Assembly: GCA_039801905.1 (NCBI GenBank)
Contig: JBDRVQ010000005.1
Coordinates: forward strand, 1-61,039
DNA: 61,039 nucleotides
DNA from: a candidate division WOR-3 bacterium
Lineage (GTDB): Bacteria; Hydrothermota; Tepidihabitantia; Tepidihabitantales; JBDRVQ01
Direction of reading: 5' to 3'
Shown here piece by piece: positions 1 through 61,039 of this stretch. The notes beneath the pieces were generated by a model, which worked only from the letters and a program-made list of their open reading frames with translations, made no database searches and had not been told where the DNA came from. The stretch's first letter is position 1. Each line of letters opens with the position of its first letter. Position numbers and translations under genes: made by a program.

Positions 1-96
1 ATCCGCGCCTAAAAAGGCGACCTTATTAACCTTATTCCCAATCGCCAAAAGAGAAGCGATGAGAATTAAGGTTAAGAGAGTGGTTCTTTTAACCAT
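1..96 (-). CDS. N-terminus of an exported protein (runs off the left edge)
   Basis: Reading leftwards from an ATG at 96, 32 codons are open to the window edge. They encode a basic start (MVKRTT), a hydrophobic segment (LLTLILIASLLA) and then IGNKVNKVAFLGAD, which looks like a signal peptide plus the start of the mature protein. A strong ribosome binding site (GGGAGG) lies just upstream of the ATG. The first 106 bp recur almost exactly at 349-454, where the frame closes after 43 residues, so this is probably the full-length paralogue. The function cannot be seen because only the leader is present. Confidence 0.6.
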   Translation of the reverse strand, partial: MVKRTTLLTLILIASLLAIGNKVNKVAFLGAD

Positions 97-106
97 ATTG
101 ACCTCC
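1..106. repeat. Direct repeat copy 1 (106 bp, signal-peptide segment)
   Basis: Positions 1-106 match 349-454 at 104 of 106 bases by direct comparison. The repeat covers the ribosome binding site, the start codon and the first 32 codons of a signal-peptide ORF read on the minus strand. It may continue left of the window. Confidence 0.9.
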
Positions 107-276
107 CGTTGGCGGGATTTTTTTTCACTCCCTCTCCCCGCCCGAAAGGGAGCGTTGGGGTAAAATCTAAAAAGTGAACCGACACCCCAAATCCGGTCCA
201 CCCAAGTAACTTTTTTCTTTCCCTTTCTGGCAACACTCCCCTTATTACCTCCCAAAAGGCTTGTCATTATCTTATT

Positions 277-303
277 ATTATAACAACCTTTTTCAAAAGT
301 CAA
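277..303 (-). promoter_or_regulatory. Promoter for the exported-protein gene at the left edge
   Basis: On the minus strand a TTGACT box (298-303) and a TATAAT box (277-282) are separated by 15 bp. Transcription would start near 270, giving a leader of about 175 nt before the ATG at 96. The leader includes a CCCG-CCAA-CGGG hairpin (104-117) next to the ribosome binding site. It contrasts with the leaderless promoters elsewhere in the window. Confidence 0.6.
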
Positions 304-312
304 GTGCATTTG

Positions 313-444
313 CTATAATGTCTGGTAGTTTATCTTTTGGGGTATCGCATCCGCGCCTAAAAAGGCGACCTTATTAACCTTATTCCCAATCGCCAAAAGA
401 GAAGCGATGAGAATTAAGGTTAAGAAAGTGGTTCTTTTAACCAT
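313..444 (-). CDS. 43-residue signal-peptide ORF, likely truncated paralogue
   Basis: ATG at 444 preceded by GGAGG; 43 codons to a TAG at 313-315. The first 32 residues match the partial gene at 1-96 except for one Leu-to-Phe change. The end reads ADAIPQKINYQTL-stop. The stretch IPQKINYQ resembles the start of mature exported proteins carrying an 'INYQGxL' motif, which is common in bacteria with type IX-like secretion, so I infer a protein cut just after its signal peptide. It could instead be a small secreted peptide in its own right. The gene has its own promoter (697-724) and a long leader of about 245 nt. Confidence 0.45.
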   Translation of the reverse strand: MVKRTTFLTLILIASLLAIGNKVNKVAFLGADAIPQKINYQTL

Positions 445-454
445 ATTAACCTCC
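349..454. repeat. Direct repeat copy 2 (106 bp, signal-peptide segment)
   Basis: 104 of 106 bases are identical to 1-106. The two copies lie 348 bp apart in the same orientation, each with its own promoter. The promoters and leaders between them differ much more than the coding part, so either the leader-peptide segment was duplicated recently or it is kept uniform by gene conversion. Confidence 0.9.
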
Positions 455-696
455 ACGGCAGGATTTTATTCCTAAGTTCGTTACCCGGGACAGTAAATTT
501 GAAGGTTACTGAACCTAAGTAACGGACTAAAGCGAATAACTCCCTTTCTACCCGCCAAAGAAAAAGGGCCCGGAGATAAAAACCGTTCGGCAAAACTCCC
601 TCCGGAAAAAGATTCGCCAGAACTCCCAAAAATATAGGTTTTTCTTCTTTTTCGCTCCCTTTTCATCTCATCTCCAAATTTTTTTATTTAGTAATA

Positions 697-724
697 ATTA
701 TAATAATCTTTTTTATAAAGTCAA
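697..724 (-). promoter_or_regulatory. Promoter and long leader of the 43-residue ORF
   Basis: TTGACT (719-724), 16-bp spacer, TATAAT (697-702) on the minus strand. The predicted start near 690 leaves about 245 untranslated bases before the ATG at 444. Short ORFs within 445-690 are not convincing. The leader shares short blocks with the leader at 97-270 (GGGAGT-x-TTGCC and GTTACTT-x-GGT), but I cannot assign it to a known riboswitch class. Confidence 0.55.
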
Positions 725-745
725 TTTTTTGGCCCTTAAAGGTTT

Positions 746-1261
746 TTAAGGTAGGTTAATTTTCTCTCCGTATCTTAAAAATAGTCTTCCGGTAAGATAG
801 CCTAAAAGCCAACCAAAGAGGACATCCGAAGGATAATGTTCACCAGAATAGATGCGGGAAAAACCAACCAAAAAGGAGAAGGTATAAAGAGGGATTTTTA
901 GTTTCGGATACTTATTACCGTAAATTGTGGCTAAGGTCATACTCTGGGCGGAGTGGGTAGAAGGAAAAGAAGAATCCCAACGGGAAGACTCCCTTTTTGG
1001 TCTTTCCCGATTGAAAACCCCCTTTATGCCAACTGAAAGAAGGGTAGATGTTCCCCCGGCGAAAAGGGCAAGCCGACCAACACTCCGCTCTTTCTCTTTG
1101 CCAAAGGAGAAGAGAAAAAAATGGGCGGTCAAAATAGAAGAAGGGGAGGATAAAATTTCTATACTGGTATTCAAATAATCAAGCCCTGGTGATTTCCACT
1201 CGGAATGGATATAGTTAAATAGTTCATAATCAAGATTAAAAAAGAGAAAGAGTAATACCAT
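746..1261 (-). CDS. PAP2-family membrane phosphatase
   Basis: About 171 residues with several hydrophobic segments. The three PAP2 signature motifs are present: KGVFNRERP near residues 80-88, FPSTHS near 99-104 (PSGH type) and SRIYSGEHYPSD near 135-146, which holds the catalytic His and Asp. The family removes phosphate from lipid phosphates such as undecaprenyl or phosphatidyl-glycerol phosphates at the membrane; the exact substrate is not visible. I chose the ATG at 1261, which overlaps the stop of the upstream radical SAM gene as TGATG. The frame stays open to a TTG at 1327, which would add 22 residues. It is the last gene of the operon starting at 7943. Confidence 0.85.
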   Translation of the reverse strand: MVLLFLFFNLDYELFNYIHSEWKSPGLDYLNTSIEILSSPSSILTAHFFLFSFGKEKERSVGRLALFAGGTSTLLSVGIKGVFNRERPKRESSRWDSSFPSTHSAQSMTLATIYGNKYPKLKIPLYTFSFLVGFSRIYSGEHYPSDVLFGWLLGYLTGRLFLRYGEKINLP

Positions 1262-2064
1262 CAGAAGATAATTCTTATCGGCATGGGAAAATCCTTTGCT
1301 ATCCCTAAGAGCCTTTCTCTCAACCAATCGGTATAAAAATTATTACTTTGATTTACCCGCTCGTAATACCTTATCGCTTCTGGGTATTTTCCTAAACCTG
1401 ATTTTATCTTAAAGAACTTTCGGTTTAAGTAGTTTAATTTGTCAACTAAAATCTCCGCCACGCCAACTTTTTCTCCCAAAGAGAAGATTTCCCTAATTAC
1501 TTCTTCCCTGTCGGAAAAATAGGGAAGGACCGGACCGAAAAAGAGGGTTGTCTTGATTCCCGATTTCTTTAATTCCTTTAAGGCTTCTATCCTTTCTTGA
1601 ACCGCAGGGGCATTCGGCTCAAAAATTTTCCTTGTCTCTTCATCCAAAGTGGTTAAGGTCATCTCCACCCAAATTTTTGCATTACCTTTCAATAAATCAA
1701 TATCCCGGAGGCAAAGGGAAGATTTGGTCAAAATTGTTATCGGAAAGTTAGCATCCTTTAATACCTTAATTGCGTTTCGGGTCAATTGGTATCTCTCTTC
1801 AATCGGTTGGTAAGGGTCGCAGACCGTGCCGATACAGACCTCTCCCCTTTTCTTTCTCCTCACCTCTTCTTTTAACCTCTCTAATAAATTAACTTTCACC
1901 TCAATAATCTCACCCCAAGGCAAGACATCTCGCCATTTCCCAATAAAATCCGCATAGCAATAAAGACACCGATGAAAACAACCGATATAAGGGTTTAAGG
2001 AATAAGAAACATTAGAAATCCCAGATTTCGTCAAAACCTGTTTTGCTTTTATCTCCCTAAGCAT
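1261..2064 (-). CDS. SplB-like radical SAM protein
   Basis: 267 residues. C29, C33 and C36 form the radical SAM C-x3-C-x2-C motif (CFHRCLYCY), preceded by SLNPYIGC, the pattern typical of the SplB/COG1533 group that includes spore photoproduct lyase and many uncharacterised relatives. Such proteins bind a 4Fe-4S cluster and S-adenosylmethionine. The C-terminal cysteine used by true spore photoproduct lyase is not evident and the organism need not sporulate, so the substrate is unknown. The start lies 1 nt after the stop of the Fe-S glycosylase-like gene, so the two are probably translated together. Confidence 0.8.
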   Translation of the reverse strand: MLREIKAKQVLTKSGISNVSYSLNPYIGCFHRCLYCYADFIGKWRDVLPWGEIIEVKVNLLERLKEEVRRKKRGEVCIGTVCDPYQPIEERYQLTRNAIKVLKDANFPITILTKSSLCLRDIDLLKGNAKIWVEMTLTTLDEETRKIFEPNAPAVQERIEALKELKKSGIKTTLFFGPVLPYFSDREEVIREIFSLGEKVGVAEILVDKLNYLNRKFFKIKSGLGKYPEAIRYYERVNQSNNFYTDWLRERLLGIAKDFPMPIRIIF

Positions 2065-2065
2065 A

Positions 2066-3283
2066 TTAGGTTCTATAATCTGTGATTAAGTCGTTTCGGC
2101 TATTGTATCCGAGACAAAGATTTTTAATCGGACATTCGCTACATTTTGGTTCTGAATTGTTTAAGCAATAATTTGTCCCGATGAACATCAACCCATCATC
2201 TAAATCACCGATACCGTAACTGGTTCCAAATAAAAGGGTAAGGGGAATATGTTGAATTTCAATTTTTTGGGGTTTCCTTTTTCTTATTTTCAAATACTCA
2301 ACGCAAATTGATTCATAGGCAGCCATAATCTCTGGAAAAGAAGATAAATTCTTTGATTCTTTGTTCCTAATATTAGTAACCCGAATATAGTTTGTGCCAC
2401 CCTTACCTTTACTTTTTTGAATAACTCCCCATTCTTCGTATTCCGATAAATCAGCACAAACCAGTAGAAACCCAGTTCGGAATAAAATACGGCCAACATT
2501 GCTATCAAAAGGTAATTCATAAGAAAATGGTCCCCAGGAATTATCATTTCGTTTAGCTAACTTAAAGGTATGGACATACCACTTAATAAATAGATGGCAT
2601 GCCTTATCTCCAATGGCACTGCCTAAACCATACCTTTCATTATCTTTTAATTGCTGAGCAGCGATCTCAGCTGATGGATACCCTTCTAAGTATTCTACCA
2701 ATGGTTCTGAGGATTCTTTTTTCTCCTTGTGTAAATCTTTCTCTAAAAGAAGGGGAACACAGAGTGGAACACCCCAACGGTGAATGCTATAATCTAAAAC
2801 TTGCTTGGTTGATATTATACCCCTTGGGGATTGGGTGAAAAAAAGATTATATTTAGAAGGAGTAGAAACATTCTCTCTTGCCCAGTCTTCCGCACGAATT
2901 TTCTTAATTCCGGAATGTTTCGCCAAAATATTATCTATTGAAATCCCTATCTCTTTAAAAAAGTCTAATGGTCGGTGAAATATTCTTATCTCTTTTTGGT
3001 AAAGAGAATTGACCACTTCTTTAAGAAGTAAACTCACACCTTTCACATCTGGTCCTTGGTCTAAAACCGCATTTACAAGTAAGTATCGGGCTAAAAGCTC
3101 CCTCCGGGTCCAGGGACCGTCTTTTTTATCAAGATCTTTTCTAATTAAATTTCCCTCACTATCAAAATAGTGCTCAAATGGAAAAACTTCTTTCAAAGAA
3201 GGAGGAAGGGAATATCGCCACCCAATTTCCGCAATTTTTATTATCAACTCTTTACTTATTTTTACTTTGTCTTTTATATCCAT
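2066..3283 (-). CDS. HhH-GPD-like protein with EndoIII-type Fe-S cluster, paired with a DNA methyltransferase
   Basis: 405 residues. The C-terminal half carries hallmarks of the endonuclease III/MutY superfamily in order: a hairpin-like GLGSAIGDKA (219-228) with K227 where EndoIII has its catalytic lysine; PFDSNVGRI (258-266) with D260 matching the catalytic aspartate of the D-[TS]-[HN]-V-x-R motif; and C373-x7-C381-x2-C384-x5-C390, close to the C-x6-C-x2-C-x5-C cluster of EndoIII. The N-terminal ~200 residues are not recognisable, and the protein is about twice the length of EndoIII. It overlaps the methyltransferase gene by 32 bp. I infer a DNA glycosylase or AP lyase acting with the methyltransferase, as a base-excision restriction enzyme or mismatch repair partner. 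The specificity is unknown. Confidence 0.6.
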   Translation of the reverse strand: MDIKDKVKISKELIIKIAEIGWRYSLPPSLKEVFPFEHYFDSEGNLIRKDLDKKDGPWTRRELLARYLLVNAVLDQGPDVKGVSLLLKEVVNSLYQKEIRIFHRPLDFFKEIGISIDNILAKHSGIKKIRAEDWARENVSTPSKYNLFFTQSPRGIISTKQVLDYSIHRWGVPLCVPLLLEKDLHKEKKESSEPLVEYLEGYPSAEIAAQQLKDNERYGLGSAIGDKACHLFIKWYVHTFKLAKRNDNSWGPFSYELPFDSNVGRILFRTGFLLVCADLSEYEEWGVIQKSKGKGGTNYIRVTNIRNKESKNLSSFPEIMAAYESICVEYLKIRKRKPQKIEIQHIPLTLLFGTSYGIGDLDDGLMFIGTNYCLNNSEPKCSECPIKNLCLGYNSRNDLITDYRT

Positions 3284-4232
3284 ACCTTTTTTCTTTAAAT
3301 AAGGGCAACTCTTTTAATGAAGAAAGGATGTATTTCCTATCTACCTTTTTGCTTCTCTTCCTTGGCTTTACCTTAATTGACCGTGCTAATGATGATCCAT
3401 TGAGTGGAATCTTTTCAAAAACCGATATTAACTGCTCCCTTAAAAACAACGGCTCAGAGATTCTTTTTTCCGCAATCTTGACATATTCCTCTTTTATCTC
3501 GTAGCCAACCCATCTCCGCCCAAGATTATTAGCAACCTTTGTTGTCGTCCCAATCCCTAAAAAGGGGTCTAAAACTATCTCTCCTTCATAAGAGAAAAGT
3601 TTTATCAAACGATAAGGAATCTCCTCGGGAAATGGACAAGGATGGTCATATTGATTTGGTGGAACCGGAGCGATATGCCAAATATTATTCGCCAATTCTT
3701 TCGTGAATAACTCATCAATGGGAATTTTTTCTTTCTCCTTTTCTTCTTTACTCCGGAATTGATAAATTTTCGGGCCTGGTTTTTTGAATATCAAAATGTA
3801 TTCCGTCATGATATTAGGACAGTAATAACCCGGATAGGGATTTTGAATTGTCACGCCCGCTCTTTTTACTCCCCCAGTGACCTTATACCAAATAATATCT
3901 TGATGAAACTCGTAACCAATCTTTTCCATTAGGATGGTGAAATGATAAGGTAAAGGGTAGTGCTTACCTTTATACAGAATAGTCCCGATTACAACACAAC
4001 AGAACTTTCCTGGTTTTAATACTCTATAGCATTCCCGAAAACATTTTTCCAACCATTCTAAATATCTCTCGTATTCCTCCCCCCTTCTAGTTCTGAACCA
4101 TTTTCTCTTATCCGCGGTGTGAACATCATAATCTATCGCATTCCAGTAGGGCGGGGAAGTAACAATCAAATCAACTTCATTATTTTGAATTTCATCCATT
4201 TTCTCGCAGGATTTAAGAAAGATTTTATTCAT
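3252..4232 (-). CDS. Beta-class DNA methyltransferase (N4-cytosine or N6-adenine)
   Basis: 326 residues. The catalytic motif IV TSPPYW (25-30) comes before the SAM-binding motif I DPFLGIGTT (222-230), the beta-class order. The segment HPCPFPEEIPYRLIK just before motif I is typical of stand-alone and type II N4-cytosine/N6-adenine methyltransferases. The variable part between the motifs (about 110-200) should hold target recognition; TSPPY slightly favours N4-cytosine. A basic C-terminal tail (about 285-326) is extra. The ATG at 4232 is 2 nt after the ribE stop, and the 3' end overlaps the Fe-S glycosylase-like gene by 32 bp. No conventional restriction endonuclease gene is nearby. Confidence 0.88.
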   Translation of the reverse strand: MNKIFLKSCEKMDEIQNNEVDLIVTSPPYWNAIDYDVHTADKRKWFRTRRGEEYERYLEWLEKCFRECYRVLKPGKFCCVVIGTILYKGKHYPLPYHFTILMEKIGYEFHQDIIWYKVTGGVKRAGVTIQNPYPGYYCPNIMTEYILIFKKPGPKIYQFRSKEEKEKEKIPIDELFTKELANNIWHIAPVPPNQYDHPCPFPEEIPYRLIKLFSYEGEIVLDPFLGIGTTTKVANNLGRRWVGYEIKEEYVKIAEKRISEPLFLREQLISVFEKIPLNGSSLARSIKVKPRKRSKKVDRKYILSSLKELPLFKEKRYGYKRQSKNK

Positions 4233-4234
4233 CT

Positions 4235-4801
4235 TTATCTTTTCGCGTATTTGCCCAATATATCATACTCAATATTCACTTCGCTTCCCACCCGCTTATA
4301 TTTTAGAGTCGTGTTCTCATAAGTATGAGGAATAATCACCACCTGAAATATATTACCTTTTATTCCATAAACTGTCAGGCTTATCCCCGAGACGGCAACT
4401 GAACCCTTCTCCACCAAAAATTGGTTATTTTTAACCCTTATCTCAAAAATAAAATTCCTTCCCTCTCTTAGAATCTTAACTATCTTTCCTATTTCATCAA
4501 TATGCCCCTGAACGAAATGACCACCCAAACGGCTACCCGCCATAATTGCCCTCTCTAAGTTAATAAAATCCCCTCTTTTTAAATCTTTCAAGGTCGTCTG
4601 ATTTAAGGTCTCCTTTGTCGCCTCCACTTGAAAGTTATTGTCTTTATTCCCAATAACCGTCAAACAACAACCCTCAACCGCAACCGAATCACCAATTTTT
4701 AACTCCGGGGCGAAGGAACTTTGGATGGTAAAAATTTTATTACCACTCTTAAATGAAATCTCTAAAACCCGACCAACTTCTTCAATAATACCGGTGAACA
4801 T
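4235..4801 (-). CDS. ribE: Riboflavin synthase alpha chain
   Basis: 188 residues in two lumazine-binding half-domains. The first begins MFTGIIEEVG, the near-invariant start of the family, and the second begins near residue 95 with GHFVQGHIDEIG. The enzyme converts two 6,7-dimethyl-8-ribityllumazine molecules to riboflavin and a pyrimidinedione in the cytosol. The frame is open to 4828, but the family start fixes the ATG at 4801. It overlaps ribD by about 20 bp. ribH and ribA/B are not in the window. Confidence 0.95.
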   Translation of the reverse strand: MFTGIIEEVGRVLEISFKSGNKIFTIQSSFAPELKIGDSVAVEGCCLTVIGNKDNNFQVEATKETLNQTTLKDLKRGDFINLERAIMAGSRLGGHFVQGHIDEIGKIVKILREGRNFIFEIRVKNNQFLVEKGSVAVSGISLTVYGIKGNIFQVVIIPHTYENTTLKYKRVGSEVNIEYDILGKYAKR

Positions 4802-5870
4802 AACCTGTGAAAAGAAAATCCTTACCAATCATTTTAACCTTTGTCTCTTTTAAGTCAATCGCCTCTTTTAGGCTACCCAAAGAGAGTTTTTCAGTAAAGG
4901 ATAGACCTTCTCCTAAAATTTTAGGAGCAAAGAAGAGAAAAATCCGGTCCACAATATCCTCTTTTAAAGCCGAAGAGAAAACTCTTGCCCCACCTTCAAT
5001 TAAAATTTTCGCACAGCCCAACTGATAAAGTCCATTTAAAATCTCATCCCAAGAAAGTAATCCCTTATCCTCTTTGACCGAGATTACCTTTACCCCCTTT
5101 TTTTCTAACTCTTCCCTCTTTTTATTTTGGAACTGCCCACCGGTAAAAATTATCACTTCCCCTCTTTCTTTTAATAATCGCGCATTTAGGGGAATTCTTA
5201 ATCTCCGGTCTAAAATCACCCTTTTTATCGCCTTTTTTATTCGGCGACAGGTGAGCCTTGGGTTATCTTTAATTACAGTATTTATACCCACTAAGATCGC
5301 ATCCTGTTCGCAACGCAAAAGGTTAGAAAAGTCCCTTGTTCTTTCTCCGGTAATCCATTTTGACTCCCCTCCTTTTGTTGCCATCTTACCATCCAGGGTG
5401 AGTGCTGCCTTTAATGTCACATAGGGTTTCTTTTCCTTCGTATACTTTATATACCACTCGTTTAACTCCTTTGCCTCTTTTTCTTTCACACCCCTTTTCA
5501 CCCTTATCCCAGCATTTTCCAAAACTTCCTTCCCTTTCACTAAGGGATTTGGGTCATCCATCGCATAGACCACCTCTTTTATCCCTTCCCTAATGATTCT
5601 TTCGGTGCAGGGTGGTGTCTTGCCGTAATGGGAGCACGGCTCTAATAAAGAATAAAGGGTTGCACCTTTCAATAATCTTTTATCCTTGACACTCTCAATC
5701 GCCAAAATCTCAGCGTGGGGACCACCAAACTTTTTATGATAGCCTTTTCCAATAATTTTACCGCCTTTCACCAAAACCGCGCCGCAGAGGGGATTGGGCG
5801 AAGTGAAAAAACGGCCTCTCTTTGCCAATTTTAAGGTGAGGGCGATATAATTTTCCTCAGGAGAAATCAC
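4782..5870 (-). CDS. ribD: Bifunctional riboflavin deaminase/reductase
   Basis: 362 residues. The N-terminal deaminase domain (about 1-145) has the zinc ligands in GPHAEILAIE and EPCSHYGKTPPCTERI. The C-terminal RibD reductase domain (about 146-362) starts near VTLKAALTLDGKMA. It deaminates and then reduces the pyrimidine intermediate of riboflavin synthesis. The usual PNPxVGAV motif reads PNPLCGAV, with Cys in place of Val. The start is GTG at 5870, 9 nt after the stop of the EF-G-like gene, without a strong ribosome binding site. Confidence 0.95.
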   Translation of the reverse strand: MISPEENYIALTLKLAKRGRFFTSPNPLCGAVLVKGGKIIGKGYHKKFGGPHAEILAIESVKDKRLLKGATLYSLLEPCSHYGKTPPCTERIIREGIKEVVYAMDDPNPLVKGKEVLENAGIRVKRGVKEKEAKELNEWYIKYTKEKKPYVTLKAALTLDGKMATKGGESKWITGERTRDFSNLLRCEQDAILVGINTVIKDNPRLTCRRIKKAIKRVILDRRLRIPLNARLLKERGEVIIFTGGQFQNKKREELEKKGVKVISVKEDKGLLSWDEILNGLYQLGCAKILIEGGARVFSSALKEDIVDRIFLFFAPKILGEGLSFTEKLSLGSLKEAIDLKETKVKMIGKDFLFTGYVHRYY

Positions 5871-5879
5871 CGATTTATT

Positions 5880-7943
5880 TCACTCTTTTTCTTTCTCTTT
5901 CTCCCTTTTTGCCTCTTCAATTATTTTGGCACTGAGTTCTTTTGGCACCTCTTCATAAAAGGCAAATTTCATTGTAAAATACCCCCTGCCTTGGGTAATG
6001 GAACGAAGGGTGGTTGAATATTTATACAACTCAGCCAGGGGGCAATGGGCTTTTACTACCTGCAAATTCCCTTGCCTTTCAATCCCTAAAATCCTACCCC
6101 GCCGGGCATTCAAGTCTCCCATCACCTCACCCAAAAATTGGTCTGGACAACTGACCTCTAATTCCATTATTGGCTCCAAAAGAATTACTCCCGCTTTTTC
6201 ACAGGCATTTCGGAAAGACATAATCGCCGCAATCTTAAAGGCAATGTCTGAAGAGTCCACCGGATGAAAACTACCATCATAAACCGTCACCTTCAAATCG
6301 GTAATCGGATAGTTGGCTAAAAATCCTTGCTCCATCGCCTCTCTCACTCCTTTTTCGATAGATGGGATATACTTGGCGGGAATTGCGCCACCAAAAATCT
6401 CATCTGCAAATTCAAACCCTTTTCCCCGAGGAAGTGGCTCAATCCTTAACCAGACATCGCCATATTGCCCCCGCCCACCAGTCTGTTTCTTATATTTCCC
6501 TTGCGCCTCTGCCTTCTTCGTAATCGTCTCCCGATAAGGAATCTTTGGCTTCTGAATATCAACCGCCACATCAAACTTCCGCTTCAGCCTTCCCAAAATC
6601 ACATCCAGATGCAACTCACCAAGTCCAGAAATAATCTGTTGTTTTAATTCCGTTGCGTAATAGAAAGTAAAAGTTGGGTCTTCGTTATGCAACCGATGGA
6701 GACCATTAGAAACCTTTTCTTCGTCACCCCGGGTCTTGGGCACAATGGCAATAGAGATGGAAGGCTCAGGAAATTTTATCGGTGGCAATTTAATATTAAG
6801 TTCCGGAGTGGTAAGGGTATCTGAGGTCTTTGTCTCCTTTAACTTCACCAGTGCACCAATCTCACCAGTTCTTAATACTCCAACCTCTTCCCTCTCTTTC
6901 CCTTTTATGTAGTAAATCTGATTTATCTTCTCCTGCCGCCCGGTGCTCATATTTAAGAGGTTATCACCCGAACTTACTTTCCCTTGGAGGACCTTACAAT
7001 AATGTAAATCGCCGATGTGAAGTTCCGATACTGTCTTAAAGACAAAAAGGAGGGGTGGACCATTAGGATTGACCGGAATAGTCTTATCCTCTAATCTTAT
7101 ACCGCAATCTAATGGGGAAGGTAGATATTGACAAGCAAAGTCAAGAATTAAATCTACCCCAATGCCCTCGTTGGCGTCACCCGCTAAAATAGGGAAAAGT
7201 TCCCGCTTCTTTATACCTTCCTTTAATCCGGAGATAATCTCCTCTTTTGTAATCTCGCTCCCTTCTAAATATTTATTTAATATCTCTTCTGAGACATCAC
7301 CCAAACCTTCAATAATCTTCTCCCGATATTTGCTCACCTCTCCCTTCTTTTCTTCGGGCAAGGGCTCTTCTCTTCTCTTCCCATTTTCATAAAGATAAAC
7401 CTTCTCTCCCATAATATCCACTAAACCCTTAAAATCCATCTCTTTCCCTATCGGTAAAAATAGGGGAACTGCCTTCCCGGGAAATGTCTTATTCAATTCC
7501 TCTAAAACCTTAAAGAAATCGCTATGCTCTTTCTTTAATTTATTAATAAAGAAAAACATTGGCTTATTTTCCTCAGAAAGATGGCGCATCACAATTTCTG
7601 TTCCCACTTCAATCCCACCGGTGCCATCAATTATCACACAACCACAATCACAAGCCCTAATTCCAGAGAGGACATCGCCTAAAAAATCGGCATAACCCGG
7701 GGTGTCAATCAGATTAAATAAAAAGCCATTGTATTCTCCATAACCCAGAGCCAGGTTAATACTCACCTTCCGGTTAATCTCATCCTCATCGTAATCAAAA
7801 AAAGAGGTACCATCGTCAACCTTCCCTCTTCGGGGATTGGTTCCCAAAAGAAAAATTAAAGTATCAGCAACCGATGTCTTCCCGGAGGAGGAATGACCGA
7901 AAAAACCAATATTTCTAATTTTATCCGCACTGTATTCTTTCAT
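5880..7943 (-). CDS. EF-G-like translational GTPase (second EF-G type)
   Basis: 687 residues with EF-G architecture: GTP-binding domain (G1 GHSSSGKT at 16-23, G3 DTPGYADF, G4 NKLKKE), then domains II to V including the domain IV GGRGQYGDVW region and GEVMGDLNARRGRI in domain V. The P-loop GHSSSGKT differs from GHIDAGKT of housekeeping EF-G and matches the EF-G-like/EF-G2 subgroup, whose role in translation is poorly defined. The ATG at 7943 sits 7 nt after a -10 box, so the mRNA should be leaderless. It is the first gene of the operon that continues into ribD-ribE. Confidence 0.85.
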   Translation of the reverse strand: MKEYSADKIRNIGFFGHSSSGKTSVADTLIFLLGTNPRRGKVDDGTSFFDYDEDEINRKVSINLALGYGEYNGFLFNLIDTPGYADFLGDVLSGIRACDCGCVIIDGTGGIEVGTEIVMRHLSEENKPMFFFINKLKKEHSDFFKVLEELNKTFPGKAVPLFLPIGKEMDFKGLVDIMGEKVYLYENGKRREEPLPEEKKGEVSKYREKIIEGLGDVSEEILNKYLEGSEITKEEIISGLKEGIKKRELFPILAGDANEGIGVDLILDFACQYLPSPLDCGIRLEDKTIPVNPNGPPLLFVFKTVSELHIGDLHYCKVLQGKVSSGDNLLNMSTGRQEKINQIYYIKGKEREEVGVLRTGEIGALVKLKETKTSDTLTTPELNIKLPPIKFPEPSISIAIVPKTRGDEEKVSNGLHRLHNEDPTFTFYYATELKQQIISGLGELHLDVILGRLKRKFDVAVDIQKPKIPYRETITKKAEAQGKYKKQTGGRGQYGDVWLRIEPLPRGKGFEFADEIFGGAIPAKYIPSIEKGVREAMEQGFLANYPITDLKVTVYDGSFHPVDSSDIAFKIAAIMSFRNACEKAGVILLEPIMELEVSCPDQFLGEVMGDLNARRGRILGIERQGNLQVVKAHCPLAELYKYSTTLRSITQGRGYFTMKFAFYEEVPKELSAKIIEEAKREKEKEKE

Positions 7944-7950
7944 AGAGTTT

Positions 7951-7978
7951 ATCATACCCAAAAACTGAGAAAAGTCAA
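7951..7978 (-). promoter_or_regulatory. Leaderless promoter of the EF-G-like/riboflavin operon
   Basis: TTGACT (7973-7978), 16-bp spacer, TATGAT (7951-7956), then AAACTCT and the ATG at 7943. The expected start point is at or next to the A of the ATG. The -35 box abuts the stop codon of the gene remnant at 7979. Confidence 0.75.
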
Positions 7979-8227
7979 CTATTCCGACAAATACCAAAAA
8001 AGTATAACCGCTCTAAAATGTTTCGCTTTTAAGAATGCCAAAATTATTTCCCGAGAGTCAAGATGAATAGGGAAAAAGGCGGCATAAAAGTCGCCACCAT
8101 GGAAGAAGCCATTTTCGCTTAAGTTTTCTATTACCAATAACTTACTTGATTCTAAGGTAAATTCAAAGTGAGCCCTACCACCGCCTCCCTCACCATCCCC
8201 CTCCCCACCTCCTTTCCCCCTTCTTGC
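7979..8227 (-). pseudogene. Open-frame remnant without a start codon
   Basis: 82 codons are open on the minus strand between a TAG at 8228-8230 and a TAG at 7979-7981. The start is Gly-rich (GKGGGEGDGEGGGG) and the rest looks like an ordinary protein end, including RAHFEFTLESS, LSENGFFHGGDFYAAFF and HLDSREIILAFLKAKHF. No ATG or GTG opens the frame; a TTG would leave only about 60 residues. I read it as the decayed 3' end of a gene. I do not recognise the family. Confidence 0.35.
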
Positions 8228-8238
8228 CTACCCTTTAA

Positions 8239-8394
8239 GGACTAATTTTTCCTGAAGTTAAAGGTCTAATTTTCTCCCTAATTTCTCTCCGAAAAAAAGG
8301 TCCAATTTTATTACCGATTTCTTCTCCCAAAAGATCTCTAAGAAAAAGTCTAATCTCTTACCTCATCCTCAGGCTAATTCTAAAAATAGAGAGA
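8239..8394. repeat. Partial 12-bp periodic array (fourth locus)
   Basis: About 13 consecutive diverged 12-mers in one register, for example GGACTAATTTTT, GGTCTAATTTTC, TCCCTAATTTCT, AGTCTAATCTCT and AGGCTAATTCTA. The CTAAT core recurs at multiples of 12. It matches the tails of the elements at 23.5, 45.5 and 60.7 kb, but the upstream conserved blocks of those elements are missing here. Confidence 0.6.
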
Positions 8395-8514
8395 GGAGGA
8401 CCAAGTTATTCGGTTTTGGTTTAAAGTTTCAGCCCTTTGGGCTTAATTTCTTATCCCCCAATAACTAATGTTTCTTCTAATAAACTTTAACTGCGGAAAG
8501 GGGAATTCAGAAAA
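8395..8514. other. Intergenic stretch downstream of the hydrogenase operon
   Basis: Nothing coding is visible. A small inverted repeat AGCCC-TTT-GGGCT (8431-8443) lies about 75 bp past the last stop of the hydrogenase operon. It lacks a good T-run on the minus strand, so it is at best a weak terminator candidate. Confidence 0.3.
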
Positions 8515-9117
8515 TTAATAACCCCAAATTTCCTGAAGGTAGACTTTCCGGCGACACTCTGGACATAAGATGCGGATATGACCAGAACGATAAGGAAGGG
8601 CTTTGGGTATTTCGGTTTTAGTTAAACCTAAAATCCTATGGTGGGTTAGAAATAAAGTTGGGTTCTGATAAGCCGCTTCCCCTACCCTCTTATAAATCCA
8701 CAACAAATGGTCTTTAGTCCCAACCACCTCACCACATAATTCGCAAAGGACTAACTCCTTCTCAATGTAATTCTCATAGCCATCCTTGGTTAAAGAAGAG
8801 AGTTCAAAATCTGGTGTGTGTCTTATCCCTTCCTGCGTAATACAATACCTCACACACTGTCCGCAATAAATACATTTTTCCTGATAGTGAATAACTTTTC
8901 TTATCTTTCTCTCCTTATCATCTTCAATTGCCCTTGCCTTTGCCGGACAGACCTCAACACACGCACCACAACCAACACATTTCTCCTCGTTAAAGACGAT
9001 CCTCCCTCGAAAATTGGGAAATACCTTGGCTGGCGCTTTTGGAAACTTAACTGTATAAGGACCCTTAAAGAGCGCCTTTATCGCTTCACCCAACTCCCTT
9101 AATTTAGGCTTTCTCAT
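8515..9117 (-). CDS. NuoI/MbhN-like 4Fe-4S ferredoxin subunit
   Basis: 200 residues. Two 4Fe-4S motifs (CVGCGACVEVCP and CIYCGQCVRYC) in the first half match the NuoI/HycF/MbhN electron-transfer subunit linking the hydrogenase small subunit to its donor. The C-terminal extension adds two further CxxC pairs (CELC and CPEC), possibly binding zinc or another cluster, which is unusual. The ATG at 9117 overlaps mrpG by 14 bp; a TTG at 9126 is an alternative. It is the last gene of the hydrogenase-Mrp operon. Confidence 0.85.
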   Translation of the reverse strand: MRKPKLRELGEAIKALFKGPYTVKFPKAPAKVFPNFRGRIVFNEEKCVGCGACVEVCPAKARAIEDDKERKIRKVIHYQEKCIYCGQCVRYCITQEGIRHTPDFELSSLTKDGYENYIEKELVLCELCGEVVGTKDHLLWIYKRVGEAAYQNPTLFLTHHRILGLTKTEIPKALPYRSGHIRILCPECRRKVYLQEIWGY

Positions 9118-9460
9118 CTCTCTCAATCTGTTCTCTTCCTTTATCTTCGCCTAACTTATCAATAACTGTTCCCTTCCACATCTTTACACCAAAGATTAAA
9201 GAAGAACGAGAAAGGGCATGGGCCGCTACGGGCATTGTGAAGAGAATAAATAAGGCACAGATTAGCGCTTTTATCCCCATAGAAGAAAAACCGGTGATAA
9301 GAAAAATCCCAACCATAATGCCACAGGTCCCCAAGGTGACACATTTCGTTGCCGCCTGCATCCGGTTGTATAAATCCGGAAAACGAACTAAACCTAAACT
9401 GCCTAAAAGGTCAAAGAGGACACCGATGACGATAATAATCCAACCAATCGTCTCAATCAT
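9104..9460 (-). CDS. mrpG: Mrp antiporter subunit G
   Basis: 118 residues with three hydrophobic helices. It starts IETIGWIIIVIGVLFDLLGSLGLVRFPDLYNRMQAA when read across two segments, and the LVRFPDLYNRMQAATK stretch is typical of MrpG/MnhG/MbhC. It is part of the membrane ion-translocating module. It overlaps mrpF by 8 bp and the ferredoxin gene by 14 bp. Confidence 0.92.
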   Translation of the reverse strand: MIETIGWIIIVIGVLFDLLGSLGLVRFPDLYNRMQAATKCVTLGTCGIMVGIFLITGFSSMGIKALICALFILFTMPVAAHALSRSSLIFGVKMWKGTVIDKLGEDKGREQIERDEKA

Positions 9461-9707
9461 CTAAACTCCTCCCTTCTAAATATTTCGCTAAAGCCAAAGT
9501 GCCCAGAAAACTTAAAATGGCAATGACAATGGAAAGGTCTAAAAGATAAGAAAGATTAAATTTCAAACCAACCAAAGCGGTGATCCCAGCAAAGAGCACA
9601 CCCATAATGTCAACCGCAATCACCCGGTCGGAAATGGAAGGACCTTGTAATGCTCGGTAAAGGGCGAAGAAGGCACAGATGGAAAGTAAAGTTAAAAGAA
9701 TCTCCAT
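9453..9707 (-). CDS. mrpF: Mrp antiporter subunit F
   Basis: 84 residues and three helices, with RALQGPSISDRVIAVD near residues 19-34, the family signature of MrpF/MnhF/MbhB. It lies 9 nt after mrpE and overlaps mrpG. It is a small membrane subunit of the Na+/H+ antiporter module. Confidence 0.92.
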   Translation of the reverse strand: MEILLTLLSICAFFALYRALQGPSISDRVIAVDIMGVLFAGITALVGLKFNLSYLLDLSIVIAILSFLGTLALAKYLEGRSLDD

Positions 9708-9716
9708 ATCTACTCC

Positions 9717-10202
9717 TTATTCAAAAATCTTTTGTAAAAATCTTTCAAATGGTCGGGCAATCATTAAAGACGCTTTCGCCAAATCGGTTGCCCGCACATC
9801 AATCCAATGGATATAAAGGTTATCATCTTCAATCTCAACGCTCATCGTCCCTGGGGTTAAGGTTATGGAATTGGCTAAAAAGGTGCGGCCGATTTCAGAG
9901 CGGAGAGTGGTCCTTATCTTCACAATCCCCGGATTGATTGGCCGCTCCGGGTGTAAAACTCGAAGGGCAACATCCAAATTCGCCTTAAAGCACTCCCAGA
10001 TAAAGAATGGGATATAAAGAAGAAGCCAAAACCAGCGGTGAATTTGTAAGAATTTATTAGGCTCATAGGAAAAATATCCCCCGAATAAAACCGCGGTTAA
10101 AAGAGAAGCGACAATTCCTGCTAAGACCTCTTGATAGTCAAGAGTCCAAACTAAGAGGAGATAAAGGATAAGACTAAAGAAAAAGTATAAAAATTTCCTC
10201 AT
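9717..10202 (-). CDS. mrpE: Mrp antiporter subunit E
   Basis: 161 residues with an N-terminal membrane part and a soluble tail containing NSITLTPGTMSVEIEDD and LYIHWIDV, conserved in MrpE/MnhE/MbhA. The ATG at 10202 follows the mrpD TAG directly. It is a membrane subunit of the Mrp module. Confidence 0.92.
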   Translation of the reverse strand: MRKFLYFFFSLILYLLLVWTLDYQEVLAGIVASLLTAVLFGGYFSYEPNKFLQIHRWFWLLLYIPFFIWECFKANLDVALRVLHPERPINPGIVKIRTTLRSEIGRTFLANSITLTPGTMSVEIEDDNLYIHWIDVRATDLAKASLMIARPFERFLQKIFE

Positions 10203-11693
10203 CTATCCTCCTAAAATTATCTGGGCATAGGTGATACCCCCCAAAAGGGCATTAGCGGCTGGTTCCACCAACCAATTGAGAACTGGTTGGAAACCAATTC
10301 CGGCAGCAATAAGAAAAATTACTAAAAGGAGCATAGCGAGCCTCATCGTTGCTGGCTCCATCAACCGATTCTCTTCTTCGGACCTACTCACCATCCCCCG
10401 CCAGACTTTTAACAGGTAGGCAAGGGTTAAGGTGGAAAAAAGGGCACAGATAATCGCCACAACATATTGGTCCGCCACCAATGCCCCAAGGATTATAAAA
10501 AGTTTGGCAAAGAAACCGGGAAATGGGGGAATTCCGGAAAGGGAGAGAAGTCCGATATTAAAGGAAAGTCCGGTGACCGGTAATCTCTTCTCCCAATTGA
10601 CCAAACCATCCAAACTACTCAAACCAAAAGTATTCTCAACCGAACCCGCGGTTAAAAAGAGCAAACCCTTGGTTAAGGCATGGGCAAAGATGAAAAAGAC
10701 CGCCCCGCTCACCCCCCAAAAGTTACCGAGACCAAGTCCAACAAAGATATAGCCAATGGCGCTGATGGAGGAATAAGCCAAAAGACGCTTATAATCCGAC
10801 TGATTTAGGGCAAAAAAACCACCCAGGATTAAAGAGCAAATCCCCAAAAAGAGAATGAGATTAAAAAATTGGGGATTGGTCGCCCGCGAAAGGTTAAAGA
10901 TATTAAAGATAATTCGGCTTAGGGCATAAATCCCCGCCACTTTGCCAAAAACCCCAGCCAAGATTGTAGCAATTGGGATTGGGGCATTCTGATAGGCATC
11001 CGGCAGCCAAAAATGGAAGGGGATGACTGCGGCTTTGGTCATAAAGCCAAAGAGGAAAAGAAAAATAATAAACCAGAAGATGCCCGACTGGGGAAGAAGG
11101 GCAATGGTCTGAGCCAAATCCGCCATATTCAAAGTTCCGGTTTTGGCATAAAGCAAAGCAATTCCCAGAAGGATTGATAACCCAGCAATTTCTCCTAGTA
11201 CCATATACTTAAAACTTGCTTCTAACCCTTCCGCCTTAAGCCCGAAACTAACTAAGGCATAAGAGGCAATTGCCGAAATTTCTAAGAAAACAAAAAGATT
11301 AAATAAATCCCCAGTTAACGAAATACCGTTCATTCCTGCCAACAAGAGCATTAAAAGGGAATAAAACTTGCCCCAACCAGTAAAAGACTCCAAATACCGA
11401 ATGCTAAATATAGTAGCGGTTAGACCAATCGTTGCGACCAAAAAAACCAAAAGGGCTGAAAGAGCATCAACCGCTAAGATAATTCCAAAGGGTGGCTGAT
11501 GCCCACCAAGTCGGCAAATTAAAATCTTCCCCCAAAAAGTTTCTGTTATCGTCAAAAGGGCTAAACCAAAAAGGGCAGCGGTAATAATATTTGCTACTAA
11601 AACGCCAAGCCAATTCTTAATTTTGGTTAAAAGGGGAATGAGGAAGGCTCCGGCAAGAGGCAAGGCAACAAAAAGGGGTAAAAGATTTCTCAT
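10203..11693 (-). CDS. mrpD: Mrp antiporter subunit D (NuoN/NuoM-like)
   Basis: 496 residues, about 14 membrane helices, with the proton/sodium-antiporter core (GDLFNLFVFLEISAIASY and the lysine-bearing KAAVIPFHFWLPDAY). This matches MrpD/MnhD/MbhH, a half-channel homologous to complex I antiporter subunits. It overlaps mrpC as ATGA. It is one of three antiporter-like proteins in the operon. Confidence 0.93.
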   Translation of the reverse strand: MRNLLPLFVALPLAGAFLIPLLTKIKNWLGVLVANIITAALFGLALLTITETFWGKILICRLGGHQPPFGIILAVDALSALLVFLVATIGLTATIFSIRYLESFTGWGKFYSLLMLLLAGMNGISLTGDLFNLFVFLEISAIASYALVSFGLKAEGLEASFKYMVLGEIAGLSILLGIALLYAKTGTLNMADLAQTIALLPQSGIFWFIIFLFLFGFMTKAAVIPFHFWLPDAYQNAPIPIATILAGVFGKVAGIYALSRIIFNIFNLSRATNPQFFNLILFLGICSLILGGFFALNQSDYKRLLAYSSISAIGYIFVGLGLGNFWGVSGAVFFIFAHALTKGLLFLTAGSVENTFGLSSLDGLVNWEKRLPVTGLSFNIGLLSLSGIPPFPGFFAKLFIILGALVADQYVVAIICALFSTLTLAYLLKVWRGMVSRSEEENRLMEPATMRLAMLLLVIFLIAAGIGFQPVLNWLVEPAANALLGGITYAQIILGG

Positions 11694-12028
11694 CCTCTTA
11701 ATCTCCTAATCTCCTTAATATCTAAGGTCTTATACCGCTCATAGATTCTCACAATTAAAGAGAGAAGTAAAGCGGTTGTGGCTAAACCGATAACGATTGA
11801 AGTGAGAACTAACGCCTGAGGAATCGGGTCAACAAAATTGCGCTCTTGGGAAATTCGGGTGATGATTGGTGCCAAACCATCCTTCTTAAATCCGATAAAG
11901 GCAAAAAGGAGATTGACCGCATATTCCATCATACAGAAGCCGATCGCAATCTTAATCAAATTTCTTTTTGTCACTATCGCATAGATACCAATGAGAAAGA
12001 GTAAAATACAAGCGAGAAAGACAATCAT
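11690..12028 (-). CDS. mrpC: Mrp antiporter subunit C (NuoK-like)
   Basis: 112 residues with three helices and the VDPIPQALVLTSIVIGLA signature of MrpC/NuoK, which includes a conserved segment in the lateral ion path. TAATG coupling to mrpB upstream and ATGA coupling to mrpD downstream. Confidence 0.93.
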   Translation of the reverse strand: MIVFLACILLFLIGIYAIVTKRNLIKIAIGFCMMEYAVNLLFAFIGFKKDGLAPIITRISQERNFVDPIPQALVLTSIVIGLATTALLLSLIVRIYERYKTLDIKEIRRLRG

Positions 12029-12465
12029 TATTCCTCCATAATAAATTTAGTCGCCGCCAAAGCTAAAAAAACCGCTAAAAGGCCCGCTCCCACCTTTATC
12101 CCGATGGCGATATTTGCCGGTAGAATTATTCCCGAAGAGATAAGGCGCAATGGCGTACCCTTAGGGAAAAGATTTAAGAAGAAATAGAAACCAGCCACCA
12201 AACCCAAAAGAGCAATCAGAAGGAAAAGAAGTCCACCCACACTTTCAAAAATGGAGGCAAAGAGATAAGAAGCCCTCTCCATCATCTCTTGGGAACCAAA
12301 GGCGAGAATTAAAAGAATGAAAGAACCAGCAATGATTACACCTCCGGCAAACCCTCCACCAGGAGTCAAATGCCCATGAAGGATAATATAAAGACCATAA
12401 AGGAATATAAAGCCGGCAACCAAACGAGCAATGGTCTTAACAATCACCGTCATCCCTCGTCCCAT
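12028..12465 (-). CDS. mrpB: Mrp antiporter subunit B
   Basis: 145 residues, four helices, with GHLTPGGGFAGGVIIA, the signature of MrpB/MnhB/MbhF. The ATG at 12465 overlaps the upstream stop as TGATG; a second ATG at 12453 preceded by GAGGG is also possible. Confidence 0.92.
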   Translation of the reverse strand: MGRGMTVIVKTIARLVAGFIFLYGLYIILHGHLTPGGGFAGGVIIAGSFILLILAFGSQEMMERASYLFASIFESVGGLLFLLIALLGLVAGFYFFLNLFPKGTPLRLISSGIILPANIAIGIKVGAGLLAVFLALAATKFIMEE

Positions 12466-12995
12466 CACTTCCTCCCCACTTTCCTTAAAACGACCAATAC
12501 CCCCAAAACCGCAGTGAAAAGAACCGTTGCCTCGCCCAAGGTATCATAACCCCGATAGTCAAGAATTATCGCTGCCACGAGATTGGCGGCTCCAGTCTTC
12601 TCCAGACCTTCTTTAATATAAGTATTTGCCACCCTCATTATCGGCTCACCGAAACGGGGCAAATCTTTCAAGGCATAAAGAGAGAAGATAAAAAAGAGGG
12701 TGCCAAAAACAAAGAAGGTGATAATGGGGAAAACCATCTCCCGGTCTAATCCCTTACCAATGGTCGTATCAATGTGAGTGGTGCGTAAAATGACCGCAGC
12801 AAAAAAGATGACCGAAAGAATCTCAACAACAATCTGAACAATCGCCAAATCTGGCGCCTGAACCAAGATGAACATAATCGCCACCGCAAAACCCACTAAT
12901 CCCATAGAAATGGCGGAAGCCAAAAGGTCTTTCGTCTCAATCGCCACAAGGGCGCTGGCTAACATTGCTAAAAGTAATAGATAAAGTTCAATCAT
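12465..12995 (-). CDS. MbhD/MbhE fusion (C-terminal domain of MrpA)
   Basis: 176 residues. The N-terminal part (VAIETKDLLASAISMGLVGFAVA and QAPDLAIVQIVVEIL) is the DUF4040/MbhD region. The C-terminal part (DYRGYDTLGEATVLFTAVLGV) is the MbhE-type segment equivalent to the end of MrpA. The frame is open to 13019, but the ATG at 12995 follows a GAGG ribosome binding site and its own promoter. It completes, with the preceding NuoL-like protein, a split MrpA. Confidence 0.88.
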   Translation of the reverse strand: MIELYLLLLAMLASALVAIETKDLLASAISMGLVGFAVAIMFILVQAPDLAIVQIVVEILSVIFFAAVILRTTHIDTTIGKGLDREMVFPIITFFVFGTLFFIFSLYALKDLPRFGEPIMRVANTYIKEGLEKTGAANLVAAIILDYRGYDTLGEATVLFTAVLGVLVVLRKVGRK

Positions 12996-13007
12996 AAAAT
13001 TCCTCGC

Positions 13008-13035
13008 AATATACCCCAAAAATTAAAAATGTCAA
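13008..13035 (-). promoter_or_regulatory. Internal promoter ahead of the Mrp segment
   Basis: TTGACA (13030-13035), 16-bp spacer, TATATT (13008-13013), then a GAGG ribosome binding site and the ATG at 12995. It lies in the only real gap inside the hydrogenase operon, so the mbhDE-mrpB-G-ferredoxin part could be made separately from the hydrogenase genes. Confidence 0.65.
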
Positions 13036-13039
13036 CATT

Positions 13040-14947
13040 TTACCGAATCAAAAATAAAAAAAGCAGAAGCGCGCCAATCACCATCCAAGCCAAATAAAAA
13101 GGAAGAAAACCATTCTGAATCTGCGAAATTCCCACACTGAAAAAGTTGACAATCTGAGCAAGGAAACGATAGAACTCCTCTAATAGCCGATGGAATATCT
13201 TCTGAAAGACCAAGCCCAGCGTCTGCATTATCCCAACCAGATAGTTAAAGAAGTCAAAAGCCCCACCTTCACCAAATTGATACAATTTCTCTAAAATTGG
13301 CAAATCCTTTAAGGAACTATAAAAATGAACCCCGGTCAGTCTCCTCTCTTCGATGAGGAGCCTCTCACCACCGAGAAAGACCTCTCCCACCTTCGTCTTC
13401 TTACTGAATACTAATAAGCGATAAATAGTGAAACCAACCAGTAAACCAATCAGAATCAAAATCGTTGCCAGAATTGGTTGATAGCGGCCAATCGTAACGA
13501 CGGGATAAGGGAGAGAAGGATTGATAAAGTGTCTGATCGGAATTAAATAAGCAAAAATTCCAAAAAGGAGACAAAGAAGGGCAATTATTGCCCCGGGTAG
13601 CCACATAGAAAAGCCTACCTCTCTAATTTTTTCCAACCCCTTTGGTCTTTCTCCTAAGAAAAGGGCGTGGGTCAATTTCAAAAAAGAGGCTAAGGTGAGG
13701 ACACTGCCAATCATCGCCGCGATTAGATAAATGACAAATAATCTATTTCCCTCCCTTCCCAATTCTAAAATTCCTTGGTAAATTAACCACTTAGAGAAGA
13801 AACCATTTAAAGGGGGAACCCCGGAGATGGCTAAGGCACAAACCAAAAAAGAAAAAAAGGTGATAGGCATCTTAGTGGCTAAACCACCTAAATTATCCAA
13901 CTTGGTATCCTTGGTCCAAGATTCTACCGAACCAGAAGTGAGAAAAAGACCGGATTTATAAAGGGCATTATTGAGCATATGGAAAATTCCCCCGGCGATC
14001 CCAACCGGAATCCCGGTGCCAATCCCTAAAACCATATAACCCACCTGGGAGACTGCATGAAAAGATAAAAGACGCATCGCTTCCTTCTGGATAATTGCCA
14101 TCATCACTGCTGCTAAAACCGTAACCGCCCCAATTATCATTAAGAAGTTCCTTAATACCATGTTTGTTCTTATATCAAAAATATAAATTGAAACTCGGGC
14201 TAAAAGGTAAATTCCTAAAAGTTTATCCAAAGAGGCAGGGATTAAAGCCATCACCGATGCGGGCAATACCTTTGCCGCCTCGGGAATCCAAGAATGGAGA
14301 GGCATCGCCCCCGCTTTTGCTAAGGCACCAATGGTAATTAAAATAAAGGTGGCTAATAAATAGGTGTCACTCAAACTTAAAGGGGATTTTGGAATTATCC
14401 CCACATTCCCGAAACGAATGAATAAAAGGATAATTCCTAAAAGTAAAAGGAAATCAGAGGTGCCAATTATCGTTAAGGTTTTGCGCCAGGCATAAGATGG
14501 GTCATTCTTACCGATCAAAAATAACCCATACAAAACCGCCAGAAGAAAACCCCAGAAGATTAATAAGAGGAAGAGATTGTTACTCAAAAGAACTCCATTC
14601 GCACCCCCCACCGTCAATAAAAGATAGAAATAATAAGAACGCAAATTCAACAATTCCATCCGCCGACAGTAGCGTAAGGAATAAACGATAATAAGGAAGC
14701 CAAAGAGGGAAGCAAAAAGTAAAATAAAACCGGATAAATTATCTACCTGTAACTTAAATTCAATCCCGGAAACATTCCCTAAGGGATATTCCAAAATTCT
14801 TCCCTTCTGAATAAGGAAAATTCGGAAAGAATAATAGAGAGTTAAAAGCCCGCCTAAAAAATTCAACTCGTTTCTTAACCGACCAATAATTAGACCCAAA
14901 AAAGCCATTAAAATTGGTATGATTACGACCAAAAGGAGTGGATTCAT
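13040..14947 (-). CDS. NuoL/MrpA-like antiporter subunit
   Basis: 635 residues, about 16 helices. The central core resembles NuoL/HyfB/MrpA N-terminal domains (KAGAMPLHSWIPEAAK with a conserved Lys, LLSFHAVSQVGYMVLGIG, GIFHMLNNALYKSGLFL). The extended C-terminus after about residue 470 carries amphipathic segments and a final helix, as in NuoL-type subunits. It probably pumps H+ or Na+ driven by the hydrogenase. It overlaps the upstream gene as ATGA and has a 44-bp gap downstream that carries a promoter. Confidence 0.88.
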   Translation of the reverse strand: MNPLLLVVIIPILMAFLGLIIGRLRNELNFLGGLLTLYYSFRIFLIQKGRILEYPLGNVSGIEFKLQVDNLSGFILLFASLFGFLIIVYSLRYCRRMELLNLRSYYFYLLLTVGGANGVLLSNNLFLLLIFWGFLLAVLYGLFLIGKNDPSYAWRKTLTIIGTSDFLLLLGIILLFIRFGNVGIIPKSPLSLSDTYLLATFILITIGALAKAGAMPLHSWIPEAAKVLPASVMALIPASLDKLLGIYLLARVSIYIFDIRTNMVLRNFLMIIGAVTVLAAVMMAIIQKEAMRLLSFHAVSQVGYMVLGIGTGIPVGIAGGIFHMLNNALYKSGLFLTSGSVESWTKDTKLDNLGGLATKMPITFFSFLVCALAISGVPPLNGFFSKWLIYQGILELGREGNRLFVIYLIAAMIGSVLTLASFLKLTHALFLGERPKGLEKIREVGFSMWLPGAIIALLCLLFGIFAYLIPIRHFINPSLPYPVVTIGRYQPILATILILIGLLVGFTIYRLLVFSKKTKVGEVFLGGERLLIEERRLTGVHFYSSLKDLPILEKLYQFGEGGAFDFFNYLVGIMQTLGLVFQKIFHRLLEEFYRFLAQIVNFFSVGISQIQNGFLPFYLAWMVIGALLLFLFLIR

Positions 14948-16146
14948 ATTTTCACCTCCGGTCGTAAATAATTAACCAGGAAAAGAAATCCTAAACCGAG
15001 AATGAGGGAAAGGAAAGCAAAGAGTAAGGAAATTGCCCAGAGTCCGCCTTTTGTTTCTTTATTCCGGCCAAACACTGCCGGATCTCCGGGGAAAATCATC
15101 TGATAAAGGCGAAGAAAATATAATAGGGTAAAAAGAGCGGAAACGACACCAAAAACTCCAAAGAGGAAATGCCTCTCTACCCCTCCTAAGATAATACCCA
15201 ACTTGGAAAAGAAACCAAGAAAAGGAGGCAAACCAATTAAAGAAAGGGTGAGGAAAGAAAAAGGCAAAGCCTCGCGCCGGTTCCCATTTCTGTCATTTTC
15301 TTCCTCCCAAATTCCGGTCAAAAAGAAAAGCCCTGGTTTGGCTAAGGAATGGGCGAGAATGTGAAGGATGCCACCCATCACTCCATAAAAGGTGAGAAGC
15401 GAAAAGCCAAAGAGAATAAAGGCTAACTGAGAAATCGTCGAAAAGGCAAGAATGGCCCGGGTCCCTTTCACCCGCAAAGCAATACCTCCAGCCAGAATCG
15501 AAGAAGCAATACCTAACCCTGCCCCATAAGTATAAAAATCACTCGGTAGTCTAAAGGTTAGGACAAAAACTTTTAAGAAAACAAGTAATCCAATACTTTC
15601 TCCGATCCCCGCTAAAGAGGCGATCGAAGAAATCGGCGATTTTTGATAGGCAGAAGGTAGCCAAAGGTAAAAAGGGAAAATCGCTGATTTCGCTAAGATG
15701 CCACTCAAAATTAAAATCCCAGGTAATAATCCTATATTCTTTCCGACGAAAAGACTCAAATCAAAATTGCCGTTCGCCAAATAAACTAAGCCGATACCTA
15801 CCAACATCAAAGTGCTTGCGGCAAAGTTAATTAAAAAGGCTAATTCCGCCGCTTCTAGGCTCTCCTTATCCCGATAAAAGGCAATCAATTGCCAGACCGC
15901 CACCGTTGACAACTCCCAGAAGATAAAAAGGTAAAGGAGGTTATTACCAAAAGCAACCCCCATTCCGCAAAGGGTCATAATCAAAATCCACCAGATAACT
16001 TTCCTCTCCCTTTTTTCTCTTTGCCCTAAGGCATAAAAGATAGAAAATAAACCAATGAAAAGAAAAATTAAAGAAAAGAAAAACCCGAGCCGAGAGAAGA
16101 TAAAAGGAGTAGTGCCAAAAGAAGAGAAATTAAAGTAATCGCTCAT
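14944..16146 (-). CDS. NuoN/HyfB-like antiporter subunit
   Basis: 400 residues, about 12 helices. It contains KSAIFPFYLWLPSAYQ, the antiporter-core motif with conserved Lys, and GILHILAHSLAKPGLFFLTG. It belongs to the NuoL/M/N family and is shorter than MrpD. The ATG at 16146 overlaps the stop of the hydrogenase large subunit as ATGA; an upstream start at 16185 would lie deep inside that gene. It may be the adapter between hydrogenase and Mrp modules, a role assigned by position only. Confidence 0.86.
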   Translation of the reverse strand: MSDYFNFSSFGTTPFIFSRLGFFFSLIFLFIGLFSIFYALGQREKRERKVIWWILIMTLCGMGVAFGNNLLYLFIFWELSTVAVWQLIAFYRDKESLEAAELAFLINFAASTLMLVGIGLVYLANGNFDLSLFVGKNIGLLPGILILSGILAKSAIFPFYLWLPSAYQKSPISSIASLAGIGESIGLLVFLKVFVLTFRLPSDFYTYGAGLGIASSILAGGIALRVKGTRAILAFSTISQLAFILFGFSLLTFYGVMGGILHILAHSLAKPGLFFLTGIWEEENDRNGNRREALPFSFLTLSLIGLPPFLGFFSKLGIILGGVERHFLFGVFGVVSALFTLLYFLRLYQMIFPGDPAVFGRNKETKGGLWAISLLFAFLSLILGLGFLFLVNYLRPEVKI

Positions 16147-17324
16147 CTTCTCATTCTCGCCTTTAATTTTTCGGTCTTCTCCCAACTCATTCTTAATATA
16201 TCATCATAAGAAAATCTCTTCTTACCATCTTCAAAAACCACCAGCCTCTCGGTGCAACAATAACAAGGATCAACCGCGGCTAAGGTAAGAGCGGCATCGG
16301 CAATGGAATAACCAACACAGGCGTATTCATTAGAGGCGATATTCATATAACTCGGCGCCCGTATCTTATGTCTTAAAGGAAAATTGCCCCCGGATGTTCG
16401 TACATAATGGAAAACCTCGCCGCGCGGGGCTTCGGTTCTACCAATCCCTTCTCCGGGTGGTATCTCATCAATCTTAGTTTCAATCTCTCCTTTGGGTAAA
16501 TCCTTTAAGCATCCCCTAATTATTTTTATTGACTCAAAACATTCCAAAAGCCTCACCTTCGCCTTGGCTAAAACATCCCCCTCTTCAAAAACGACAATAT
16601 CCCAGGCAACTCGGTCATAAGCAGCGTGAGGGTCATCTTTACGAACGTCAATTGCCAAACCTGAAGCCCGAGCGGTTGGTCCAACTACTCCGTAATCAAT
16701 CGCCACCTCTTTGGGTAAAACCCCAACTCCTTCCAAACGCGCCCGAATTACCGGGTCATCTAAGATCGCCTTGGTAAACATCCCAACTGCCTTCTCCACT
16801 TCGTTTAAGCTCTTCTCCATAACTAGGATGTGTTCATCTTTAATATCCCAACGGACCCCACCAACCTTATTCATCGCGTAATGATTCCGGTTTCCGGTAA
16901 TCATCTCAAAGATATCTAAAACCAACTCCCGATATTTCCAAGCCCACATCCAGACCGTATTGTAACCAATGAAATGTCCCGCCAAACCAAGCCAGAGGAG
17001 ATGGGAATGAATCCTTTCCAACTCGTGATTGATTGTCCGGATATATTTCGCCCTCTCCGGCACTTCAATCTTTCCCGCATCTTCAACCGCCTGGACGAAA
17101 GCCAGAGGATGGGAATTGGAACAGATACCACAAATTCTTTCTACTAAATAAGGAATCTGCTCGTAGGTCATTTTTTGCGATAGAAACTCATGCCCCCGGT
17201 GATTGTAGCCAATATTTATCTCCAAGGCAACAACCTTCTCCCCCTCCACAATCAACTTAAAAAATTCCGGTTCCTCTTGCAAGGGATGATAAGGTCCGAT
17301 GGGAATTATTCTCCGATTATTCAT
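16143..17324 (-). CDS. Group 4 [NiFe] hydrogenase large subunit (NuoD-like)
   Basis: 393 residues. The L1 motif RICGIC supplies C65 and C68 and the L2 motif DPCYCCTER supplies C354 and C357, so all four NiFe ligands are kept. That supports a true hydrogenase rather than a Mbs/Mbx-type or complex I subunit that has lost them. C356 is an extra cysteine between the ligands. The N-terminus (IPIGPYHPLQEEPEFFKL) is typical of Ech/Mbh/Hyc large subunits. It is expected to make or use H2 on the cytoplasmic face of the membrane arm. It overlaps the NuoC-like gene by 8 bp. Confidence 0.92.
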   Translation of the reverse strand: MNNRRIIPIGPYHPLQEEPEFFKLIVEGEKVVALEINIGYNHRGHEFLSQKMTYEQIPYLVERICGICSNSHPLAFVQAVEDAGKIEVPERAKYIRTINHELERIHSHLLWLGLAGHFIGYNTVWMWAWKYRELVLDIFEMITGNRNHYAMNKVGGVRWDIKDEHILVMEKSLNEVEKAVGMFTKAILDDPVIRARLEGVGVLPKEVAIDYGVVGPTARASGLAIDVRKDDPHAAYDRVAWDIVVFEEGDVLAKAKVRLLECFESIKIIRGCLKDLPKGEIETKIDEIPPGEGIGRTEAPRGEVFHYVRTSGGNFPLRHKIRAPSYMNIASNEYACVGYSIADAALTLAAVDPCYCCTERLVVFEDGKKRFSYDDILRMSWEKTEKLKARMRR

Positions 17325-17742
17325 AATCCCTTCTCAAAGGAAACTTATCCTTTGGCCAATCCTCCGCCGTTAAAAGAGGAACGAGATTGGGATGACCAAT
17401 AAACTCAACCCCCAATAGTTCCCAAATCTCCCGCTCAATCCAAGAAGCGGCCTTAGTAATATCCGAGATGGTATCAACCTTTGGCTTTGCCTTATCAAGA
17501 AAAACCTTCACTGTCCAGTAAGTACCGGTCTTATCTTCTGAAAAGTGATAAAGAATCTCAATCCCATCTCGGCTATCAATCCCGGTGATGATTGATAACC
17601 TTAAACCTCTCTCCTTAAATAAAAATTGGGCTATTTCTCTAATTTTTTCTTTCCCAATTGTGATATAAAAGCGCCGGGGAGAATGTTGGAAGATTTCTAC
17701 CTCGGGAAATCTCTCTCTTATCTCTCTCTCTAATTCTCTCAT
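17317..17742 (-). CDS. Hydrogenase NuoC-like (30 kDa) subunit
   Basis: 141 residues, the length of EchD/MbhK-type subunits. The C-terminal half has ASWIEREIWELLGVEFIGHP and the ending KFPLRRDYE, conserved in NuoC (Complex1_30kDa). It is a structural subunit next to the large subunit. ATGA overlap with the small-subunit gene. Confidence 0.9.
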   Translation of the reverse strand: MRELEREIRERFPEVEIFQHSPRRFYITIGKEKIREIAQFLFKERGLRLSIITGIDSRDGIEILYHFSEDKTGTYWTVKVFLDKAKPKVDTISDITKAASWIEREIWELLGVEFIGHPNLVPLLTAEDWPKDKFPLRRDYE

Positions 17743-18155
17743 AATTTACTTAATGCTTTAACCACCCCAGCAATGATCGCTTCGGGTTTGGGCGGACAAC
17801 CCGGAATATAGACATCAACCGGTAGGTGCCGGTCATAAGGTCCAACCACATTATAAGAGTCCTTAAACATATGGCAATCGCAGGCGCAGGTTCCTACCGC
17901 AATCACCAGGCAGGGCTTTGGTGTCTGCTCGTAAACCCGCAATACCCTCGGCAGACTCTTCCGATTTAATACCCCAGTAACTAAAAGGGCATCAGCGTGC
18001 CGCGGAGAACCGACTAAAACTATCCCAAACCTTTCCACATCAAAACGGGGAGTTAAAACATCAAGGATTTCAATATCACAGTTATTGCAAGAGGCCGCTG
18101 CCACATGGAAAACCCAAGGCGATTTCTTCAATCCCCAAACTCTTAAATCCTTCAT
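17739..18155 (-). CDS. Group 4 hydrogenase small subunit (NuoB-like)
   Basis: 138 residues. C23 and C26 (ASCNNCDIE), C90 (VGTCACDC) and C120 (PGCPPKPE) form the proximal 4Fe-4S site of the NuoB/EchC/MbhJ family. It carries electrons between the ferredoxin-like subunits and the NiFe centre. ATGA overlap with the NuoH-like gene upstream and with the NuoC-like gene downstream. Confidence 0.93.
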   Translation of the reverse strand: MKDLRVWGLKKSPWVFHVAAASCNNCDIEILDVLTPRFDVERFGIVLVGSPRHADALLVTGVLNRKSLPRVLRVYEQTPKPCLVIAVGTCACDCHMFKDSYNVVGPYDRHLPVDVYIPGCPPKPEAIIAGVVKALSKL

Positions 18156-19054
18156 AATCTGTTAAATGCTAAAATCACTGCTACCACTCCTAAAAGACCT
18201 AAAATAATCCAAAAGAATTTCAATGCCTGGTCAATCCGTAATCGGGGGTTGGTATTTTTTAGAAGAATTAATAAAACGAGAATAAATAAAAACTTCAAAA
18301 TCACCCAGGGAGTCTTTATTCCGCCCCAGAAGAGAATAATAAGAAAAATTGGTAGGAGGAAAAGGAGTGCGGCCCGCATCAACTTAAAAAATAAAAGTGA
18401 TACCCCGGAATACTCCAAGAGCGGACCAGCCATAATCTCTTGCTCCGCCTCGGGGATGTCAAAGGGGACAAACCCTAACTTTGCCTGAACGGAAAAGAGG
18501 GCGATGATAAAAGCTAACACTCCCGAGAGGGAATAGAGAATCGGACCAAAATTCTCCTGGTAGAGAAGAATCTGAGAAATTTTGATGCTCCCTGATTTTA
18601 TCACTGGAACTAAAAGCGCCAAAAGGAAAGGCAACTCATAACCGAAATATAAGGTCATCTCTCTTGAGGCGCCAACTGCCGAAAGTGGATTTTTGGAAGA
18701 ACTCCCTCCGATGATGATGGCAATTGGCGGTAAGGCAAAGAGATAGATAATGACGATTAAATCGCCGGTAAAGGAGAATTGACTACTCAATAAGATAACA
18801 CCGGCAATTATCACCCCGACTAAACCCAAAAGAGGACTGAAAAGAAATAGAAACTTTGGCGCGCCATTCGGTACTAAGGTCTCTTTTAATAAAAGTTTTA
18901 AGGCATCGGCATAGGGTTGATAAATAGGAGGTCCTTTTCGCCACTGGATCCGGGCGGTTACTTTTCGGTCAATCCAAGTGAGAAAAAGTCCGAAGAGAAC
19001 CATAAAGAGAAAACCAGGGAAGATTAAGAAGTTAAATAAAGCCTTCAATATCAT
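18152..19054 (-). CDS. Hydrogenase membrane anchor (NuoH/MbhM-like)
   Basis: 300 residues with about 8 helices. DRKVTARIQWRKGPPIYQP near residue 30 and FVPFDIPEAEQEIMAGPLLEYSG in the second half are the NuoH/HycD hallmarks lining the quinone-site-like cavity that couples redox to ion movement. The ATG at 19054 overlaps the ferredoxin stop as ATGA; the frame is open to a TTG at 19066. Confidence 0.93.
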   Translation of the reverse strand: MILKALFNFLIFPGFLFMVLFGLFLTWIDRKVTARIQWRKGPPIYQPYADALKLLLKETLVPNGAPKFLFLFSPLLGLVGVIIAGVILLSSQFSFTGDLIVIIYLFALPPIAIIIGGSSSKNPLSAVGASREMTLYFGYELPFLLALLVPVIKSGSIKISQILLYQENFGPILYSLSGVLAFIIALFSVQAKLGFVPFDIPEAEQEIMAGPLLEYSGVSLLFFKLMRAALLFLLPIFLIILFWGGIKTPWVILKFLFILVLLILLKNTNPRLRIDQALKFFWIILGLLGVVAVILAFNRL

Positions 19055-19527
19055 ACCCGCCGCCAATAAGGAGAACGGGCACTAAACCGCACCCCAACCT
19101 TTTCTTTGGTAATCTCTTCTTCGGTCAGAAAACGCAACGCTCCCGTCGGACAGGTTGCCACACAGCGCGGACCATCCGGTCGGTCCCGGCACCAATCGCA
19201 CTTGGGGGAAATATGTCGCAAAAGTCTCTCTTCCATTACCCCAAAAGGACAAGCCAATATACACGAAGAACAACCAACACATTCAAAACTACTCTGGAAG
19301 ATAACTCCCTTCTCTTCATCCCTTCTTATCACCCCGAAAGGGCATGCCTTCTGGCACAGGGCTTCTTCGCACTGCCGACAGGGGGAAGGGAGAAATGCTT
19401 CCTTCATCGGAATTCCTACTTCGGAATGACGGATCCGCCTTTCATCCCAGAAACGTGCGGCACAGGCAGACTCGCAAGAGCGACAACCAATACATAAGTC
19501 TAAATCAAGAATTATTTTTCTTTCCAT
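19051..19527 (-). CDS. HycB/CooF-like polyferredoxin
   Basis: 158 residues with four cysteine groups (CIGCRSCESAC, CRQCEEALCQKAC, CVGCSSCILAC and CDWCRDRPDGPRCVATC), i.e. up to four 4Fe-4S clusters as in HycB, CooF and DmsB-type electron carriers. By position it links the molybdopterin-family and HydB/HydG-like proteins to the membrane hydrogenase. It overlaps the preceding gene by 16 bp. Confidence 0.9.
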   Translation of the reverse strand: MERKIILDLDLCIGCRSCESACAARFWDERRIRHSEVGIPMKEAFLPSPCRQCEEALCQKACPFGVIRRDEEKGVIFQSSFECVGCSSCILACPFGVMEERLLRHISPKCDWCRDRPDGPRCVATCPTGALRFLTEEEITKEKVGVRFSARSPYWRRV

Positions 19528-20987
19528 ATCTTAGCCAAAGTAGGTCTCAGTATAATCTCTCTCAACCGCCTGTCAATAATCATTTCAAAAAGTCTCCTCA
19601 CCTTAAAATTAGCCAAAGAGACATAAGCAAAACCCGGGAAAATACCTTCTTTTATTTTAACCTGTAATCTAACCTTTTCCTCTCCTACCAAAACCCAATC
19701 CTTTTCTTTTATCCCCATCTTTACTGCGTCTTCTGGCGAAATCTTTATCTCTTCCCCTTTATCAAAGAAGCCTCTATACTCAATTGCCTTTTCGTCATTC
19801 AATAACCAGAGTTCTCCATTTTCCCCACTGGGTGAGAAACCACCTTCTAAGAAGCCCTCCGCCTCCTTCTTAGTCACCACTGTCTTTCTCTCCTCTATCC
19901 TTTCCCAAGCCTCCCCAAAATTCTTTTTTATCTCCCCAATAACCTCTTCTATCCCTTTTGTCCCAGAATAAGGAGGCAGTCCAGGCTTAAAGAATTTACC
20001 CCAAAAGGTTAAAATCTCCCCTTCCTTTTCTATAAGATGGGGTATGGGTAGGAGAAGGGAATTACCCTCATCAAAATTAAGGCGCCAGGGGGTGAAATAG
20101 ATGGCGTACCTGTTCTTTGGAAAAATAATTGGCGGCTCTTCACCAAAGAAAAGAAAGAGAGAGTTATCCCCTTCCTTCATCTTCTCCCAGACCTCACCAC
20201 TTCGCTTCGTTTTCTCACCTCCGACCATTTGGGAGACCGGGAGGAAATATTTCTCCCCCCCGATCCGCAAAAGGAAAAGTTGGCTGGCGAAATGTAAACC
20301 AATCGGATCAAAGAATTTTCCGGGTGGAGCATCCAAAATCAAAACTCCAGTTTTCGCCTGAGCAAAGAGAGAAAATATCTTCTCTTTTCCCTCCCTTAAG
20401 AGGGAAACCTCCTTCCCGGGTGGAGAGAGGAGAAATTCGTCGGCGAAACCTGCTATCCGATTCGGGTAATGGTCAAGAACGAAAATCTTGGTCTTTTTCT
20501 CATATTTCCCATTGAGGACTAACTGAGCGAAAAGGGGAAATCGGGAAAATAAATCCCCAATCACCAAAATCACTTCGCTTCCTAAAAGATGCTCCCGGGA
20601 AGCAATTTTTACCCCTTCCACCAAATAGTTAGTAAAGTTCTCTAAATTGAAATGGAATAATTCTTTTGTGCCTAAAACACTCGCCAATTCCTTCACCGCT
20701 TCCCTTTCCTTTAAGGTGAGAGAACTATCAGAACAAATCACCACCTTCTCTTGGGAAAAGTTTTTCAATAATTTTATAGCCTCAAACAACGCCTCCGGCC
20801 AAGAAATCTCCTTCCCCTGCCACCGAGGTGAATACAACCTCTGAGGAGAAGACAAAATGAGGGGGAAGGCATTTCCCCGGGCACAAAGGGGACCGGAATA
20901 ATTAATTCTAGAGAAAAAGCCCGGTTTTATCTCAACCCCTAACTTACAACCGTAAGGGCATAAGGGACATATCGTTTCTTTTATCAT
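19512..20987 (-). CDS. Shortened molybdopterin-oxidoreductase-family subunit
   Basis: 491 residues. The N-terminus has a 4Fe-4S motif C7-x2-C10-x3-C14-x20-C35 (CPLCPYGC ... CARG), as in formate dehydrogenase and NuoG. The C-terminal ~100 residues resemble the molybdopterin dinucleotide-binding domain (EIKISPEDAVKMGIKEKDWVLV). Full catalytic members are usually about 650-900 residues, and I see no obvious catalytic Cys/Sec residue region, so it may be a NuoG-like electron conduit without an active Mo/W site. ATGA overlap with hydG-like upstream. Formate dehydrogenase activity is not supported by the sequence. Confidence 0.7.
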   Translation of the reverse strand: MIKETICPLCPYGCKLGVEIKPGFFSRINYSGPLCARGNAFPLILSSPQRLYSPRWQGKEISWPEALFEAIKLLKNFSQEKVVICSDSSLTLKEREAVKELASVLGTKELFHFNLENFTNYLVEGVKIASREHLLGSEVILVIGDLFSRFPLFAQLVLNGKYEKKTKIFVLDHYPNRIAGFADEFLLSPPGKEVSLLREGKEKIFSLFAQAKTGVLILDAPPGKFFDPIGLHFASQLFLLRIGGEKYFLPVSQMVGGEKTKRSGEVWEKMKEGDNSLFLFFGEEPPIIFPKNRYAIYFTPWRLNFDEGNSLLLPIPHLIEKEGEILTFWGKFFKPGLPPYSGTKGIEEVIGEIKKNFGEAWERIEERKTVVTKKEAEGFLEGGFSPSGENGELWLLNDEKAIEYRGFFDKGEEIKISPEDAVKMGIKEKDWVLVGEEKVRLQVKIKEGIFPGFAYVSLANFKVRRLFEMIIDRRLREIILRPTLAKIWKEK

Positions 20988-21799
20988 ACGAATGGGTCTT
21001 CAATCTCCTTCACCTGTTCCCAGGTGAGAACCGGTCCATCCTGACAGATAAAATACCGACCAAGACGGCAATGGCCACACATCCCAATGGCACAGGACAT
21101 ATTCTTTTCCATTGAGAGGTAGATATCTTTTGGCGAAAACCCAACTTCTAATAACCTTTTCGTCACAAATTTCATCATAATCGGTGGTCCGCAAACTACG
21201 GAAACCGAGTTCCGCACATCGCAGGGAATCTTATCCAAAATTGTCGTCACCACCCCAACTCGCCCTTTCCAAGTGGCATCTCCAACATCAACCGTTAATA
21301 AAAGATCGCACTTCTTATAGCCGGCCCATTCCTTCAATTCCTTCTTATAGACCAAGTCCTTTGGCGTTCGGGCACCATATCTCAAATACACCTTCTTATA
21401 CTTTTCAATCTCCGCCACCAAGGCTAAAAATAGACTCCGCAGCGGTGCCAAACCGACTCCTCCCCCAACTAAAAAGACCTCTTTCTCAATAAATTTCTCT
21501 AAGGGGTAAGGCTTACCAAAAGGACCACGGAGTCCAAGTACCTCCCCTTCCTTTCGCGCAAAAAGGGCAGTTGTTACCCTCCCAACCCTCATTATCGTAA
21601 ATTCAATCTCCTCTTTTACAAAAGGGGAAGAGGAAGGAGTAAAGAATGCCTCTCCCACTCCAGGCACGGTAAGGGCAGCAAATTGGCCCGCGGCAAAAGA
21701 GAACTCCTCTTCGGGCTTGAGAACAAAGGTTTTAATATTTGGCGTCTCCTCTCTAACCGCTACGAGACGCGCCGGCTTGGGTAAAAAAGGGTTATTCAT
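20984..21799 (-). CDS. hydG: Sulfhydrogenase gamma/AsrB-like NAD(P)H-flavin reductase
   Basis: 271 residues. An FNR-type FAD domain (about 10-100) is followed by an NAD(P) domain with VGGGVGLAPLRSL (111-123) and VCGPPIMM. The C-terminal C236-x4-C241-x2-C244-x7-C252 binds a 2Fe-2S cluster as in PyrK/HydG/AsrB. In Pyrococcus sulfhydrogenase this subunit exchanges electrons with NAD(P)H. Here it sits in a membrane-bound group 4 hydrogenase operon, which suggests an NAD(P)H entry or exit. ATGA overlaps on both sides. Confidence 0.85.
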   Translation of the reverse strand: MNNPFLPKPARLVAVREETPNIKTFVLKPEEEFSFAAGQFAALTVPGVGEAFFTPSSSPFVKEEIEFTIMRVGRVTTALFARKEGEVLGLRGPFGKPYPLEKFIEKEVFLVGGGVGLAPLRSLFLALVAEIEKYKKVYLRYGARTPKDLVYKKELKEWAGYKKCDLLLTVDVGDATWKGRVGVVTTILDKIPCDVRNSVSVVCGPPIMMKFVTKRLLEVGFSPKDIYLSMEKNMSCAIGMCGHCRLGRYFICQDGPVLTWEQVKEIEDPFV

Positions 21800-22812
21800 A
21801 CTGATAACAATACCTCTCGGATATCAATCTTCGCCGGACAGACCTTATAACACCGCCCACACCCGGAACAGGAGAAGAAATTGAAGTCGTAATAGGTATT
21901 CATAAATTTACAATGAAAGCGATTCCGGAAACGCTGAAAAAATAATGGCCGGGCATTCAAACCGCCTCCCACCCGAGCGTAACTTGCCATATAACAAGTA
22001 TCCCAAACCTTCATCCGTTTGTAACCATCCTCTACTGGGAAGTCATAAAGAAGAAAGCAAAAACAAGTGGGACAGACCAAGAGACAACCAAAACATTCCA
22101 CACACCTTTTCTTCTTCTCCTCCCAAAAATCCCTCTTCTCTCTCTTCTCAATTCTTTTCGGTAAGTCGCTGGGCAGGGGGTTGGAATTAATACTAAAAAG
22201 AATCTCCTCCGCTTTCTTCCTCAACTCCTCCCTTTTTTCTAAATAACTATTTGGCGCTGGTTCAAAACTACCATATTTCACTAAACCCTCCCCTTTTTCC
22301 GTAAAGGTCTCTAAGATTAAACCCTCTTCCAGAATTGAAAGATTGCCATCAACTTCCCTTGAGCCGTGAGGGGTCAAATTTACTAAATTACAGAAACAGG
22401 TCTTTTCCGGAGTGGGACAGTCCGCAGTGAGAATTATCGTCTCTTCCATTCTTTTTTGGAAAAATGGGTCGGAGAAGTTCTTTAATAAGAAGATATTCTT
22501 ATGAACGCGTAAGGGCAAAATATCACAGGATTTAGCTCCGATTAAAATCCTATTTTTTCCCCCTTTGCTTATTCCCTTTTCTCCAAAATAAGAAGCAACC
22601 TCTTCCTGGGGAAGGAAGAAAAACTCTTTTAGGGGATTAACACTTCTAATCGCCTTAAAAACCTCTTCCTCTATTCCGAAGCCTTCATAAAGAGAGAAGA
22701 GCGTCTCCCCTTTCTCTCGATTTGTATATCTCGGGAGGAAAAGGGAAGAGCTTTCGCTCAGGCGAATAATCCAATTATTGAAATCCTCTCTCTTTATAAA
22801 ATAAAGAGGCAT
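21796..22812 (-). CDS. hydB: Sulfhydrogenase beta/AsrA-like 4Fe-4S protein
   Basis: 338 residues. GAKSCDILPLRVHKNIFL and the C-terminal clusters C237/240/243/247 and C315/318/321/325 (numbering from this start) match the HydB/AsrA family (two 4Fe-4S). It is paired with the hydG-like gene as in cytoplasmic sulfhydrogenases. The start MPLYFIKRE at 22812 is chosen because the promoter (22826-22853) lies just upstream; the frame itself is open to 22866, across the promoter. It is the first gene of the 18-gene hydrogenase operon. Confidence 0.83.
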   Translation of the reverse strand: MPLYFIKREDFNNWIIRLSESSSLFLPRYTNREKGETLFSLYEGFGIEEEVFKAIRSVNPLKEFFFLPQEEVASYFGEKGISKGGKNRILIGAKSCDILPLRVHKNIFLLKNFSDPFFQKRMEETIILTADCPTPEKTCFCNLVNLTPHGSREVDGNLSILEEGLILETFTEKGEGLVKYGSFEPAPNSYLEKREELRKKAEEILFSINSNPLPSDLPKRIEKREKRDFWEEKKKRCVECFGCLLVCPTCFCFLLYDFPVEDGYKRMKVWDTCYMASYARVGGGLNARPLFFQRFRNRFHCKFMNTYYDFNFFSCSGCGRCYKVCPAKIDIREVLLSV

Positions 22813-22825
22813 AATATAAGAATGA

Positions 22826-22853
22826 AAATTACCAAAAAAATGGAAATTGTCAA
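22826..22853 (-). promoter_or_regulatory. Main promoter of the hydrogenase-Mrp operon
   Basis: TTGACA (22848-22853), 16-bp spacer, TAATTT (22826-22831). The -10 box ends 13 nt before the ATG at 22812, leaving a leader of about 6 nt at most. The -10 is weaker than the others in the window, which would suit regulated expression, but no operator is identifiable. Confidence 0.6.
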
Positions 22854-22883
22854 TAGCAAATTGCAAGCGTTAACAGACGATGA

Positions 22884-23123
22884 CCATTTTATGGACTTAG
22901 GCCCAAGAATACTCCAAAAGCTTCTCCAAGCAGGGACTACCAATTTGATATTAAACCCTTTGAGCAAATTGATACCAAAGTTTCGGCTTCGGGTTATCCC
23001 CTACCTGATTTTAATGCTTTTATGGTTAAGGATTTTTGGCAGAGAAGGAAAAAATTACAATCCAAAGTGATTAAAGGAGGGAGTGAGGCGGACGGTATCT
23101 TTAGAGAAGATAACGCTTGCTGA
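22884..23123 (+). pseudogene. Open-frame remnant upstream of the repeat element
   Basis: 79 codons open on the plus strand between a TGA at 22881-22883 and a TGA at 23121-23123, with no start codon near the beginning. The translation (for example FYGLRPKNTPKASPSRD, KVSASGYPLPDFNAFM and FWQRRKKLQSKVIKGG) has normal residue composition and ends EDNAC. It looks like the 3' part of a lost gene. The family is not recognised. Confidence 0.3.
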
Positions 23124-23160
23124 GTTTTTGGGGTGGCCACGTCCTCTCTAGCCAAATAAG

Positions 23161-23739
23161 TTATGAAAAATCAAAGACTTATAAAAAAGGGGGAAATTTT
23201 GGTGTCAGAAATTGGGGGGTATTTCCGTTATTATTATATAGGGGGTATGGGGTTCTAACCCCGACCCCAAAAATATGAGAGAGACGATGAAGAAGATAGA
23301 GAAGAGGAAGGTGATTTTAGCCGAATGCGACCTCTCGGTTAATCTTAACCTTACCGGAGGAGATAGGTATGGAAAGAGATTTACAAATAGGCGAAAAATT
23401 AGGGAGGTATTACTGAAGAGTTAGCCATTATCCAAAAATGGGGGTTAGGTCATAAGAATTATAGAGAATAGGAGGGGTATTCCTTTATAAAATTGGGGGA
23501 AGCATACAGGGGATGGTATCAGGGACCTAATGAGAAGTTTAACCTGCGGTCTAATAACTATTCTAATCTGAGGGGTAAATGAGATTCTAAAAGGGAAAAT
23601 AAGAGGAGAGATAATAATGGGGGTAATGAGAAATCAAATTGGAGATTTAATTGGGGGTCTAATTGGAGATTTAACCGGAAATTTAATTGCGGGGCAAACG
23701 GAAAGCGTAATTAAATGCCTAAGTGAAGGCTCAATAGAG
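23161..23739 (+). repeat. Dispersed intergenic element, copy 1
   Basis: Three conserved parts in order. Block A (23161-23250): AAAAATCAAA, GGTGTCAGAAA, GGGGGGTATTTCCGT, TATTATATAG. Block B (about 23395-23523): GGGAGGTATTACT, GGAGGGGT, TTTATAAAAT and GCATACAGGGGATGGTATC. Block C (23524-23739): 18 diverged 12-mers in strict register (GATTTAATTGGG, GGTCTAATTGGA, GATTTAACCGGA). The same order and orientation occur at 45.3 and 60.4 kb. Translated in one plus frame, block B reads YRGWYQGPNEKFNLRSN before a stop. The array ends 14 bp before the fur -35 box. Confidence 0.75.
23275..23424 (+). CDS. Possible 49-residue small protein inside the repeat element
   Basis: ATG at 23275 and a stop at 23422-23424. 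It starts MRETMKKIEKRKVILAEC and ends REVLLKS, and lies about 35 bp after a TATTATATAG block resembling a -10 box. The equivalent position of the 60.4-kb copy has a different 34-codon ORF (MKKLKEVIKVSDWVL...), so conservation is weak. It is too short to judge; it may be chance. Confidence 0.2.
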   Translation: MRETMKKIEKRKVILAECDLSVNLNLTGGDRYGKRFTNRRKIREVLLKS

Positions 23740-23752
23740 AAGCGCCTTGAGG

Positions 23753-23780
23753 TTGACCTTTTCTCAAACTCCTTTATAAT
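23753..23780 (+). promoter_or_regulatory. Leaderless promoter of fur-feoA-feoB
   Basis: TTGACC (23753-23758), 16-bp spacer, TATAAT (23775-23780), then AACCATT and the ATG at 23788. The transcript should begin at or within a base or two of the start codon. Confidence 0.8.
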
Positions 23781-23787
23781 AACCATT

Positions 23788-24240
23788 ATGAAAATGAAAT
23801 GCAATTTCAAAATGAAGGAAAGCGGAACTTCCTTAGAAAATCTCTTGAAAAGGGAAGGGAAGAAGAATTCCACCAAGCGAAATCTCATCATCAATTCCTT
23901 TTTGCTTGATGACCGCCACTATTCGGTTGAGGAACTCCACCAGCGAGTCAAAGAACTAAATCCCAAAATTAGTCTTTCTACTGTCTATCGCACCCTAAAA
24001 TTACTTACCGCCTGGGGTTTGGCTTACGAAAGACGCTTTGACGAAAAAAATATCCGCTTTGAACCCGCCCACCAAGCAGAACACCACGACCACCTCGTCT
24101 GCCTGAAATGCGGAGAGATTCTTGAGTTTAAAGACCCCCGCATTGAAAAACTTCAGGAAAGAGTAGCCAAAAGATATAAGTTTGCGGTCTTACGCCACAA
24201 ATTGGAACTTTACGGTTATTGCCGGAGGTGCCAAAGATGA
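23788..24240 (+). CDS. fur: Fur-family metal-responsive repressor
   Basis: 150 residues. The winged-helix domain (about 25-95) includes SVEELHQRVKEL and STVYRTLKLLTAWGL. The C-terminal dimer/metal domain has HHDHLVCLKCGEI and a final YCRRC pair, so both CxxC pairs of a structural zinc site are present. It leads the feoA-feoB operon, so iron-dependent control of ferrous uptake is the natural inference. The reading frame stays open upstream to 23617 through the 12-bp array, but the promoter at 23753-23780 fixes this ATG. Confidence 0.9.
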   Translation: MKMKCNFKMKESGTSLENLLKREGKKNSTKRNLIINSFLLDDRHYSVEELHQRVKELNPKISLSTVYRTLKLLTAWGLAYERRFDEKNIRFEPAHQAEHHDHLVCLKCGEILEFKDPRIEKLQERVAKRYKFAVLRHKLELYGYCRRCQR

Positions 24241-24470
24241 GAAGGATTGATTTAACCCAAATGAAAGAAAACGAAAAGGGGATAATTGTGGAACTTCTCG
24301 GCGGGTGTGGCTTTTTAAGGCGGTTAGAAGTCTTAGGCATAAGAAAAGGGAAGGAAGTGAAAAAGATTTCTAAGCAGGTGTTGGGTGGACCGGTAATCAT
24401 TCAAGTGGGCAATACCCAAGTTGCCCTTGGTTGCGGAATGGCAAGGAAAATCATAGTGGAGATAAAGTGA
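24237..24470 (+). CDS. feoA: FeoA ferrous iron transport protein
   Basis: 77 residues, an SH3-like FeoA domain: RRLEVLGIRKGKEVKK and the end ALGCGMARKIIVEIK match the family. It is thought to assist FeoB at the cytoplasmic side of the membrane. The ATG at 24237 overlaps the fur stop as ATGA. Confidence 0.92.
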   Translation: MRRIDLTQMKENEKGIIVELLGGCGFLRRLEVLGIRKGKEVKKISKQVLGGPVIIQVGNTQVALGCGMARKIIVEIK

Positions 24471-26179
24471 AAAAGATACTTCTAATGGGTAATCCCAATG
24501 TCGGGAAAAGTGTTATTTTTTCCCGGCTCACTGGTACTTATGTCATCACTTCTAACTACCCGGGAACAACTGTGGAATTTACCAAAGGTTATACCGAAAT
24601 TAATGGTGAGAAGGTAGAGGTGATTGATGTGCCCGGCGCCTACACCTTAGAACCAACCAATACCGCCGAAGAGGTAGCGGTAAAAATGTTAGAGGAAGCG
24701 AGCCGGGAGAAGGATTGCACCATCATTCAGGTGATTGATGCCACCAATTTGGAAAGGAATCTCATTCTCACCCTACAACTTTTAAGTCGGAACCTCCCTC
24801 TCCTCATCGCTCTAAACCTTTGGGATGAGGCAAAGCATTTGGGGATTCAAATTGACTTCCAAAAATTGGAAGCAATCCTGGGGGTACCGGTAGTACCAAC
24901 TGTCGCCATCACCGGCGAAGGGATTAAAGAACTGAAAGAGAAAATCCCAGAAGCGAAAAAAGGGAAATGCCTAATGGGTGAGAAATGGCAGGAGATCGGA
25001 AGGATTATTGACGAGGTCCAAAAGGTTAGCCATCGGCACCATACCTTCTCCGAGAAATTGAACGACCTAACCATCAGACCGGCGACCGGCTTGCCCCTTG
25101 CCTTGATTATTCTCTATCTCGTCTTTCTCTTCGTACGCCTGGGAGGGGAAAGTTTAACCACCTACCTCTTAGACCCGATATTTAATAAACTCTATCTCCC
25201 ATTTTTGGCCAGAATTATTAATCAATCATCCCTCCCTAAATTCTTAGTGAGGATTCTTCTCGGTGAGAAGATGGAACCTTTGAGTGGTTTGGGGCTTTTA
25301 ACGACCGGTCCTTATATTCCATTTGTAATTGTTTTCCCCTATCTCTTCGTCTTCTATCTTCTTTTAAGTCTTTTGGAAGACATCGGCTACCTTCCCCGTT
25401 TAGCCACCCTCCTTGACACATTTTTTCATCGTCTCGGTGTGCACGGTTACTCTTCCGTCCCGATAATTTTAGGTTTCGGTTGCAAAGTCCCGGCCCTTCT
25501 TGCCACCCGCCTCTTAGAGAGAAAAAGAGAAAAGATAATTACCACCGCCTTGCTTATGATGATGGCACCCTGCCTTCCCCAAAGCGCAATGATTGTCAGT
25601 TTAATCGCCCCCCACGGTACGAAATATCTATTTTTAGTCTTTGGCCTTCTCTTCTTCCTCTCCCTTATCGTAAGTTTCCTTTTGAGTAAAATCTTCCGCG
25701 GTGAAACCTTAGAACTCTTTTTAGAAATCCCCCCCTATCGCCGACCGGTATTTTCCCTTCTTTGGCAAAAGACCTGGCTCCGCCTGAAGGGTTTCTTAAA
25801 GGAAGCGGTCCCTTTAATCTTGGGTGGGGTTTTTCTGATTAGCATATTAGAAATTTCCGGAGTGATAGATCTTATCGGAAAATTCTTAGGAAAACCCCTT
25901 CTTTACCTTTTAGGCTTACCAGAAAGAACTATCGGCGTTATCACTACCGGCTTTTTAAGGAAGGATGTGAGCATTGCTCTTTTAGCCCCTCTCAATTTAA
26001 CCCTAAAGCAATTGGTTATCGCCTCTATCTTCCTCACCCTTTATCTGCCCTGCCTTTCTACCTTCTTCGTAATGGGTAAAGAGTTAGGGTGGGAGAATCT
26101 TTTGAAAGTTGCTGCTATTCAACTCCTTTCCGGACTTTCCGTCTGCTTTATTCTCAATCAGGTTTTATCGGGAACTTAA
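24467..26179 (+). CDS. feoB: FeoB ferrous iron transporter
   Basis: 570 residues. N-terminal G protein: G1 GNPNVGKS (8-15), G3 DVPGAYTL, G4 NLWDEA. Helical insulator domain, then about 8 membrane helices with the Gate motif GFGCKVPALLATR holding the conserved Cys, and a second gate region around LRKDVSIALLAP. It imports Fe2+. It is shorter than E. coli FeoB (773) through compact linkers, with all functional motifs present. The start is GTG at 24467, overlapping the feoA stop as GTGA. Confidence 0.95.
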   Translation: MKKILLMGNPNVGKSVIFSRLTGTYVITSNYPGTTVEFTKGYTEINGEKVEVIDVPGAYTLEPTNTAEEVAVKMLEEASREKDCTIIQVIDATNLERNLILTLQLLSRNLPLLIALNLWDEAKHLGIQIDFQKLEAILGVPVVPTVAITGEGIKELKEKIPEAKKGKCLMGEKWQEIGRIIDEVQKVSHRHHTFSEKLNDLTIRPATGLPLALIILYLVFLFVRLGGESLTTYLLDPIFNKLYLPFLARIINQSSLPKFLVRILLGEKMEPLSGLGLLTTGPYIPFVIVFPYLFVFYLLLSLLEDIGYLPRLATLLDTFFHRLGVHGYSSVPIILGFGCKVPALLATRLLERKREKIITTALLMMMAPCLPQSAMIVSLIAPHGTKYLFLVFGLLFFLSLIVSFLLSKIFRGETLELFLEIPPYRRPVFSLLWQKTWLRLKGFLKEAVPLILGGVFLISILEISGVIDLIGKFLGKPLLYLLGLPERTIGVITTGFLRKDVSIALLAPLNLTLKQLVIASIFLTLYLPCLSTFFVMGKELGWENLLKVAAIQLLSGLSVCFILNQVLSGT

Positions 26180-26214
26180 TTTCGGTAAATGGCTCAGATA
26201 AAAGTCTATTGACA

Positions 26215-26237
26215 ACCAAAAATCTATGATGGATAAT
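26215..26237 (+). promoter_or_regulatory. Promoter of the exported beta-propeller gene
   Basis: TTGACA near 26210-26215 and a GATAAT box near 26232-26237 with about a 17-bp spacer, followed by GAGAGGTG, a good ribosome binding site, and the ATG at 26253. It is a conventional promoter with a short leader, unlike the leaderless ones. Confidence 0.5.
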
Positions 26238-26252
26238 AAAGAGAGGTGCGAT

Positions 26253-27674
26253 ATGAAAAAATCTCTTTTCATTTTAACCTTTTTATTTGGTCTGCTCTTT
26301 GCCCAGGATACGATTTGGATTCGGCGTTTAGATACCGGGTGGGAAGAGATAGCGAACGGTATCGCCTCTTTCGGAGAAGAGATTGCGATTGCTGGTTACA
26401 TCTGGGATGGTGAGCAAGGTGATGTCTTTGTTGCTAAGTATAACCAAGCCGGAGAGACATTGTGGACCAGGCGTTTTGATACCGGCTTTGATGACTACGC
26501 CATTGATGTTGCTTTTGACAATCAGAAGAATATCCTGGTTAGTGGTTATTCCCCACTATTGAAATCAAAAGGACCGAAAGCCAAGCCCTGGTGGCCGAAA
26601 ATCAATTTATCAAATAAACAATATTTCTATTCCTTGACAATAAAATGTGATTCCACCGGCGAGAGACGCTGGATGAAGCAAGAGATTGACCGACTCAGCT
26701 TTGGGATCACAACCGACCAAGAGGGTAATGTTTATACCGGGGGTGGGGTTCTGACCGAAGAGTTCAATCTTGATTTCTGGTTTCAAAAATACAATACCGA
26801 TGGCGAAACGGTCTGGTCCAAGACCTTCCACTTCGCCCCTATTAATTTAGTGTACCGGCTCGCTACCGACAGGGAAGGAAATATCTTAGCCGCCGGGACA
26901 GCCTGGGAAGAGACTTCGGTTATCGGTTTTATTTTTAAAATATCCCCTGCCGGCGAGACCATCTGGACCCGAACCTATCGGGAAAATATCTACAACTATT
27001 TAGTGGGTGTGGCAGCCGACCAAAATAATAATGTGATTGCCTGCGGTATAGTTGGCGATACGATAAATGCCGATTATTTAATCCTCAAATACGATCCGAA
27101 CGGGAACCTCCTCTGGGCAACCAATTTTGACAATGCGCTTGATGACGAAGCCTTTGGTGTGGCAACCGATCAAAATAATAATATCTTTGTCACCGGCCTC
27201 TCGGGCGACTACTACCTCTACGACTATCTAACTCTGGCTTATGACCCAGCGGGAAATAACCTTTGGCTTGCCACTTATGATAATGGTGACGACGATGAGG
27301 GGGGAGATGTGATTTGTGATGGTGACGGGAACCCAATTGTCACTGGAACCTCCTTTGCTAATAATTACGATTTCTTGACGATTAAATACCACTCCGGAGT
27401 CGGGCTAAAAGAGAGCAAACCTTTCTCCACCCTCTCCAAGAAAGAGACCACTATTTTTGCTCCGCCAATCAAGATTGCAGTCTCCTCCTCAGGTTACTAC
27501 GAAATTAACCTCTACGACTACCAAGGGAGGGAGGTGAGAAAAATTTATCAAGGTTATCTCAGCGCCGGGACGCATCTCTTCCCAGTAAAGAAAACCCCCT
27601 CTGGACTTTACTTTCTAAGATTTGGTAAGAAAGGGGAGAAAAAGAAAACCTTACGGGTAATCTCTCTACATTGA
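26253..27674 (+). CDS. Exported beta-propeller protein with C-terminal sorting domain
   Basis: 473 residues. Signal peptide at 1-18 (MKKSLFILTFLFGLLFA). The body holds about seven repeats of 45-50 residues around YNTDGETVWSKTF and ATDQNNNIFVTGLSG, the pattern of SBBP/WD-like beta-propellers. The last ~75 residues (EINLYDYQGREVRKIYQG and GLYFLRFGKKGEK) match the type A C-terminal domain used for type IX-like secretion. It is probably attached to the cell surface; the ligand is unknown. The frame is open to 26226, but the ribosome binding site and signal peptide fix the ATG at 26253. Confidence 0.8.
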   Translation: MKKSLFILTFLFGLLFAQDTIWIRRLDTGWEEIANGIASFGEEIAIAGYIWDGEQGDVFVAKYNQAGETLWTRRFDTGFDDYAIDVAFDNQKNILVSGYSPLLKSKGPKAKPWWPKINLSNKQYFYSLTIKCDSTGERRWMKQEIDRLSFGITTDQEGNVYTGGGVLTEEFNLDFWFQKYNTDGETVWSKTFHFAPINLVYRLATDREGNILAAGTAWEETSVIGFIFKISPAGETIWTRTYRENIYNYLVGVAADQNNNVIACGIVGDTINADYLILKYDPNGNLLWATNFDNALDDEAFGVATDQNNNIFVTGLSGDYYLYDYLTLAYDPAGNNLWLATYDNGDDDEGGDVICDGDGNPIVTGTSFANNYDFLTIKYHSGVGLKESKPFSTLSKKETTIFAPPIKIAVSSSGYYEINLYDYQGREVRKIYQGYLSAGTHLFPVKKTPSGLYFLRFGKKGEKKKTLRVISLH

Positions 27675-27678
27675 GAAA

Positions 27679-29127
27679 CTAAACCGGTAGATAGTTTTTT
27701 CTCACATATTCCAATCCCTCTTCCTTCGTCCTTATCTTCCCTTCCAAAGTCATTTCTTCAATCTCGCCGAGAATCTTTTTAAAGATCGGTCCCGGTTTAA
27801 GACCCACGTCAATCAAATCGTAGCCGGTAACTAATCTCTTAATATTCTTCTTTTTATCCTCCTCCCGCTTAAAATTGATAATCCTCTCAATCGCTATTTC
27901 CAGATGTTTTGTCTTCCGGGCGGTGGCATAGCCATCGGCACAAGTTAAAGCCATTAGACCTAAGGCATCCTCTCCCAAATCCCTTAAAAAACGGCGCATT
28001 GCCCTTTCAGTAATCTCCTCGGACCTCGTTGCTAATAAATGCAATCGCATATGGTATAAAGTTAATCTCTTCACCCTTTCGGAGATATCATTAGAGAGGC
28101 GGAGTTCTTTTTTTAAGGAATCAAAAATGAGTTTTGCCCCCAGGGCATCGTGTCCATAAAAGTGGACCTCTCCTTCCTCTTCCCGCCGGGTGAGGGGCTT
28201 GGCTAAATCGTGAAAGAGGGCGGCTAATTTGAGGATTGGTAAAATATTCGGACTTTTGATATAATCTTGCCACTCCGGAAACTGACGAAAAAATCTTCCG
28301 ATTTCATCTTTTTCATCACTCAAAATTGATTCCAACTTTTTATAGGTAAGTAGGGAATGGCGGAAGGTCTCCTGATCCTGAAAGAAAAAGGCGAAGGAGG
28401 GAAAGATCTGAGGCAGCAGACCAAGGAGGAGGAGTTTTTGAATATACGAATAGGTATTCTTTGCCCCGAGAATCCTTAAAACCTCATAGGCGATTCTCTC
28501 TCGGGCGATACTCGCCAGAGAAATTTCTCTTCCGAAAGACCAAAGATTTTTATCAATCCGAAAGTTCAGTTCTAAGGCAAAGCGTACTGCCCGCAGAATC
28601 CTTAAAGGGTCCTTTCGTAAAGCATCCTCACTCACCAGGCGAATTATTTTCTTTCTGATATCGGAAAGACCGGCAAATGGGTCAAGGACTCTTGCCTTTT
28701 CTAAATCGTTTAGGGGTCCGAAGGCGATAGCGTTAATGGTAAAATCGCGATCCTTTAGGTCGGTAACTATCTCCCCACCCACCAGTCCTTTAAAATCAAA
28801 AGTAAAAATCTTGCCGTCAATGCCCTTCTTCACCACCCGGGCTTCATCTTCCTTTTCCGAGAGGAGAACGAATTTTCCGCGAATGCGCTGGGCAAAGTGA
28901 GAGGCGAGTTCTATCCCTTTGCCGGCTACCGCCAGGTCAAAATCAAAAGGGGCTCTTTTTAGAACAATATCCCGAATCGCCCCCCCAACTAAATAGTATT
29001 CTCTATCTTCTAATAAATTCCCAATCTCTTCCAAAACCCTCTTTAAGAGGGGCGCTTTTAAGTAACCTTTAATTTCATTGCCAACTTTTTCTAAGGGATT
29101 AATCACCTTCCCTTCCTTAGAAAACAT
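27679..29127 (-). CDS. cca: CCA-adding enzyme / poly(A) polymerase family with HD domain
   Basis: 482 residues. The class II nucleotidyltransferase head has LVGGAIRD (46-53) and the DFD pair (62-64), then RDFTINAIAF and the RNA-binding region (LRILRAVRFA). A C-terminal HD domain (FHDLAKP ... HFYGHD) is present. It adds or repairs the tRNA 3'-CCA end; A-adding only or poly(A) specificity cannot be told apart here. The ATG at 29127 is preceded by GAGGAAG and overlaps cvpA by 11 bp; the frame runs to a TTG at 29136. Confidence 0.9.
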   Translation of the reverse strand: MFSKEGKVINPLEKVGNEIKGYLKAPLLKRVLEEIGNLLEDREYYLVGGAIRDIVLKRAPFDFDLAVAGKGIELASHFAQRIRGKFVLLSEKEDEARVVKKGIDGKIFTFDFKGLVGGEIVTDLKDRDFTINAIAFGPLNDLEKARVLDPFAGLSDIRKKIIRLVSEDALRKDPLRILRAVRFALELNFRIDKNLWSFGREISLASIARERIAYEVLRILGAKNTYSYIQKLLLLGLLPQIFPSFAFFFQDQETFRHSLLTYKKLESILSDEKDEIGRFFRQFPEWQDYIKSPNILPILKLAALFHDLAKPLTRREEEGEVHFYGHDALGAKLIFDSLKKELRLSNDISERVKRLTLYHMRLHLLATRSEEITERAMRRFLRDLGEDALGLMALTCADGYATARKTKHLEIAIERIINFKREEDKKKNIKRLVTGYDLIDVGLKPGPIFKKILGEIEEMTLEGKIRTKEEGLEYVRKNYLPV

Positions 29128-29653
29128 CTTCCTCAAAAAGAGATGTGTCCTTTCGGTGGAAAAGTGCCACCACCTTTGGCTTAGGGGATGATTTTTTTTC
29201 TTCTATCTCCTTTGGTTTCGGTAGCGGAACGATCAACCAGAAGTTTAAAACTCTTCTCGCCAAACCAGAATTTTCAATTGCCGGTTTAGTCTTGGGGTAG
29301 AAAAGAACCAAAAGTTGGAGGAAGAAACCACAAAGGAAAAAAGTGACGATAAATCCGAAAAGAGCCCCTAAAAGGGAGTCAAGCCACCCCAAGAAGATGG
29401 CTTGGAAGACCTTACTCAGAATCTTGCCCAAGGTTATCACTAGAAAGGCAACAAGGATGGTCACCACGACCCAAATAATAATCTTCATCAACACCTTCTC
29501 TCCCAGATAGGGAAAGAGAAGAGAGTAAACTTTTTTCCCGACGAGAATTCCTAAGACGATCCCCAAGGGTGGGGCGATAGTCTTTAAGAAGCCTCTTTTT
29601 AAACCAACAAAAAAACCGGTAGCGAAAAGGATAATAATAATTATATCAAGCAT
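29117..29653 (-). CDS. CvpA-family membrane protein
   Basis: 178 residues with four hydrophobic helices. MLDIIIIILFATGFFVGLKRG at the N-terminus is the family start, and GWLDSLLGALFGF is the conserved middle part. A charged cytoplasmic tail (KPKEIEEKKSSPKPK) follows. CvpA-like proteins are linked to colicin V production and envelope or stress functions; the role here is not clear. The mRNA should be leaderless: the -10 box ends 6 nt before the ATG at 29653. Confidence 0.85.
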   Translation of the reverse strand: MLDIIIIILFATGFFVGLKRGFLKTIAPPLGIVLGILVGKKVYSLLFPYLGEKVLMKIIIWVVVTILVAFLVITLGKILSKVFQAIFLGWLDSLLGALFGFIVTFFLCGFFLQLLVLFYPKTKPAIENSGLARRVLNFWLIVPLPKPKEIEEKKSSPKPKVVALFHRKDTSLFEEDVF

Positions 29654-29659
29654 CACCGA

Positions 29660-29687
29660 ATTATAGGAAAATATCCTTCTCCGTCAA
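29660..29687 (-). promoter_or_regulatory. Leaderless promoter of cvpA-cca
   Basis: TTGACG (29682-29687), 16-bp spacer, TATAAT (29660-29665), then TCGGTG and the ATG at 29653. Its -35 box is 1 bp from the -35 box of the divergent coaE promoter. Confidence 0.78.
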
Positions 29688-29688
29688 C

Positions 29689-29716
29689 TTGATTTTCCAT
29701 TCTTCTCTTGTATCCT
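29689..29716 (+). promoter_or_regulatory. Leaderless promoter of coaE
   Basis: TTGATT (29689-29694), 16-bp spacer, TATCCT (29711-29716), then CAATTT and the GTG at 29723. It is divergent from and adjacent to the cvpA promoter; RNA polymerase probably cannot occupy both at once. Confidence 0.65.
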
Positions 29717-29722
29717 CAATTT

Positions 29723-30295
29723 GTGCTAAGGATTGGTATCACCGGAAATATCGGGGCCGGGAAGTCAACGGTCGCCAAAATCTTAAAAACCTTTGGGGCA
29801 AAATACATTGATGCGGATAAGATCGGGCATAAGATTCTTTTCCGAAAAGAGATAAAGAGGAAATTGGTAAAAGCCTTTGGGAAGGAGATTTTAGATAGTA
29901 AGGGTAGGATTATCAGAAAGAATTTAGCGACGGTCGCCTTTCGGTCAAAGGAAAATCAGCAAAGGCTAAATGAAATTCTTCATCCCCCAATTATCAAGGA
30001 AATCTGCCGCAAGACAAAAGGAAAAGGGATTGCCCTAATTGAAGCCGCCCTCCTTTTTGAATCCGATTTGAAAAATGAAGTTGATTATACCATTTGGGTC
30101 AGTGCCCCCCGGAGATTAAAGATAGAGAGGGCAAAAAAGAGGTATAAAGATGCGGAAGAAAGACTATCCTGCCAGATCCCGGAAAAAGAGGGGAAAAAGT
30201 TGGCAGACTTTATCATTAAAAATGAAGGGGGAATTAAAGAATTAAAGAAGGAATGCCAAAGGTTGTGGCAGATGATTAAAATCCTAACCGATTGA
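29723..30295 (+). CDS. coaE: Dephospho-CoA kinase
   Basis: 190 residues. MLRIGITGNIGAGKST at the N-terminus contains the P-loop, and ADKIGHKIL and HPPIIKEI are family positions. It phosphorylates dephospho-CoA in the last step of coenzyme A synthesis. The start is GTG at 29723, supported by the promoter placement; the frame runs to a TTG at 29708, which would fall inside the spacer. The 3' end overlaps the convergent ktrB gene by 12 bp. Confidence 0.92.
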   Translation: MLRIGITGNIGAGKSTVAKILKTFGAKYIDADKIGHKILFRKEIKRKLVKAFGKEILDSKGRIIRKNLATVAFRSKENQQRLNEILHPPIIKEICRKTKGKGIALIEAALLFESDLKNEVDYTIWVSAPRRLKIERAKKRYKDAEERLSCQIPEKEGKKLADFIIKNEGGIKELKKECQRLWQMIKILTD

Positions 30296-31630
30296 AATCT
30301 CTTCCTCCGGATAATCAAAATATCGCCTTTTCTCTTTAACCAAGAGGCGTAAGAGATTCAATATGCCAATCCGCCCCGAAAACATCACGCCGATGATTAC
30401 CAACTTTGCCCAAGGGGAGAAATCGTAAGAAGCGGAGAGGTCACCCCTCACCTGAGAACCGATAGAAAGCCCAACCGTGCCGAAGGCGGAAAAGGTCTCA
30501 AAGATGATGCGCACAAAATCTCTTCCCCCTTCTAATAAAGCAATTAGAAATCCAGAAAAGATGACTAAGAAGAGAGAGAGGAGAAAAACCGCTATCCCTT
30601 TTTCCGCCACCACCGGTTTTAAGCGGTATCGGAAAACCCTTTCCGGCAAAGCGTTTCTCAAAAAGGCAAAGGGATAGAGAAAGGTGATGAAGAAAGTGGT
30701 AGTTTTAATACCGCCGCCGGTGCCACCCGGGGAGGCACCGATAAACATCAAAATCATAATTAAAATTAAAGTGGGTAGGGAAAAACTCCCCGGAGAAACA
30801 AGATTGAAACCAGCCGTGCGGGGGGTTACCGCATGGAAGAAAGAGATTAAAATCTTATTAGGAAGACTGTAACTTTTTAGAGAAAGATTACCTTCCAAAA
30901 GGAAAATAAGGACTGTCCCCAAGAGAATTAAAAGAGAAGTGGTAAGAAGCACAATTTTGGAGTGGAGGGAAAGCCGGAAATTCTCTTTCTTAAAATAGGT
31001 GCGGTAGATATCGCTCCAGACCAGAAATCCCAAACCGCCGCTGATAAAGAGACCAGCAATCACCAAGGGGAAGAAAAAAGTTTGGGAGAAGGAGGCCAGA
31101 TTATCAGAAAAAGATGAGAATCCCGCATTACAGAAAGCGGAGACGGAATGGAAAATTGAATGGAAAATTGCTGAAGGAAGAGGCAACCGGGGACGGAGGT
31201 AAAAAAAGAGGAGAATTGCGCCAATCCCTTCAAACAATAAAACAACCTTAGCGATGTCAAAGAGGAACCCGCGAAAATTCTTAAAGTTCAAAATACCCGT
31301 AGATTCCCGAATCAAAAATTTATCACGAACACTCGTCTTTTTCCGAAAGAAGATTATTAGGATTGTGGTAATGGTCATATAACCGAGTCCCCCAATTTGG
31401 ATTAAGAGGAGAATCACAACCTTACCGAAGGGGGTGAAATCGTATTGGGTATTCTTGACAATAAGACCTGTGACGCAAACCGCGGAAGTAGCGGTATAGA
31501 GAGCATCCACCAATGATATCCTTCCCCGGCTGGCAAAGGGTAAGAGAAGGAAGAGGGTCCCGATCAGGATCGCAAGAATAAAACTTAAAACCATTACCCG
31601 GATCGGATTGGTTGCCGTGAAGAATCGCAT
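30284..31630 (-). CDS. TrkH/KtrB potassium uptake membrane protein
   Basis: 448 residues, four repeated helix-pore-helix units. The four filter segments are visible: ATSAVCVTGL, AFCNAGFS, TPRTAGFN and AFGTVGLS, each with the key glycine. The length is closest to KtrB. Its regulatory partner (KtrA/TrkA, Rossmann RCK domain) is not in the window. It starts 1 nt after the aldolase stop. Confidence 0.92.
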   Translation of the reverse strand: MRFFTATNPIRVMVLSFILAILIGTLFLLLPFASRGRISLVDALYTATSAVCVTGLIVKNTQYDFTPFGKVVILLLIQIGGLGYMTITTILIIFFRKKTSVRDKFLIRESTGILNFKNFRGFLFDIAKVVLLFEGIGAILLFFYLRPRLPLPSAIFHSIFHSVSAFCNAGFSSFSDNLASFSQTFFFPLVIAGLFISGGLGFLVWSDIYRTYFKKENFRLSLHSKIVLLTTSLLILLGTVLIFLLEGNLSLKSYSLPNKILISFFHAVTPRTAGFNLVSPGSFSLPTLILIMILMFIGASPGGTGGGIKTTTFFITFLYPFAFLRNALPERVFRYRLKPVVAEKGIAVFLLSLFLVIFSGFLIALLEGGRDFVRIIFETFSAFGTVGLSIGSQVRGDLSASYDFSPWAKLVIIGVMFSGRIGILNLLRLLVKEKRRYFDYPEEEISIG

Positions 31631-31631
31631 C

Positions 31632-32210
31632 CTAAATCTTATAACCTTTAATCAACCAAAAAAGACGGGCAAAGAACTCTAACCGCTCCAAATTAAGTCT
31701 CGCCTCTTTTAAGTCCTTTCCCAAAACAACCGCTCCGTGCCTTTTCAAGATGAAAATATCAGACTCTGGATTTTTCCCTACCGCCTCCGCCACCGCCTCT
31801 GCCAATTCCTCACTTCCTGGTTTAAAATAAGAAATAAATCTTATCTCTCCCAAATGGGTTTCGGAGTAGGCGTCAAATCTTAAAATTTTCAACTTCCCCA
31901 AAAAAGAGATAAAGGTAGCAAAAGGTGAATGAGCGTGGATAACCGCTTTCACACTTTGCCTTACCCCATAGATTCCGAGATGCATCCGCCACTCCGAGGA
32001 AGGTTCACCCGAAATCACTTTCCCTTTAAGAGATATTTTACTTATCTCCTTTGGAGAAAGTTCTCCTTTGCATCTCCCCCTTGGGGTGATAAAGACCACT
32101 TCTCGCATGCGGGCGGAGATATTGCCTGTGGTGGCAAAGAAAAACCCCCTCTCGTAAAGAAACCTTCCCAAAAGGGTGATCTCTTCCTTTAATTTTTTTT
32201 CGCTAGGCAT
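31632..32210 (-). CDS. Class II aldolase-family protein
   Basis: 192 residues. TTGNISARM near residue 27, IHAHSPFA (zinc ligands H-x-H) near 95 and KRHGAVVLG with a third His near 158 match the FucA/AraD/MtnB family. It could be a fuculose- or rhamnulose-phosphate aldolase or a methylthioribulose dehydratase; nothing nearby decides. The ATG at 32210 overlaps the serS stop as TAATG. Confidence 0.82.
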   Translation of the reverse strand: MPSEKKLKEEITLLGRFLYERGFFFATTGNISARMREVVFITPRGRCKGELSPKEISKISLKGKVISGEPSSEWRMHLGIYGVRQSVKAVIHAHSPFATFISFLGKLKILRFDAYSETHLGEIRFISYFKPGSEELAEAVAEAVGKNPESDIFILKRHGAVVLGKDLKEARLNLERLEFFARLFWLIKGYKI

Positions 32211-33457
32211 TATTCAATCACCTTAAACCTGGTATAGGGTTGGAGGGGAGAAGGGATTATTATCTTCCCATCCCTGGTCTGATAATTTTCTATAAGAGCA
32301 ATGAAAAGACGGGGAAAAGCCAGACCACTTCCGTTAAGAATGTGAACATATTCTAATCTTCCATCGCGGCGCCGGAGGCGGGTTTTATTTCTTTTGGCTT
32401 GGAAATCAGTGCAGTTAGAAAGAGAGGAAACCTCCAGCCAATCCCTCATTCCGCTCGCCCAAACCTCAATATCATAGGTCTTTGCTGATTGGAAAGCCAT
32501 ATCCCAAGCCGGGAGGAGTTTAATCCGGTAGGGAAGACCCAATTCCTGCAATATATCCTCCGCATCCTTAACCATCTTTTCTAACTCTGCTTCCGAATCC
32601 TCAGGTTTTGTAAACTTCACCAATTCCACCTTATCAAATTGGTGGACCCGCGTAATTCCCCGGACTTCCCTGCCGTAACTTCCCGCCTCCCTGCGGAAAC
32701 AGGCGGTATAGGCACAATAATATTTGGGCAATTCCTCTTCCCTTAAAATCTCTTCCCGGTGGAGATTGATTAAAGGAACCTCCGCTGTCGGAATGAGATA
32801 AAATTGGTCATTTTCTATCTTATACATCTCGTCGGCTAGTTTGGGCAAATCACCCGCGGCAAAGAAGCATTCCTCCTTATTTAAATAAGGGGGTGAAATC
32901 TCAGTATAGTTATGTCTTTCAATGTGATAGTCAAGGCAAAAATTGATTAGTGCTCGCTCTAAAATTGCCCCTTTCCCCTTAAAGAGGATGAAGCGCGAAC
33001 CGGCAATCTTCGCCGAACGCTTTAAGTCTAAAATTTTTAGCGCCTCACCGATTTCGTAGTGGGGCAGAGGTTCAAAATCAAACTCCGGTTTCTTACCCCA
33101 TTCTTTAACTATTTTCTCTTCATCCCCAACCCCAGGGAGGATTAAATTCGGACAGAGGGCAATAAGCTCTCCAATTGTTTTTTCCTTAGTGGCTAACTTT
33201 TCTTCTAACTCCTTAATCAAATCAGAGATCTCCCTGGCCTCCCTCCTTTTTTCGCTCACATCCTCTCCCCTACTTATTCTCTGTCCAATCTCTTCCGAGA
33301 TGATTTTTAGTTCCCTTCTCTTTTCATCCCTTTCTTGGACCAATCTCCTTCTCTCTTCATATAAGGCAAGGATTTTATCAATCTCTACCTTCTCCCGCCG
33401 GCGCCGGACAATCTCTTTCGCCAGTTCCGGATTTTCTCGGATAAATTTCAAATCCAT
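32210..33457 (-). CDS. serS: Seryl-tRNA synthetase
   Basis: 415 residues. The N-terminal antiparallel coiled coil (about 30-100) grips the tRNA long arm. The class II core has motif 2 FRREAGSYGREVRGITRVHQF and motif 3 around SGLAFPRLFIALIENYQ. It charges tRNA-Ser. MDLKFIRENPE is the family start; the ATG at 33457 lies 5 nt from the -10 box, and the extra two codons upstream are not needed. Confidence 0.96.
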   Translation of the reverse strand: MDLKFIRENPELAKEIVRRRREKVEIDKILALYEERRRLVQERDEKRRELKIISEEIGQRISRGEDVSEKRREAREISDLIKELEEKLATKEKTIGELIALCPNLILPGVGDEEKIVKEWGKKPEFDFEPLPHYEIGEALKILDLKRSAKIAGSRFILFKGKGAILERALINFCLDYHIERHNYTEISPPYLNKEECFFAAGDLPKLADEMYKIENDQFYLIPTAEVPLINLHREEILREEELPKYYCAYTACFRREAGSYGREVRGITRVHQFDKVELVKFTKPEDSEAELEKMVKDAEDILQELGLPYRIKLLPAWDMAFQSAKTYDIEVWASGMRDWLEVSSLSNCTDFQAKRNKTRLRRRDGRLEYVHILNGSGLAFPRLFIALIENYQTRDGKIIIPSPLQPYTRFKVIE

Positions 33458-33462
33458 CACCA

Positions 33463-33490
33463 ATTATAATCTCATTTTCCTTTTTTTCAA
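33463..33490 (-). promoter_or_regulatory. Leaderless promoter of serS
   Basis: TTGAAA (33485-33490), 16-bp spacer, TATAAT (33463-33468), then TGGTG and the ATG at 33457. It probably drives serS, the aldolase gene and ktrB. Confidence 0.78.
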
Positions 33491-33534
33491 GAAAAAAAGA
33501 GAAAATTAATGTAAGAGATTAAGAACCTATTTCT

Positions 33535-34911
33535 TCATTCGGTTAAAATTACTTTCTTTTTCTCCTTTCCGTTAATTCTTAAAAAATAGACCCCTTGCCG
33601 AACTCTTTCCCCGCGTTCGTCTTTCCCATCCCAGAATAAAGGGGTTTGTCCACAGAGGAATTTGACCAATTGGCCATTAGCATTAAATATCTGAACATTC
33701 ACTTCCTGTTTCTCTTCCCCACTGATAAAAAGGGAGGAACGGAAAGGGTTAGGGAAAAGAAGTATCTCCGAAGTGGTAATTGCCTTTTCCTTCCTCCCCA
33801 ACCGATTAAATAATCGTTCCTGAAATACTAATTCTGCTAACCAAGACCGCCAAATAAGTTCCGTTGTATCGCTCTTCGGTCCTACTTCCCCGGAATCGCC
33901 AAAAGGCGAACCGATCACTGCGTAATAGAATGTGGCAGTAGAGCAGGGAAAAAGGGTGAAAGGACCGGAAGAAATGAGAAATTTCTTATCTTCGGGTAAT
34001 GTATCAATCGTATCATAGGGAACATAAGGAGGAGGGTTTTGGAAAGGATTATACCCGGCAAGCAAAAGGTACTTCAAGGCATCCGCGGACAGACATTCCC
34101 AATCTTCAAGAATTTTAAAGGCACGCAAATTATTTCCCAAGGAAGAGTGAAGCAATCTTATCGCTATTGCCCCTGGAGTTCCTTTGGTCCACACTGAACT
34201 TGGTCTTTCTATATTATCGTAGTCATAAATTAAGGCGGTATTCTTTATCCTTATAGTATCCTGACCAATCTGGAAGACCTTATCCAAAATAAATCCCGTA
34301 AGGTCATCACCATAATAACCAATATCTCCATCCAAGACGATTCCAAAATAGGCATCAGAAATCGGATAAGGGTTATTATTAAACAACTCGTATTTTAAAA
34401 AGAAGAAATCCTTTGCCCATAAATCCTTAAACCCATAAACTGTTAAGGCGACATCAATACCAATCGGTCGGGTATTTTCTGGCTCATGTATTTTTGGGTC
34501 ATAATCGCTAAAACAGCACCACAATTCCATATCAGAAAGCGCTTCTTGGGGAGCGAAGGGAAATATCTCTTTTGGCGGTGGCCAATCTCCTGGGTATTTA
34601 TAAATCCTGTGGTAGGGGGAATAGCCTTTCTTCCGCCAGTACCGACCGAGAGAAGGGATCATCTCCGAAGTCCCCGAAGTTATATTATAACCGATGGTAG
34701 CAAGGGTCTCTCCCTGATCAATACAACCGATCCAAACTCCTCCGCCAGAGATATAATAATTCCTTAAAGAAATTGAGTAGGGCCAATAGCCTCTTCCCCA
34801 CCTCCCATAATTCTCAAAACACCACCGCCACCGATTTATCGATAGCGAATCGCTATCGTAAATCGCCCAAAGAAATGAGGGAAGATTTAGAAAGATGAGA
34901 AACCACCTCAT
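33535..34911 (-). CDS. Exported protein with C-terminal sorting domain
   Basis: 458 residues. Signal peptide MRWFLIFLNLPSFLWA (1-16). The central part is unique to me and rich in aromatic residues, with several cysteines (WWCF/CCFSDYD region). The last ~75 residues (LLFPNPFRSSLFIS, VNVQIFNANGQLVK, VRQGVYFLRINGKEKK) form a type A sorting domain for type IX-like secretion. The function is unknown; it is similar in style to long uncharacterised secreted proteins of candidate phyla. Confidence 0.72.
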   Translation of the reverse strand: MRWFLIFLNLPSFLWAIYDSDSLSINRWRWCFENYGRWGRGYWPYSISLRNYYISGGGVWIGCIDQGETLATIGYNITSGTSEMIPSLGRYWRKKGYSPYHRIYKYPGDWPPPKEIFPFAPQEALSDMELWCCFSDYDPKIHEPENTRPIGIDVALTVYGFKDLWAKDFFFLKYELFNNNPYPISDAYFGIVLDGDIGYYGDDLTGFILDKVFQIGQDTIRIKNTALIYDYDNIERPSSVWTKGTPGAIAIRLLHSSLGNNLRAFKILEDWECLSADALKYLLLAGYNPFQNPPPYVPYDTIDTLPEDKKFLISSGPFTLFPCSTATFYYAVIGSPFGDSGEVGPKSDTTELIWRSWLAELVFQERLFNRLGRKEKAITTSEILLFPNPFRSSLFISGEEKQEVNVQIFNANGQLVKFLCGQTPLFWDGKDERGERVRQGVYFLRINGKEKKKVILTE

Positions 34912-34925
34912 AAATCTTTTAAGTT

Positions 34926-34953
34926 AGTCTAACTTCTTTTTTTCCCTTGTCAA
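34926..34953 (-). promoter_or_regulatory. Promoter of the 458-residue exported protein gene
   Basis: TTGACA (34948-34953), 16-bp spacer, TAGACT (34926-34931), 14 nt before the ATG at 34911. The -10 is weaker than average and only a poor ribosome binding site is visible. Confidence 0.5.
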
Positions 34954-34987
34954 CGATAATGAAAAGATTAAAAACTTTAAAGAGAAG

Positions 34988-37561
34988 TCATCTTTTGACC
35001 ACCAATTTCCCTACCTTCTCACCGATTTTTATAAAGTAGATACCTTCTTTCTCTTCAATTTCTATTCTAACCGCACGGAAGTCCTTTTCGTTTTCTTTTA
35101 ATTCTTTATCTTTTATTAACCTTCCAGAAGCATCGTAAATTCTCACCCGGTCAACATCGGATGGTATAGAAATTGAAAAATAGGAAGAAGTAGGATTGGG
35201 GTATATCTTTAAGAAAAAATGGGAATTTGGAAATTGGTAACAATTTTTCTTAATTCCGATAAAGGGATAGAACTTCCCCCAGAGGCGATAGGTATTAGCT
35301 GGTCGGCAGTTGATAGAATCTACCCAGCCGGCATAGACAATAAGAAGTTGATTCCCAAAACCTTTGACTAAGGAAGGGGAGCATTGATTTTTCGGTTGGA
35401 GGGAAACAGAAAAAGAGTCAATTACCAATCCGTAAGGGCTCACTTTCGCTCCGTAGATGTCTTTTTCGTAACCGCTCCGAAAATCTTCCCAAACGACAAA
35501 ATAGTTTGTACCATCAAAAGTGACTTTGGGATAGGTTTGCGAATGGTAAGCCCCTGAGATGGAAAAGCCGTGTGGGTCTAAGACATTTCCTTCTCTATCT
35601 ACTCGACTTCCATAAATATCATACCCTTCCCCATTCCGCCTGTCCTCCCAAACTACGAGGTAATTAACACCATCAAAAGCCACAGAAGGACATCCTTGGT
35701 CATCACCAGCCCGGGAGATGGGGATACCCTCCGGGTCTAAAACTATCCCTTCCGGAGTGACCCGTGCCCCATAGATATCAAAATCTCCATTTCTCCTCTC
35801 CTGCCAAACAACAAAATAATTTATCCCATCAAAAGTAACGGAGGGATTATATTTTTCCCCGAACTCACCACCGATCGGAAAACCGTTTGGGTCTAAAACT
35901 CTGCCTTCCTGAGTCACCCGAGCACCGTAAATTAGGTTGTTTTCCCCTTCGCGGCTCATCCAAACCACGAGATAATTTATTCCATCAAAAGCAACTGCCG
36001 GAGAAGTCTGAATGTCAACACCCCTAAATATCGGGATACCTTCTGGGTCCAAAACTTCCCCATCGCTACTTACCCTTGCTCCGTAAATATCAGAAAGATT
36101 GGGAGGGCCATTACGCCAATCACCCCAAACAACAAAATAACTCCCATTTCCGAAGGCAAGAGAAGGGCAGTGTTGAACATCAGAAACGGTAGAGATAGGA
36201 ATACCGGTTGGGTCCAAAATTTCACCATCGGTATCTATTCTCGCTCCATATATGTCGTAATTACCATGACGCCCGTCTTCCCATATAAGCAGATAATTCC
36301 TTCCATTAAAAGCGAGGGCCGGAGTATATTGCTCATAGTTATTGGTAGCGATGGGCATTCCGAAAGTATCTAAGACTATCCCTTCGGCAGTAACGACCGT
36401 TCCGTAAATATCTAAAAAGTTGCCGTGATAAAAGGCATTCCGCCAATCCTCCCAAACCACCAAATAATTCCTATCTCCCCAAGCCACAGAAGGGATATGT
36501 TGCTCAAAGGGGGGAATAGCAATTGTCATCCCCGCCGAGTCCAATACCACTCCGTATTTATTTAACCTTGTCCCATAAATATCGGGAAAAACACCGTGAG
36601 TTCGGCGAAAATCTTCCCAAACGACAAAATAATTTTCATACCGTGGATTGTAGCAAATATGAGGAGCACATTCGGAAAGTTCGCCCCAGGTGATGGGAAT
36701 CCCTTCCGGGTCCAAAAGGAGTCCATCCTCCGTGATTCTTGCCCCGAAAATATCTGGACCACTTCTCGGCAGGTAGCGATGATCTTCCCAGACAACAAAG
36801 AAATTCTCGTCGCCAAAAATAAGTGATGGAAATTTCTGCCAGTTAATTTCCGTGGAAATTGGGATAGGAGCAGTATCCAAAATCACCCCATCTCTATTGA
36901 GACGAATTCCATAGATGTCATTTTCGTAAAAAGGTCTGTTTTCCCAGACCACGAGATAATTCCTTTCCCCGAAGGCGACCCCGGGATTAATATTCCCCCC
37001 ACTCCCTTCTGTAATGAGAATCCCTTCCGGGTCCAAAAGTATCCCCTCGGGACTTACCCTCGCTCCATAAATAGCGGCCGGAAAATGTCCACTCCGCCCA
37101 TCCTCCCAAACTACTAAATAATTTATCCCGTCAAAAGCCACCGCTGGGTTCTTTTGGAGGAAGAAGGCAGTAGAAATGGGGATCCCTTCTGGATCTAAAA
37201 TTTGACCGTTGGGGGCTACTCTTGTCCCGTAAATGTCACCTCCCTCCTCCCAAACAACAAAATAGTTCCTTCCATCAGAGGCAACTGCTGGTGAAGAACC
37301 TTGGGTGGTAATTAAAATCCCCGCGGAATCTAAAACTATCCCCTCTCCACTAACCCTCGTTCCGAAAATTCCTTCGGAATAGGTTCTCATATCTTCCCAA
37401 ACGACCAAATAATTTGTGCCGTTAAAAGCAATAGCGGGTGAGGTCTGTTCCCAAGCCGCCGCACCGTAGTTGGTAGTAGTATCTATTAGAAACTCACCTC
37501 TCTGGGCAAAAAGGGCTGCTCCCCTCCAAAAGAAAATTAGAATTAGGAATCTTTTGCACAT
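34988..37561 (-). CDS. Large exported repeat protein with sorting domain
   Basis: 857 residues. Signal peptide of about 21 residues. Then 13 clear tandem repeats of about 50-58 residues plus one degenerate unit, each built on PSVAFDGINYFVVWEDRRNG, DIYGARVTPEG and VLDPEGIPIS. The pattern would fit a beta-propeller or beta-solenoid adhesin. The last ~85 residues (KIYPNPTSSYFSISIP, VRIYDASGRLIKD, GIYFIKIGEKVGK) form a type A C-terminal sorting domain. A perfect ribosome binding site GGAGGTGATC precedes the ATG at 37561. It is probably displayed at the cell surface. Confidence 0.78.
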   Translation of the reverse strand: MCKRFLILIFFWRGAALFAQRGEFLIDTTTNYGAAAWEQTSPAIAFNGTNYLVVWEDMRTYSEGIFGTRVSGEGIVLDSAGILITTQGSSPAVASDGRNYFVVWEEGGDIYGTRVAPNGQILDPEGIPISTAFFLQKNPAVAFDGINYLVVWEDGRSGHFPAAIYGARVSPEGILLDPEGILITEGSGGNINPGVAFGERNYLVVWENRPFYENDIYGIRLNRDGVILDTAPIPISTEINWQKFPSLIFGDENFFVVWEDHRYLPRSGPDIFGARITEDGLLLDPEGIPITWGELSECAPHICYNPRYENYFVVWEDFRRTHGVFPDIYGTRLNKYGVVLDSAGMTIAIPPFEQHIPSVAWGDRNYLVVWEDWRNAFYHGNFLDIYGTVVTAEGIVLDTFGMPIATNNYEQYTPALAFNGRNYLLIWEDGRHGNYDIYGARIDTDGEILDPTGIPISTVSDVQHCPSLAFGNGSYFVVWGDWRNGPPNLSDIYGARVSSDGEVLDPEGIPIFRGVDIQTSPAVAFDGINYLVVWMSREGENNLIYGARVTQEGRVLDPNGFPIGGEFGEKYNPSVTFDGINYFVVWQERRNGDFDIYGARVTPEGIVLDPEGIPISRAGDDQGCPSVAFDGVNYLVVWEDRRNGEGYDIYGSRVDREGNVLDPHGFSISGAYHSQTYPKVTFDGTNYFVVWEDFRSGYEKDIYGAKVSPYGLVIDSFSVSLQPKNQCSPSLVKGFGNQLLIVYAGWVDSINCRPANTYRLWGKFYPFIGIKKNCYQFPNSHFFLKIYPNPTSSYFSISIPSDVDRVRIYDASGRLIKDKELKENEKDFRAVRIEIEEKEGIYFIKIGEKVGKLVVKR

Positions 37562-37576
37562 GATCACCTCCGCTTA

Positions 37577-37604
37577 ATTTTATATTAAATTTTTAATTTG
37601 TCAA
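37577..37604 (-). promoter_or_regulatory. Promoter of the 857-residue repeat protein
   Basis: TTGACA (37599-37604), 16-bp spacer, TAAAAT (37577-37582), then a leader holding GGAGGTGATC directly before the ATG at 37561. It is one of the few promoters in the window paired with a strong ribosome binding site. Confidence 0.65.
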
Positions 37605-37642
37605 TGACAATAGATATGGAAAGGGAAAACGTTTTTGCAATC

Positions 37643-37671
37643 TTGACAGAAAGGGAAAAGGTAAATATGAT
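37643..37671 (+). promoter_or_regulatory. Leaderless promoter of the lptF-lptG pair
   Basis: TTGACA (37643-37648), 17-bp spacer, TATGAT (37666-37671), then TGGGA and the GTG at 37677. Confidence 0.68.
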
Positions 37672-37676
37672 TGGGA

Positions 37677-38909
37677 GTGAAGATTATCCAAAGGTATATC
37701 CTCTCCCTTTTCATTCCGCCTTTCTTCTTTGCGATCGCTGTCCTCTCCTTTATCCTTTTGATGAATCGGTTATTTCTCTTGGCGGACCTTTTAATCAAAA
37801 AGGGGATAAGATTCACCATCGTCTTAGAAGTCGCCACTTACTCTTTACCTTTCGTTCTAACCTACATCACCCCCTTGGCAGTGATGGTGGCGGGGGTTAT
37901 GACCTATGGGAAATTGGCACAGGACAACGAACTTACCGCCCTCAAAGCGAGCGGTGTCAATCTCTTCCGCCTCTTAATCCCGACCCTCTTTTTCTGTATT
38001 GCCCTTTCTTTTGTTATGGTCTTTTTCAATGGGTTTCTCCTTTCCGAATCGGAACACAAACTCCGCAATCTCCTTTTAGATTTAGCCCGCAAGAAGCCAG
38101 CCGTGAAGATAAGGGAAGGGGTCTTTATGAATGAGTTTGGGGATTGGACAATTTATATCGGCTCCCTTAATTCAAAGGAGGGGAAGATTTCTGACATCTT
38201 TCTCTTCAAAAAAGGGGGAGCAAATCCTTTATTCATTACCGCCCCGAACGGTTTCTTAAAGAGTTCACCTGATGAAGGTTATTTCTCCTTCCACCTCTTC
38301 TCGGGAGAAATCCATGAGTTGGTAGAAAACGAACGCTACCGCAAACTCCAATTTACCGAACATATTGTTAACATCCCTTTAGAAACGGAACTGATCCGCC
38401 GGGAAAGGGAATACCGCTCTTTTTCGGAAATGAATTTTACACACCTCTTACCAATGATTAAAAAGATAAGTGAGGAAAAAAGGGTACTCCGGAGAAAAAT
38501 AAAGGAATTAGAGAGAGAAAAGGAGTTTGACCCCATTAAGATGAAGATTGAAGAGGAGAAAAATCGCCTGAAGTATAAGACAAAAGAGGGAGAAAGGTAT
38601 GCCGGCGAAATGCATAAAAGATTATCTTTGGCCTTCTCCTGCCTCTTTTTCTTTCTTTTTGGTTCCTTCTTAGGAATTATCTTAAAAAAGGGGGGTATGG
38701 GATTTGCTTTTCTGGCCACGCTCCTTTTCTTCGCCTTTTACTATATCCTCTTAATCGCCGGGGAGAGTGGGATAGAAAATGGGAAATTGCCTGGTTATTT
38801 AGCAATGTGGTTACCGAATTTCCTCCTCCTCCCGATAATTGGCGAATTTGCCTACTCGGCCCTTTTTGACCGAAGTCTCTTCCTCTCTCTTTTTAAGAAA
38901 AACTATTGA
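37677..38909 (+). CDS. LptF-like permease (YjgP/YjgQ family)
   Basis: 410 residues. N-terminal helices (KIIQRYILSLFIPPFFFAIA), then the conserved TPLAVMVAGVMTYGKLAQDNELTALKASG segment typical of LptF/LptG, a large periplasmic domain (about 120-300) and C-terminal helices. These proteins form the membrane part of the LPS export ABC transporter. The partner is the next gene, 7 nt downstream. The GTG start at 37677 is supported by the promoter. An LptB ATPase gene is not in the window. Confidence 0.85.
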   Translation: MKIIQRYILSLFIPPFFFAIAVLSFILLMNRLFLLADLLIKKGIRFTIVLEVATYSLPFVLTYITPLAVMVAGVMTYGKLAQDNELTALKASGVNLFRLLIPTLFFCIALSFVMVFFNGFLLSESEHKLRNLLLDLARKKPAVKIREGVFMNEFGDWTIYIGSLNSKEGKISDIFLFKKGGANPLFITAPNGFLKSSPDEGYFSFHLFSGEIHELVENERYRKLQFTEHIVNIPLETELIRREREYRSFSEMNFTHLLPMIKKISEEKRVLRRKIKELEREKEFDPIKMKIEEEKNRLKYKTKEGERYAGEMHKRLSLAFSCLFFFLFGSFLGIILKKGGMGFAFLATLLFFAFYYILLIAGESGIENGKLPGYLAMWLPNFLLLPIIGEFAYSALFDRSLFLSLFKKNY

Positions 38910-38916
38910 CCAAAGT

Positions 38917-39999
38917 ATGCGGTTCACCACCTTTGACCGTTTCTTATTAAAGGAGATTCTAAAATTCACCCTCCTTGCTCTCGCTTCGCTCGTGACGATT
39001 TATCTTCTAATTGATGTCTTTGAAGAGATTGACTATTTTCTCAACCACCGCACCGGTCTTTTCCTAATTTTTTTATATTACCTCCACCTTTTGCCAGAAG
39101 CGATAAATCTCCTTTTTCCCGCCAGCCTCATCCTTGCCATTTTTATGGTTTACGGTCGGATGACCAGAAGAAAAGAATTGGTTGCCCTCCGAAGTGCCGG
39201 CGTCCCTTTACTGAGGATATTTCAGCCCGCCATCCTCGTCGGTTTCTTTTCTACCTTCTTCCTCTTTGGTAGTAAAGAATTTTTAGAAATCCCCTTAAAA
39301 AGAAGATTGCGCGACTTTCGCCAGCGAAGGATTGAAAGGCGAGAAATACCCCAGGAAGAGAGGAGAAGGGATATCTATTATATCGGCGAGGGGAATTACA
39401 TCTTCTACATCCAAGAGTTAGAAAAAAGGGGGAGGATGGGAAAATTTGCCATCACCCATTTGGACGAAAACCAGAAGGTTAAAAAAAGATACGATGGGGA
39501 AATGGCAATTTGGGATGGAAAAAAATGGGTGGGAAAGAATGTTTTTATCAGACAATTCTCAGGAGGAGGAGAGGCATTGGAAAGAAAAGATACCTTTTCT
39601 CTTCTCTTTATTAAAGAACGACCGAACGATTTTTTTCGGGAGATAGAGAGTTGCGAAGAGATGCGGCTGAAAGAACTCTTCACTCACATCAGAAAGATGA
39701 AAAAAATTGGTTACCCTACTGATAAAGAGGAAGTGGAGTTTAATTTACGTTTCGCTTCTGCCTTTATCGGTTTAATTGTCATCCTCTTGGGTCTACCCTT
39801 GGCGGTCCGATTACACCGGGGTGGAGTAACTTTGGGTTTGGGCTTGGGTCTATTATTTTCCTTCCTCTTCTGGGGTCTCATCCAGATCTTTCGGGCACTA
39901 GGTGAAGCCCGAATCCTCTCCCCTTTCCTCGCCGCTTTCCTTCCCCATCTTCTCTTTACCGCCTTTGCCCTCCTTCTCTTCCTGCGGGCGGAAAATTAA
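38917..39999 (+). CDS. LptG-like permease (YjgP/YjgQ family)
   Basis: 360 residues, same fold as its upstream neighbour: N-terminal helices, MVYGRMTRRKELVALRSAG motif, periplasmic domain, three C-terminal helices. It starts MRFTTFDRFLLKEILK at 38917; the frame runs back to 38839 inside lptF, which is unlikely to be used. Together with the preceding gene it should form the LptFG heterodimer that extracts lipopolysaccharide-like lipids from the inner membrane, implying a two-membrane envelope. Confidence 0.85.
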   Translation: MRFTTFDRFLLKEILKFTLLALASLVTIYLLIDVFEEIDYFLNHRTGLFLIFLYYLHLLPEAINLLFPASLILAIFMVYGRMTRRKELVALRSAGVPLLRIFQPAILVGFFSTFFLFGSKEFLEIPLKRRLRDFRQRRIERREIPQEERRRDIYYIGEGNYIFYIQELEKRGRMGKFAITHLDENQKVKKRYDGEMAIWDGKKWVGKNVFIRQFSGGGEALERKDTFSLLFIKERPNDFFREIESCEEMRLKELFTHIRKMKKIGYPTDKEEVEFNLRFASAFIGLIVILLGLPLAVRLHRGGVTLGLGLGLLFSFLFWGLIQIFRALGEARILSPFLAAFLPHLLFTAFALLLFLRAEN

Positions 40000-40658
40000 T
40001 AATCTTCCCGAACCCTCCGCCGAAAGATTATTCCCCAGAGGAGACCGACTAAAAAACCGCCGATGTGGGCAAAAAAGGCAATTCCCCCACCTTCTACTCC
40101 GGGAAGAGAGGCAAAACCGTAAATAAATTGGATGAGTATCCAAAAACCCAAAAAGAGAAAGGCGGGAAGATAGACAATCCGCAAAAAGAAGCCAAAAGGA
40201 ACTAAGGCTAAAATCCGGGCGTTGGGGAAAAGAACCAAATAACTACCTAAAACTCCGGAAATGGCACCAGAAGCTCCAATCATTGGCACCGAAGAGTTCC
40301 GCGCAATCAGAATATGGAGAAAACTACCGGCAAATCCCGCTAAAAAATACATCACCAGAAACCAGAAATGTCCCAAAACATCTTCCACATTATCTCCAAA
40401 GATGAAGAGGTAGAGCATATTACCCAAAATGTGGTCAAAACCACCATGGAGGAACATCGCACTAAAAAGGGTATGGAGATTCTCTCCTTGGGAAATGAGT
40501 AAAGGGATTGCCCCGTAATTATTGATGAGCCGACGAAGGGCAAATTGGGAAAGGGAGATTTCGTAAATGAAGACCAAGATGTTACTAACCAGAAGGAGAA
40601 CCATAAAAATTGGAAAACGCACTCTCATCTTCGGTACATCATCCTTTAATGGAATCAT
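39996..40658 (-). CDS. Rhomboid-family intramembrane serine protease
   Basis: 220 residues, six or seven helices. GASGAISG contains the catalytic Ser and AHIGGFLVG the catalytic His; HGGFDHILGNMLYLFIFG is the conserved N-terminal part. It cleaves membrane proteins within the bilayer; the substrate is unknown. The ATG overlaps the ispF stop as ATGA. The 3' end overlaps convergent lptG by 4 bp. Confidence 0.9.
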   Translation of the reverse strand: MIPLKDDVPKMRVRFPIFMVLLLVSNILVFIYEISLSQFALRRLINNYGAIPLLISQGENLHTLFSAMFLHGGFDHILGNMLYLFIFGDNVEDVLGHFWFLVMYFLAGFAGSFLHILIARNSSVPMIGASGAISGVLGSYLVLFPNARILALVPFGFFLRIVYLPAFLFLGFWILIQFIYGFASLPGVEGGGIAFFAHIGGFLVGLLWGIIFRRRVREDY

Positions 40659-41119
40659 ATCCCCTCCAAGAGAACAACCGCATAAGAAAGAATACTTTCT
40701 TTATTTATGAGACCCTCTGGTCTCTTTCCTTTTATGGAGATTAATTTTGGGTCGCAACCTAAGGCTTTCCCTATCTCTTTTTGCATCTCCGTCCGGTAAG
40801 GAGCGATTTTTGGTTCTTCACAGACAACAACCGAATCAACATTGATAACCCGCACGCCGACTTCCCTTAAAATCTTTCCCACCTCTTCTAAGAAGAGAAC
40901 GCTCCGCACCCCTTTATACTTCGGGTCGGTATCCGGAAAAAGGGAACCGATATCTCCTTTTCCTAATGCCCCGAGAATGGCATCAACGATGGCATGAATG
41001 AGGCAATCACCGTCGGAATGTCCCAGAAGACCTTTGGGATGAGGAATCTCGCACCCCCCCAAGAAGAGTTTCCTCCCCTCTTTTAAGGGATGAATATCAA
41101 ACCCGATGCCAACGCGCAT
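40655..41119 (-). CDS. ispF: 2-C-methyl-D-erythritol 2,4-cyclodiphosphate synthase
   Basis: 154 residues, normal length. GFDIHPLKEGRKLFLGG carries the metal ligands D8 and H10; GHSDGDCLIHAIVDA and DIGSLFPDTDP follow. It works in the non-mevalonate isoprenoid pathway. The ATG at 41119 is 6 nt from the -10 box. Confidence 0.96.
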   Translation of the reverse strand: MRVGIGFDIHPLKEGRKLFLGGCEIPHPKGLLGHSDGDCLIHAIVDAILGALGKGDIGSLFPDTDPKYKGVRSVLFLEEVGKILREVGVRVINVDSVVVCEEPKIAPYRTEMQKEIGKALGCDPKLISIKGKRPEGLINKESILSYAVVLLEGI

Positions 41120-41125
41120 CTCTTA

Positions 41126-41153
41126 ATTTTAACCATTTCTTAAAATTAGTCAA
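41126..41153 (-). promoter_or_regulatory. Leaderless promoter of ispF-rhomboid
   Basis: TTGACT (41148-41153), 16-bp spacer, TAAAAT (41126-41131), then TAAGAG and the ATG at 41119. It starts only 7 bp before the recX stop codon. Confidence 0.72.
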
Positions 41154-41159
41154 AAGAAA

Positions 41160-41672
41160 CTATGAGCCATCTTCCCGCAAGATCTTTCTTATCATCTCTC
41201 CCGAAAAACCCCTTCTTAATAAGACCTCCCGCAATTTCTCTTTGAGAAAGACTTCCTTCTCCTTCGGGGTCAGACCCTTTCTTTGCGCCCGCATTTCGTA
41301 TCTTTTCTGATACCTTTTTATTAAATCCTTTGCCACTTCTTCCTCTTCTCTCTCTCTTCCTGCCAAAACCTCCTCAATAATCTCCTCGCCCACCCCTCTC
41401 CTTCTCAATTCCCTTTTTATCGCCTCCTTCCCGCGCCGGCGAAAGGTTAAAGAATGCCGCAGATAAAGAGAAGCAAATTCTCTATCATCCAGAAGGCCAT
41501 TCTCTTCCAACTCCCTTAAAATCCGATCGATTAAGTCTTCTTCTGCCAACCCTTTCTTCTTTAACAGGTATCTTGTTAGCCTCTGCCGAAACTCTCCCTT
41601 TGCCCAACTCCTCTTTTTCAACAACCGGAAGGCATAATTTCTCAGTTGCGAAGAAAAGTCTAACTTTTTCAC
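41160..41672 (-). CDS. recX: RecX-family regulator
   Basis: 170 residues made of three-helix repeats: RKRSWAKGEFRQRLTRYL and LDDREFASLYLRHSLTFRR are typical of RecX, which modulates RecA filaments. recA is not nearby; the gene instead follows a glycosyltransferase-like membrane protein with a 4-bp overlap. Confidence 0.85.
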   Translation of the reverse strand: MKKLDFSSQLRNYAFRLLKKRSWAKGEFRQRLTRYLLKKKGLAEEDLIDRILRELEENGLLDDREFASLYLRHSLTFRRRGKEAIKRELRRRGVGEEIIEEVLAGREREEEEVAKDLIKRYQKRYEMRAQRKGLTPKEKEVFLKEKLREVLLRRGFSGEMIRKILREDGS

Positions 41673-43141
41673 TCTACCCTTCTATAAATCTCATAATCGG
41701 AAACCACCCTTATCTTTTCATAACCCAACTCCTCTAACCGGTAAAATTCCTTCTCCTTTTCACCAATAATCCCAATCACTAACTTGGGAATTTTCTTTTC
41801 TATCTTCTCCCGAATTTCCTCCGGCGAAGAGAGATGGAGACGCCGCCGCTCTTGAGCGGTAAACCTTTCGGCAAAAGGAAAATCGGGGGAGGTTTCGTAG
41901 TCGAAAAGGTTGTGTCTTTTTGCCAGAACCGGAAAGGTGGGATAGAAGGCTAATATCTCATCCTCCGGCGCCGAATTATTCTCAATCTCCTCCACCACCT
42001 CCTTTATTAAGTTAAGCCGATACTTCTGGTAGAAGAGGTGAATCCCGGAGGCATAATTATAGATAGTAAAAATTGTCCCGAAGAGATAAAAAAGGAGAAG
42101 GAAGGAGAGAAGAAATTTTATCCTTTTCTCCTTTTGATAACGCAGGGAAAACTCTTTTCCCTTCTCCACGAAGAAGGGAAGGTTGAAGAGGAAAAGGTAA
42201 GGTAAGATTTGGATAAAATATTGGAAATGAGCTGGGGCAACAATTAAGTAATAAAGAAAAAAGACGAAGCCACCCAAGATTAGAGAGAAAAATTCAAAGT
42301 GGTACTCTTCCTTCTTCTTTTGGTAATGGAAGAACGCCCAAACTGTTAAAATCGTAAAAAAGAGGTTCTGGGGAAGAATGAAGACCTTTACCAAGGTGAA
42401 GAAACGACCAAAAAGGACCTCATCGCTGAAAAGTCTCGGTAAAATTTCGTTGCTCCCGATATCACCTCTTACTAAATGGTAATAGATGTTGTCAATTAAA
42501 AAGTTTTTGGGCGATTGGAGAAAGTAATAGAGGCCGATGATCTGGGCTAAAAGAAAACCGAGTAGAAAATTACCAATTTTTTTTCTCTCCTTAAAACGAT
42601 AGATATAATAGAGATAAATTGGGAGAAAGACTAAAAATATCGCTCGGGTCTCCCCCGCCATTCCCAAAAAAATACCGGAAAGGAGATAACTTCCTTGATA
42701 AAGAAAGAAGAGGGAAAAGAAATTGAAGAGATTTACTAAGATATGGGGTTTATTAACCGGCGCCCAGGAGAGGATGAGTCCATTGGCAAAGTAGGAAAGA
42801 AAGATGAAGAGGGAACCAATCTTAACCTCTTCTCTTTTTGAACCACCGCTTCGGAGGAAGAGATACTTAAAGAGAAAGATTCCCAAAAGAATCCCTAAGA
42901 GGGAACTAAAAATCCTACCGGCAAAGAAACCATTCATCCCAAAATTGGCGAAGGGCAAAAGATAGAGAAAGGAGAGGGGCATCTGAGGAAGGAAGAAGTC
43001 CCGATAGCAAACTTTCCCCTTTAAGGTCTCATAAGCAGCGGTTAGGAAAGCCAATTCATCCGCATCAAGCACCCGGAGGAAAACCAAAAAGATAAGAAAA
43101 AGACCAAAGAGAAGAAGAATAAGGAAAAAGGATCGGGACAT
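41669..43141 (-). CDS. GT-C type membrane glycosyltransferase-like protein
   Basis: 490 residues, about 11 helices. A loop after the first helix reads LDADELAFLTAAYETLKGK, with acidic residues where GT39/ArnT-like enzymes bind polyprenyl-phosphate sugars. A soluble C-terminal segment follows (about 395-490). It probably transfers a sugar outside the inner membrane; the donor is unknown. The ATG at 43141 lies 6 nt from the -10 box; the GTG just upstream is less likely. Confidence 0.6.
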   Translation of the reverse strand: MSRSFFLILLLFGLFLIFLVFLRVLDADELAFLTAAYETLKGKVCYRDFFLPQMPLSFLYLLPFANFGMNGFFAGRIFSSLLGILLGIFLFKYLFLRSGGSKREEVKIGSLFIFLSYFANGLILSWAPVNKPHILVNLFNFFSLFFLYQGSYLLSGIFLGMAGETRAIFLVFLPIYLYYIYRFKERKKIGNFLLGFLLAQIIGLYYFLQSPKNFLIDNIYYHLVRGDIGSNEILPRLFSDEVLFGRFFTLVKVFILPQNLFFTILTVWAFFHYQKKKEEYHFEFFSLILGGFVFFLYYLIVAPAHFQYFIQILPYLFLFNLPFFVEKGKEFSLRYQKEKRIKFLLSFLLLFYLFGTIFTIYNYASGIHLFYQKYRLNLIKEVVEEIENNSAPEDEILAFYPTFPVLAKRHNLFDYETSPDFPFAERFTAQERRRLHLSSPEEIREKIEKKIPKLVIGIIGEKEKEFYRLEELGYEKIRVVSDYEIYRRVE

Positions 43142-43147
43142 CACCCG

Positions 43148-43175
43148 ATTTTAATAAAATTAAAGAAAAAGTCAA
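43148..43175 (-). promoter_or_regulatory. Leaderless promoter of the GT-C gene and recX
   Basis: TTGACT (43170-43175), 16-bp spacer, TAAAAT (43148-43153), then CGGGTG and the ATG at 43141. It is divergent from the metG promoter 12 bp away. Confidence 0.72.
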
Positions 43176-43187
43176 AAATCTACCGAT

Positions 43188-43215
43188 TTGACATGGGGAC
43201 AGTTTTCATTATAAT
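43188..43215 (+). promoter_or_regulatory. Leaderless promoter of metG
   Basis: TTGACA (43188-43193), 16-bp spacer, TATAAT (43210-43215), then TGCCG and the ATG at 43221. Both boxes match the consensus perfectly. Confidence 0.83.
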
Positions 43216-43220
43216 TGCCG

Positions 43221-45191
43221 ATGCGGATTTTGGTGACGACCGCTTTACCTTATGCCAATGGCGATATCCATTTGGGCCATCTGGCAGGTTGCTATCTGCC
43301 CGCGGATATCTACTGCCGCTATCAGAGGTCAAAAGGAAGAGATGTCATTCACATCGGCGGCACCGATGAACATGGCGTGCCGATAACCCTTTTGGCAGAA
43401 AGAGAGAAAAAAAGCCCGCAGGAGATTGTTGATTTCTATCATAAGCGGATAAAAGATTCTTTTGAAAAATTTGGTATCCTGTTTGATAACTTCTCCCGGA
43501 CCTCTCTACCCTTGCACCATAAGACCTCCCAAGATTTTTTCTTAAAGATTTACGAAAAGGGGTATATCTATCCGAAGAAAGTTAGACAGTTCTTCTGTCC
43601 CAATTGTGGTCTCTTTCTGGCGGACCGCTACCTTGAAGGGACCTGCCCCCATTGCCAAAATCCCAAAGCACGGGGTGACCAGTGTGAAGAGTGCGGTCGG
43701 TGGCTGGAACCATTTATGCTTTTAGAACCGAAATGTAAAACCTGCGGTGGTCTACCCGAAGAGAGAGAGACCGAACATTACTTCTTTGCCCTCTCCCGGT
43801 TTCAGAAACAACTGGCGGATTGGATTAAAGAGAAGGGAAACTGGAAGGAGAATGTGAAGAGATTTTGCGAAGGGTGGTTTCGCCAGGGCTTGGAAGACCG
43901 GGCAATCACTAGGGATTTGCCCTGGGGGGTGAAGGTCCCTCTGCCCGAGGCGAAAGGAAAGGTTTTATATGTCTGGTTTGATGCCCCCATCGGTTATATC
44001 TCCTCAACAATGGAATGGGCAGAAAAAATTGGTAAGAAAGATTTATGGAAGGAATACTGGCTCTCATCCGAAACGAGACTTATCCACTTTATCGGCAAAG
44101 ATAATATCGTGTTCCACGCCATTGTCTGGCCCGCGATGCTTATGGCTTATGGTGACTTTATTCTACCTTCGGAAATTCCTGCCAATGAATTTCTCAACTT
44201 AGAAGGGAGAAAGATTTCCACCTCGGAAAATTGGGCAATCTGGCTTCCGGATTACTTAAAAGAATTCCCCCCTGACCCATTAAGATATGCCTTAGCCAAT
44301 AACCTTCCCGAAAATCGGGATATTGACTTTACCTATAAAGAATTCCAGGCAAAGAATAATAATGAGTTAGCAGATATTTACGGCAACTTCGTCAATCGGG
44401 TTCTCCTTTTTATTAAGAAGAACTTGGGGGAGATAAAAGAGGGGAAGGTGGAAGATGAAGTCCGGGCAAAAATTGAAGAGGTGAAGAAGGAGGCAGAAGA
44501 TTTAATTGAAAGATTTCGGATTCGGGACGGCTTAAAGGTTTTAATGGCTTTGCCCTCTTTTGGCAATCGCTATTTTGACTATCAAGAACCCTGGCGCACA
44601 GTTAAGAGCGATAGAAAAAGATGCGAAAAGACAATCTTTAACTGCCTCAAACTGATTGAAGCCTGCGAGGTTTTACTTCGGCCCTATCTCCCCTTCACGA
44701 GTGAAAAGATGCGGCGGATGCTCTCTCTCAAAGAAAGAAATTGGGATGAATTGGAAGACAATTCCTTCTTCACCACCTCCCCCCAATTAGGGGAGATTGA
44801 GATTTTATTTAATAAAATTCCCGACGAAAAAATTGAAATTGAATTGAAGAAGTTAAAGGGAGAAACTATGGAAATCACAATTGAGGATTTTAAGAAGATT
44901 GATTTAAGAGTCGGCCGGATTATCAATGCGGAAAGGGTGCCGGGTTCGGATAAACTCTTAAAGTTGGAGGTGAATCTCGGTTCGGAATTGCGCCAGATCG
45001 TTGCCGGGATTGGTTCGGTCTATGAACCGGAGGAGTTGATTGGGAAGAATGTCTGCGTTGTGGCAAACTTAAAAAAGGCAAAACTGCGCGGTGTAGAATC
45101 TTATGGGATGATTTTAGCCGCCGAAGACGGAGCAGTGATTTCCCTTTTGGTTACCGACAAAGAGATAAGACCCGGAAGCCCAATTCTTTAA
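43221..45191 (+). CDS. metG: Methionyl-tRNA synthetase
   Basis: 656 residues. Class I motifs: PYANGDIHLGHLAG near residue 10 and KISTS in place of KMSKS near 330 (GRKISTSENWAIW), as in the MetRS group with KxSTS motifs. The insert has two zinc knuckles (FCPNCG ... CPHC and CEECG ... CKTCG). The C-terminal ~105 residues (IEDFKKIDLRVGRI) form an EMAP-like tRNA-binding domain. It charges tRNA-Met. The ATG at 43221 is fixed by the promoter; an upstream TTG at 43215 is part of the -10. Confidence 0.96.
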   Translation: MRILVTTALPYANGDIHLGHLAGCYLPADIYCRYQRSKGRDVIHIGGTDEHGVPITLLAEREKKSPQEIVDFYHKRIKDSFEKFGILFDNFSRTSLPLHHKTSQDFFLKIYEKGYIYPKKVRQFFCPNCGLFLADRYLEGTCPHCQNPKARGDQCEECGRWLEPFMLLEPKCKTCGGLPEERETEHYFFALSRFQKQLADWIKEKGNWKENVKRFCEGWFRQGLEDRAITRDLPWGVKVPLPEAKGKVLYVWFDAPIGYISSTMEWAEKIGKKDLWKEYWLSSETRLIHFIGKDNIVFHAIVWPAMLMAYGDFILPSEIPANEFLNLEGRKISTSENWAIWLPDYLKEFPPDPLRYALANNLPENRDIDFTYKEFQAKNNNELADIYGNFVNRVLLFIKKNLGEIKEGKVEDEVRAKIEEVKKEAEDLIERFRIRDGLKVLMALPSFGNRYFDYQEPWRTVKSDRKRCEKTIFNCLKLIEACEVLLRPYLPFTSEKMRRMLSLKERNWDELEDNSFFTTSPQLGEIEILFNKIPDEKIEIELKKLKGETMEITIEDFKKIDLRVGRIINAERVPGSDKLLKLEVNLGSELRQIVAGIGSVYEPEELIGKNVCVVANLKKAKLRGVESYGMILAAEDGAVISLLVTDKEIRPGSPIL

Positions 45192-45310
45192 TCAGACTTC
45201 GCTTCTAAACGCTAAAGAGGAAAGTAGCCTCATAACTTTTGTCGCTCTTTTATCTATAAGAAATAGAAAAGGTCAACCATCATTTCATAGAGACCCTATA
45301 AAAATAAGTT
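45192..45310. other. Spacer between metG and the repeat element
   Basis: One plus-strand frame is open for about 38 codons after the metG stop (LLNAKEESSLITFVALLSIRN region) but has no start codon. It may be another decayed coding scrap or chance. No terminator hairpin is visible after metG. Confidence 0.25.
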
Positions 45311-45773
45311 CTTAAAAATCAAAGGGTTAGAGAAAGAGAAAAAATTTGGTGTCCCCTTTTGGGGTGTATTTCCGTATTTATTATAGAAGGCTATGAAGAG
45401 GTTAGCAATGGTTAATAAGATAGATTCCCATAAATAATAGGAGGGTTATCGGGTAGGGGCAATAGACCAAAAAGAGAAAGGAGGAAAAAATAGGAGGGTT
45501 TTATCTTTATAAAAAGGGGTGTAGCATACAGGGGATGGTATCAGGGGTTTAATTTGAGGGCTAATTAGAAGAATAATTAGCAGGGTAATAATTAGTCTAA
45601 TAGATAGCCTAATCCTTTGTTTAATACAAAGCCTAACTAAAGGTCTAATCTTGGAAATAAGAGAAGGAATAATTGGATAATTAAAGGGAAGTTTAATTCG
45701 GATGCTAAAAGAGAACCTAATTGGGGAATTAAAGAAAAGTCTAATTGAGGGTGAAAGCCCAAGCCTCATTCCA
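45311..45773 (+). repeat. Dispersed intergenic element, copy 2
   Basis: Same order as the 23-kb copy. Block A (45311-45396): AAAAATCAAA, TTTGGTGTC, GTATTTCCGTATTTATTATAG. Block B (about 45430-45545): GGAGGGTTATCGGG, TTTATAAAAAGGGG, GCATACAGGGGATGGTATC. Block C (45546 onward): about 19 diverged 12-mers (GGTTTAATTTGA, AGTCTAATAGAT, AGCCTAATCCTT, AGTCTAATTGAG) in strict register, reaching the stop codon of the convergent comEA-like gene. In the frame where block B encodes AYRGWYQGFNLRAN the array has several stops. Confidence 0.75.
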
Positions 45774-46140
45774 CCTTGATCTTGTCTCTTATCCTTTCGT
45801 ATTTTTTTCTACCAATCCCTTTCACCTTCATTATCTCCTCTTTTCTCTTAAAGCCCTTATGCCTCTCCCGGTATTCAATAATCCTCTCCGCTAAAACCGG
45901 ACCGATACCCGGTAAAGAGACCAATTCCTTAAGAGGGGCTTTATTGATATCAACCTTTTCTTCTCTTTCCGTGATAAATTCTTGTGTATCTCTATTTTCT
46001 TTCGCTAAAACCTCTTCCTCCAATGGTAAAATCTTTAATACCTCCTTACTCATCCGCCATCTTTTGCTCAGGTTGAGTACCACCGCACTTCCCAAGGTAA
46101 GAATGAGGAAAATGAGTATTGCCTTTTCCTTCTCATTCAT
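45766..46140 (-). CDS. ComEA-like helix-hairpin-helix protein
   Basis: 124 residues. One N-terminal membrane helix (AILIFLILTLGSAVVLNL), a linker, then a ComEA-type double HhH domain (VDINKAPLKELVSLPGIGPVLAERII and MKVKGIGRKKYERI). Such proteins bind DNA outside the inner membrane during uptake, though many anchored HhH proteins have no proven role. It ends KVE at 45766, where the 12-bp array begins on the other side. It lies 4 nt after the GT2 gene. Confidence 0.82.
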   Translation of the reverse strand: MNEKEKAILIFLILTLGSAVVLNLSKRWRMSKEVLKILPLEEEVLAKENRDTQEFITEREEKVDINKAPLKELVSLPGIGPVLAERIIEYRERHKGFKRKEEIMKVKGIGRKKYERIRDKIKVE

Positions 46141-46144
46141 CTTT

Positions 46145-46813
46145 CTATTTTAGGCGCCACCAGAAGAGATTCCATAAGGCGATAAGACCATCCTTTGCCT
46201 TTATCTTTTTCCCTTCTTCCCGACCGGAATAACTTATCGGTATTTCGTAAATTTTTATCCCCTTCTTTAATAATTTGGCGGTGATTTCCGGTTCAATCTC
46301 AAATCTTTTTGCCTCCAATTCTAAGTTTTGGATTATTTCCCGGCGGATCATTTTATAACAAGTCTCCATATCGGTAATCCTCTTATTAAATAAGAGGGAA
46401 GTGAGAAAACTTAAAAAGAGATTTGCCAATTTACTTCTTAATAGAAACCTTCCTTTCCCCTTAAACCTTGAACCATAAACTGCCTTCACCTCCGGGGAAG
46501 AGAAGAGTTTAATCATCTTTAAGTAGTCAAATGGGTTATATTCTAAGTCCGCATCCTGAATGATAATCAATTCTCCTTCTGCCTGAGAAATACCGGTGCG
46601 GATGGCACTCCCCTTACCCAGATTTTTCTCATGGTATAATATCTTATAATTCCTTTCCTTTTCCCACCTTTTTAAGATTTCCCTTGTCCCATCCTGGGAA
46701 AAGTCATCAACCAAAATTATCTCTTTCTCAATCGGCACCTTTTCCACTAAGGAGACAATCTTCTCCAAGGTATCTTTCTCGTTATAGACCGGAATGATAA
46801 CAGAAAGTTTCAT
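46145..46813 (-). CDS. GT2 polyprenyl-phosphate glycosyltransferase
   Basis: 222 residues. LSVIIPVYNEKDTLEKIV at the N-terminus, VDDFSQDGT, and IIQDADLEYNP (DxD) match dolichyl/undecaprenyl-phosphate mannose or glucose synthases. It would make the lipid-linked sugar used by the GT-C protein encoded directly upstream, with which it overlaps as ATGA. Confidence 0.85.
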   Translation of the reverse strand: MKLSVIIPVYNEKDTLEKIVSLVEKVPIEKEIILVDDFSQDGTREILKRWEKERNYKILYHEKNLGKGSAIRTGISQAEGELIIIQDADLEYNPFDYLKMIKLFSSPEVKAVYGSRFKGKGRFLLRSKLANLFLSFLTSLLFNKRITDMETCYKMIRREIIQNLELEAKRFEIEPEITAKLLKKGIKIYEIPISYSGREEGKKIKAKDGLIALWNLFWWRLK

Positions 46814-48369
46814 TCTTCCTTTTTTAGCCTATAGATAATCATCTGGGGATAAGGGGTAGCATAGAGTACTTCAAAGCGATTGGGAAAGGCATTTATTACT
46901 GGGGTGAGATAGCGGATGGTGGTATTTGTCCAAAAGAATTGGTCAAAGAGTACATGGGTGGCGCCTCTCTCCTCTAAATTTTTTAAGAGTTTATTCGGGT
47001 CATTGGTGAATTGATAAAGAAAACTCTTTCTTTTGGTTAAGAAGTAAATAAACTCCGGCTTGCGGGCAACGATGACCGCATCTTTTTCTGTATTTCCCTT
47101 GATCCATTCACAGGCTTGGAAGTAGCGTACCCAATCTAAGGGATAACCGGCATAACGGTCGCCTTTTAATTGGGAGATGTTTATTGCCAAATTCTCCTTC
47201 CCTTGACTTAAACCCTTAATCATGTAGCCAAGAAGGATGATACCAAAAACGAGATAAAAAAGAGATAGACCCTTCCGAAAAATTTTTTCAAGTCCCCAAA
47301 GTAAATAGTAGATGAGAAAGGGGAAAAGGGGGAAGAGGAATCTATCCCCAGTCCAGACCTCAGGCCAAGAGTAAAGAATAAAAAGAGAGAAGAAGAGGTA
47401 GAAGGGATAAAGAGATTCTTTCTCCTTCAATTTCTGCCTCAGGGTAATAATAATCAAGATTAGAGAGAGGAGCCCTAATAAGAAAAAGAAAAAAGGGGGT
47501 AAACTATAAGGGAAGAGCATCTGGGGAAAGATATAGAAATTATAAAGGTAGAAGTTTTTCCCAAAACGGGTAAGATATTCTGAGAGACCGATCCTCCCTT
47601 CTTCCGGAGCATAAGGATTCTTGTAGGTGAAAAGTTCTAAATAACCACTCCCTTTTCCCAAATGGAGGTTACGGAGAAGATAAGGGGTGAAGAAGATAAG
47701 AAAAATGCCAATAAGAATTAAAATTTCTTTATACCGCCTTTTGCTTAAAAGATAGAAAAAGAAGGCGGGGAGGATACCAATTCCCGCGGTGCGGAGGAAG
47801 ATGGAGAAAATTAGAGAGAAAAAGGAAAAAAGAAGAAAGAGAAAGGAAGGTTTTAATTCAAAACGCCGAAAGAGATAAAAGGCAAGAAGGGTGAAAAAGA
47901 GGAAAGGCATCTCCGAAAGGAGGGTATGGGAATATTCTAAGAAGATTGGTGAGAGGCTCACCAAGAGAAGGGAAGCGAGAATGAAAAAGGGGGGCTTCTC
48001 TCTCCCTTCAATTTTTAGAAGGTGAAAAAAGAGAAAAACGGAAAGAAGCGCTAAAATTAAAGGTAAAGTATTGAGTAGAGGATAATGGTGATTAAATAAG
48101 AATAGAAAAGGGACAAGAAGGAGCGGAAAACCAGGTGGATAGGTAGTATGGGGTGGGGAAGACGGTTCGTAAATATCCCGATAGCCCTGACCGGAAATTA
48201 AAGCCTCCGCCAAAATGAGATAGCGGATATTATCACCACCCAAAAAATAACGGCAGTCAAAGTTTAAGAGAAGAAAAAAGAGAATAAGAATAAAAGAGAG
48301 GAGGAAAAGGTTCTTTGCCTTAAAAATTCCCTTCTTCTTTTTTAACTCCTTCGGTGGTAATTTTCCCAC
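46810..48369 (-). CDS. GT39-like membrane glycosyltransferase
   Basis: 519 residues, about 12 helices. FLGGDNIRYLILAEALISGQ and TYPPGFPLLL near the first loop are typical of ArnT/PMT-like GT-C enzymes that use polyprenyl-phosphate sugars. A soluble C-terminal domain follows. The start is GTG at 48369, 9 nt after the UDP-xylose synthase stop. Confidence 0.7.
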   Translation of the reverse strand: MGKLPPKELKKKKGIFKAKNLFLLSFILILFFLLLNFDCRYFLGGDNIRYLILAEALISGQGYRDIYEPSSPPHTTYPPGFPLLLVPFLFLFNHHYPLLNTLPLILALLSVFLFFHLLKIEGREKPPFFILASLLLVSLSPIFLEYSHTLLSEMPFLFFTLLAFYLFRRFELKPSFLFLLFSFFSLIFSIFLRTAGIGILPAFFFYLLSKRRYKEILILIGIFLIFFTPYLLRNLHLGKGSGYLELFTYKNPYAPEEGRIGLSEYLTRFGKNFYLYNFYIFPQMLFPYSLPPFFFFLLGLLSLILIIITLRQKLKEKESLYPFYLFFSLFILYSWPEVWTGDRFLFPLFPFLIYYLLWGLEKIFRKGLSLFYLVFGIILLGYMIKGLSQGKENLAINISQLKGDRYAGYPLDWVRYFQACEWIKGNTEKDAVIVARKPEFIYFLTKRKSFLYQFTNDPNKLLKNLEERGATHVLFDQFFWTNTTIRYLTPVINAFPNRFEVLYATPYPQMIIYRLKKEE

Positions 48370-48378
48370 AACCCTAAA

Positions 48379-49314
48379 TTACAATTTCAATTCTTTCTTA
48401 AACCAGTCAATTGTTATTTTCAAGCCTTCGCGCAATTTTACCTTCGGCTCCCAGCCCAAAAGATTTTTTGCCTTGGTGATATCCGGCCTCCTCCTTTCCG
48501 GATCATCGGGCCAGGGAGGTTGGTAGACAATCGGGCATTTCTTTCCGGTCAATTCTAAAACGAGATGGGCAAATTCTAATATGGTAAACTCTTCCGGGTT
48601 ACCTAAATTTATCGGCTCAAAAATCTCCTTAGCCAATAGCCTTAAAATTCCTTCAATCAAATCGCTAATAAAACAGAAACTTCTCGTCTGCTTGCCGTCG
48701 CCGTAGATGGTCAAAGGCTTTTCTTTTAATGCCTGGGTGATGAGATTGGGTACAACCCGGCCGTCGTCAATCTTCATCCTCGGGCCGTAGGTATTAAAAA
48801 TCCTTACAATCCGAATGGGCAGTTTATACTCCCGGTGATAGGTCATAACCAAGGCTTCAGAGAAACGTTTCGCCTCATCGTAGACCGCCCTCTTGCCAAT
48901 CGGATTGACATTACCCCAATAATCTTCCTTTTGGGGATGGGTGAGGGGGTCGCCGTAAACTTCGGAGGTGGAAGCAAAGTAGAATAGGCAATTATTCTTT
49001 TTCGCCAATTCCAAAAGGTAATAGGTACCAAAGGAACCGACACGCATCGTCTCCACCGGATAAAGAAAATAGTCTTTGGGACTGGCGGGTGAGGCGAAGT
49101 GGAGGATGGCATCAAACCTTTCGGAAAAGTTGACCCCTTCTGAGACATCAATCTGATAGAATTTAAATCTCTTATTTTCTAAGAGATGGGCGATATTCTC
49201 CTTCCTGCCGGTTAATAGGTTATCAACACAAACTACCTCTTCCCCGCGTGCTAATAATGCCTCAGCGAGATGGGAACCGATAAAACCCGCACCCCCAGTT
49301 AAGAGGATTCTCAT
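48379..49314 (-). CDS. UDP-glucuronate decarboxylase (UDP-xylose synthase)-like SDR
   Basis: 311 residues. [11 protein letters not shown] binds [37 protein letters not shown] (catalytic Y-x3-K) and NTYGPRM are conserved in UXS-type enzymes. With the adjacent UDP-glucose dehydrogenase it would convert UDP-glucose to UDP-xylose for surface glycans. It starts directly after ugd stops. Confidence 0.85.
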
Positions 49315-50634
49315 TTAGTAGCCCCGACCAACACCCCGATAGATAAATCCCAATTTCTTCATCTCTTCGGGTGCAAAGATATTCCGACCATCAATGATAA
49401 TTGGCAGGCGTAAAAGTTCTTTTACCTTCTTTAGATCAAGTTTTTTGAACTCCTCCCATTCGGTCAAAATGAGGAGAGATTCGCTCCCCGCGCAGACCTC
49501 ATAGGGAGAGGAGCAGTAAATAACCGGCGGCAAGACCTTTTTGGCATTCTCCATCGCCTGGGGGTCATAGACCTTGACCACCGCCCCTTCTTTAACCAAA
49601 CGATTGATAATATCAATGGCAGGGGCAAAGCGCATATCATCGGTATTCGGTTTGAAGGCAAGACCTAAGACACCAATCTTTTTATCTTTTAAGTTCCAAA
49701 GTAAATCCTTCACTTTCTTGACAAAACGCTCCCGCATCTCGTCGTTAATCCTCTTCACCTCTTTGAGCAGTTGGAAGTTATAGCCCAACTCTTCTGCAAT
49801 TTTGGTGAAGGCATCAAGGTCTTTGGGAAAGCAGAAACCACCGTAACCAATCCCGGCATTGAGGAAATCCTTACCGATTCTCTTATCCAAACCAATTCCG
49901 GTTGCCACCTCCTTCACATCCACCCCCGCCAGTTCGCAGATGCAGGCGACCGCATTGATGAAGGAGATCTTCATTGCCAAAAAGGCATTGGAGGCGTGCT
50001 TAATCAGTTCTGCACTCTCCAAACTGGTGATTAAGACCGCAGGTCTTTTCTCTTTTGGGCTGAGATTGACAATTGGCTCGTAAACCGAAAGGAGGATCTC
50101 CTTTGCCCGCTCGGAATCACAACCGATCACAATCCGGTCGGGATATAAAAAATCATCAACCGCCTGACCCTCCCGTAAAAATTCCGGATTGGAGGCGACA
50201 TCAAAGGGAATATTTCTTCGGTTATACCTCTCAATCGTCGTCTTCACCCATCTCCCGGTTTTCACAGGAACCGTACTCTTCTCCACAATCACCAGATACC
50301 TTTCCATATTCTCGCCAATCTCTCGCGCCACATTCTCAACCGCAGACAAATCGGGCTCTCCTGTTTCTTTGGGTGGCGTGCCAACCGCAATGAAGCAGAC
50401 CTCAGATTTTTTTACCCCTTCCCCAATCTCCGTGGTGAAGGAAAGCCTCCCTTCCCTCATCCCCTCCACTACCAACTCCTCCAATTTCGGTTCGTAGATG
50501 GGGATTTTCCCTTCTTTTAATAGAGAGATCTTGCTCTGGTCGTTATCAACGCAGATGACCCGATGACCAACTTTTGCCAGACAAGCACCCGTGGTTAAAC
50601 CAACATAACCCGTTCCGATAATTGATAAGTTCAT
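49315..50634 (-). CDS. ugd: UDP-glucose 6-dehydrogenase
   Basis: 439 residues. IGTGYVGLTTGACLA (NAD site), SNPEFLREGQAVDDF, the catalytic cysteine in GYGGFCFPKDLDAF, and a C-terminal UDP-binding domain (VYDPQAMENAKKVL). It oxidises UDP-glucose to UDP-glucuronate. The ATG at 50634 is 5 nt from the -10 box. Confidence 0.94.
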   Translation of the reverse strand: MNLSIIGTGYVGLTTGACLAKVGHRVICVDNDQSKISLLKEGKIPIYEPKLEELVVEGMREGRLSFTTEIGEGVKKSEVCFIAVGTPPKETGEPDLSAVENVAREIGENMERYLVIVEKSTVPVKTGRWVKTTIERYNRRNIPFDVASNPEFLREGQAVDDFLYPDRIVIGCDSERAKEILLSVYEPIVNLSPKEKRPAVLITSLESAELIKHASNAFLAMKISFINAVACICELAGVDVKEVATGIGLDKRIGKDFLNAGIGYGGFCFPKDLDAFTKIAEELGYNFQLLKEVKRINDEMRERFVKKVKDLLWNLKDKKIGVLGLAFKPNTDDMRFAPAIDIINRLVKEGAVVKVYDPQAMENAKKVLPPVIYCSSPYEVCAGSESLLILTEWEEFKKLDLKKVKELLRLPIIIDGRNIFAPEEMKKLGFIYRGVGRGY

Positions 50635-50639
50635 AGGTT

Positions 50640-50667
50640 AATATAGTAAAGATTTAAGAAATGTCAA
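50640..50667 (-). promoter_or_regulatory. Leaderless promoter of the ugd operon
   Basis: TTGACA (50662-50667), 16-bp spacer, TATATT (50640-50645), then AACCT and the ATG at 50634. It should drive ugd, uxs, the GT genes and the comEA-like gene. Confidence 0.76.
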
Positions 50668-50673
50668 ATTCCC

Positions 50674-51705
50674 TTATTTTCTATCCAGAGATTTATACAA
50701 AAGGAGGAGTCTTTTCGCAATCTCCGGCCAGAGGAAATTTTTTCTTATGTGCTCTCGTAAATCGTCACTCTTCTTTTTAGACAAGGCTTCCTTTATCCCC
50801 TCCTCAATACTCCTTTCCGAGTAGGGGTTAACATAAGTAGCGAACCTTCCGTAATATTCTTCGGTTCCCCCATATTTAGTAATGACAACCTTGGCACCGG
50901 CTAAACCTGCTTCCAGAGCGGAAAGACCGGGTGTCTCATAGAAAGAAGGGAGGACAAAGACCGAGCAAGAAGCATAAGCCGATTGGAGCAAAGGGGAGGT
51001 GTGGGGAAGGTGATCAATAACTTTTATCCAAGGACACCGCTGCACGATAGCAAGGCATCTCTTTCCGTATTCCGTGGGGATCACCTTGCCGATTAAGACC
51101 GCCGGCTCTTTCAACCTTTCTAACACTTTTAAGAGGCGGAGAAGATTTTTTCTCCCCCAACCAATATGACCGGTATAAAGGATGAAGTCCTTTAAGTGAT
51201 AGGTATTAAAAAATAAGTCGGGTTCGGCGTAATAGAACCTCTCCTCCACACCGTTGGGAATGACCTTCACCTTCTTTTCCTTTATCCCCAAACCCTTAAT
51301 TAAAAGGTCCTTCTCCTTTCCGGTATTCGGGACCACGAGGTCCGCCATTGTGCATAACTCTTTAACATAGATCGGTTCTGTCCAAACCCCATAAAACCTC
51401 CTTAAAAGGAGAAAAGGAGAATTGAGGAGGCGTAAAGTGAAAGGCGCATGGCGGGAATAAAAGATAGGAGAGACGACCATCCTCATCCCCAAAGATTTAA
51501 GGAGCCGGCCGAGATGAAAAGTAGCGCCTTCTGCGGCAAAGAGGTGGAAGAGAGAATAATCTTCCAATTTGAAGTCAGAAAACTCTTGGAAGAGGGAGAC
51601 TTCCACCCCCAGATCTTCCAAATATTTCTTTAATAATAGAACTTGGGTCTTAGTACCACCTTCTAAAAGGTTTAAACCCTGTAAGGAGGCAAAAAGAATC
51701 CGCAT
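50674..51705 (-). CDS. GT4-family glycosyltransferase
   Basis: 343 residues, GT-B fold. N-terminal RILFASLQGLNLLEGGTKTQV with the glycine-rich loop, GHIGWGRKNLLRLLKVLERL at the domain junction, and the E-x7-E type site YETPGLSALEAGLAGAK. It is expected to add a sugar to a surface glycan; donor unknown. The ATG at 51705 overlaps the deacetylase stop region; a GTG one codon earlier is an alternative. Confidence 0.85.
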   Translation of the reverse strand: MRILFASLQGLNLLEGGTKTQVLLLKKYLEDLGVEVSLFQEFSDFKLEDYSLFHLFAAEGATFHLGRLLKSLGMRMVVSPIFYSRHAPFTLRLLNSPFLLLRRFYGVWTEPIYVKELCTMADLVVPNTGKEKDLLIKGLGIKEKKVKVIPNGVEERFYYAEPDLFFNTYHLKDFILYTGHIGWGRKNLLRLLKVLERLKEPAVLIGKVIPTEYGKRCLAIVQRCPWIKVIDHLPHTSPLLQSAYASCSVFVLPSFYETPGLSALEAGLAGAKVVITKYGGTEEYYGRFATYVNPYSERSIEEGIKEALSKKKSDDLREHIRKNFLWPEIAKRLLLLYKSLDRK

Positions 51706-51707
51706 CA

Positions 51708-53060
51708 CTATCTTATTTTCCCCTTCAAATATTTATTCAGACGCCAGAAGATACTCTTCGCCCTTAATCGCCAATTGGGGAAGAAGCCCAATCTCATCCT
51801 TTTAATCCTCTCCGGATGATAAGGGAAATAATTCCCCATCTTTGGTTGGAAACTCTCCTCCCCATTCCGAAAAATCTCTTTTTCTCCTTTGATAATGTGG
51901 ATTACCCCTTCATTCCCTTCCCGCCTTTTCCACCATTCATAAAAATCGGTCATCGTGGTTAACCAGATCTTTCTCTTTCCGCAGGCGTATTTTAATATAC
52001 TCCGGAATAGTTGGGGGAATTGGGCTATCCGGTGGGGGTGGTCATAAATCACGATGGGCAAAGAATTTTTATAACGCCAGTCAATATAATTTTTATAATA
52101 GGCAAAAATCTCTTCCTCATTAAACCCCGCCTCTAAGAGCCGACCAAAACCGATGGGATGAATGGGGATTTGGAGGATCGGGAATTTCCTCCCTTTAATC
52201 TCCGGATAAAAGGGGAAATCGTCATAGGAAAGGGCAAATTCCGAAGAGAAAGAAAATCCCAAATCGGAAAGGACCCGATAGAGGGATTCGTTAAAGAGAC
52301 CAAAGGGACTGGCAAAACCCTTAACCATTATCCCTTCCTTCTCAAGGATTTCTTTTCCTTTTTGGATATTGAGATAATTACTTTGGTAATCAGGAAAGAG
52401 GTTGTGGGTATAGCAATGGAGTTGGATATCTTCTCCTTCCTTTCTGAGTTGGGTAAAGAAAGGGATAAGCCTCTGATGCTCTTTGGTATTAATAAACCAG
52501 GTAGCATTAATCCCCACTTCCTTCAATATCTCGTAGGTAATTTTTATCTCCCTCTCTCGGGCGAAATCGGTATCCACCCGGAAGATGAAAATCGAGAGAA
52601 AATTTTGGGGATAATACCAGAGGTGTTGGTATTCCATATCCTCCCAGAGACAAATCTGCCTCAGGGCGTTAAAGAAGAGTTTTCTAATCTCTCCCTTACT
52701 TACCGCCGAGACAAATTCGTAGGGGAACTTTTTGGGGTGATAATAGAAGTATCTCGGTTTCACTCTGATATCGGAAAGGGCAGACTTTAAGGAAAAAGGA
52801 AAAATGATCTTTTTCTCCTTTGCGTCCACATAAAGCCCCTTTTGGTTTAGAAAGCCTTCCTTTTCCAATTCAATTATCCCAACCCCAGAAAAGATCTCTT
52901 TTTTTTCGGGTAGGAGAAATTTTATCTTCCCCTTTTTTACCCGAGAAGGTTTTCGGTCAAGGTCAAACAGGTATTCTTCCCAAGGGATAGGGTTTAAGGG
53001 TTTTTCGATAGCTAACAAATCGGCGTAAGATTCAATTGTAGTTGTCACTCCCTCCCTCAT
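51708..53060 (-). CDS. Polysaccharide deacetylase-like protein
   Basis: 450 residues. The middle (about 210-370) has the NodB-like pattern: RVDTDFARER with the first Asp, LHCYTHNLF with the H-x3-H metal pair, and SPFGLFNESLYRVLSDLGF. The flanking parts are not recognised. It may deacetylate a glycan made by the neighbouring enzymes. The frame is open to 53222, but the ATG at 53060 overlaps the flippase stop as ATGA. Confidence 0.75.
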   Translation of the reverse strand: MREGVTTTIESYADLLAIEKPLNPIPWEEYLFDLDRKPSRVKKGKIKFLLPEKKEIFSGVGIIELEKEGFLNQKGLYVDAKEKKIIFPFSLKSALSDIRVKPRYFYYHPKKFPYEFVSAVSKGEIRKLFFNALRQICLWEDMEYQHLWYYPQNFLSIFIFRVDTDFAREREIKITYEILKEVGINATWFINTKEHQRLIPFFTQLRKEGEDIQLHCYTHNLFPDYQSNYLNIQKGKEILEKEGIMVKGFASPFGLFNESLYRVLSDLGFSFSSEFALSYDDFPFYPEIKGRKFPILQIPIHPIGFGRLLEAGFNEEEIFAYYKNYIDWRYKNSLPIVIYDHPHRIAQFPQLFRSILKYACGKRKIWLTTMTDFYEWWKRREGNEGVIHIIKGEKEIFRNGEESFQPKMGNYFPYHPERIKRMRLGFFPNWRLRAKSIFWRLNKYLKGKIR

Positions 53061-54361
53061 ACCTCCCTCCGAGTGAGAAATCTTATCTCCTGATTGGTGA
53101 CGATTGGCAGAAAAGCGCGCGCGAAAGAGAAATTTATCATCCGCCGCACGGAAAGGAGATTTAGGGCCAAGATTACCAACTCCCCAATAACGAATGCCAA
53201 GGCAATTCCGAAACCCCGCCATTGAGGATAGAATAGAAAACTTAATAAAATATTCAACAGCGTGCCGAGACCGGTGTTGCGAAGGAGGAATCTCTCCTTT
53301 TTTTGGGCGATAAGGGAAGCGGCGTAGAGGGTGGAAAGGGTGGTAAGAGGCAAAAAGAAGATTAAAATTCTGAGTAAATCCTCCCCTTTTAAATAAGCCT
53401 TTCCGAAAAATAGGGAGATGAGGGATGGGGAGAAGATAAGGACAATTAAGATCACAGGTAAGGTTAAAAGGAGGATAAACCGATTGGAAATTTCTAAGAC
53501 CTTCGGCAGTTTTTCCGGCTGGGTTTGGACAAAAGAGGAGATGAGGGGGAGAAAGAGAAAACTGAAAACGAAATCAATAATTAATGTAGAGAAGAGGAGG
53601 CGGTGCATCGCACTATAAATCCCTAACTCCTCTGATTGCCCGATCAACCCTAAAAGAATGATCCCGAAGTAGGTATAGAAAATTTGCAAAACATTAATTA
53701 TTCCCAAAGGGAAGGCGGATAAGAAAATCTCCTTAAAGACCTTAAAGTTTAGGGTGAAAAAGAACCTCCTGCCTCCTCTCTCATAAGCGAGAAGGAGAAA
53801 GATAATCCCTAACGCCTGACCGAGGTGGAAAGCGAAAGGAACCTTAGCGTAATCCCCTTCCTTTCTTACCAAAAGAAGGAGGAAGAAGAGATAACCGAAA
53901 CTCGTAAGCACCCGATTGATTCCCACATAGTCCATCCGCTCCTTACTCTGAAAAAACCATTCCAGGGATAGAGAATTGATGAATAAGAATAAGGAATAGA
54001 AAAAGATGAGCCTCTTCACCCCTGCCGGCTTTTTTAATACCTGGGTGATGAAGAGAAGGATGATAAAAACGATTAAAGATAAAAAGAGACGGAAGGTGAT
54101 AATCTGTTGGGGAAGCCTCTCCTCCCTTCTCCCGCTACTCAATTCCCTCACCCCAAAGGTCAAAAGGCCGAAGTCGGTTAAAATGAGGGCGTAGGAGACA
54201 AGGGAGAGGGCAAAGGAAAGCCAACCGAAATTTATCACTCCCACCCTCTGGGCAGAATAGAGGGTAGCAAAAAAGGTGAAAAGGGCAGAAAGGATTCGAC
54301 CCCCGAAGAGGTAGAGGGCATTGGGTAAAGGGCTAAGACCTTTCATAAGTGAGTTGGGCAT
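53057..54361 (-). CDS. Wzx-like polysaccharide flippase
   Basis: 434 residues, about 12-14 helices. It starts near PLPNALYLFGGRILSALF and continues with RVGVINFGWLSFALSL, DFGLLTFGVREL and similar MATE/MVF-like elements of O-antigen flippases. It should move lipid-linked glycan units across the inner membrane. The start is uncertain: ATG at 54361 has GGAAGAG upstream, while ATG at 54346 or TTG at 54382 are alternatives. It overlaps the GT4 gene. Confidence 0.83.
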   Translation of the reverse strand: MPNSLMKGLSPLPNALYLFGGRILSALFTFFATLYSAQRVGVINFGWLSFALSLVSYALILTDFGLLTFGVRELSSGRREERLPQQIITFRLFLSLIVFIILLFITQVLKKPAGVKRLIFFYSLFLFINSLSLEWFFQSKERMDYVGINRVLTSFGYLFFLLLLVRKEGDYAKVPFAFHLGQALGIIFLLLAYERGGRRFFFTLNFKVFKEIFLSAFPLGIINVLQIFYTYFGIILLGLIGQSEELGIYSAMHRLLFSTLIIDFVFSFLFLPLISSFVQTQPEKLPKVLEISNRFILLLTLPVILIVLIFSPSLISLFFGKAYLKGEDLLRILIFFLPLTTLSTLYAASLIAQKKERFLLRNTGLGTLLNILLSFLFYPQWRGFGIALAFVIGELVILALNLLSVRRMINFSFARAFLPIVTNQEIRFLTRREV

Positions 54362-55451
54362 AAATCTCTTCCAGTTTCTCAATCCGCTTTTCCAAAGAGA
54401 ATTTTTTCACAAACTCCTTACCCGCCTCCCCCATCTCCCTTCTTAAAGAAGGATTCTCAATCAAAAGACTTAACTTCTCCTCCAACCCTTTAATATCCCT
54501 CTCTTTCACTAAGAAGGCGGTCTTTCCGTCTTGCACAATCTCGGGAATACCGGAATGATGGGTGGAAACGACCGGTAAACCAATCCCCTGGGCTTCTAAG
54601 ATGGTATAGGGGGTACCTTCTTGATTCCCATCCCTGGTCTTATAACTGGGTAGGACAAAAATATCACTCTCCGCCATCTCCCGGAGAGCTTGCTCATTAG
54701 GGAGGGCACCACAATAGGTAATCCTCTCTCCTAAGTTATCTTCTCTAATTCTTCTTATTACCTCCCCTCTTAACTCCCCGTCGCCGATCACTTTTAAATG
54801 GCAGTTCGGATACCGAAAGGCAAGTCTTTTATAAGCGGCAAGTAAATGGAGGATCCCCTTCTTTTCGGTGAGGCGTCCAACAAAGATGATCTTCACTTCT
54901 TTTTTCAAGGATTCCTTTTTTTTCGGTAAGGTGGAGAGGTCAATACCTAAATAAAGAGTCATGACCTTTTGGGAAGGATAACCGATGGTAATTAAATCCT
55001 GGCGGGTAGCAGCACTGACACAGAGGAAGAGGTCCCCTTCTTTTGCCAGTTTCCGATAATTCTGGCAGTAATGATAAAATGTTGGATTTTTATACTTCTT
55101 ATGAAAAGGGACAAAAAACTCAAATCCGTGGAAAGAAACCACCAGAGGTAGAGAGAATCTCCTCTTGTAGGGTAAAAGATAGACACCTTCCACCCCCAAA
55201 TGGCAATGGATTAACTTTATCTCCTTCTCTCTTAAAAGTCGTTCCAGGGTTGGGGAACGGAGAAAGAGGCGATAGGAGAGACTTTCCCAGAAATCCGGTT
55301 GGTAAATATCGGGAAAGGGAAATATCTCTCGGTTCAATCTTTGCAAACAGAAGACATTCCCCTTCCAACTTTTAAGATTGGTGATATCTTTATAGGTGAA
55401 GGTCTCAGATAGGGGGAGGAAGTGGTGCCGGATGTGAAGGACTTCTCTCAA
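54333..55451 (-). CDS. GT4-family glycosyltransferase
   Basis: 372 residues, GT-B fold: RHHFLPLSETFTYKDI at the start, GRLTEKKGILHLLAAYKRL, and EGTPYTILEAQGIGLPVVST with the E-x7-E site. It is similar to colanic-acid and exopolysaccharide transferases. The start is TTG at 55451, overlapping the radical SAM stop as TTGA. Confidence 0.83.
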   Translation of the reverse strand: MREVLHIRHHFLPLSETFTYKDITNLKSWKGNVFCLQRLNREIFPFPDIYQPDFWESLSYRLFLRSPTLERLLREKEIKLIHCHLGVEGVYLLPYKRRFSLPLVVSFHGFEFFVPFHKKYKNPTFYHYCQNYRKLAKEGDLFLCVSAATRQDLITIGYPSQKVMTLYLGIDLSTLPKKKESLKKEVKIIFVGRLTEKKGILHLLAAYKRLAFRYPNCHLKVIGDGELRGEVIRRIREDNLGERITYCGALPNEQALREMAESDIFVLPSYKTRDGNQEGTPYTILEAQGIGLPVVSTHHSGIPEIVQDGKTAFLVKERDIKGLEEKLSLLIENPSLRREMGEAGKEFVKKFSLEKRIEKLEEIYAQLTYERS

Positions 55452-56563
55452 TTTATCTTAAAAAGGGTTGGCATTGGTGGCAGAAATAAGGATTGGTATC
55501 GGAAAGGGTATTCCGAAGCAAAATTTGGATAGCCACAGGGAGGATTTTGAGGATTGGGACAGAAACGGAGACAATCCCCAGAGCAAGGGATGGGTTGGAA
55601 TCTTCCCTTTCCCTTTTTCACATGGACATAAACATTCCCCACCCCCTCACAGGAGGGAATATTTTCGGAGTCGTATTCTTTTGGTAACTCCTGACAGACC
55701 GCATAGGTCATTCCCCTTCTCTCCACCTCCTTTCTCAGCCAGGTGTGAAAACGGACCCGTAAAGAGAAAGGAACGGTAAAACGCTTCTTCTCTGAATATT
55801 CCGAAATCCTCTCCGGGTCAAATCGGTAGTAGGAAAAGAATCTTTTTAAGGAAGAAGGGTTTACCTCTTTGAGCCGCTCCGCAACCCGCTGGATGGAAAT
55901 CTTATTGAAATAACCGGTGGAACCGATGATATGAGGAGAACCGGCCTCCTTTGCCTTCTCTAAGAGATAGATTATCTCTTCCTTTGTCATTACCCCCAAA
56001 AGGGTGGGATCAATCCGAACTAAAGCCGGGATTTTTAGCCGATTGAAATAGGCGACAGTCCGAAAGCGGTCTAAAATTTTACTCGCTTTAGGACTCGTAA
56101 TCGCCTGTTTTTCCGGAGTTGCCTCAATGGTGATTGTCAAAAACCAAAAGGGATATCCTTTAAGGGCGGGTAACTCCTTTAAGAGCCATAGAGGACCGTC
56201 CGCACTTTTTGTCACAATCCCAAAACTTAAATTATATTTAACAAGCAAAAGGACAATCTCTTTTGTCAAATTTCTCATCTCTCCGATCGGCTGTAAGGGA
56301 TCGGTCACTTGACTGAGATAGAAAGGAAAGAGGCGGTAGGCTCTCTTTATCTCCTCTTCTATCTTTTCCACGATATTGGAATAGATGACAACCTCCTCCC
56401 TTGACCAGGGATAAGCCCGGGCATAACAGATTGGACAACGAAAGAGACAACCGCCCGCCTCCGCGCCGGAAATGAGAATGGCATGGGGACATTTCCTCCT
56501 CCTTTTCGGATAAGGGAAGTCATGGAAGCATTTTCCCTTCCTCTCCCTTCGGCTGATGACCAT
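55448..56563 (-). CDS. Radical SAM protein with extra C-terminal cysteine cluster
   Basis: 371 residues. GCLFRCPICYAR gives the C-x3-C-x2-C radical SAM site near residue 40, and the surrounding TDPLQPI and VTKSADGP resemble SplB-like proteins. The C-terminus has a further group of cysteines (PCSGDCLRFCPNPQNPPCG), suggesting a second Fe-S cluster as in SPASM/twitch-type maturases. The substrate is unknown. It lies between the histone-deacetylase-family gene and the glycan genes. Confidence 0.75.
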   Translation of the reverse strand: MVISRRERKGKCFHDFPYPKRRRKCPHAILISGAEAGGCLFRCPICYARAYPWSREEVVIYSNIVEKIEEEIKRAYRLFPFYLSQVTDPLQPIGEMRNLTKEIVLLLVKYNLSFGIVTKSADGPLWLLKELPALKGYPFWFLTITIEATPEKQAITSPKASKILDRFRTVAYFNRLKIPALVRIDPTLLGVMTKEEIIYLLEKAKEAGSPHIIGSTGYFNKISIQRVAERLKEVNPSSLKRFFSYYRFDPERISEYSEKKRFTVPFSLRVRFHTWLRKEVERRGMTYAVCQELPKEYDSENIPSCEGVGNVYVHVKKGKGRFQPIPCSGDCLRFCPNPQNPPCGYPNFASEYPFRYQSLFLPPMPTLFKIN

Positions 56564-56571
56564 CCCTTAAT

Positions 56572-57513
56572 TTAACTTTTATTCTCAGTAGAATCTTCTT
56601 CCTTTATCACCCCTTCTGGTAACTGGTTAAGGACTTGGAGGCAGACCTTAGCGGTATTGAGATGAATTTCTACTGTATCCTCAATCTTTCGGGCATAGCC
56701 ACCCGCCAGGACGACACAAATTGGAATTCTCCTCTTTTCCCCTTCCCCAATCACAATCTCGTCCCTCTTCTTCAACCCCTCTTTGGTCAAGAGGAGGAGA
56801 CCTAACTGGTCATCTAAATAGGGGTCAGAACCCGCCACATAGATTACCAATTCTGGTTGGTGGCGGTCATAAATCTGGGGGACTGCGGAAGCCAAATGCC
56901 CGAGATAAATATCATCTCCGGCAAAATCGGGGAGACCGATATCCCAATCGCTTCGCTCCTTAATGGGATAGAGATTTTCCTGATGAATAGAAAAAGTGAA
57001 GACATCCGGGTCATCCTGAAAGATGCGGGCGGTGCCATTTCCTTGATGTAAGTCGCAGTCAATCACCGCCGCCTTCTTTATCCTCCCCTCCTTCTGCATC
57101 TTCTTAATCGCCACCCCGATATCATTGACATAACAGAAACCCTCACCGTGATTAGGAAAGGCATGGTGGAAACCACCCCCGATATGGAAACCAATCTTCT
57201 CCTCTAAGGCGAGCCGGGCGGCAAGGATCGTCCCGGCTGCGGCTAAGAAATAACCTTCAATAATTTCCCAGGTTAAAGGTAACTCCGAGCGGATCGTTCG
57301 GGAAGTCCAACGGAGATTGAGCATATCTTGAATATACTCTTCGGTGTGCACAAGGCGGATATCATCCACGTTAATTGGGGGTGGTTCTAAAAAATCCTCC
57401 TCTTTTGCCAAACCTTCGGCAAGCAACCTCTCTTTTATCAACCGGTACTTTTGGGTTGGAAAGACATGGGGTCCAATATTCATCTCATATTTATCAGAAT
57501 AGACAAATTTCAT
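56572..57513 (-). CDS. Histone deacetylase/AcuC-family hydrolase
   Basis: 313 residues. GGGFHHAFPNHGEGFCYVND carries the tandem catalytic His, and VIDCDLHQGNGTA the metal ligands; VAGSDPYLDDQLG and GGYA complete the site. Bacterial members act on small acetylated compounds such as polyamines or on acetyl-lysine. The ATG at 57513 is preferred because GGAGG lies 7 nt upstream; the ATG at 57519 overlaps the previous stop. Confidence 0.88.
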   Translation of the reverse strand: MKFVYSDKYEMNIGPHVFPTQKYRLIKERLLAEGLAKEEDFLEPPPINVDDIRLVHTEEYIQDMLNLRWTSRTIRSELPLTWEIIEGYFLAAAGTILAARLALEEKIGFHIGGGFHHAFPNHGEGFCYVNDIGVAIKKMQKEGRIKKAAVIDCDLHQGNGTARIFQDDPDVFTFSIHQENLYPIKERSDWDIGLPDFAGDDIYLGHLASAVPQIYDRHQPELVIYVAGSDPYLDDQLGLLLLTKEGLKKRDEIVIGEGEKRRIPICVVLAGGYARKIEDTVEIHLNTAKVCLQVLNQLPEGVIKEEDSTENKS

Positions 57514-57515
57514 AA

Positions 57516-60311
57516 TCATTCCTCCCTTAGGATACTTTTTAATTTATCTAAGATAATGGGGTCAGTCTCCTCCTCATAATGATTTTTCAGTAAATTCCTT
57601 GTGTACTCATCTTTGAAGTTACTAAGTGCCAAGACTGTCGCCATCCGGATCCCTAAATGGGGGGAAGTAAGGAAAGAAGAGAGAATTTTCCTCACCTCCT
57701 TCTTCCTCTCTTCTTTCAAGTTTGGGATTTGTTCACCGAGGCAGATGATAAGACCCCGAAGGAGTAAAGGATTCGTTGAGGATTTAAGATAAAGGAGCAA
57801 ATCATCAACTCCCTTTTCTCCGTAATTCTTAATCGCCACTTCCGCTGCCTGCCGCACAGTAAAGATTGGGTCGGAAAGGTTCTCTATCAAATTGGGAAGT
57901 GCCTCCTCTTCTTTTATCTTGCCCAGGGCAACCGTGGCGCTGATCCGAATTGGTTCCGATTTATCCTTTAGGTATCTCAATATCACCCGGAGAACCTTCT
58001 TTCTGAGGATTGAATCCTCAGGCGTGATGATAGAATCCGCCTTGACAATCTCACCCAGGGCGGAAATGATCCAGCGGGGACGGTTCCGGATTACCTTCCC
58101 ATTCGGTAAACGGCGTTCTTTTAAGGCGGAGATTAAGGAATCAACTGCCGCCTTAACCTTCAATTTACCTAAAAGGTAGATGACATTCGCCCGGGCTTCT
58201 CTTCTTTCATCCCAAAGATATTGGAAAAGGTAAGGAATCACCTTCTCGGGAAGGGATTCGCAAAATTCTTCAATCGCCCTCAACTCCAAACTATTCCTTG
58301 TCGCAATCTTTTCGGCAAAGATATAATTGCGGGATATCGTATCCCTCTTTATCAGTTCCCTCCGGTAAGCCCGCACCCTCTTTTTGGCACTCCCTACCTC
58401 CCATTCGCTTGCTCCCTTAAATACCTCGCCGATTGACTTTTCCGTTAGGCTCTCAACAGGAACCTCTTCTTCCACCTCCCCTTTTTTCTTCTCCCGCAGA
58501 TTAATTCCCACCCCGTAAAAGCCCTTAAAGGAATAGGTTAATTCCGACAATTCGCAATCTTTGGGATAAAGGTCTTCCCCTCCGAGGTCTAAGAAAATTC
58601 CAATCCCCCCAAAATCCCGGGATTGGTTCGCCCAACCCTGACCGAATCCCTTCTCTCTGGTGAGATAGGTATCGTCACCTTCCGAATCTAAAAATAGACC
58701 GAAGGAATTGGTTAAACCAATACCCTGACCTCCAGAGGTATAGTAGTGGTCATCACCTTCCTTATCAATGAGAATACCAACAGAAAAGTCATGACCTTCC
58801 CCTTGAGCCGGTCCGAGCCGGGAGTAGTAATTATCATTACCTTTTTTATCAATGAGAATCCCGGAGGCGAGATGGATACCGGCCCCTTGGGCATATTCCG
58901 TGGCTAAGTATTGGTCATTACCTTCGCCGTCAAAGAGCATCCCTAAGGAATACCAATAACTCGTCCCCTGAGAGAAGACATCGCCGTTATAGAAATCATT
59001 TCCCTTTCCATCATAAAGGAGTCCAATCCCGCCGCCGGCATCCGGTCGGAAGCCCATCCCAAAACCTTGAGCAAAACTCCGGAAGTCATTGGGCAGAAGT
59101 GGTTCGTGCCTAAACCTTCCTCCGGCATAGTAGAGATCATTCCCGGATCGGTCAAATAGAAGACCATAGCCAAAGGTAGAACCGAAACCCTGGCTGAAGT
59201 TATCCGAACGGTAGACGTCATTCCCCCCCAAATCAAAAAGAAAACCTAAGCCGTAAAAACCTGCTCCCTGGGTGAAGGTCTTACCCTCGTAGCGGTCATC
59301 TCCTTCGTAATCCAAAAAAATTCCTAAACCGAAGAGGGCACTCCCTAGTGAATACTCTTTACCCAAATAGATATCCTTTCCCTGAAAATCAAGAAGGAGA
59401 CTCACACCGAAGATACTGCCCGCCAGAGAGAAAGGTCTTTGTGATTGGTAAAAATCGTTTCCGCTAAAATCAATAATCGCTGAGAAGGGGTGACCAAAGA
59501 AACCGATGGCACCATTCGGAACGTAATAAATATCATCTCCTCCCAGGTCAATAATCACCGAGAAATCACCATAATAGAAATTATTCTCCTCCGAACCAAT
59601 CACCACCTTACCCCATTCGTTCTCCTCATAATGATAGACCTTACCGGAAACATTCGGACATTCAATCTTTTCCTTTCTTCCTGCAAAATCCTGAGAGATA
59701 AACTCCAAATACTGAGAGAACCTTTTTAACTGGGCAAGGGATTGATTGAGAATCTCTGGGAAATGGACTTTTCTTAACACGGAAAAGAAACTATCCCCGG
59801 GGATTTTTGCGGAATCAAATTTAATTGGCTGGCTAAATTCTTTATGGAGAAGACCTTTTAAGTAGTCATCGGTTGTATCCTCCTCATCAGAGAAAAGAGT
59901 AGGGGCGAAATATAAAAGATAATCTCTCTCCTCCTCTGAGAGCTGCCCTTCCCTTTTCCAACGGTATAGCGGTTCCAACTCCTCACCAAAACGGTAAGTG
60001 AGGGAAGAGAGGTCATTGATCATTTTAGGGAGAGAAGAGAAGTTAACCGGTGGATTATGATTTGAGAGGAATTTGTTAAGAAAGCGATCCAAATGGCTAA
60101 CCGTTGAATCTAAATAGAAAGGAAGCCAGAGTGGTTCGTCCAGCGATCTGGCAACCCTCTTGAGGAGAAAGAGAGAATCAATCGCCCATTTCTTCTCAAA
60201 AGCCAATTCCTTCCGGCTGAGAGAGTAAGGGGTGAGACATTTTTCAATGAGACTAATCTCCGTGGGAGAAAGAGAGGCGAAGAGAAAGAAAAGAAGGTAA
60301 GATAAAAACAT
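57516..60311 (-). CDS. Large exported protein: G-x-D-x-Y repeats plus HEAT repeats
   Basis: 931 residues. Signal peptide FLSYLLFFLFASLS. Residues about 230-600 hold roughly 14 repeats of 24-28 residues centred on [LF]-x-[GD]-x-G-[ND]-D-x-Y, e.g. LDYEGDDRYEG, FDLGGNDVYRS and FDRSGNDLYYAG, with QG near each, resembling a glycine-rich beta-solenoid. From about 690 to the end are HEAT-like repeats (RREARANVIYLLGKLKVKAAVDSL, ISATVALGKIKEEEALPNLI). No type IX sorting domain is seen. I know no named family with this combination. Confidence 0.65.
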   Translation of the reverse strand: MFLSYLLFFLFASLSPTEISLIEKCLTPYSLSRKELAFEKKWAIDSLFLLKRVARSLDEPLWLPFYLDSTVSHLDRFLNKFLSNHNPPVNFSSLPKMINDLSSLTYRFGEELEPLYRWKREGQLSEEERDYLLYFAPTLFSDEEDTTDDYLKGLLHKEFSQPIKFDSAKIPGDSFFSVLRKVHFPEILNQSLAQLKRFSQYLEFISQDFAGRKEKIECPNVSGKVYHYEENEWGKVVIGSEENNFYYGDFSVIIDLGGDDIYYVPNGAIGFFGHPFSAIIDFSGNDFYQSQRPFSLAGSIFGVSLLLDFQGKDIYLGKEYSLGSALFGLGIFLDYEGDDRYEGKTFTQGAGFYGLGFLFDLGGNDVYRSDNFSQGFGSTFGYGLLFDRSGNDLYYAGGRFRHEPLLPNDFRSFAQGFGMGFRPDAGGGIGLLYDGKGNDFYNGDVFSQGTSYWYSLGMLFDGEGNDQYLATEYAQGAGIHLASGILIDKKGNDNYYSRLGPAQGEGHDFSVGILIDKEGDDHYYTSGGQGIGLTNSFGLFLDSEGDDTYLTREKGFGQGWANQSRDFGGIGIFLDLGGEDLYPKDCELSELTYSFKGFYGVGINLREKKKGEVEEEVPVESLTEKSIGEVFKGASEWEVGSAKKRVRAYRRELIKRDTISRNYIFAEKIATRNSLELRAIEEFCESLPEKVIPYLFQYLWDERREARANVIYLLGKLKVKAAVDSLISALKERRLPNGKVIRNRPRWIISALGEIVKADSIITPEDSILRKKVLRVILRYLKDKSEPIRISATVALGKIKEEEALPNLIENLSDPIFTVRQAAEVAIKNYGEKGVDDLLLYLKSSTNPLLLRGLIICLGEQIPNLKEERKKEVRKILSSFLTSPHLGIRMATVLALSNFKDEYTRNLLKNHYEEETDPIILDKLKSILREE

Positions 60312-60316
60312 TATCA

Positions 60317-60345
60317 ATTATAATCCATCTTAGTAATTAAGTCAA
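60317..60345 (-). promoter_or_regulatory. Leaderless promoter of the 931-residue repeat protein operon
   Basis: TTGACT (60340-60345), 17-bp spacer, TATAAT (60317-60322), then TGATA and the ATG at 60311. It shows that an exported protein gene can also be leaderless here. Confidence 0.74.
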
Positions 60346-60404
60346 TCTTTTTATTCGGCTGTTATTTTTTCAATTACCTAGGCGAAAAAGATAATAATTA
60401 AGTT

Positions 60405-60908
60405 ATTAAAAATCAAATACTTATAAAAATGGAAAAATTTAGTGTCAGAAAATGGGGGGTATTTCCGTATTTATTATAGAGGGCTATGAAGAAGTTAAAA
60501 GAAGTTATTAAGGTAAGTGATTGGGTTCTAATCCCAACCCTTATCTCAGAAGAGAGATTGAGGAGGTATTATCGGGTAATTAGGACTTAATAAAAATGGC
60601 ATTAAATCATAAGACCTTTATCAAACAGGAGGGGTTTATCTTTATAAAAAGGGGTATACCATACAGGGGATGGTATCAGGGATTTAATGGAAGAGATAAT
60701 AGAAGTTCTAAGAAAAGGCTTAGTTTGGGATTTAATCGAAGATTTAATAAAGGGTTTAATCAAGAATTTAATAGATAGTCTAAAAGAGGGTATAAAGAGA
60801 AGGATAATCAGAAGCCTAAACCAAGGTATAATCCAGAGCCTAATTAAAGGTTTAATCCGAAGCCTAAATGAGAGCCTAATCCTAAGAGAAACTTTAAGGC
60901 AGAGAGAT
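60405..60908 (+). repeat. Dispersed intergenic element, copy 3
   Basis: Best preserved copy. Block A (60405-60490): AAAAATCAAA, AGTGTCAGAAAATGGGGGG, TATTTCCGTATTTATTATAG, GGGCTATGAAG. A hairpin-forming TTGGGTTCTAATCCCAA lies near 60520. Block B (60550-60680): GAGGAGGTATTATCGGG, GGAGGGGTTTATC and the inverted repeat ATACCAT/ATGGTAT (60656-60662 and 60670-60676). Block C (60681-60908): 19 diverged 12-mers (GGTTTAATCAAG, AGCCTAAATGAG, AGCCTAATCCTA) in strict register. Plus-strand frames give periodic peptides (GFNRRFNKGFNQEFNR; DLIEDLIKGLIKNLID). Confidence 0.8.
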
Positions 60909-61039
60909 ATATCGTCTTTCATCAAAATAAAATCTTACCATAGCTAGGATGTAAATTTTGTTGATAATTTGGATACTTTTCATTCTTCGTCTTCTATGGA
61001 AAGACTATACTTTTTACGATATGCCTCGTCAAGTCTTTT
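60909..61039. other. Right edge, no gene seen
   Basis: AT-rich sequence after the repeat array. A minus-strand TTGACG near 61027-61032 with TATAGT about 17 bp away could be a promoter, but no start codon follows closely, so I do not call it. Confidence 0.2.

Follow-up and report, generated by a model that had tools for sequence, protein, structure and literature searches.

What does a protein resembling a DNA repair glycosylase do when its gene overlaps that of a DNA methyltransferase? This question is raised by two genes in the window (the whole stretch of DNA that was analyzed, 61,039 nucleotides), which are referred to here as M, for the methyltransferase, and R, for the glycosylase-like protein. 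As argued below, the pair is likely to be a Type II restriction-modification system directed at AGCT, in which an HhH-GPD Fe-S glycosylase/AP lyase serves as the restriction enzyme.

M (326 aa; 3252..4232, minus strand) is an N6/N4 amino-methyltransferase. It matches PF01555 (N6_N4_Mtase, E=3.4e-49) and the PADLOC model MTase_II (4.5e-74), and its closest solved relative is 2zie (5e-38). Motif IV (SPPY, residues 26–29; 4146..4157, minus strand) precedes motif I (DPFLGIGTT, residues 222–230; 3543..3569, minus strand), which places the enzyme in the beta class. R (405 aa; 2066..3283, minus strand) lies downstream, and its 5' end overlaps the 3' end of M by 32 bp (3252..3283, minus strand). The two genes also overlap, or stand within ~20 bp of each other, in the other co-directional loci with M first that were measured. 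The pair is flanked by host genes for a radical-SAM protein (1261..2064) and riboflavin synthase (ribE, 4235..4828; Lum_binding, 8e-47), with PAP2 and RibD also among the neighbors; Pfam annotation of these neighbors revealed no adjoining ordinary nuclease. A separate, ordinary HhH-GPD protein is encoded on another contig of the host genome.

R is the founding member of an unnamed family. Searches of Pfam, NCBIfam, PADLOC and PHROGs provided no name for it, with no family above any curated cut-off, and PF00730 (HhH-GPD) did not match R in either whole-genome or protein searches. Its assignment as a putative HhH-GPD Fe-S restriction glycosylase is based on its homologues, an AlphaFold (AF2) model, Foldseek comparisons and a profile match. 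The model built with 33 sequences is of high confidence (pLDDT 95, pTM 0.92), whereas only 4 sequences gave an unusable one (pLDDT 37.7). The four best PDB matches of the model in Foldseek are endonuclease III (EndoIII, three entries) and MUTYH. Their E-values are weak (0.13–0.6), which is probably due to the large insertions in R; the probabilities are 0.72–0.95 over the four matches (EndoIII entries 0.92–0.95, TM by target 0.50–0.60). At the profile level, hhalign matched the Fe-S region of R to a MutY/EndoIII-type set (94%, E=1.2e-7), and TIGR01084 (mutY) gave weak matches in 30 of the 33 members. PF10576 matched the Fe-S loop weakly (E=0.013), with the MutY C-terminus also hinted. When R was compared with EndoIII proteins of its own phylum, only the Fe-S loop was aligned, leaving out the helix-hairpin-helix (HhH) and Asp regions. 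The equivalence of these two regions therefore rests on motif order and the model, only the Fe-S region being significant by profile.

Three motifs, VLDQGPD, GxGxAxGxK227 and ExPxD260SNxGR, are invariant across the 33 aligned members. The first (residues 73–79, with Q76; 3047..3067, minus strand) is located on a helix that, by inspection, appears to occupy the place of a Gln-bearing helix in EndoIII. The second belongs to the HhH loop (YGLGSAIGDKA region, residues 218–228; 2600..2632, minus strand), which lies between helices 205–214 and 226–239 of the model and in which G219, G221, A223, G225 and K227 are all invariant. K227 (2603..2605, minus strand) is the predicted Schiff-base (AP lyase) lysine, which we take to be the motif-equivalent of EndoIII Lys120. 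D260 (PFDSNxGR; 2504..2506, minus strand), the predicted catalytic Asp, is likewise taken to be the motif-equivalent of EndoIII Asp138. The hairpin glycines, the lysine and the [VF]D[ST][HN]xxR Asp motif occur in R in the order typical of the superfamily. With both the Lys and the Asp invariant, R is predicted, by the logic known from EndoIII, to be a bifunctional glycosylase/AP lyase. The Fe-S loop, C373-x7-C381-x2-C384-x5-C390 (2114..2167, minus strand), has nearly invariant cysteines and is one residue longer than the canonical C-x6-C in its first spacing. The excised base is undetermined, as the Fe-S region resembles that of MutY (adenine) and K227 resembles the lysine of EndoIII (pyrimidines). 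It is inferred that R probably recognizes its sequence through the insertions that EndoIII lacks. Searches of the family with Pfam, NCBIfam and PADLOC revealed no consistently occurring nuclease domain.

To date, the R family comprises 40 loci from many bacterial and archaeal phyla: 36 found by scanning 84,980 species genomes, the window, and those in genomes G111, G098 and G234. Bacterial hosts include Chloroflexota, Acidobacteriota, Omnitrophota, Nitrospirota, Bacteroidota, Fibrobacterota and Pseudomonadota, and archaeal hosts include Thermoplasmatota, Nitrososphaerota, DPANN, a Helarchaeote and a haloarchaeon. Within the phylum of the window genome, to which the WOR-3 MAG G130 also belongs, true homologues were found in 4 of 147 genomes. 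A fifth match in this set (G024, E 2.6e-4) was treated as spurious; the ORF list contains a MerR-like gene there. No relatives were found in the plasmids, phages and viral contigs searched.

An N6/N4 methyltransferase adjoins R in every assessable locus (39/39), the sole omission being L046, whose sequence ends inside R. M is normally upstream of R, overlapping it or nearly so; in L019 and L044 it follows R, and the genes are divergent in L041. R is interrupted or truncated, with M present, in six loci (L021, L029, L041, L042, L044 and L045), although some of these interruptions may be assembly errors. The converse, an intact R beside a decayed M, was not seen among the loci examined.

The original prediction, made from the sequence alone, withstands these comparisons in most respects. 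The gene coordinates, protein lengths and 32-bp overlap that it gave are exact, and its calls of an N4C/N6A methyltransferase and of no adjacent ordinary restriction nuclease were borne out. K227 (in GLGSAIGDKA), D260 (in PFDSNVGR) and the four-Cys cluster are conserved in the family except in truncated members. Its description of the N-terminal half of R as unrecognised needs correction, since the model is one confident fold with no separate unknown domain. It would have been refuted by a predicted structure without an HhH-GPD fold, or by homologues regularly lacking a methyltransferase. Neither was observed: the best solved matches are EndoIII and MUTYH, albeit with weak E-values, and R is essentially never found without a methyltransferase.

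The methyltransferase itself is exchangeable. At least four types of M can be distinguished by best match, represented by the motifs SPPYWNA (type A, including the window M), DPPFAID (B), DPPFGI (C) and DPPYGI (D), with two loci unassigned; examples of every type belong to PF01555. Isolates whose pair includes a type A enzyme are Thermanaerothrix daxensis GNS-1 and Thioalkalivibrio sp. HK1. The window M is only 21–27% identical to type B and C examples, whereas the R proteins beside them are 56–58% identical to the window R (43–66% across the family). The type changes at least eight times on the R tree. The window R, with its type A partner, is closer to type-B-linked R proteins (65–66%) than to type A-linked ones from Chloroflexi (47–54%). 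By a rule of thumb based on motif IV, type A enzymes are inferred to be probable N4-cytosine methyltransferases and types B–D probable N6-adenine methyltransferases. AGCT contains both C and A, so enzymes of either kind can protect the same site. An exchange of partners with different chemistry makes sense if all of them guard one short site.

The pair moves as a unit, and R decays while M persists, in the loci examined. The radical-SAM and riboflavin synthase genes are directly adjacent in 12 relatives from the same order, with gaps of up to ~165 bp; thus, the M-R pair has been inserted cleanly in the window, with 1 and 2 bp separating it from the flanking genes. In the WOR-3 MAG G130 (locus L007), the pair is enclosed by 266-bp direct repeats with 97% identity (719–984 and 3118–3383), which represent a long target duplication of the 3' end of an acyl-CoA dehydrogenase gene. 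Direct repeats of 144 bp (93%; 4700–4843 and 7279–7422) also enclose the pair in Thermanaerothrix daxensis (L037). Long target duplications of this sort are a known mark left by restriction-modification genes when they insert.

AGCT is likely to be the recognition site of the pair, on the correlational evidence that genomes carrying R (R+) avoid it. The tetramer was first suggested by a palindrome scan of four R+ genomes, and hence the hypothesis was raised from part of the R+ set. In locus flanks, the observed/expected ratio of AGCT is 0.42 for R+ genomes, compared to 0.81 and 0.87 in two sets without R (R-). In new segments away from the locus, the ratio is 0.37 for R+ genomes, and 0.90 and 0.89 for R- genomes of Chloroflexota and of the window's own phylum, respectively. 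AGCT ranks first of 136 tetranucleotides in depletion of R+ versus R- genomes (one-sided Mann-Whitney p=1.4e-5), and among 512 pentamers, the first four places are taken by exactly the four with AGCT inside. The avoidance accompanies all types of M (A 0.28, B 0.34, C 0.48, and D, from Fibrobacterales and Treponema, 0.15). Every NAGCTN context is depleted in G159 (0.00–0.12) and G147 (0.05–0.20), while AAGCT shows the strongest depletion in other genomes; a preference for certain flanking bases is possible. AGCT is not depleted in a Halorubrum genome with a truncated R (0.85), and only weakly at L042, where R is broken (0.79).

There are exceptions in both directions. Two genomes do not avoid AGCT despite a seemingly intact R, one from Sumerlaeota (G151/L028, 1.17) and one from Helarchaeota (G149/L031, 0.96). 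Recent arrival, a different site or an inactive pair are all possible explanations; no diverged R residues that would clearly account for it were found. Conversely, AGCT is also avoided in R- genomes from the same order as the window (G110, G100 and G101), which makes the avoidance in G111 uninformative. G110 is without a strong N6_N4 methylase, and another or a lost AGCT-directed system is possible there. The window (1–61039) is also depleted in TCGA (0.11), CTAG (0.17), GGCC (0.25) and GATC (0.32). Its host may thus have, or have had, further restriction systems, although CTAG depletion is general.

Other causes of the avoidance were considered. R+ genomes show no enrichment of the sequences that deamination of AGCT would produce, and deamination was rejected as the reason for the loss of AGCT. 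To test for an AluI-like 5mC system, C5 methylases were sought in R+ genomes, and 11 of 17 gave no match. For G098 and G152, the neighbor of R is the sole PF01555 methylase and neither PF00145 nor PF02086 is found above the cut-off, yet AGCT is still avoided. Systems of these three classes other than the pair, the only classes searched, therefore cannot explain the avoidance in these two genomes.

It is very likely that the pair is a restriction-modification system. Restriction is favored over repair because methyltransferases are swapped, the pair inserts as a unit, R but not M decays, and hosts avoid AGCT. If R restricts DNA, base excision is its likely mode, which is inferred from family and residues without biochemistry. 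The proposed system would be a compact, mobile Type II pair with the site AGCT, in which methylation by M would protect host DNA. R, a [4Fe-4S]-type HhH-GPD glycosylase enlarged by insertions that could provide sequence recognition, would act on unmethylated AGCT by flipping a base out and excising it with D260 and K227, and would then cut the abasic strand by beta-elimination. Incoming DNA lacking the methylation would be damaged. The methylated base, the excised base, AP lyase activity, methylation-sensitive attack on AGCT-containing DNA and use against phages are all inferred.

The alternative that survives best, though unlikely, is that R recognizes DNA through its HhH/Fe-S scaffold and cuts as an unrecognised phosphodiesterase. 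All restriction-type evidence fits this equally well, and the chemistry of R is only inferred. However, the glycosylase/lyase residues K227 and D260 are invariant, and Pfam, NCBIfam and PADLOC show no consistent nuclease domain in the family.

A second unlikely explanation is that R is a repair partner similar to Mig.MthI, removing deamination products of bases methylated by M and so preventing mutations at AGCT. R does look like a repair-type HhH-GPD protein with a MutY-like Fe-S region, and Mig.MthI, encoded beside a methyltransferase, is a precedent. However, the partners of R are amino-methyltransferases rather than 5mC enzymes. Repair does not predict AGCT avoidance, and the footprint of failed repair, an enrichment of AACT/AGTT or GGCT/AGCC, is absent. 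A repair accessory would also require a second, ordinary restriction nuclease, and the loci read showed none recognizable next to the pair. R and M are also more tightly linked, and more mobile, than would be expected if R were an accessory.

It is also unlikely that the AGCT avoidance is coincidental, arising from shared habitat or other systems, with the pair recognizing something else. The avoidance by the R- relatives G110, G100 and G101, and its absence from two R+ genomes, are consistent with this explanation. Nevertheless, the effect spans many phyla, is the first-ranked among 136 tetramers, separates R+ from R- genomes within Chloroflexota, and persists in genomes whose sole PF01555 methylase is the M next to R, with PF00145 and PF02086 below the cut-off. 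Finally, action of R on DNA marked by M (demethylation or modification-dependent restriction, as in ROS1 or Brig proteins) or on phage-modified bases is very unlikely: such Fe-S HhH-GPD glycosylases are known, ROS1 is among the weak sequence matches, and the UDG-fold defence glycosylases Brig1 and Brig3 target modified bases (PMC11078745, PMC13160076), but R would then attack its host's own methylated DNA, and it would be left unexplained why R is linked to swappable methyltransferases and why hosts avoid AGCT.

As a proposed restriction glycosylase, R is best compared with the R.PabI (HALFPIPE) superfamily (R.PabI, R.CcoLI, R.HpyAXII; site GTAC), which shares the proposed mode, the sequence-specific removal of an unmethylated base combined with AP lyase activity. 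That superfamily also has a DNA methyltransferase partner, a 4-bp palindrome and a patchy, mobile distribution (PMC10273834, PMC4357717, PMC4615327). However, it adopts a half-pipe fold and recognizes GTAC, whereas R is larger (~400 aa), is a predicted HhH-GPD protein with an Fe-S loop, has the predicted site AGCT and has repeatedly changed partner. No PabI-type structure appeared among the Foldseek matches shown or the sequence matches of R. Model and sequence predict that the system works like R.PabI without being a member of that family. The original prediction had drawn the same parallel, noting the different fold, and it holds; its view that restriction by base excision is attractive is supported as to restriction, while base excision and AP lyase remain inferred.

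R resembles EndoIII and MutY in its HhH loop, predicted catalytic Asp and C-terminal Fe-S loop and, though only with weak E-values, in its overall model, with a lysine as in EndoIII and an Fe-S region closest to MutY. It differs in being about twice their size, with insertions between core helices, an x7 Cys spacing, an obligate methyltransferase neighbor and a patchy distribution. Mig.MthI is similarly an HhH-GPD glycosylase whose gene adjoins a DNA methyltransferase gene; its known substrate is T:G, and the 5mC system that it accompanies includes a nuclease. The present pair, in contrast, has PF01555 amino-methyltransferases and no recognised adjacent nuclease. Brig1 and Brig3 are, like the proposed R, glycosylases used for defence, but they belong to the UDG superfamily and act on modified phage bases, with no methyltransferase mentioned (PMC11078745, PMC13160076).

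A 2023 review describes no restriction glycosylases other than R.PabI and its relatives, and according to it all known restriction enzymes outside that superfamily are phosphodiesterases (PMC10273834). Nothing in the open-access literature searched joins 'HhH-GPD' with 'restriction-modification', and no published restriction enzyme with an EndoIII/MutY fold was found there; REBASE and subscription papers were outside the search, and a prior computational listing is possible. We lean slightly towards a bolder reading, namely that restriction glycosylases evolved independently a second time, as a superfamily derived from HhH-GPD/Fe-S repair enzymes that is specific for AGCT, is distributed across bacteria and archaea, and has partners that switch between N4-cytosine and N6-adenine methyltransferases protecting AGCT. 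If this is true, base-excision immunity arose more than once, ordinary repair enzymes can turn into weapons that distinguish self from non-self, and many uncultured thermophiles and archaea harbor an additional restriction family that works without a metal-dependent nuclease. The predicted AGCT site, K227/D260 and the partner swapping make the reading directly testable.

Further methyltransferase-like genes are present near R in some loci. In Halorubrum yunnanense, M and R are divergent (L077:4299-6525) and a second methyltransferase-like gene is located at 2952–4208; R breaks off near the contig end, with a C-terminal piece on another contig (G150:C35), and the gene is probably interrupted. 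At L038, a second PF01555 methyltransferase, with an N-terminal MerR/HTH_17 domain, lies downstream of R (1572–2648).
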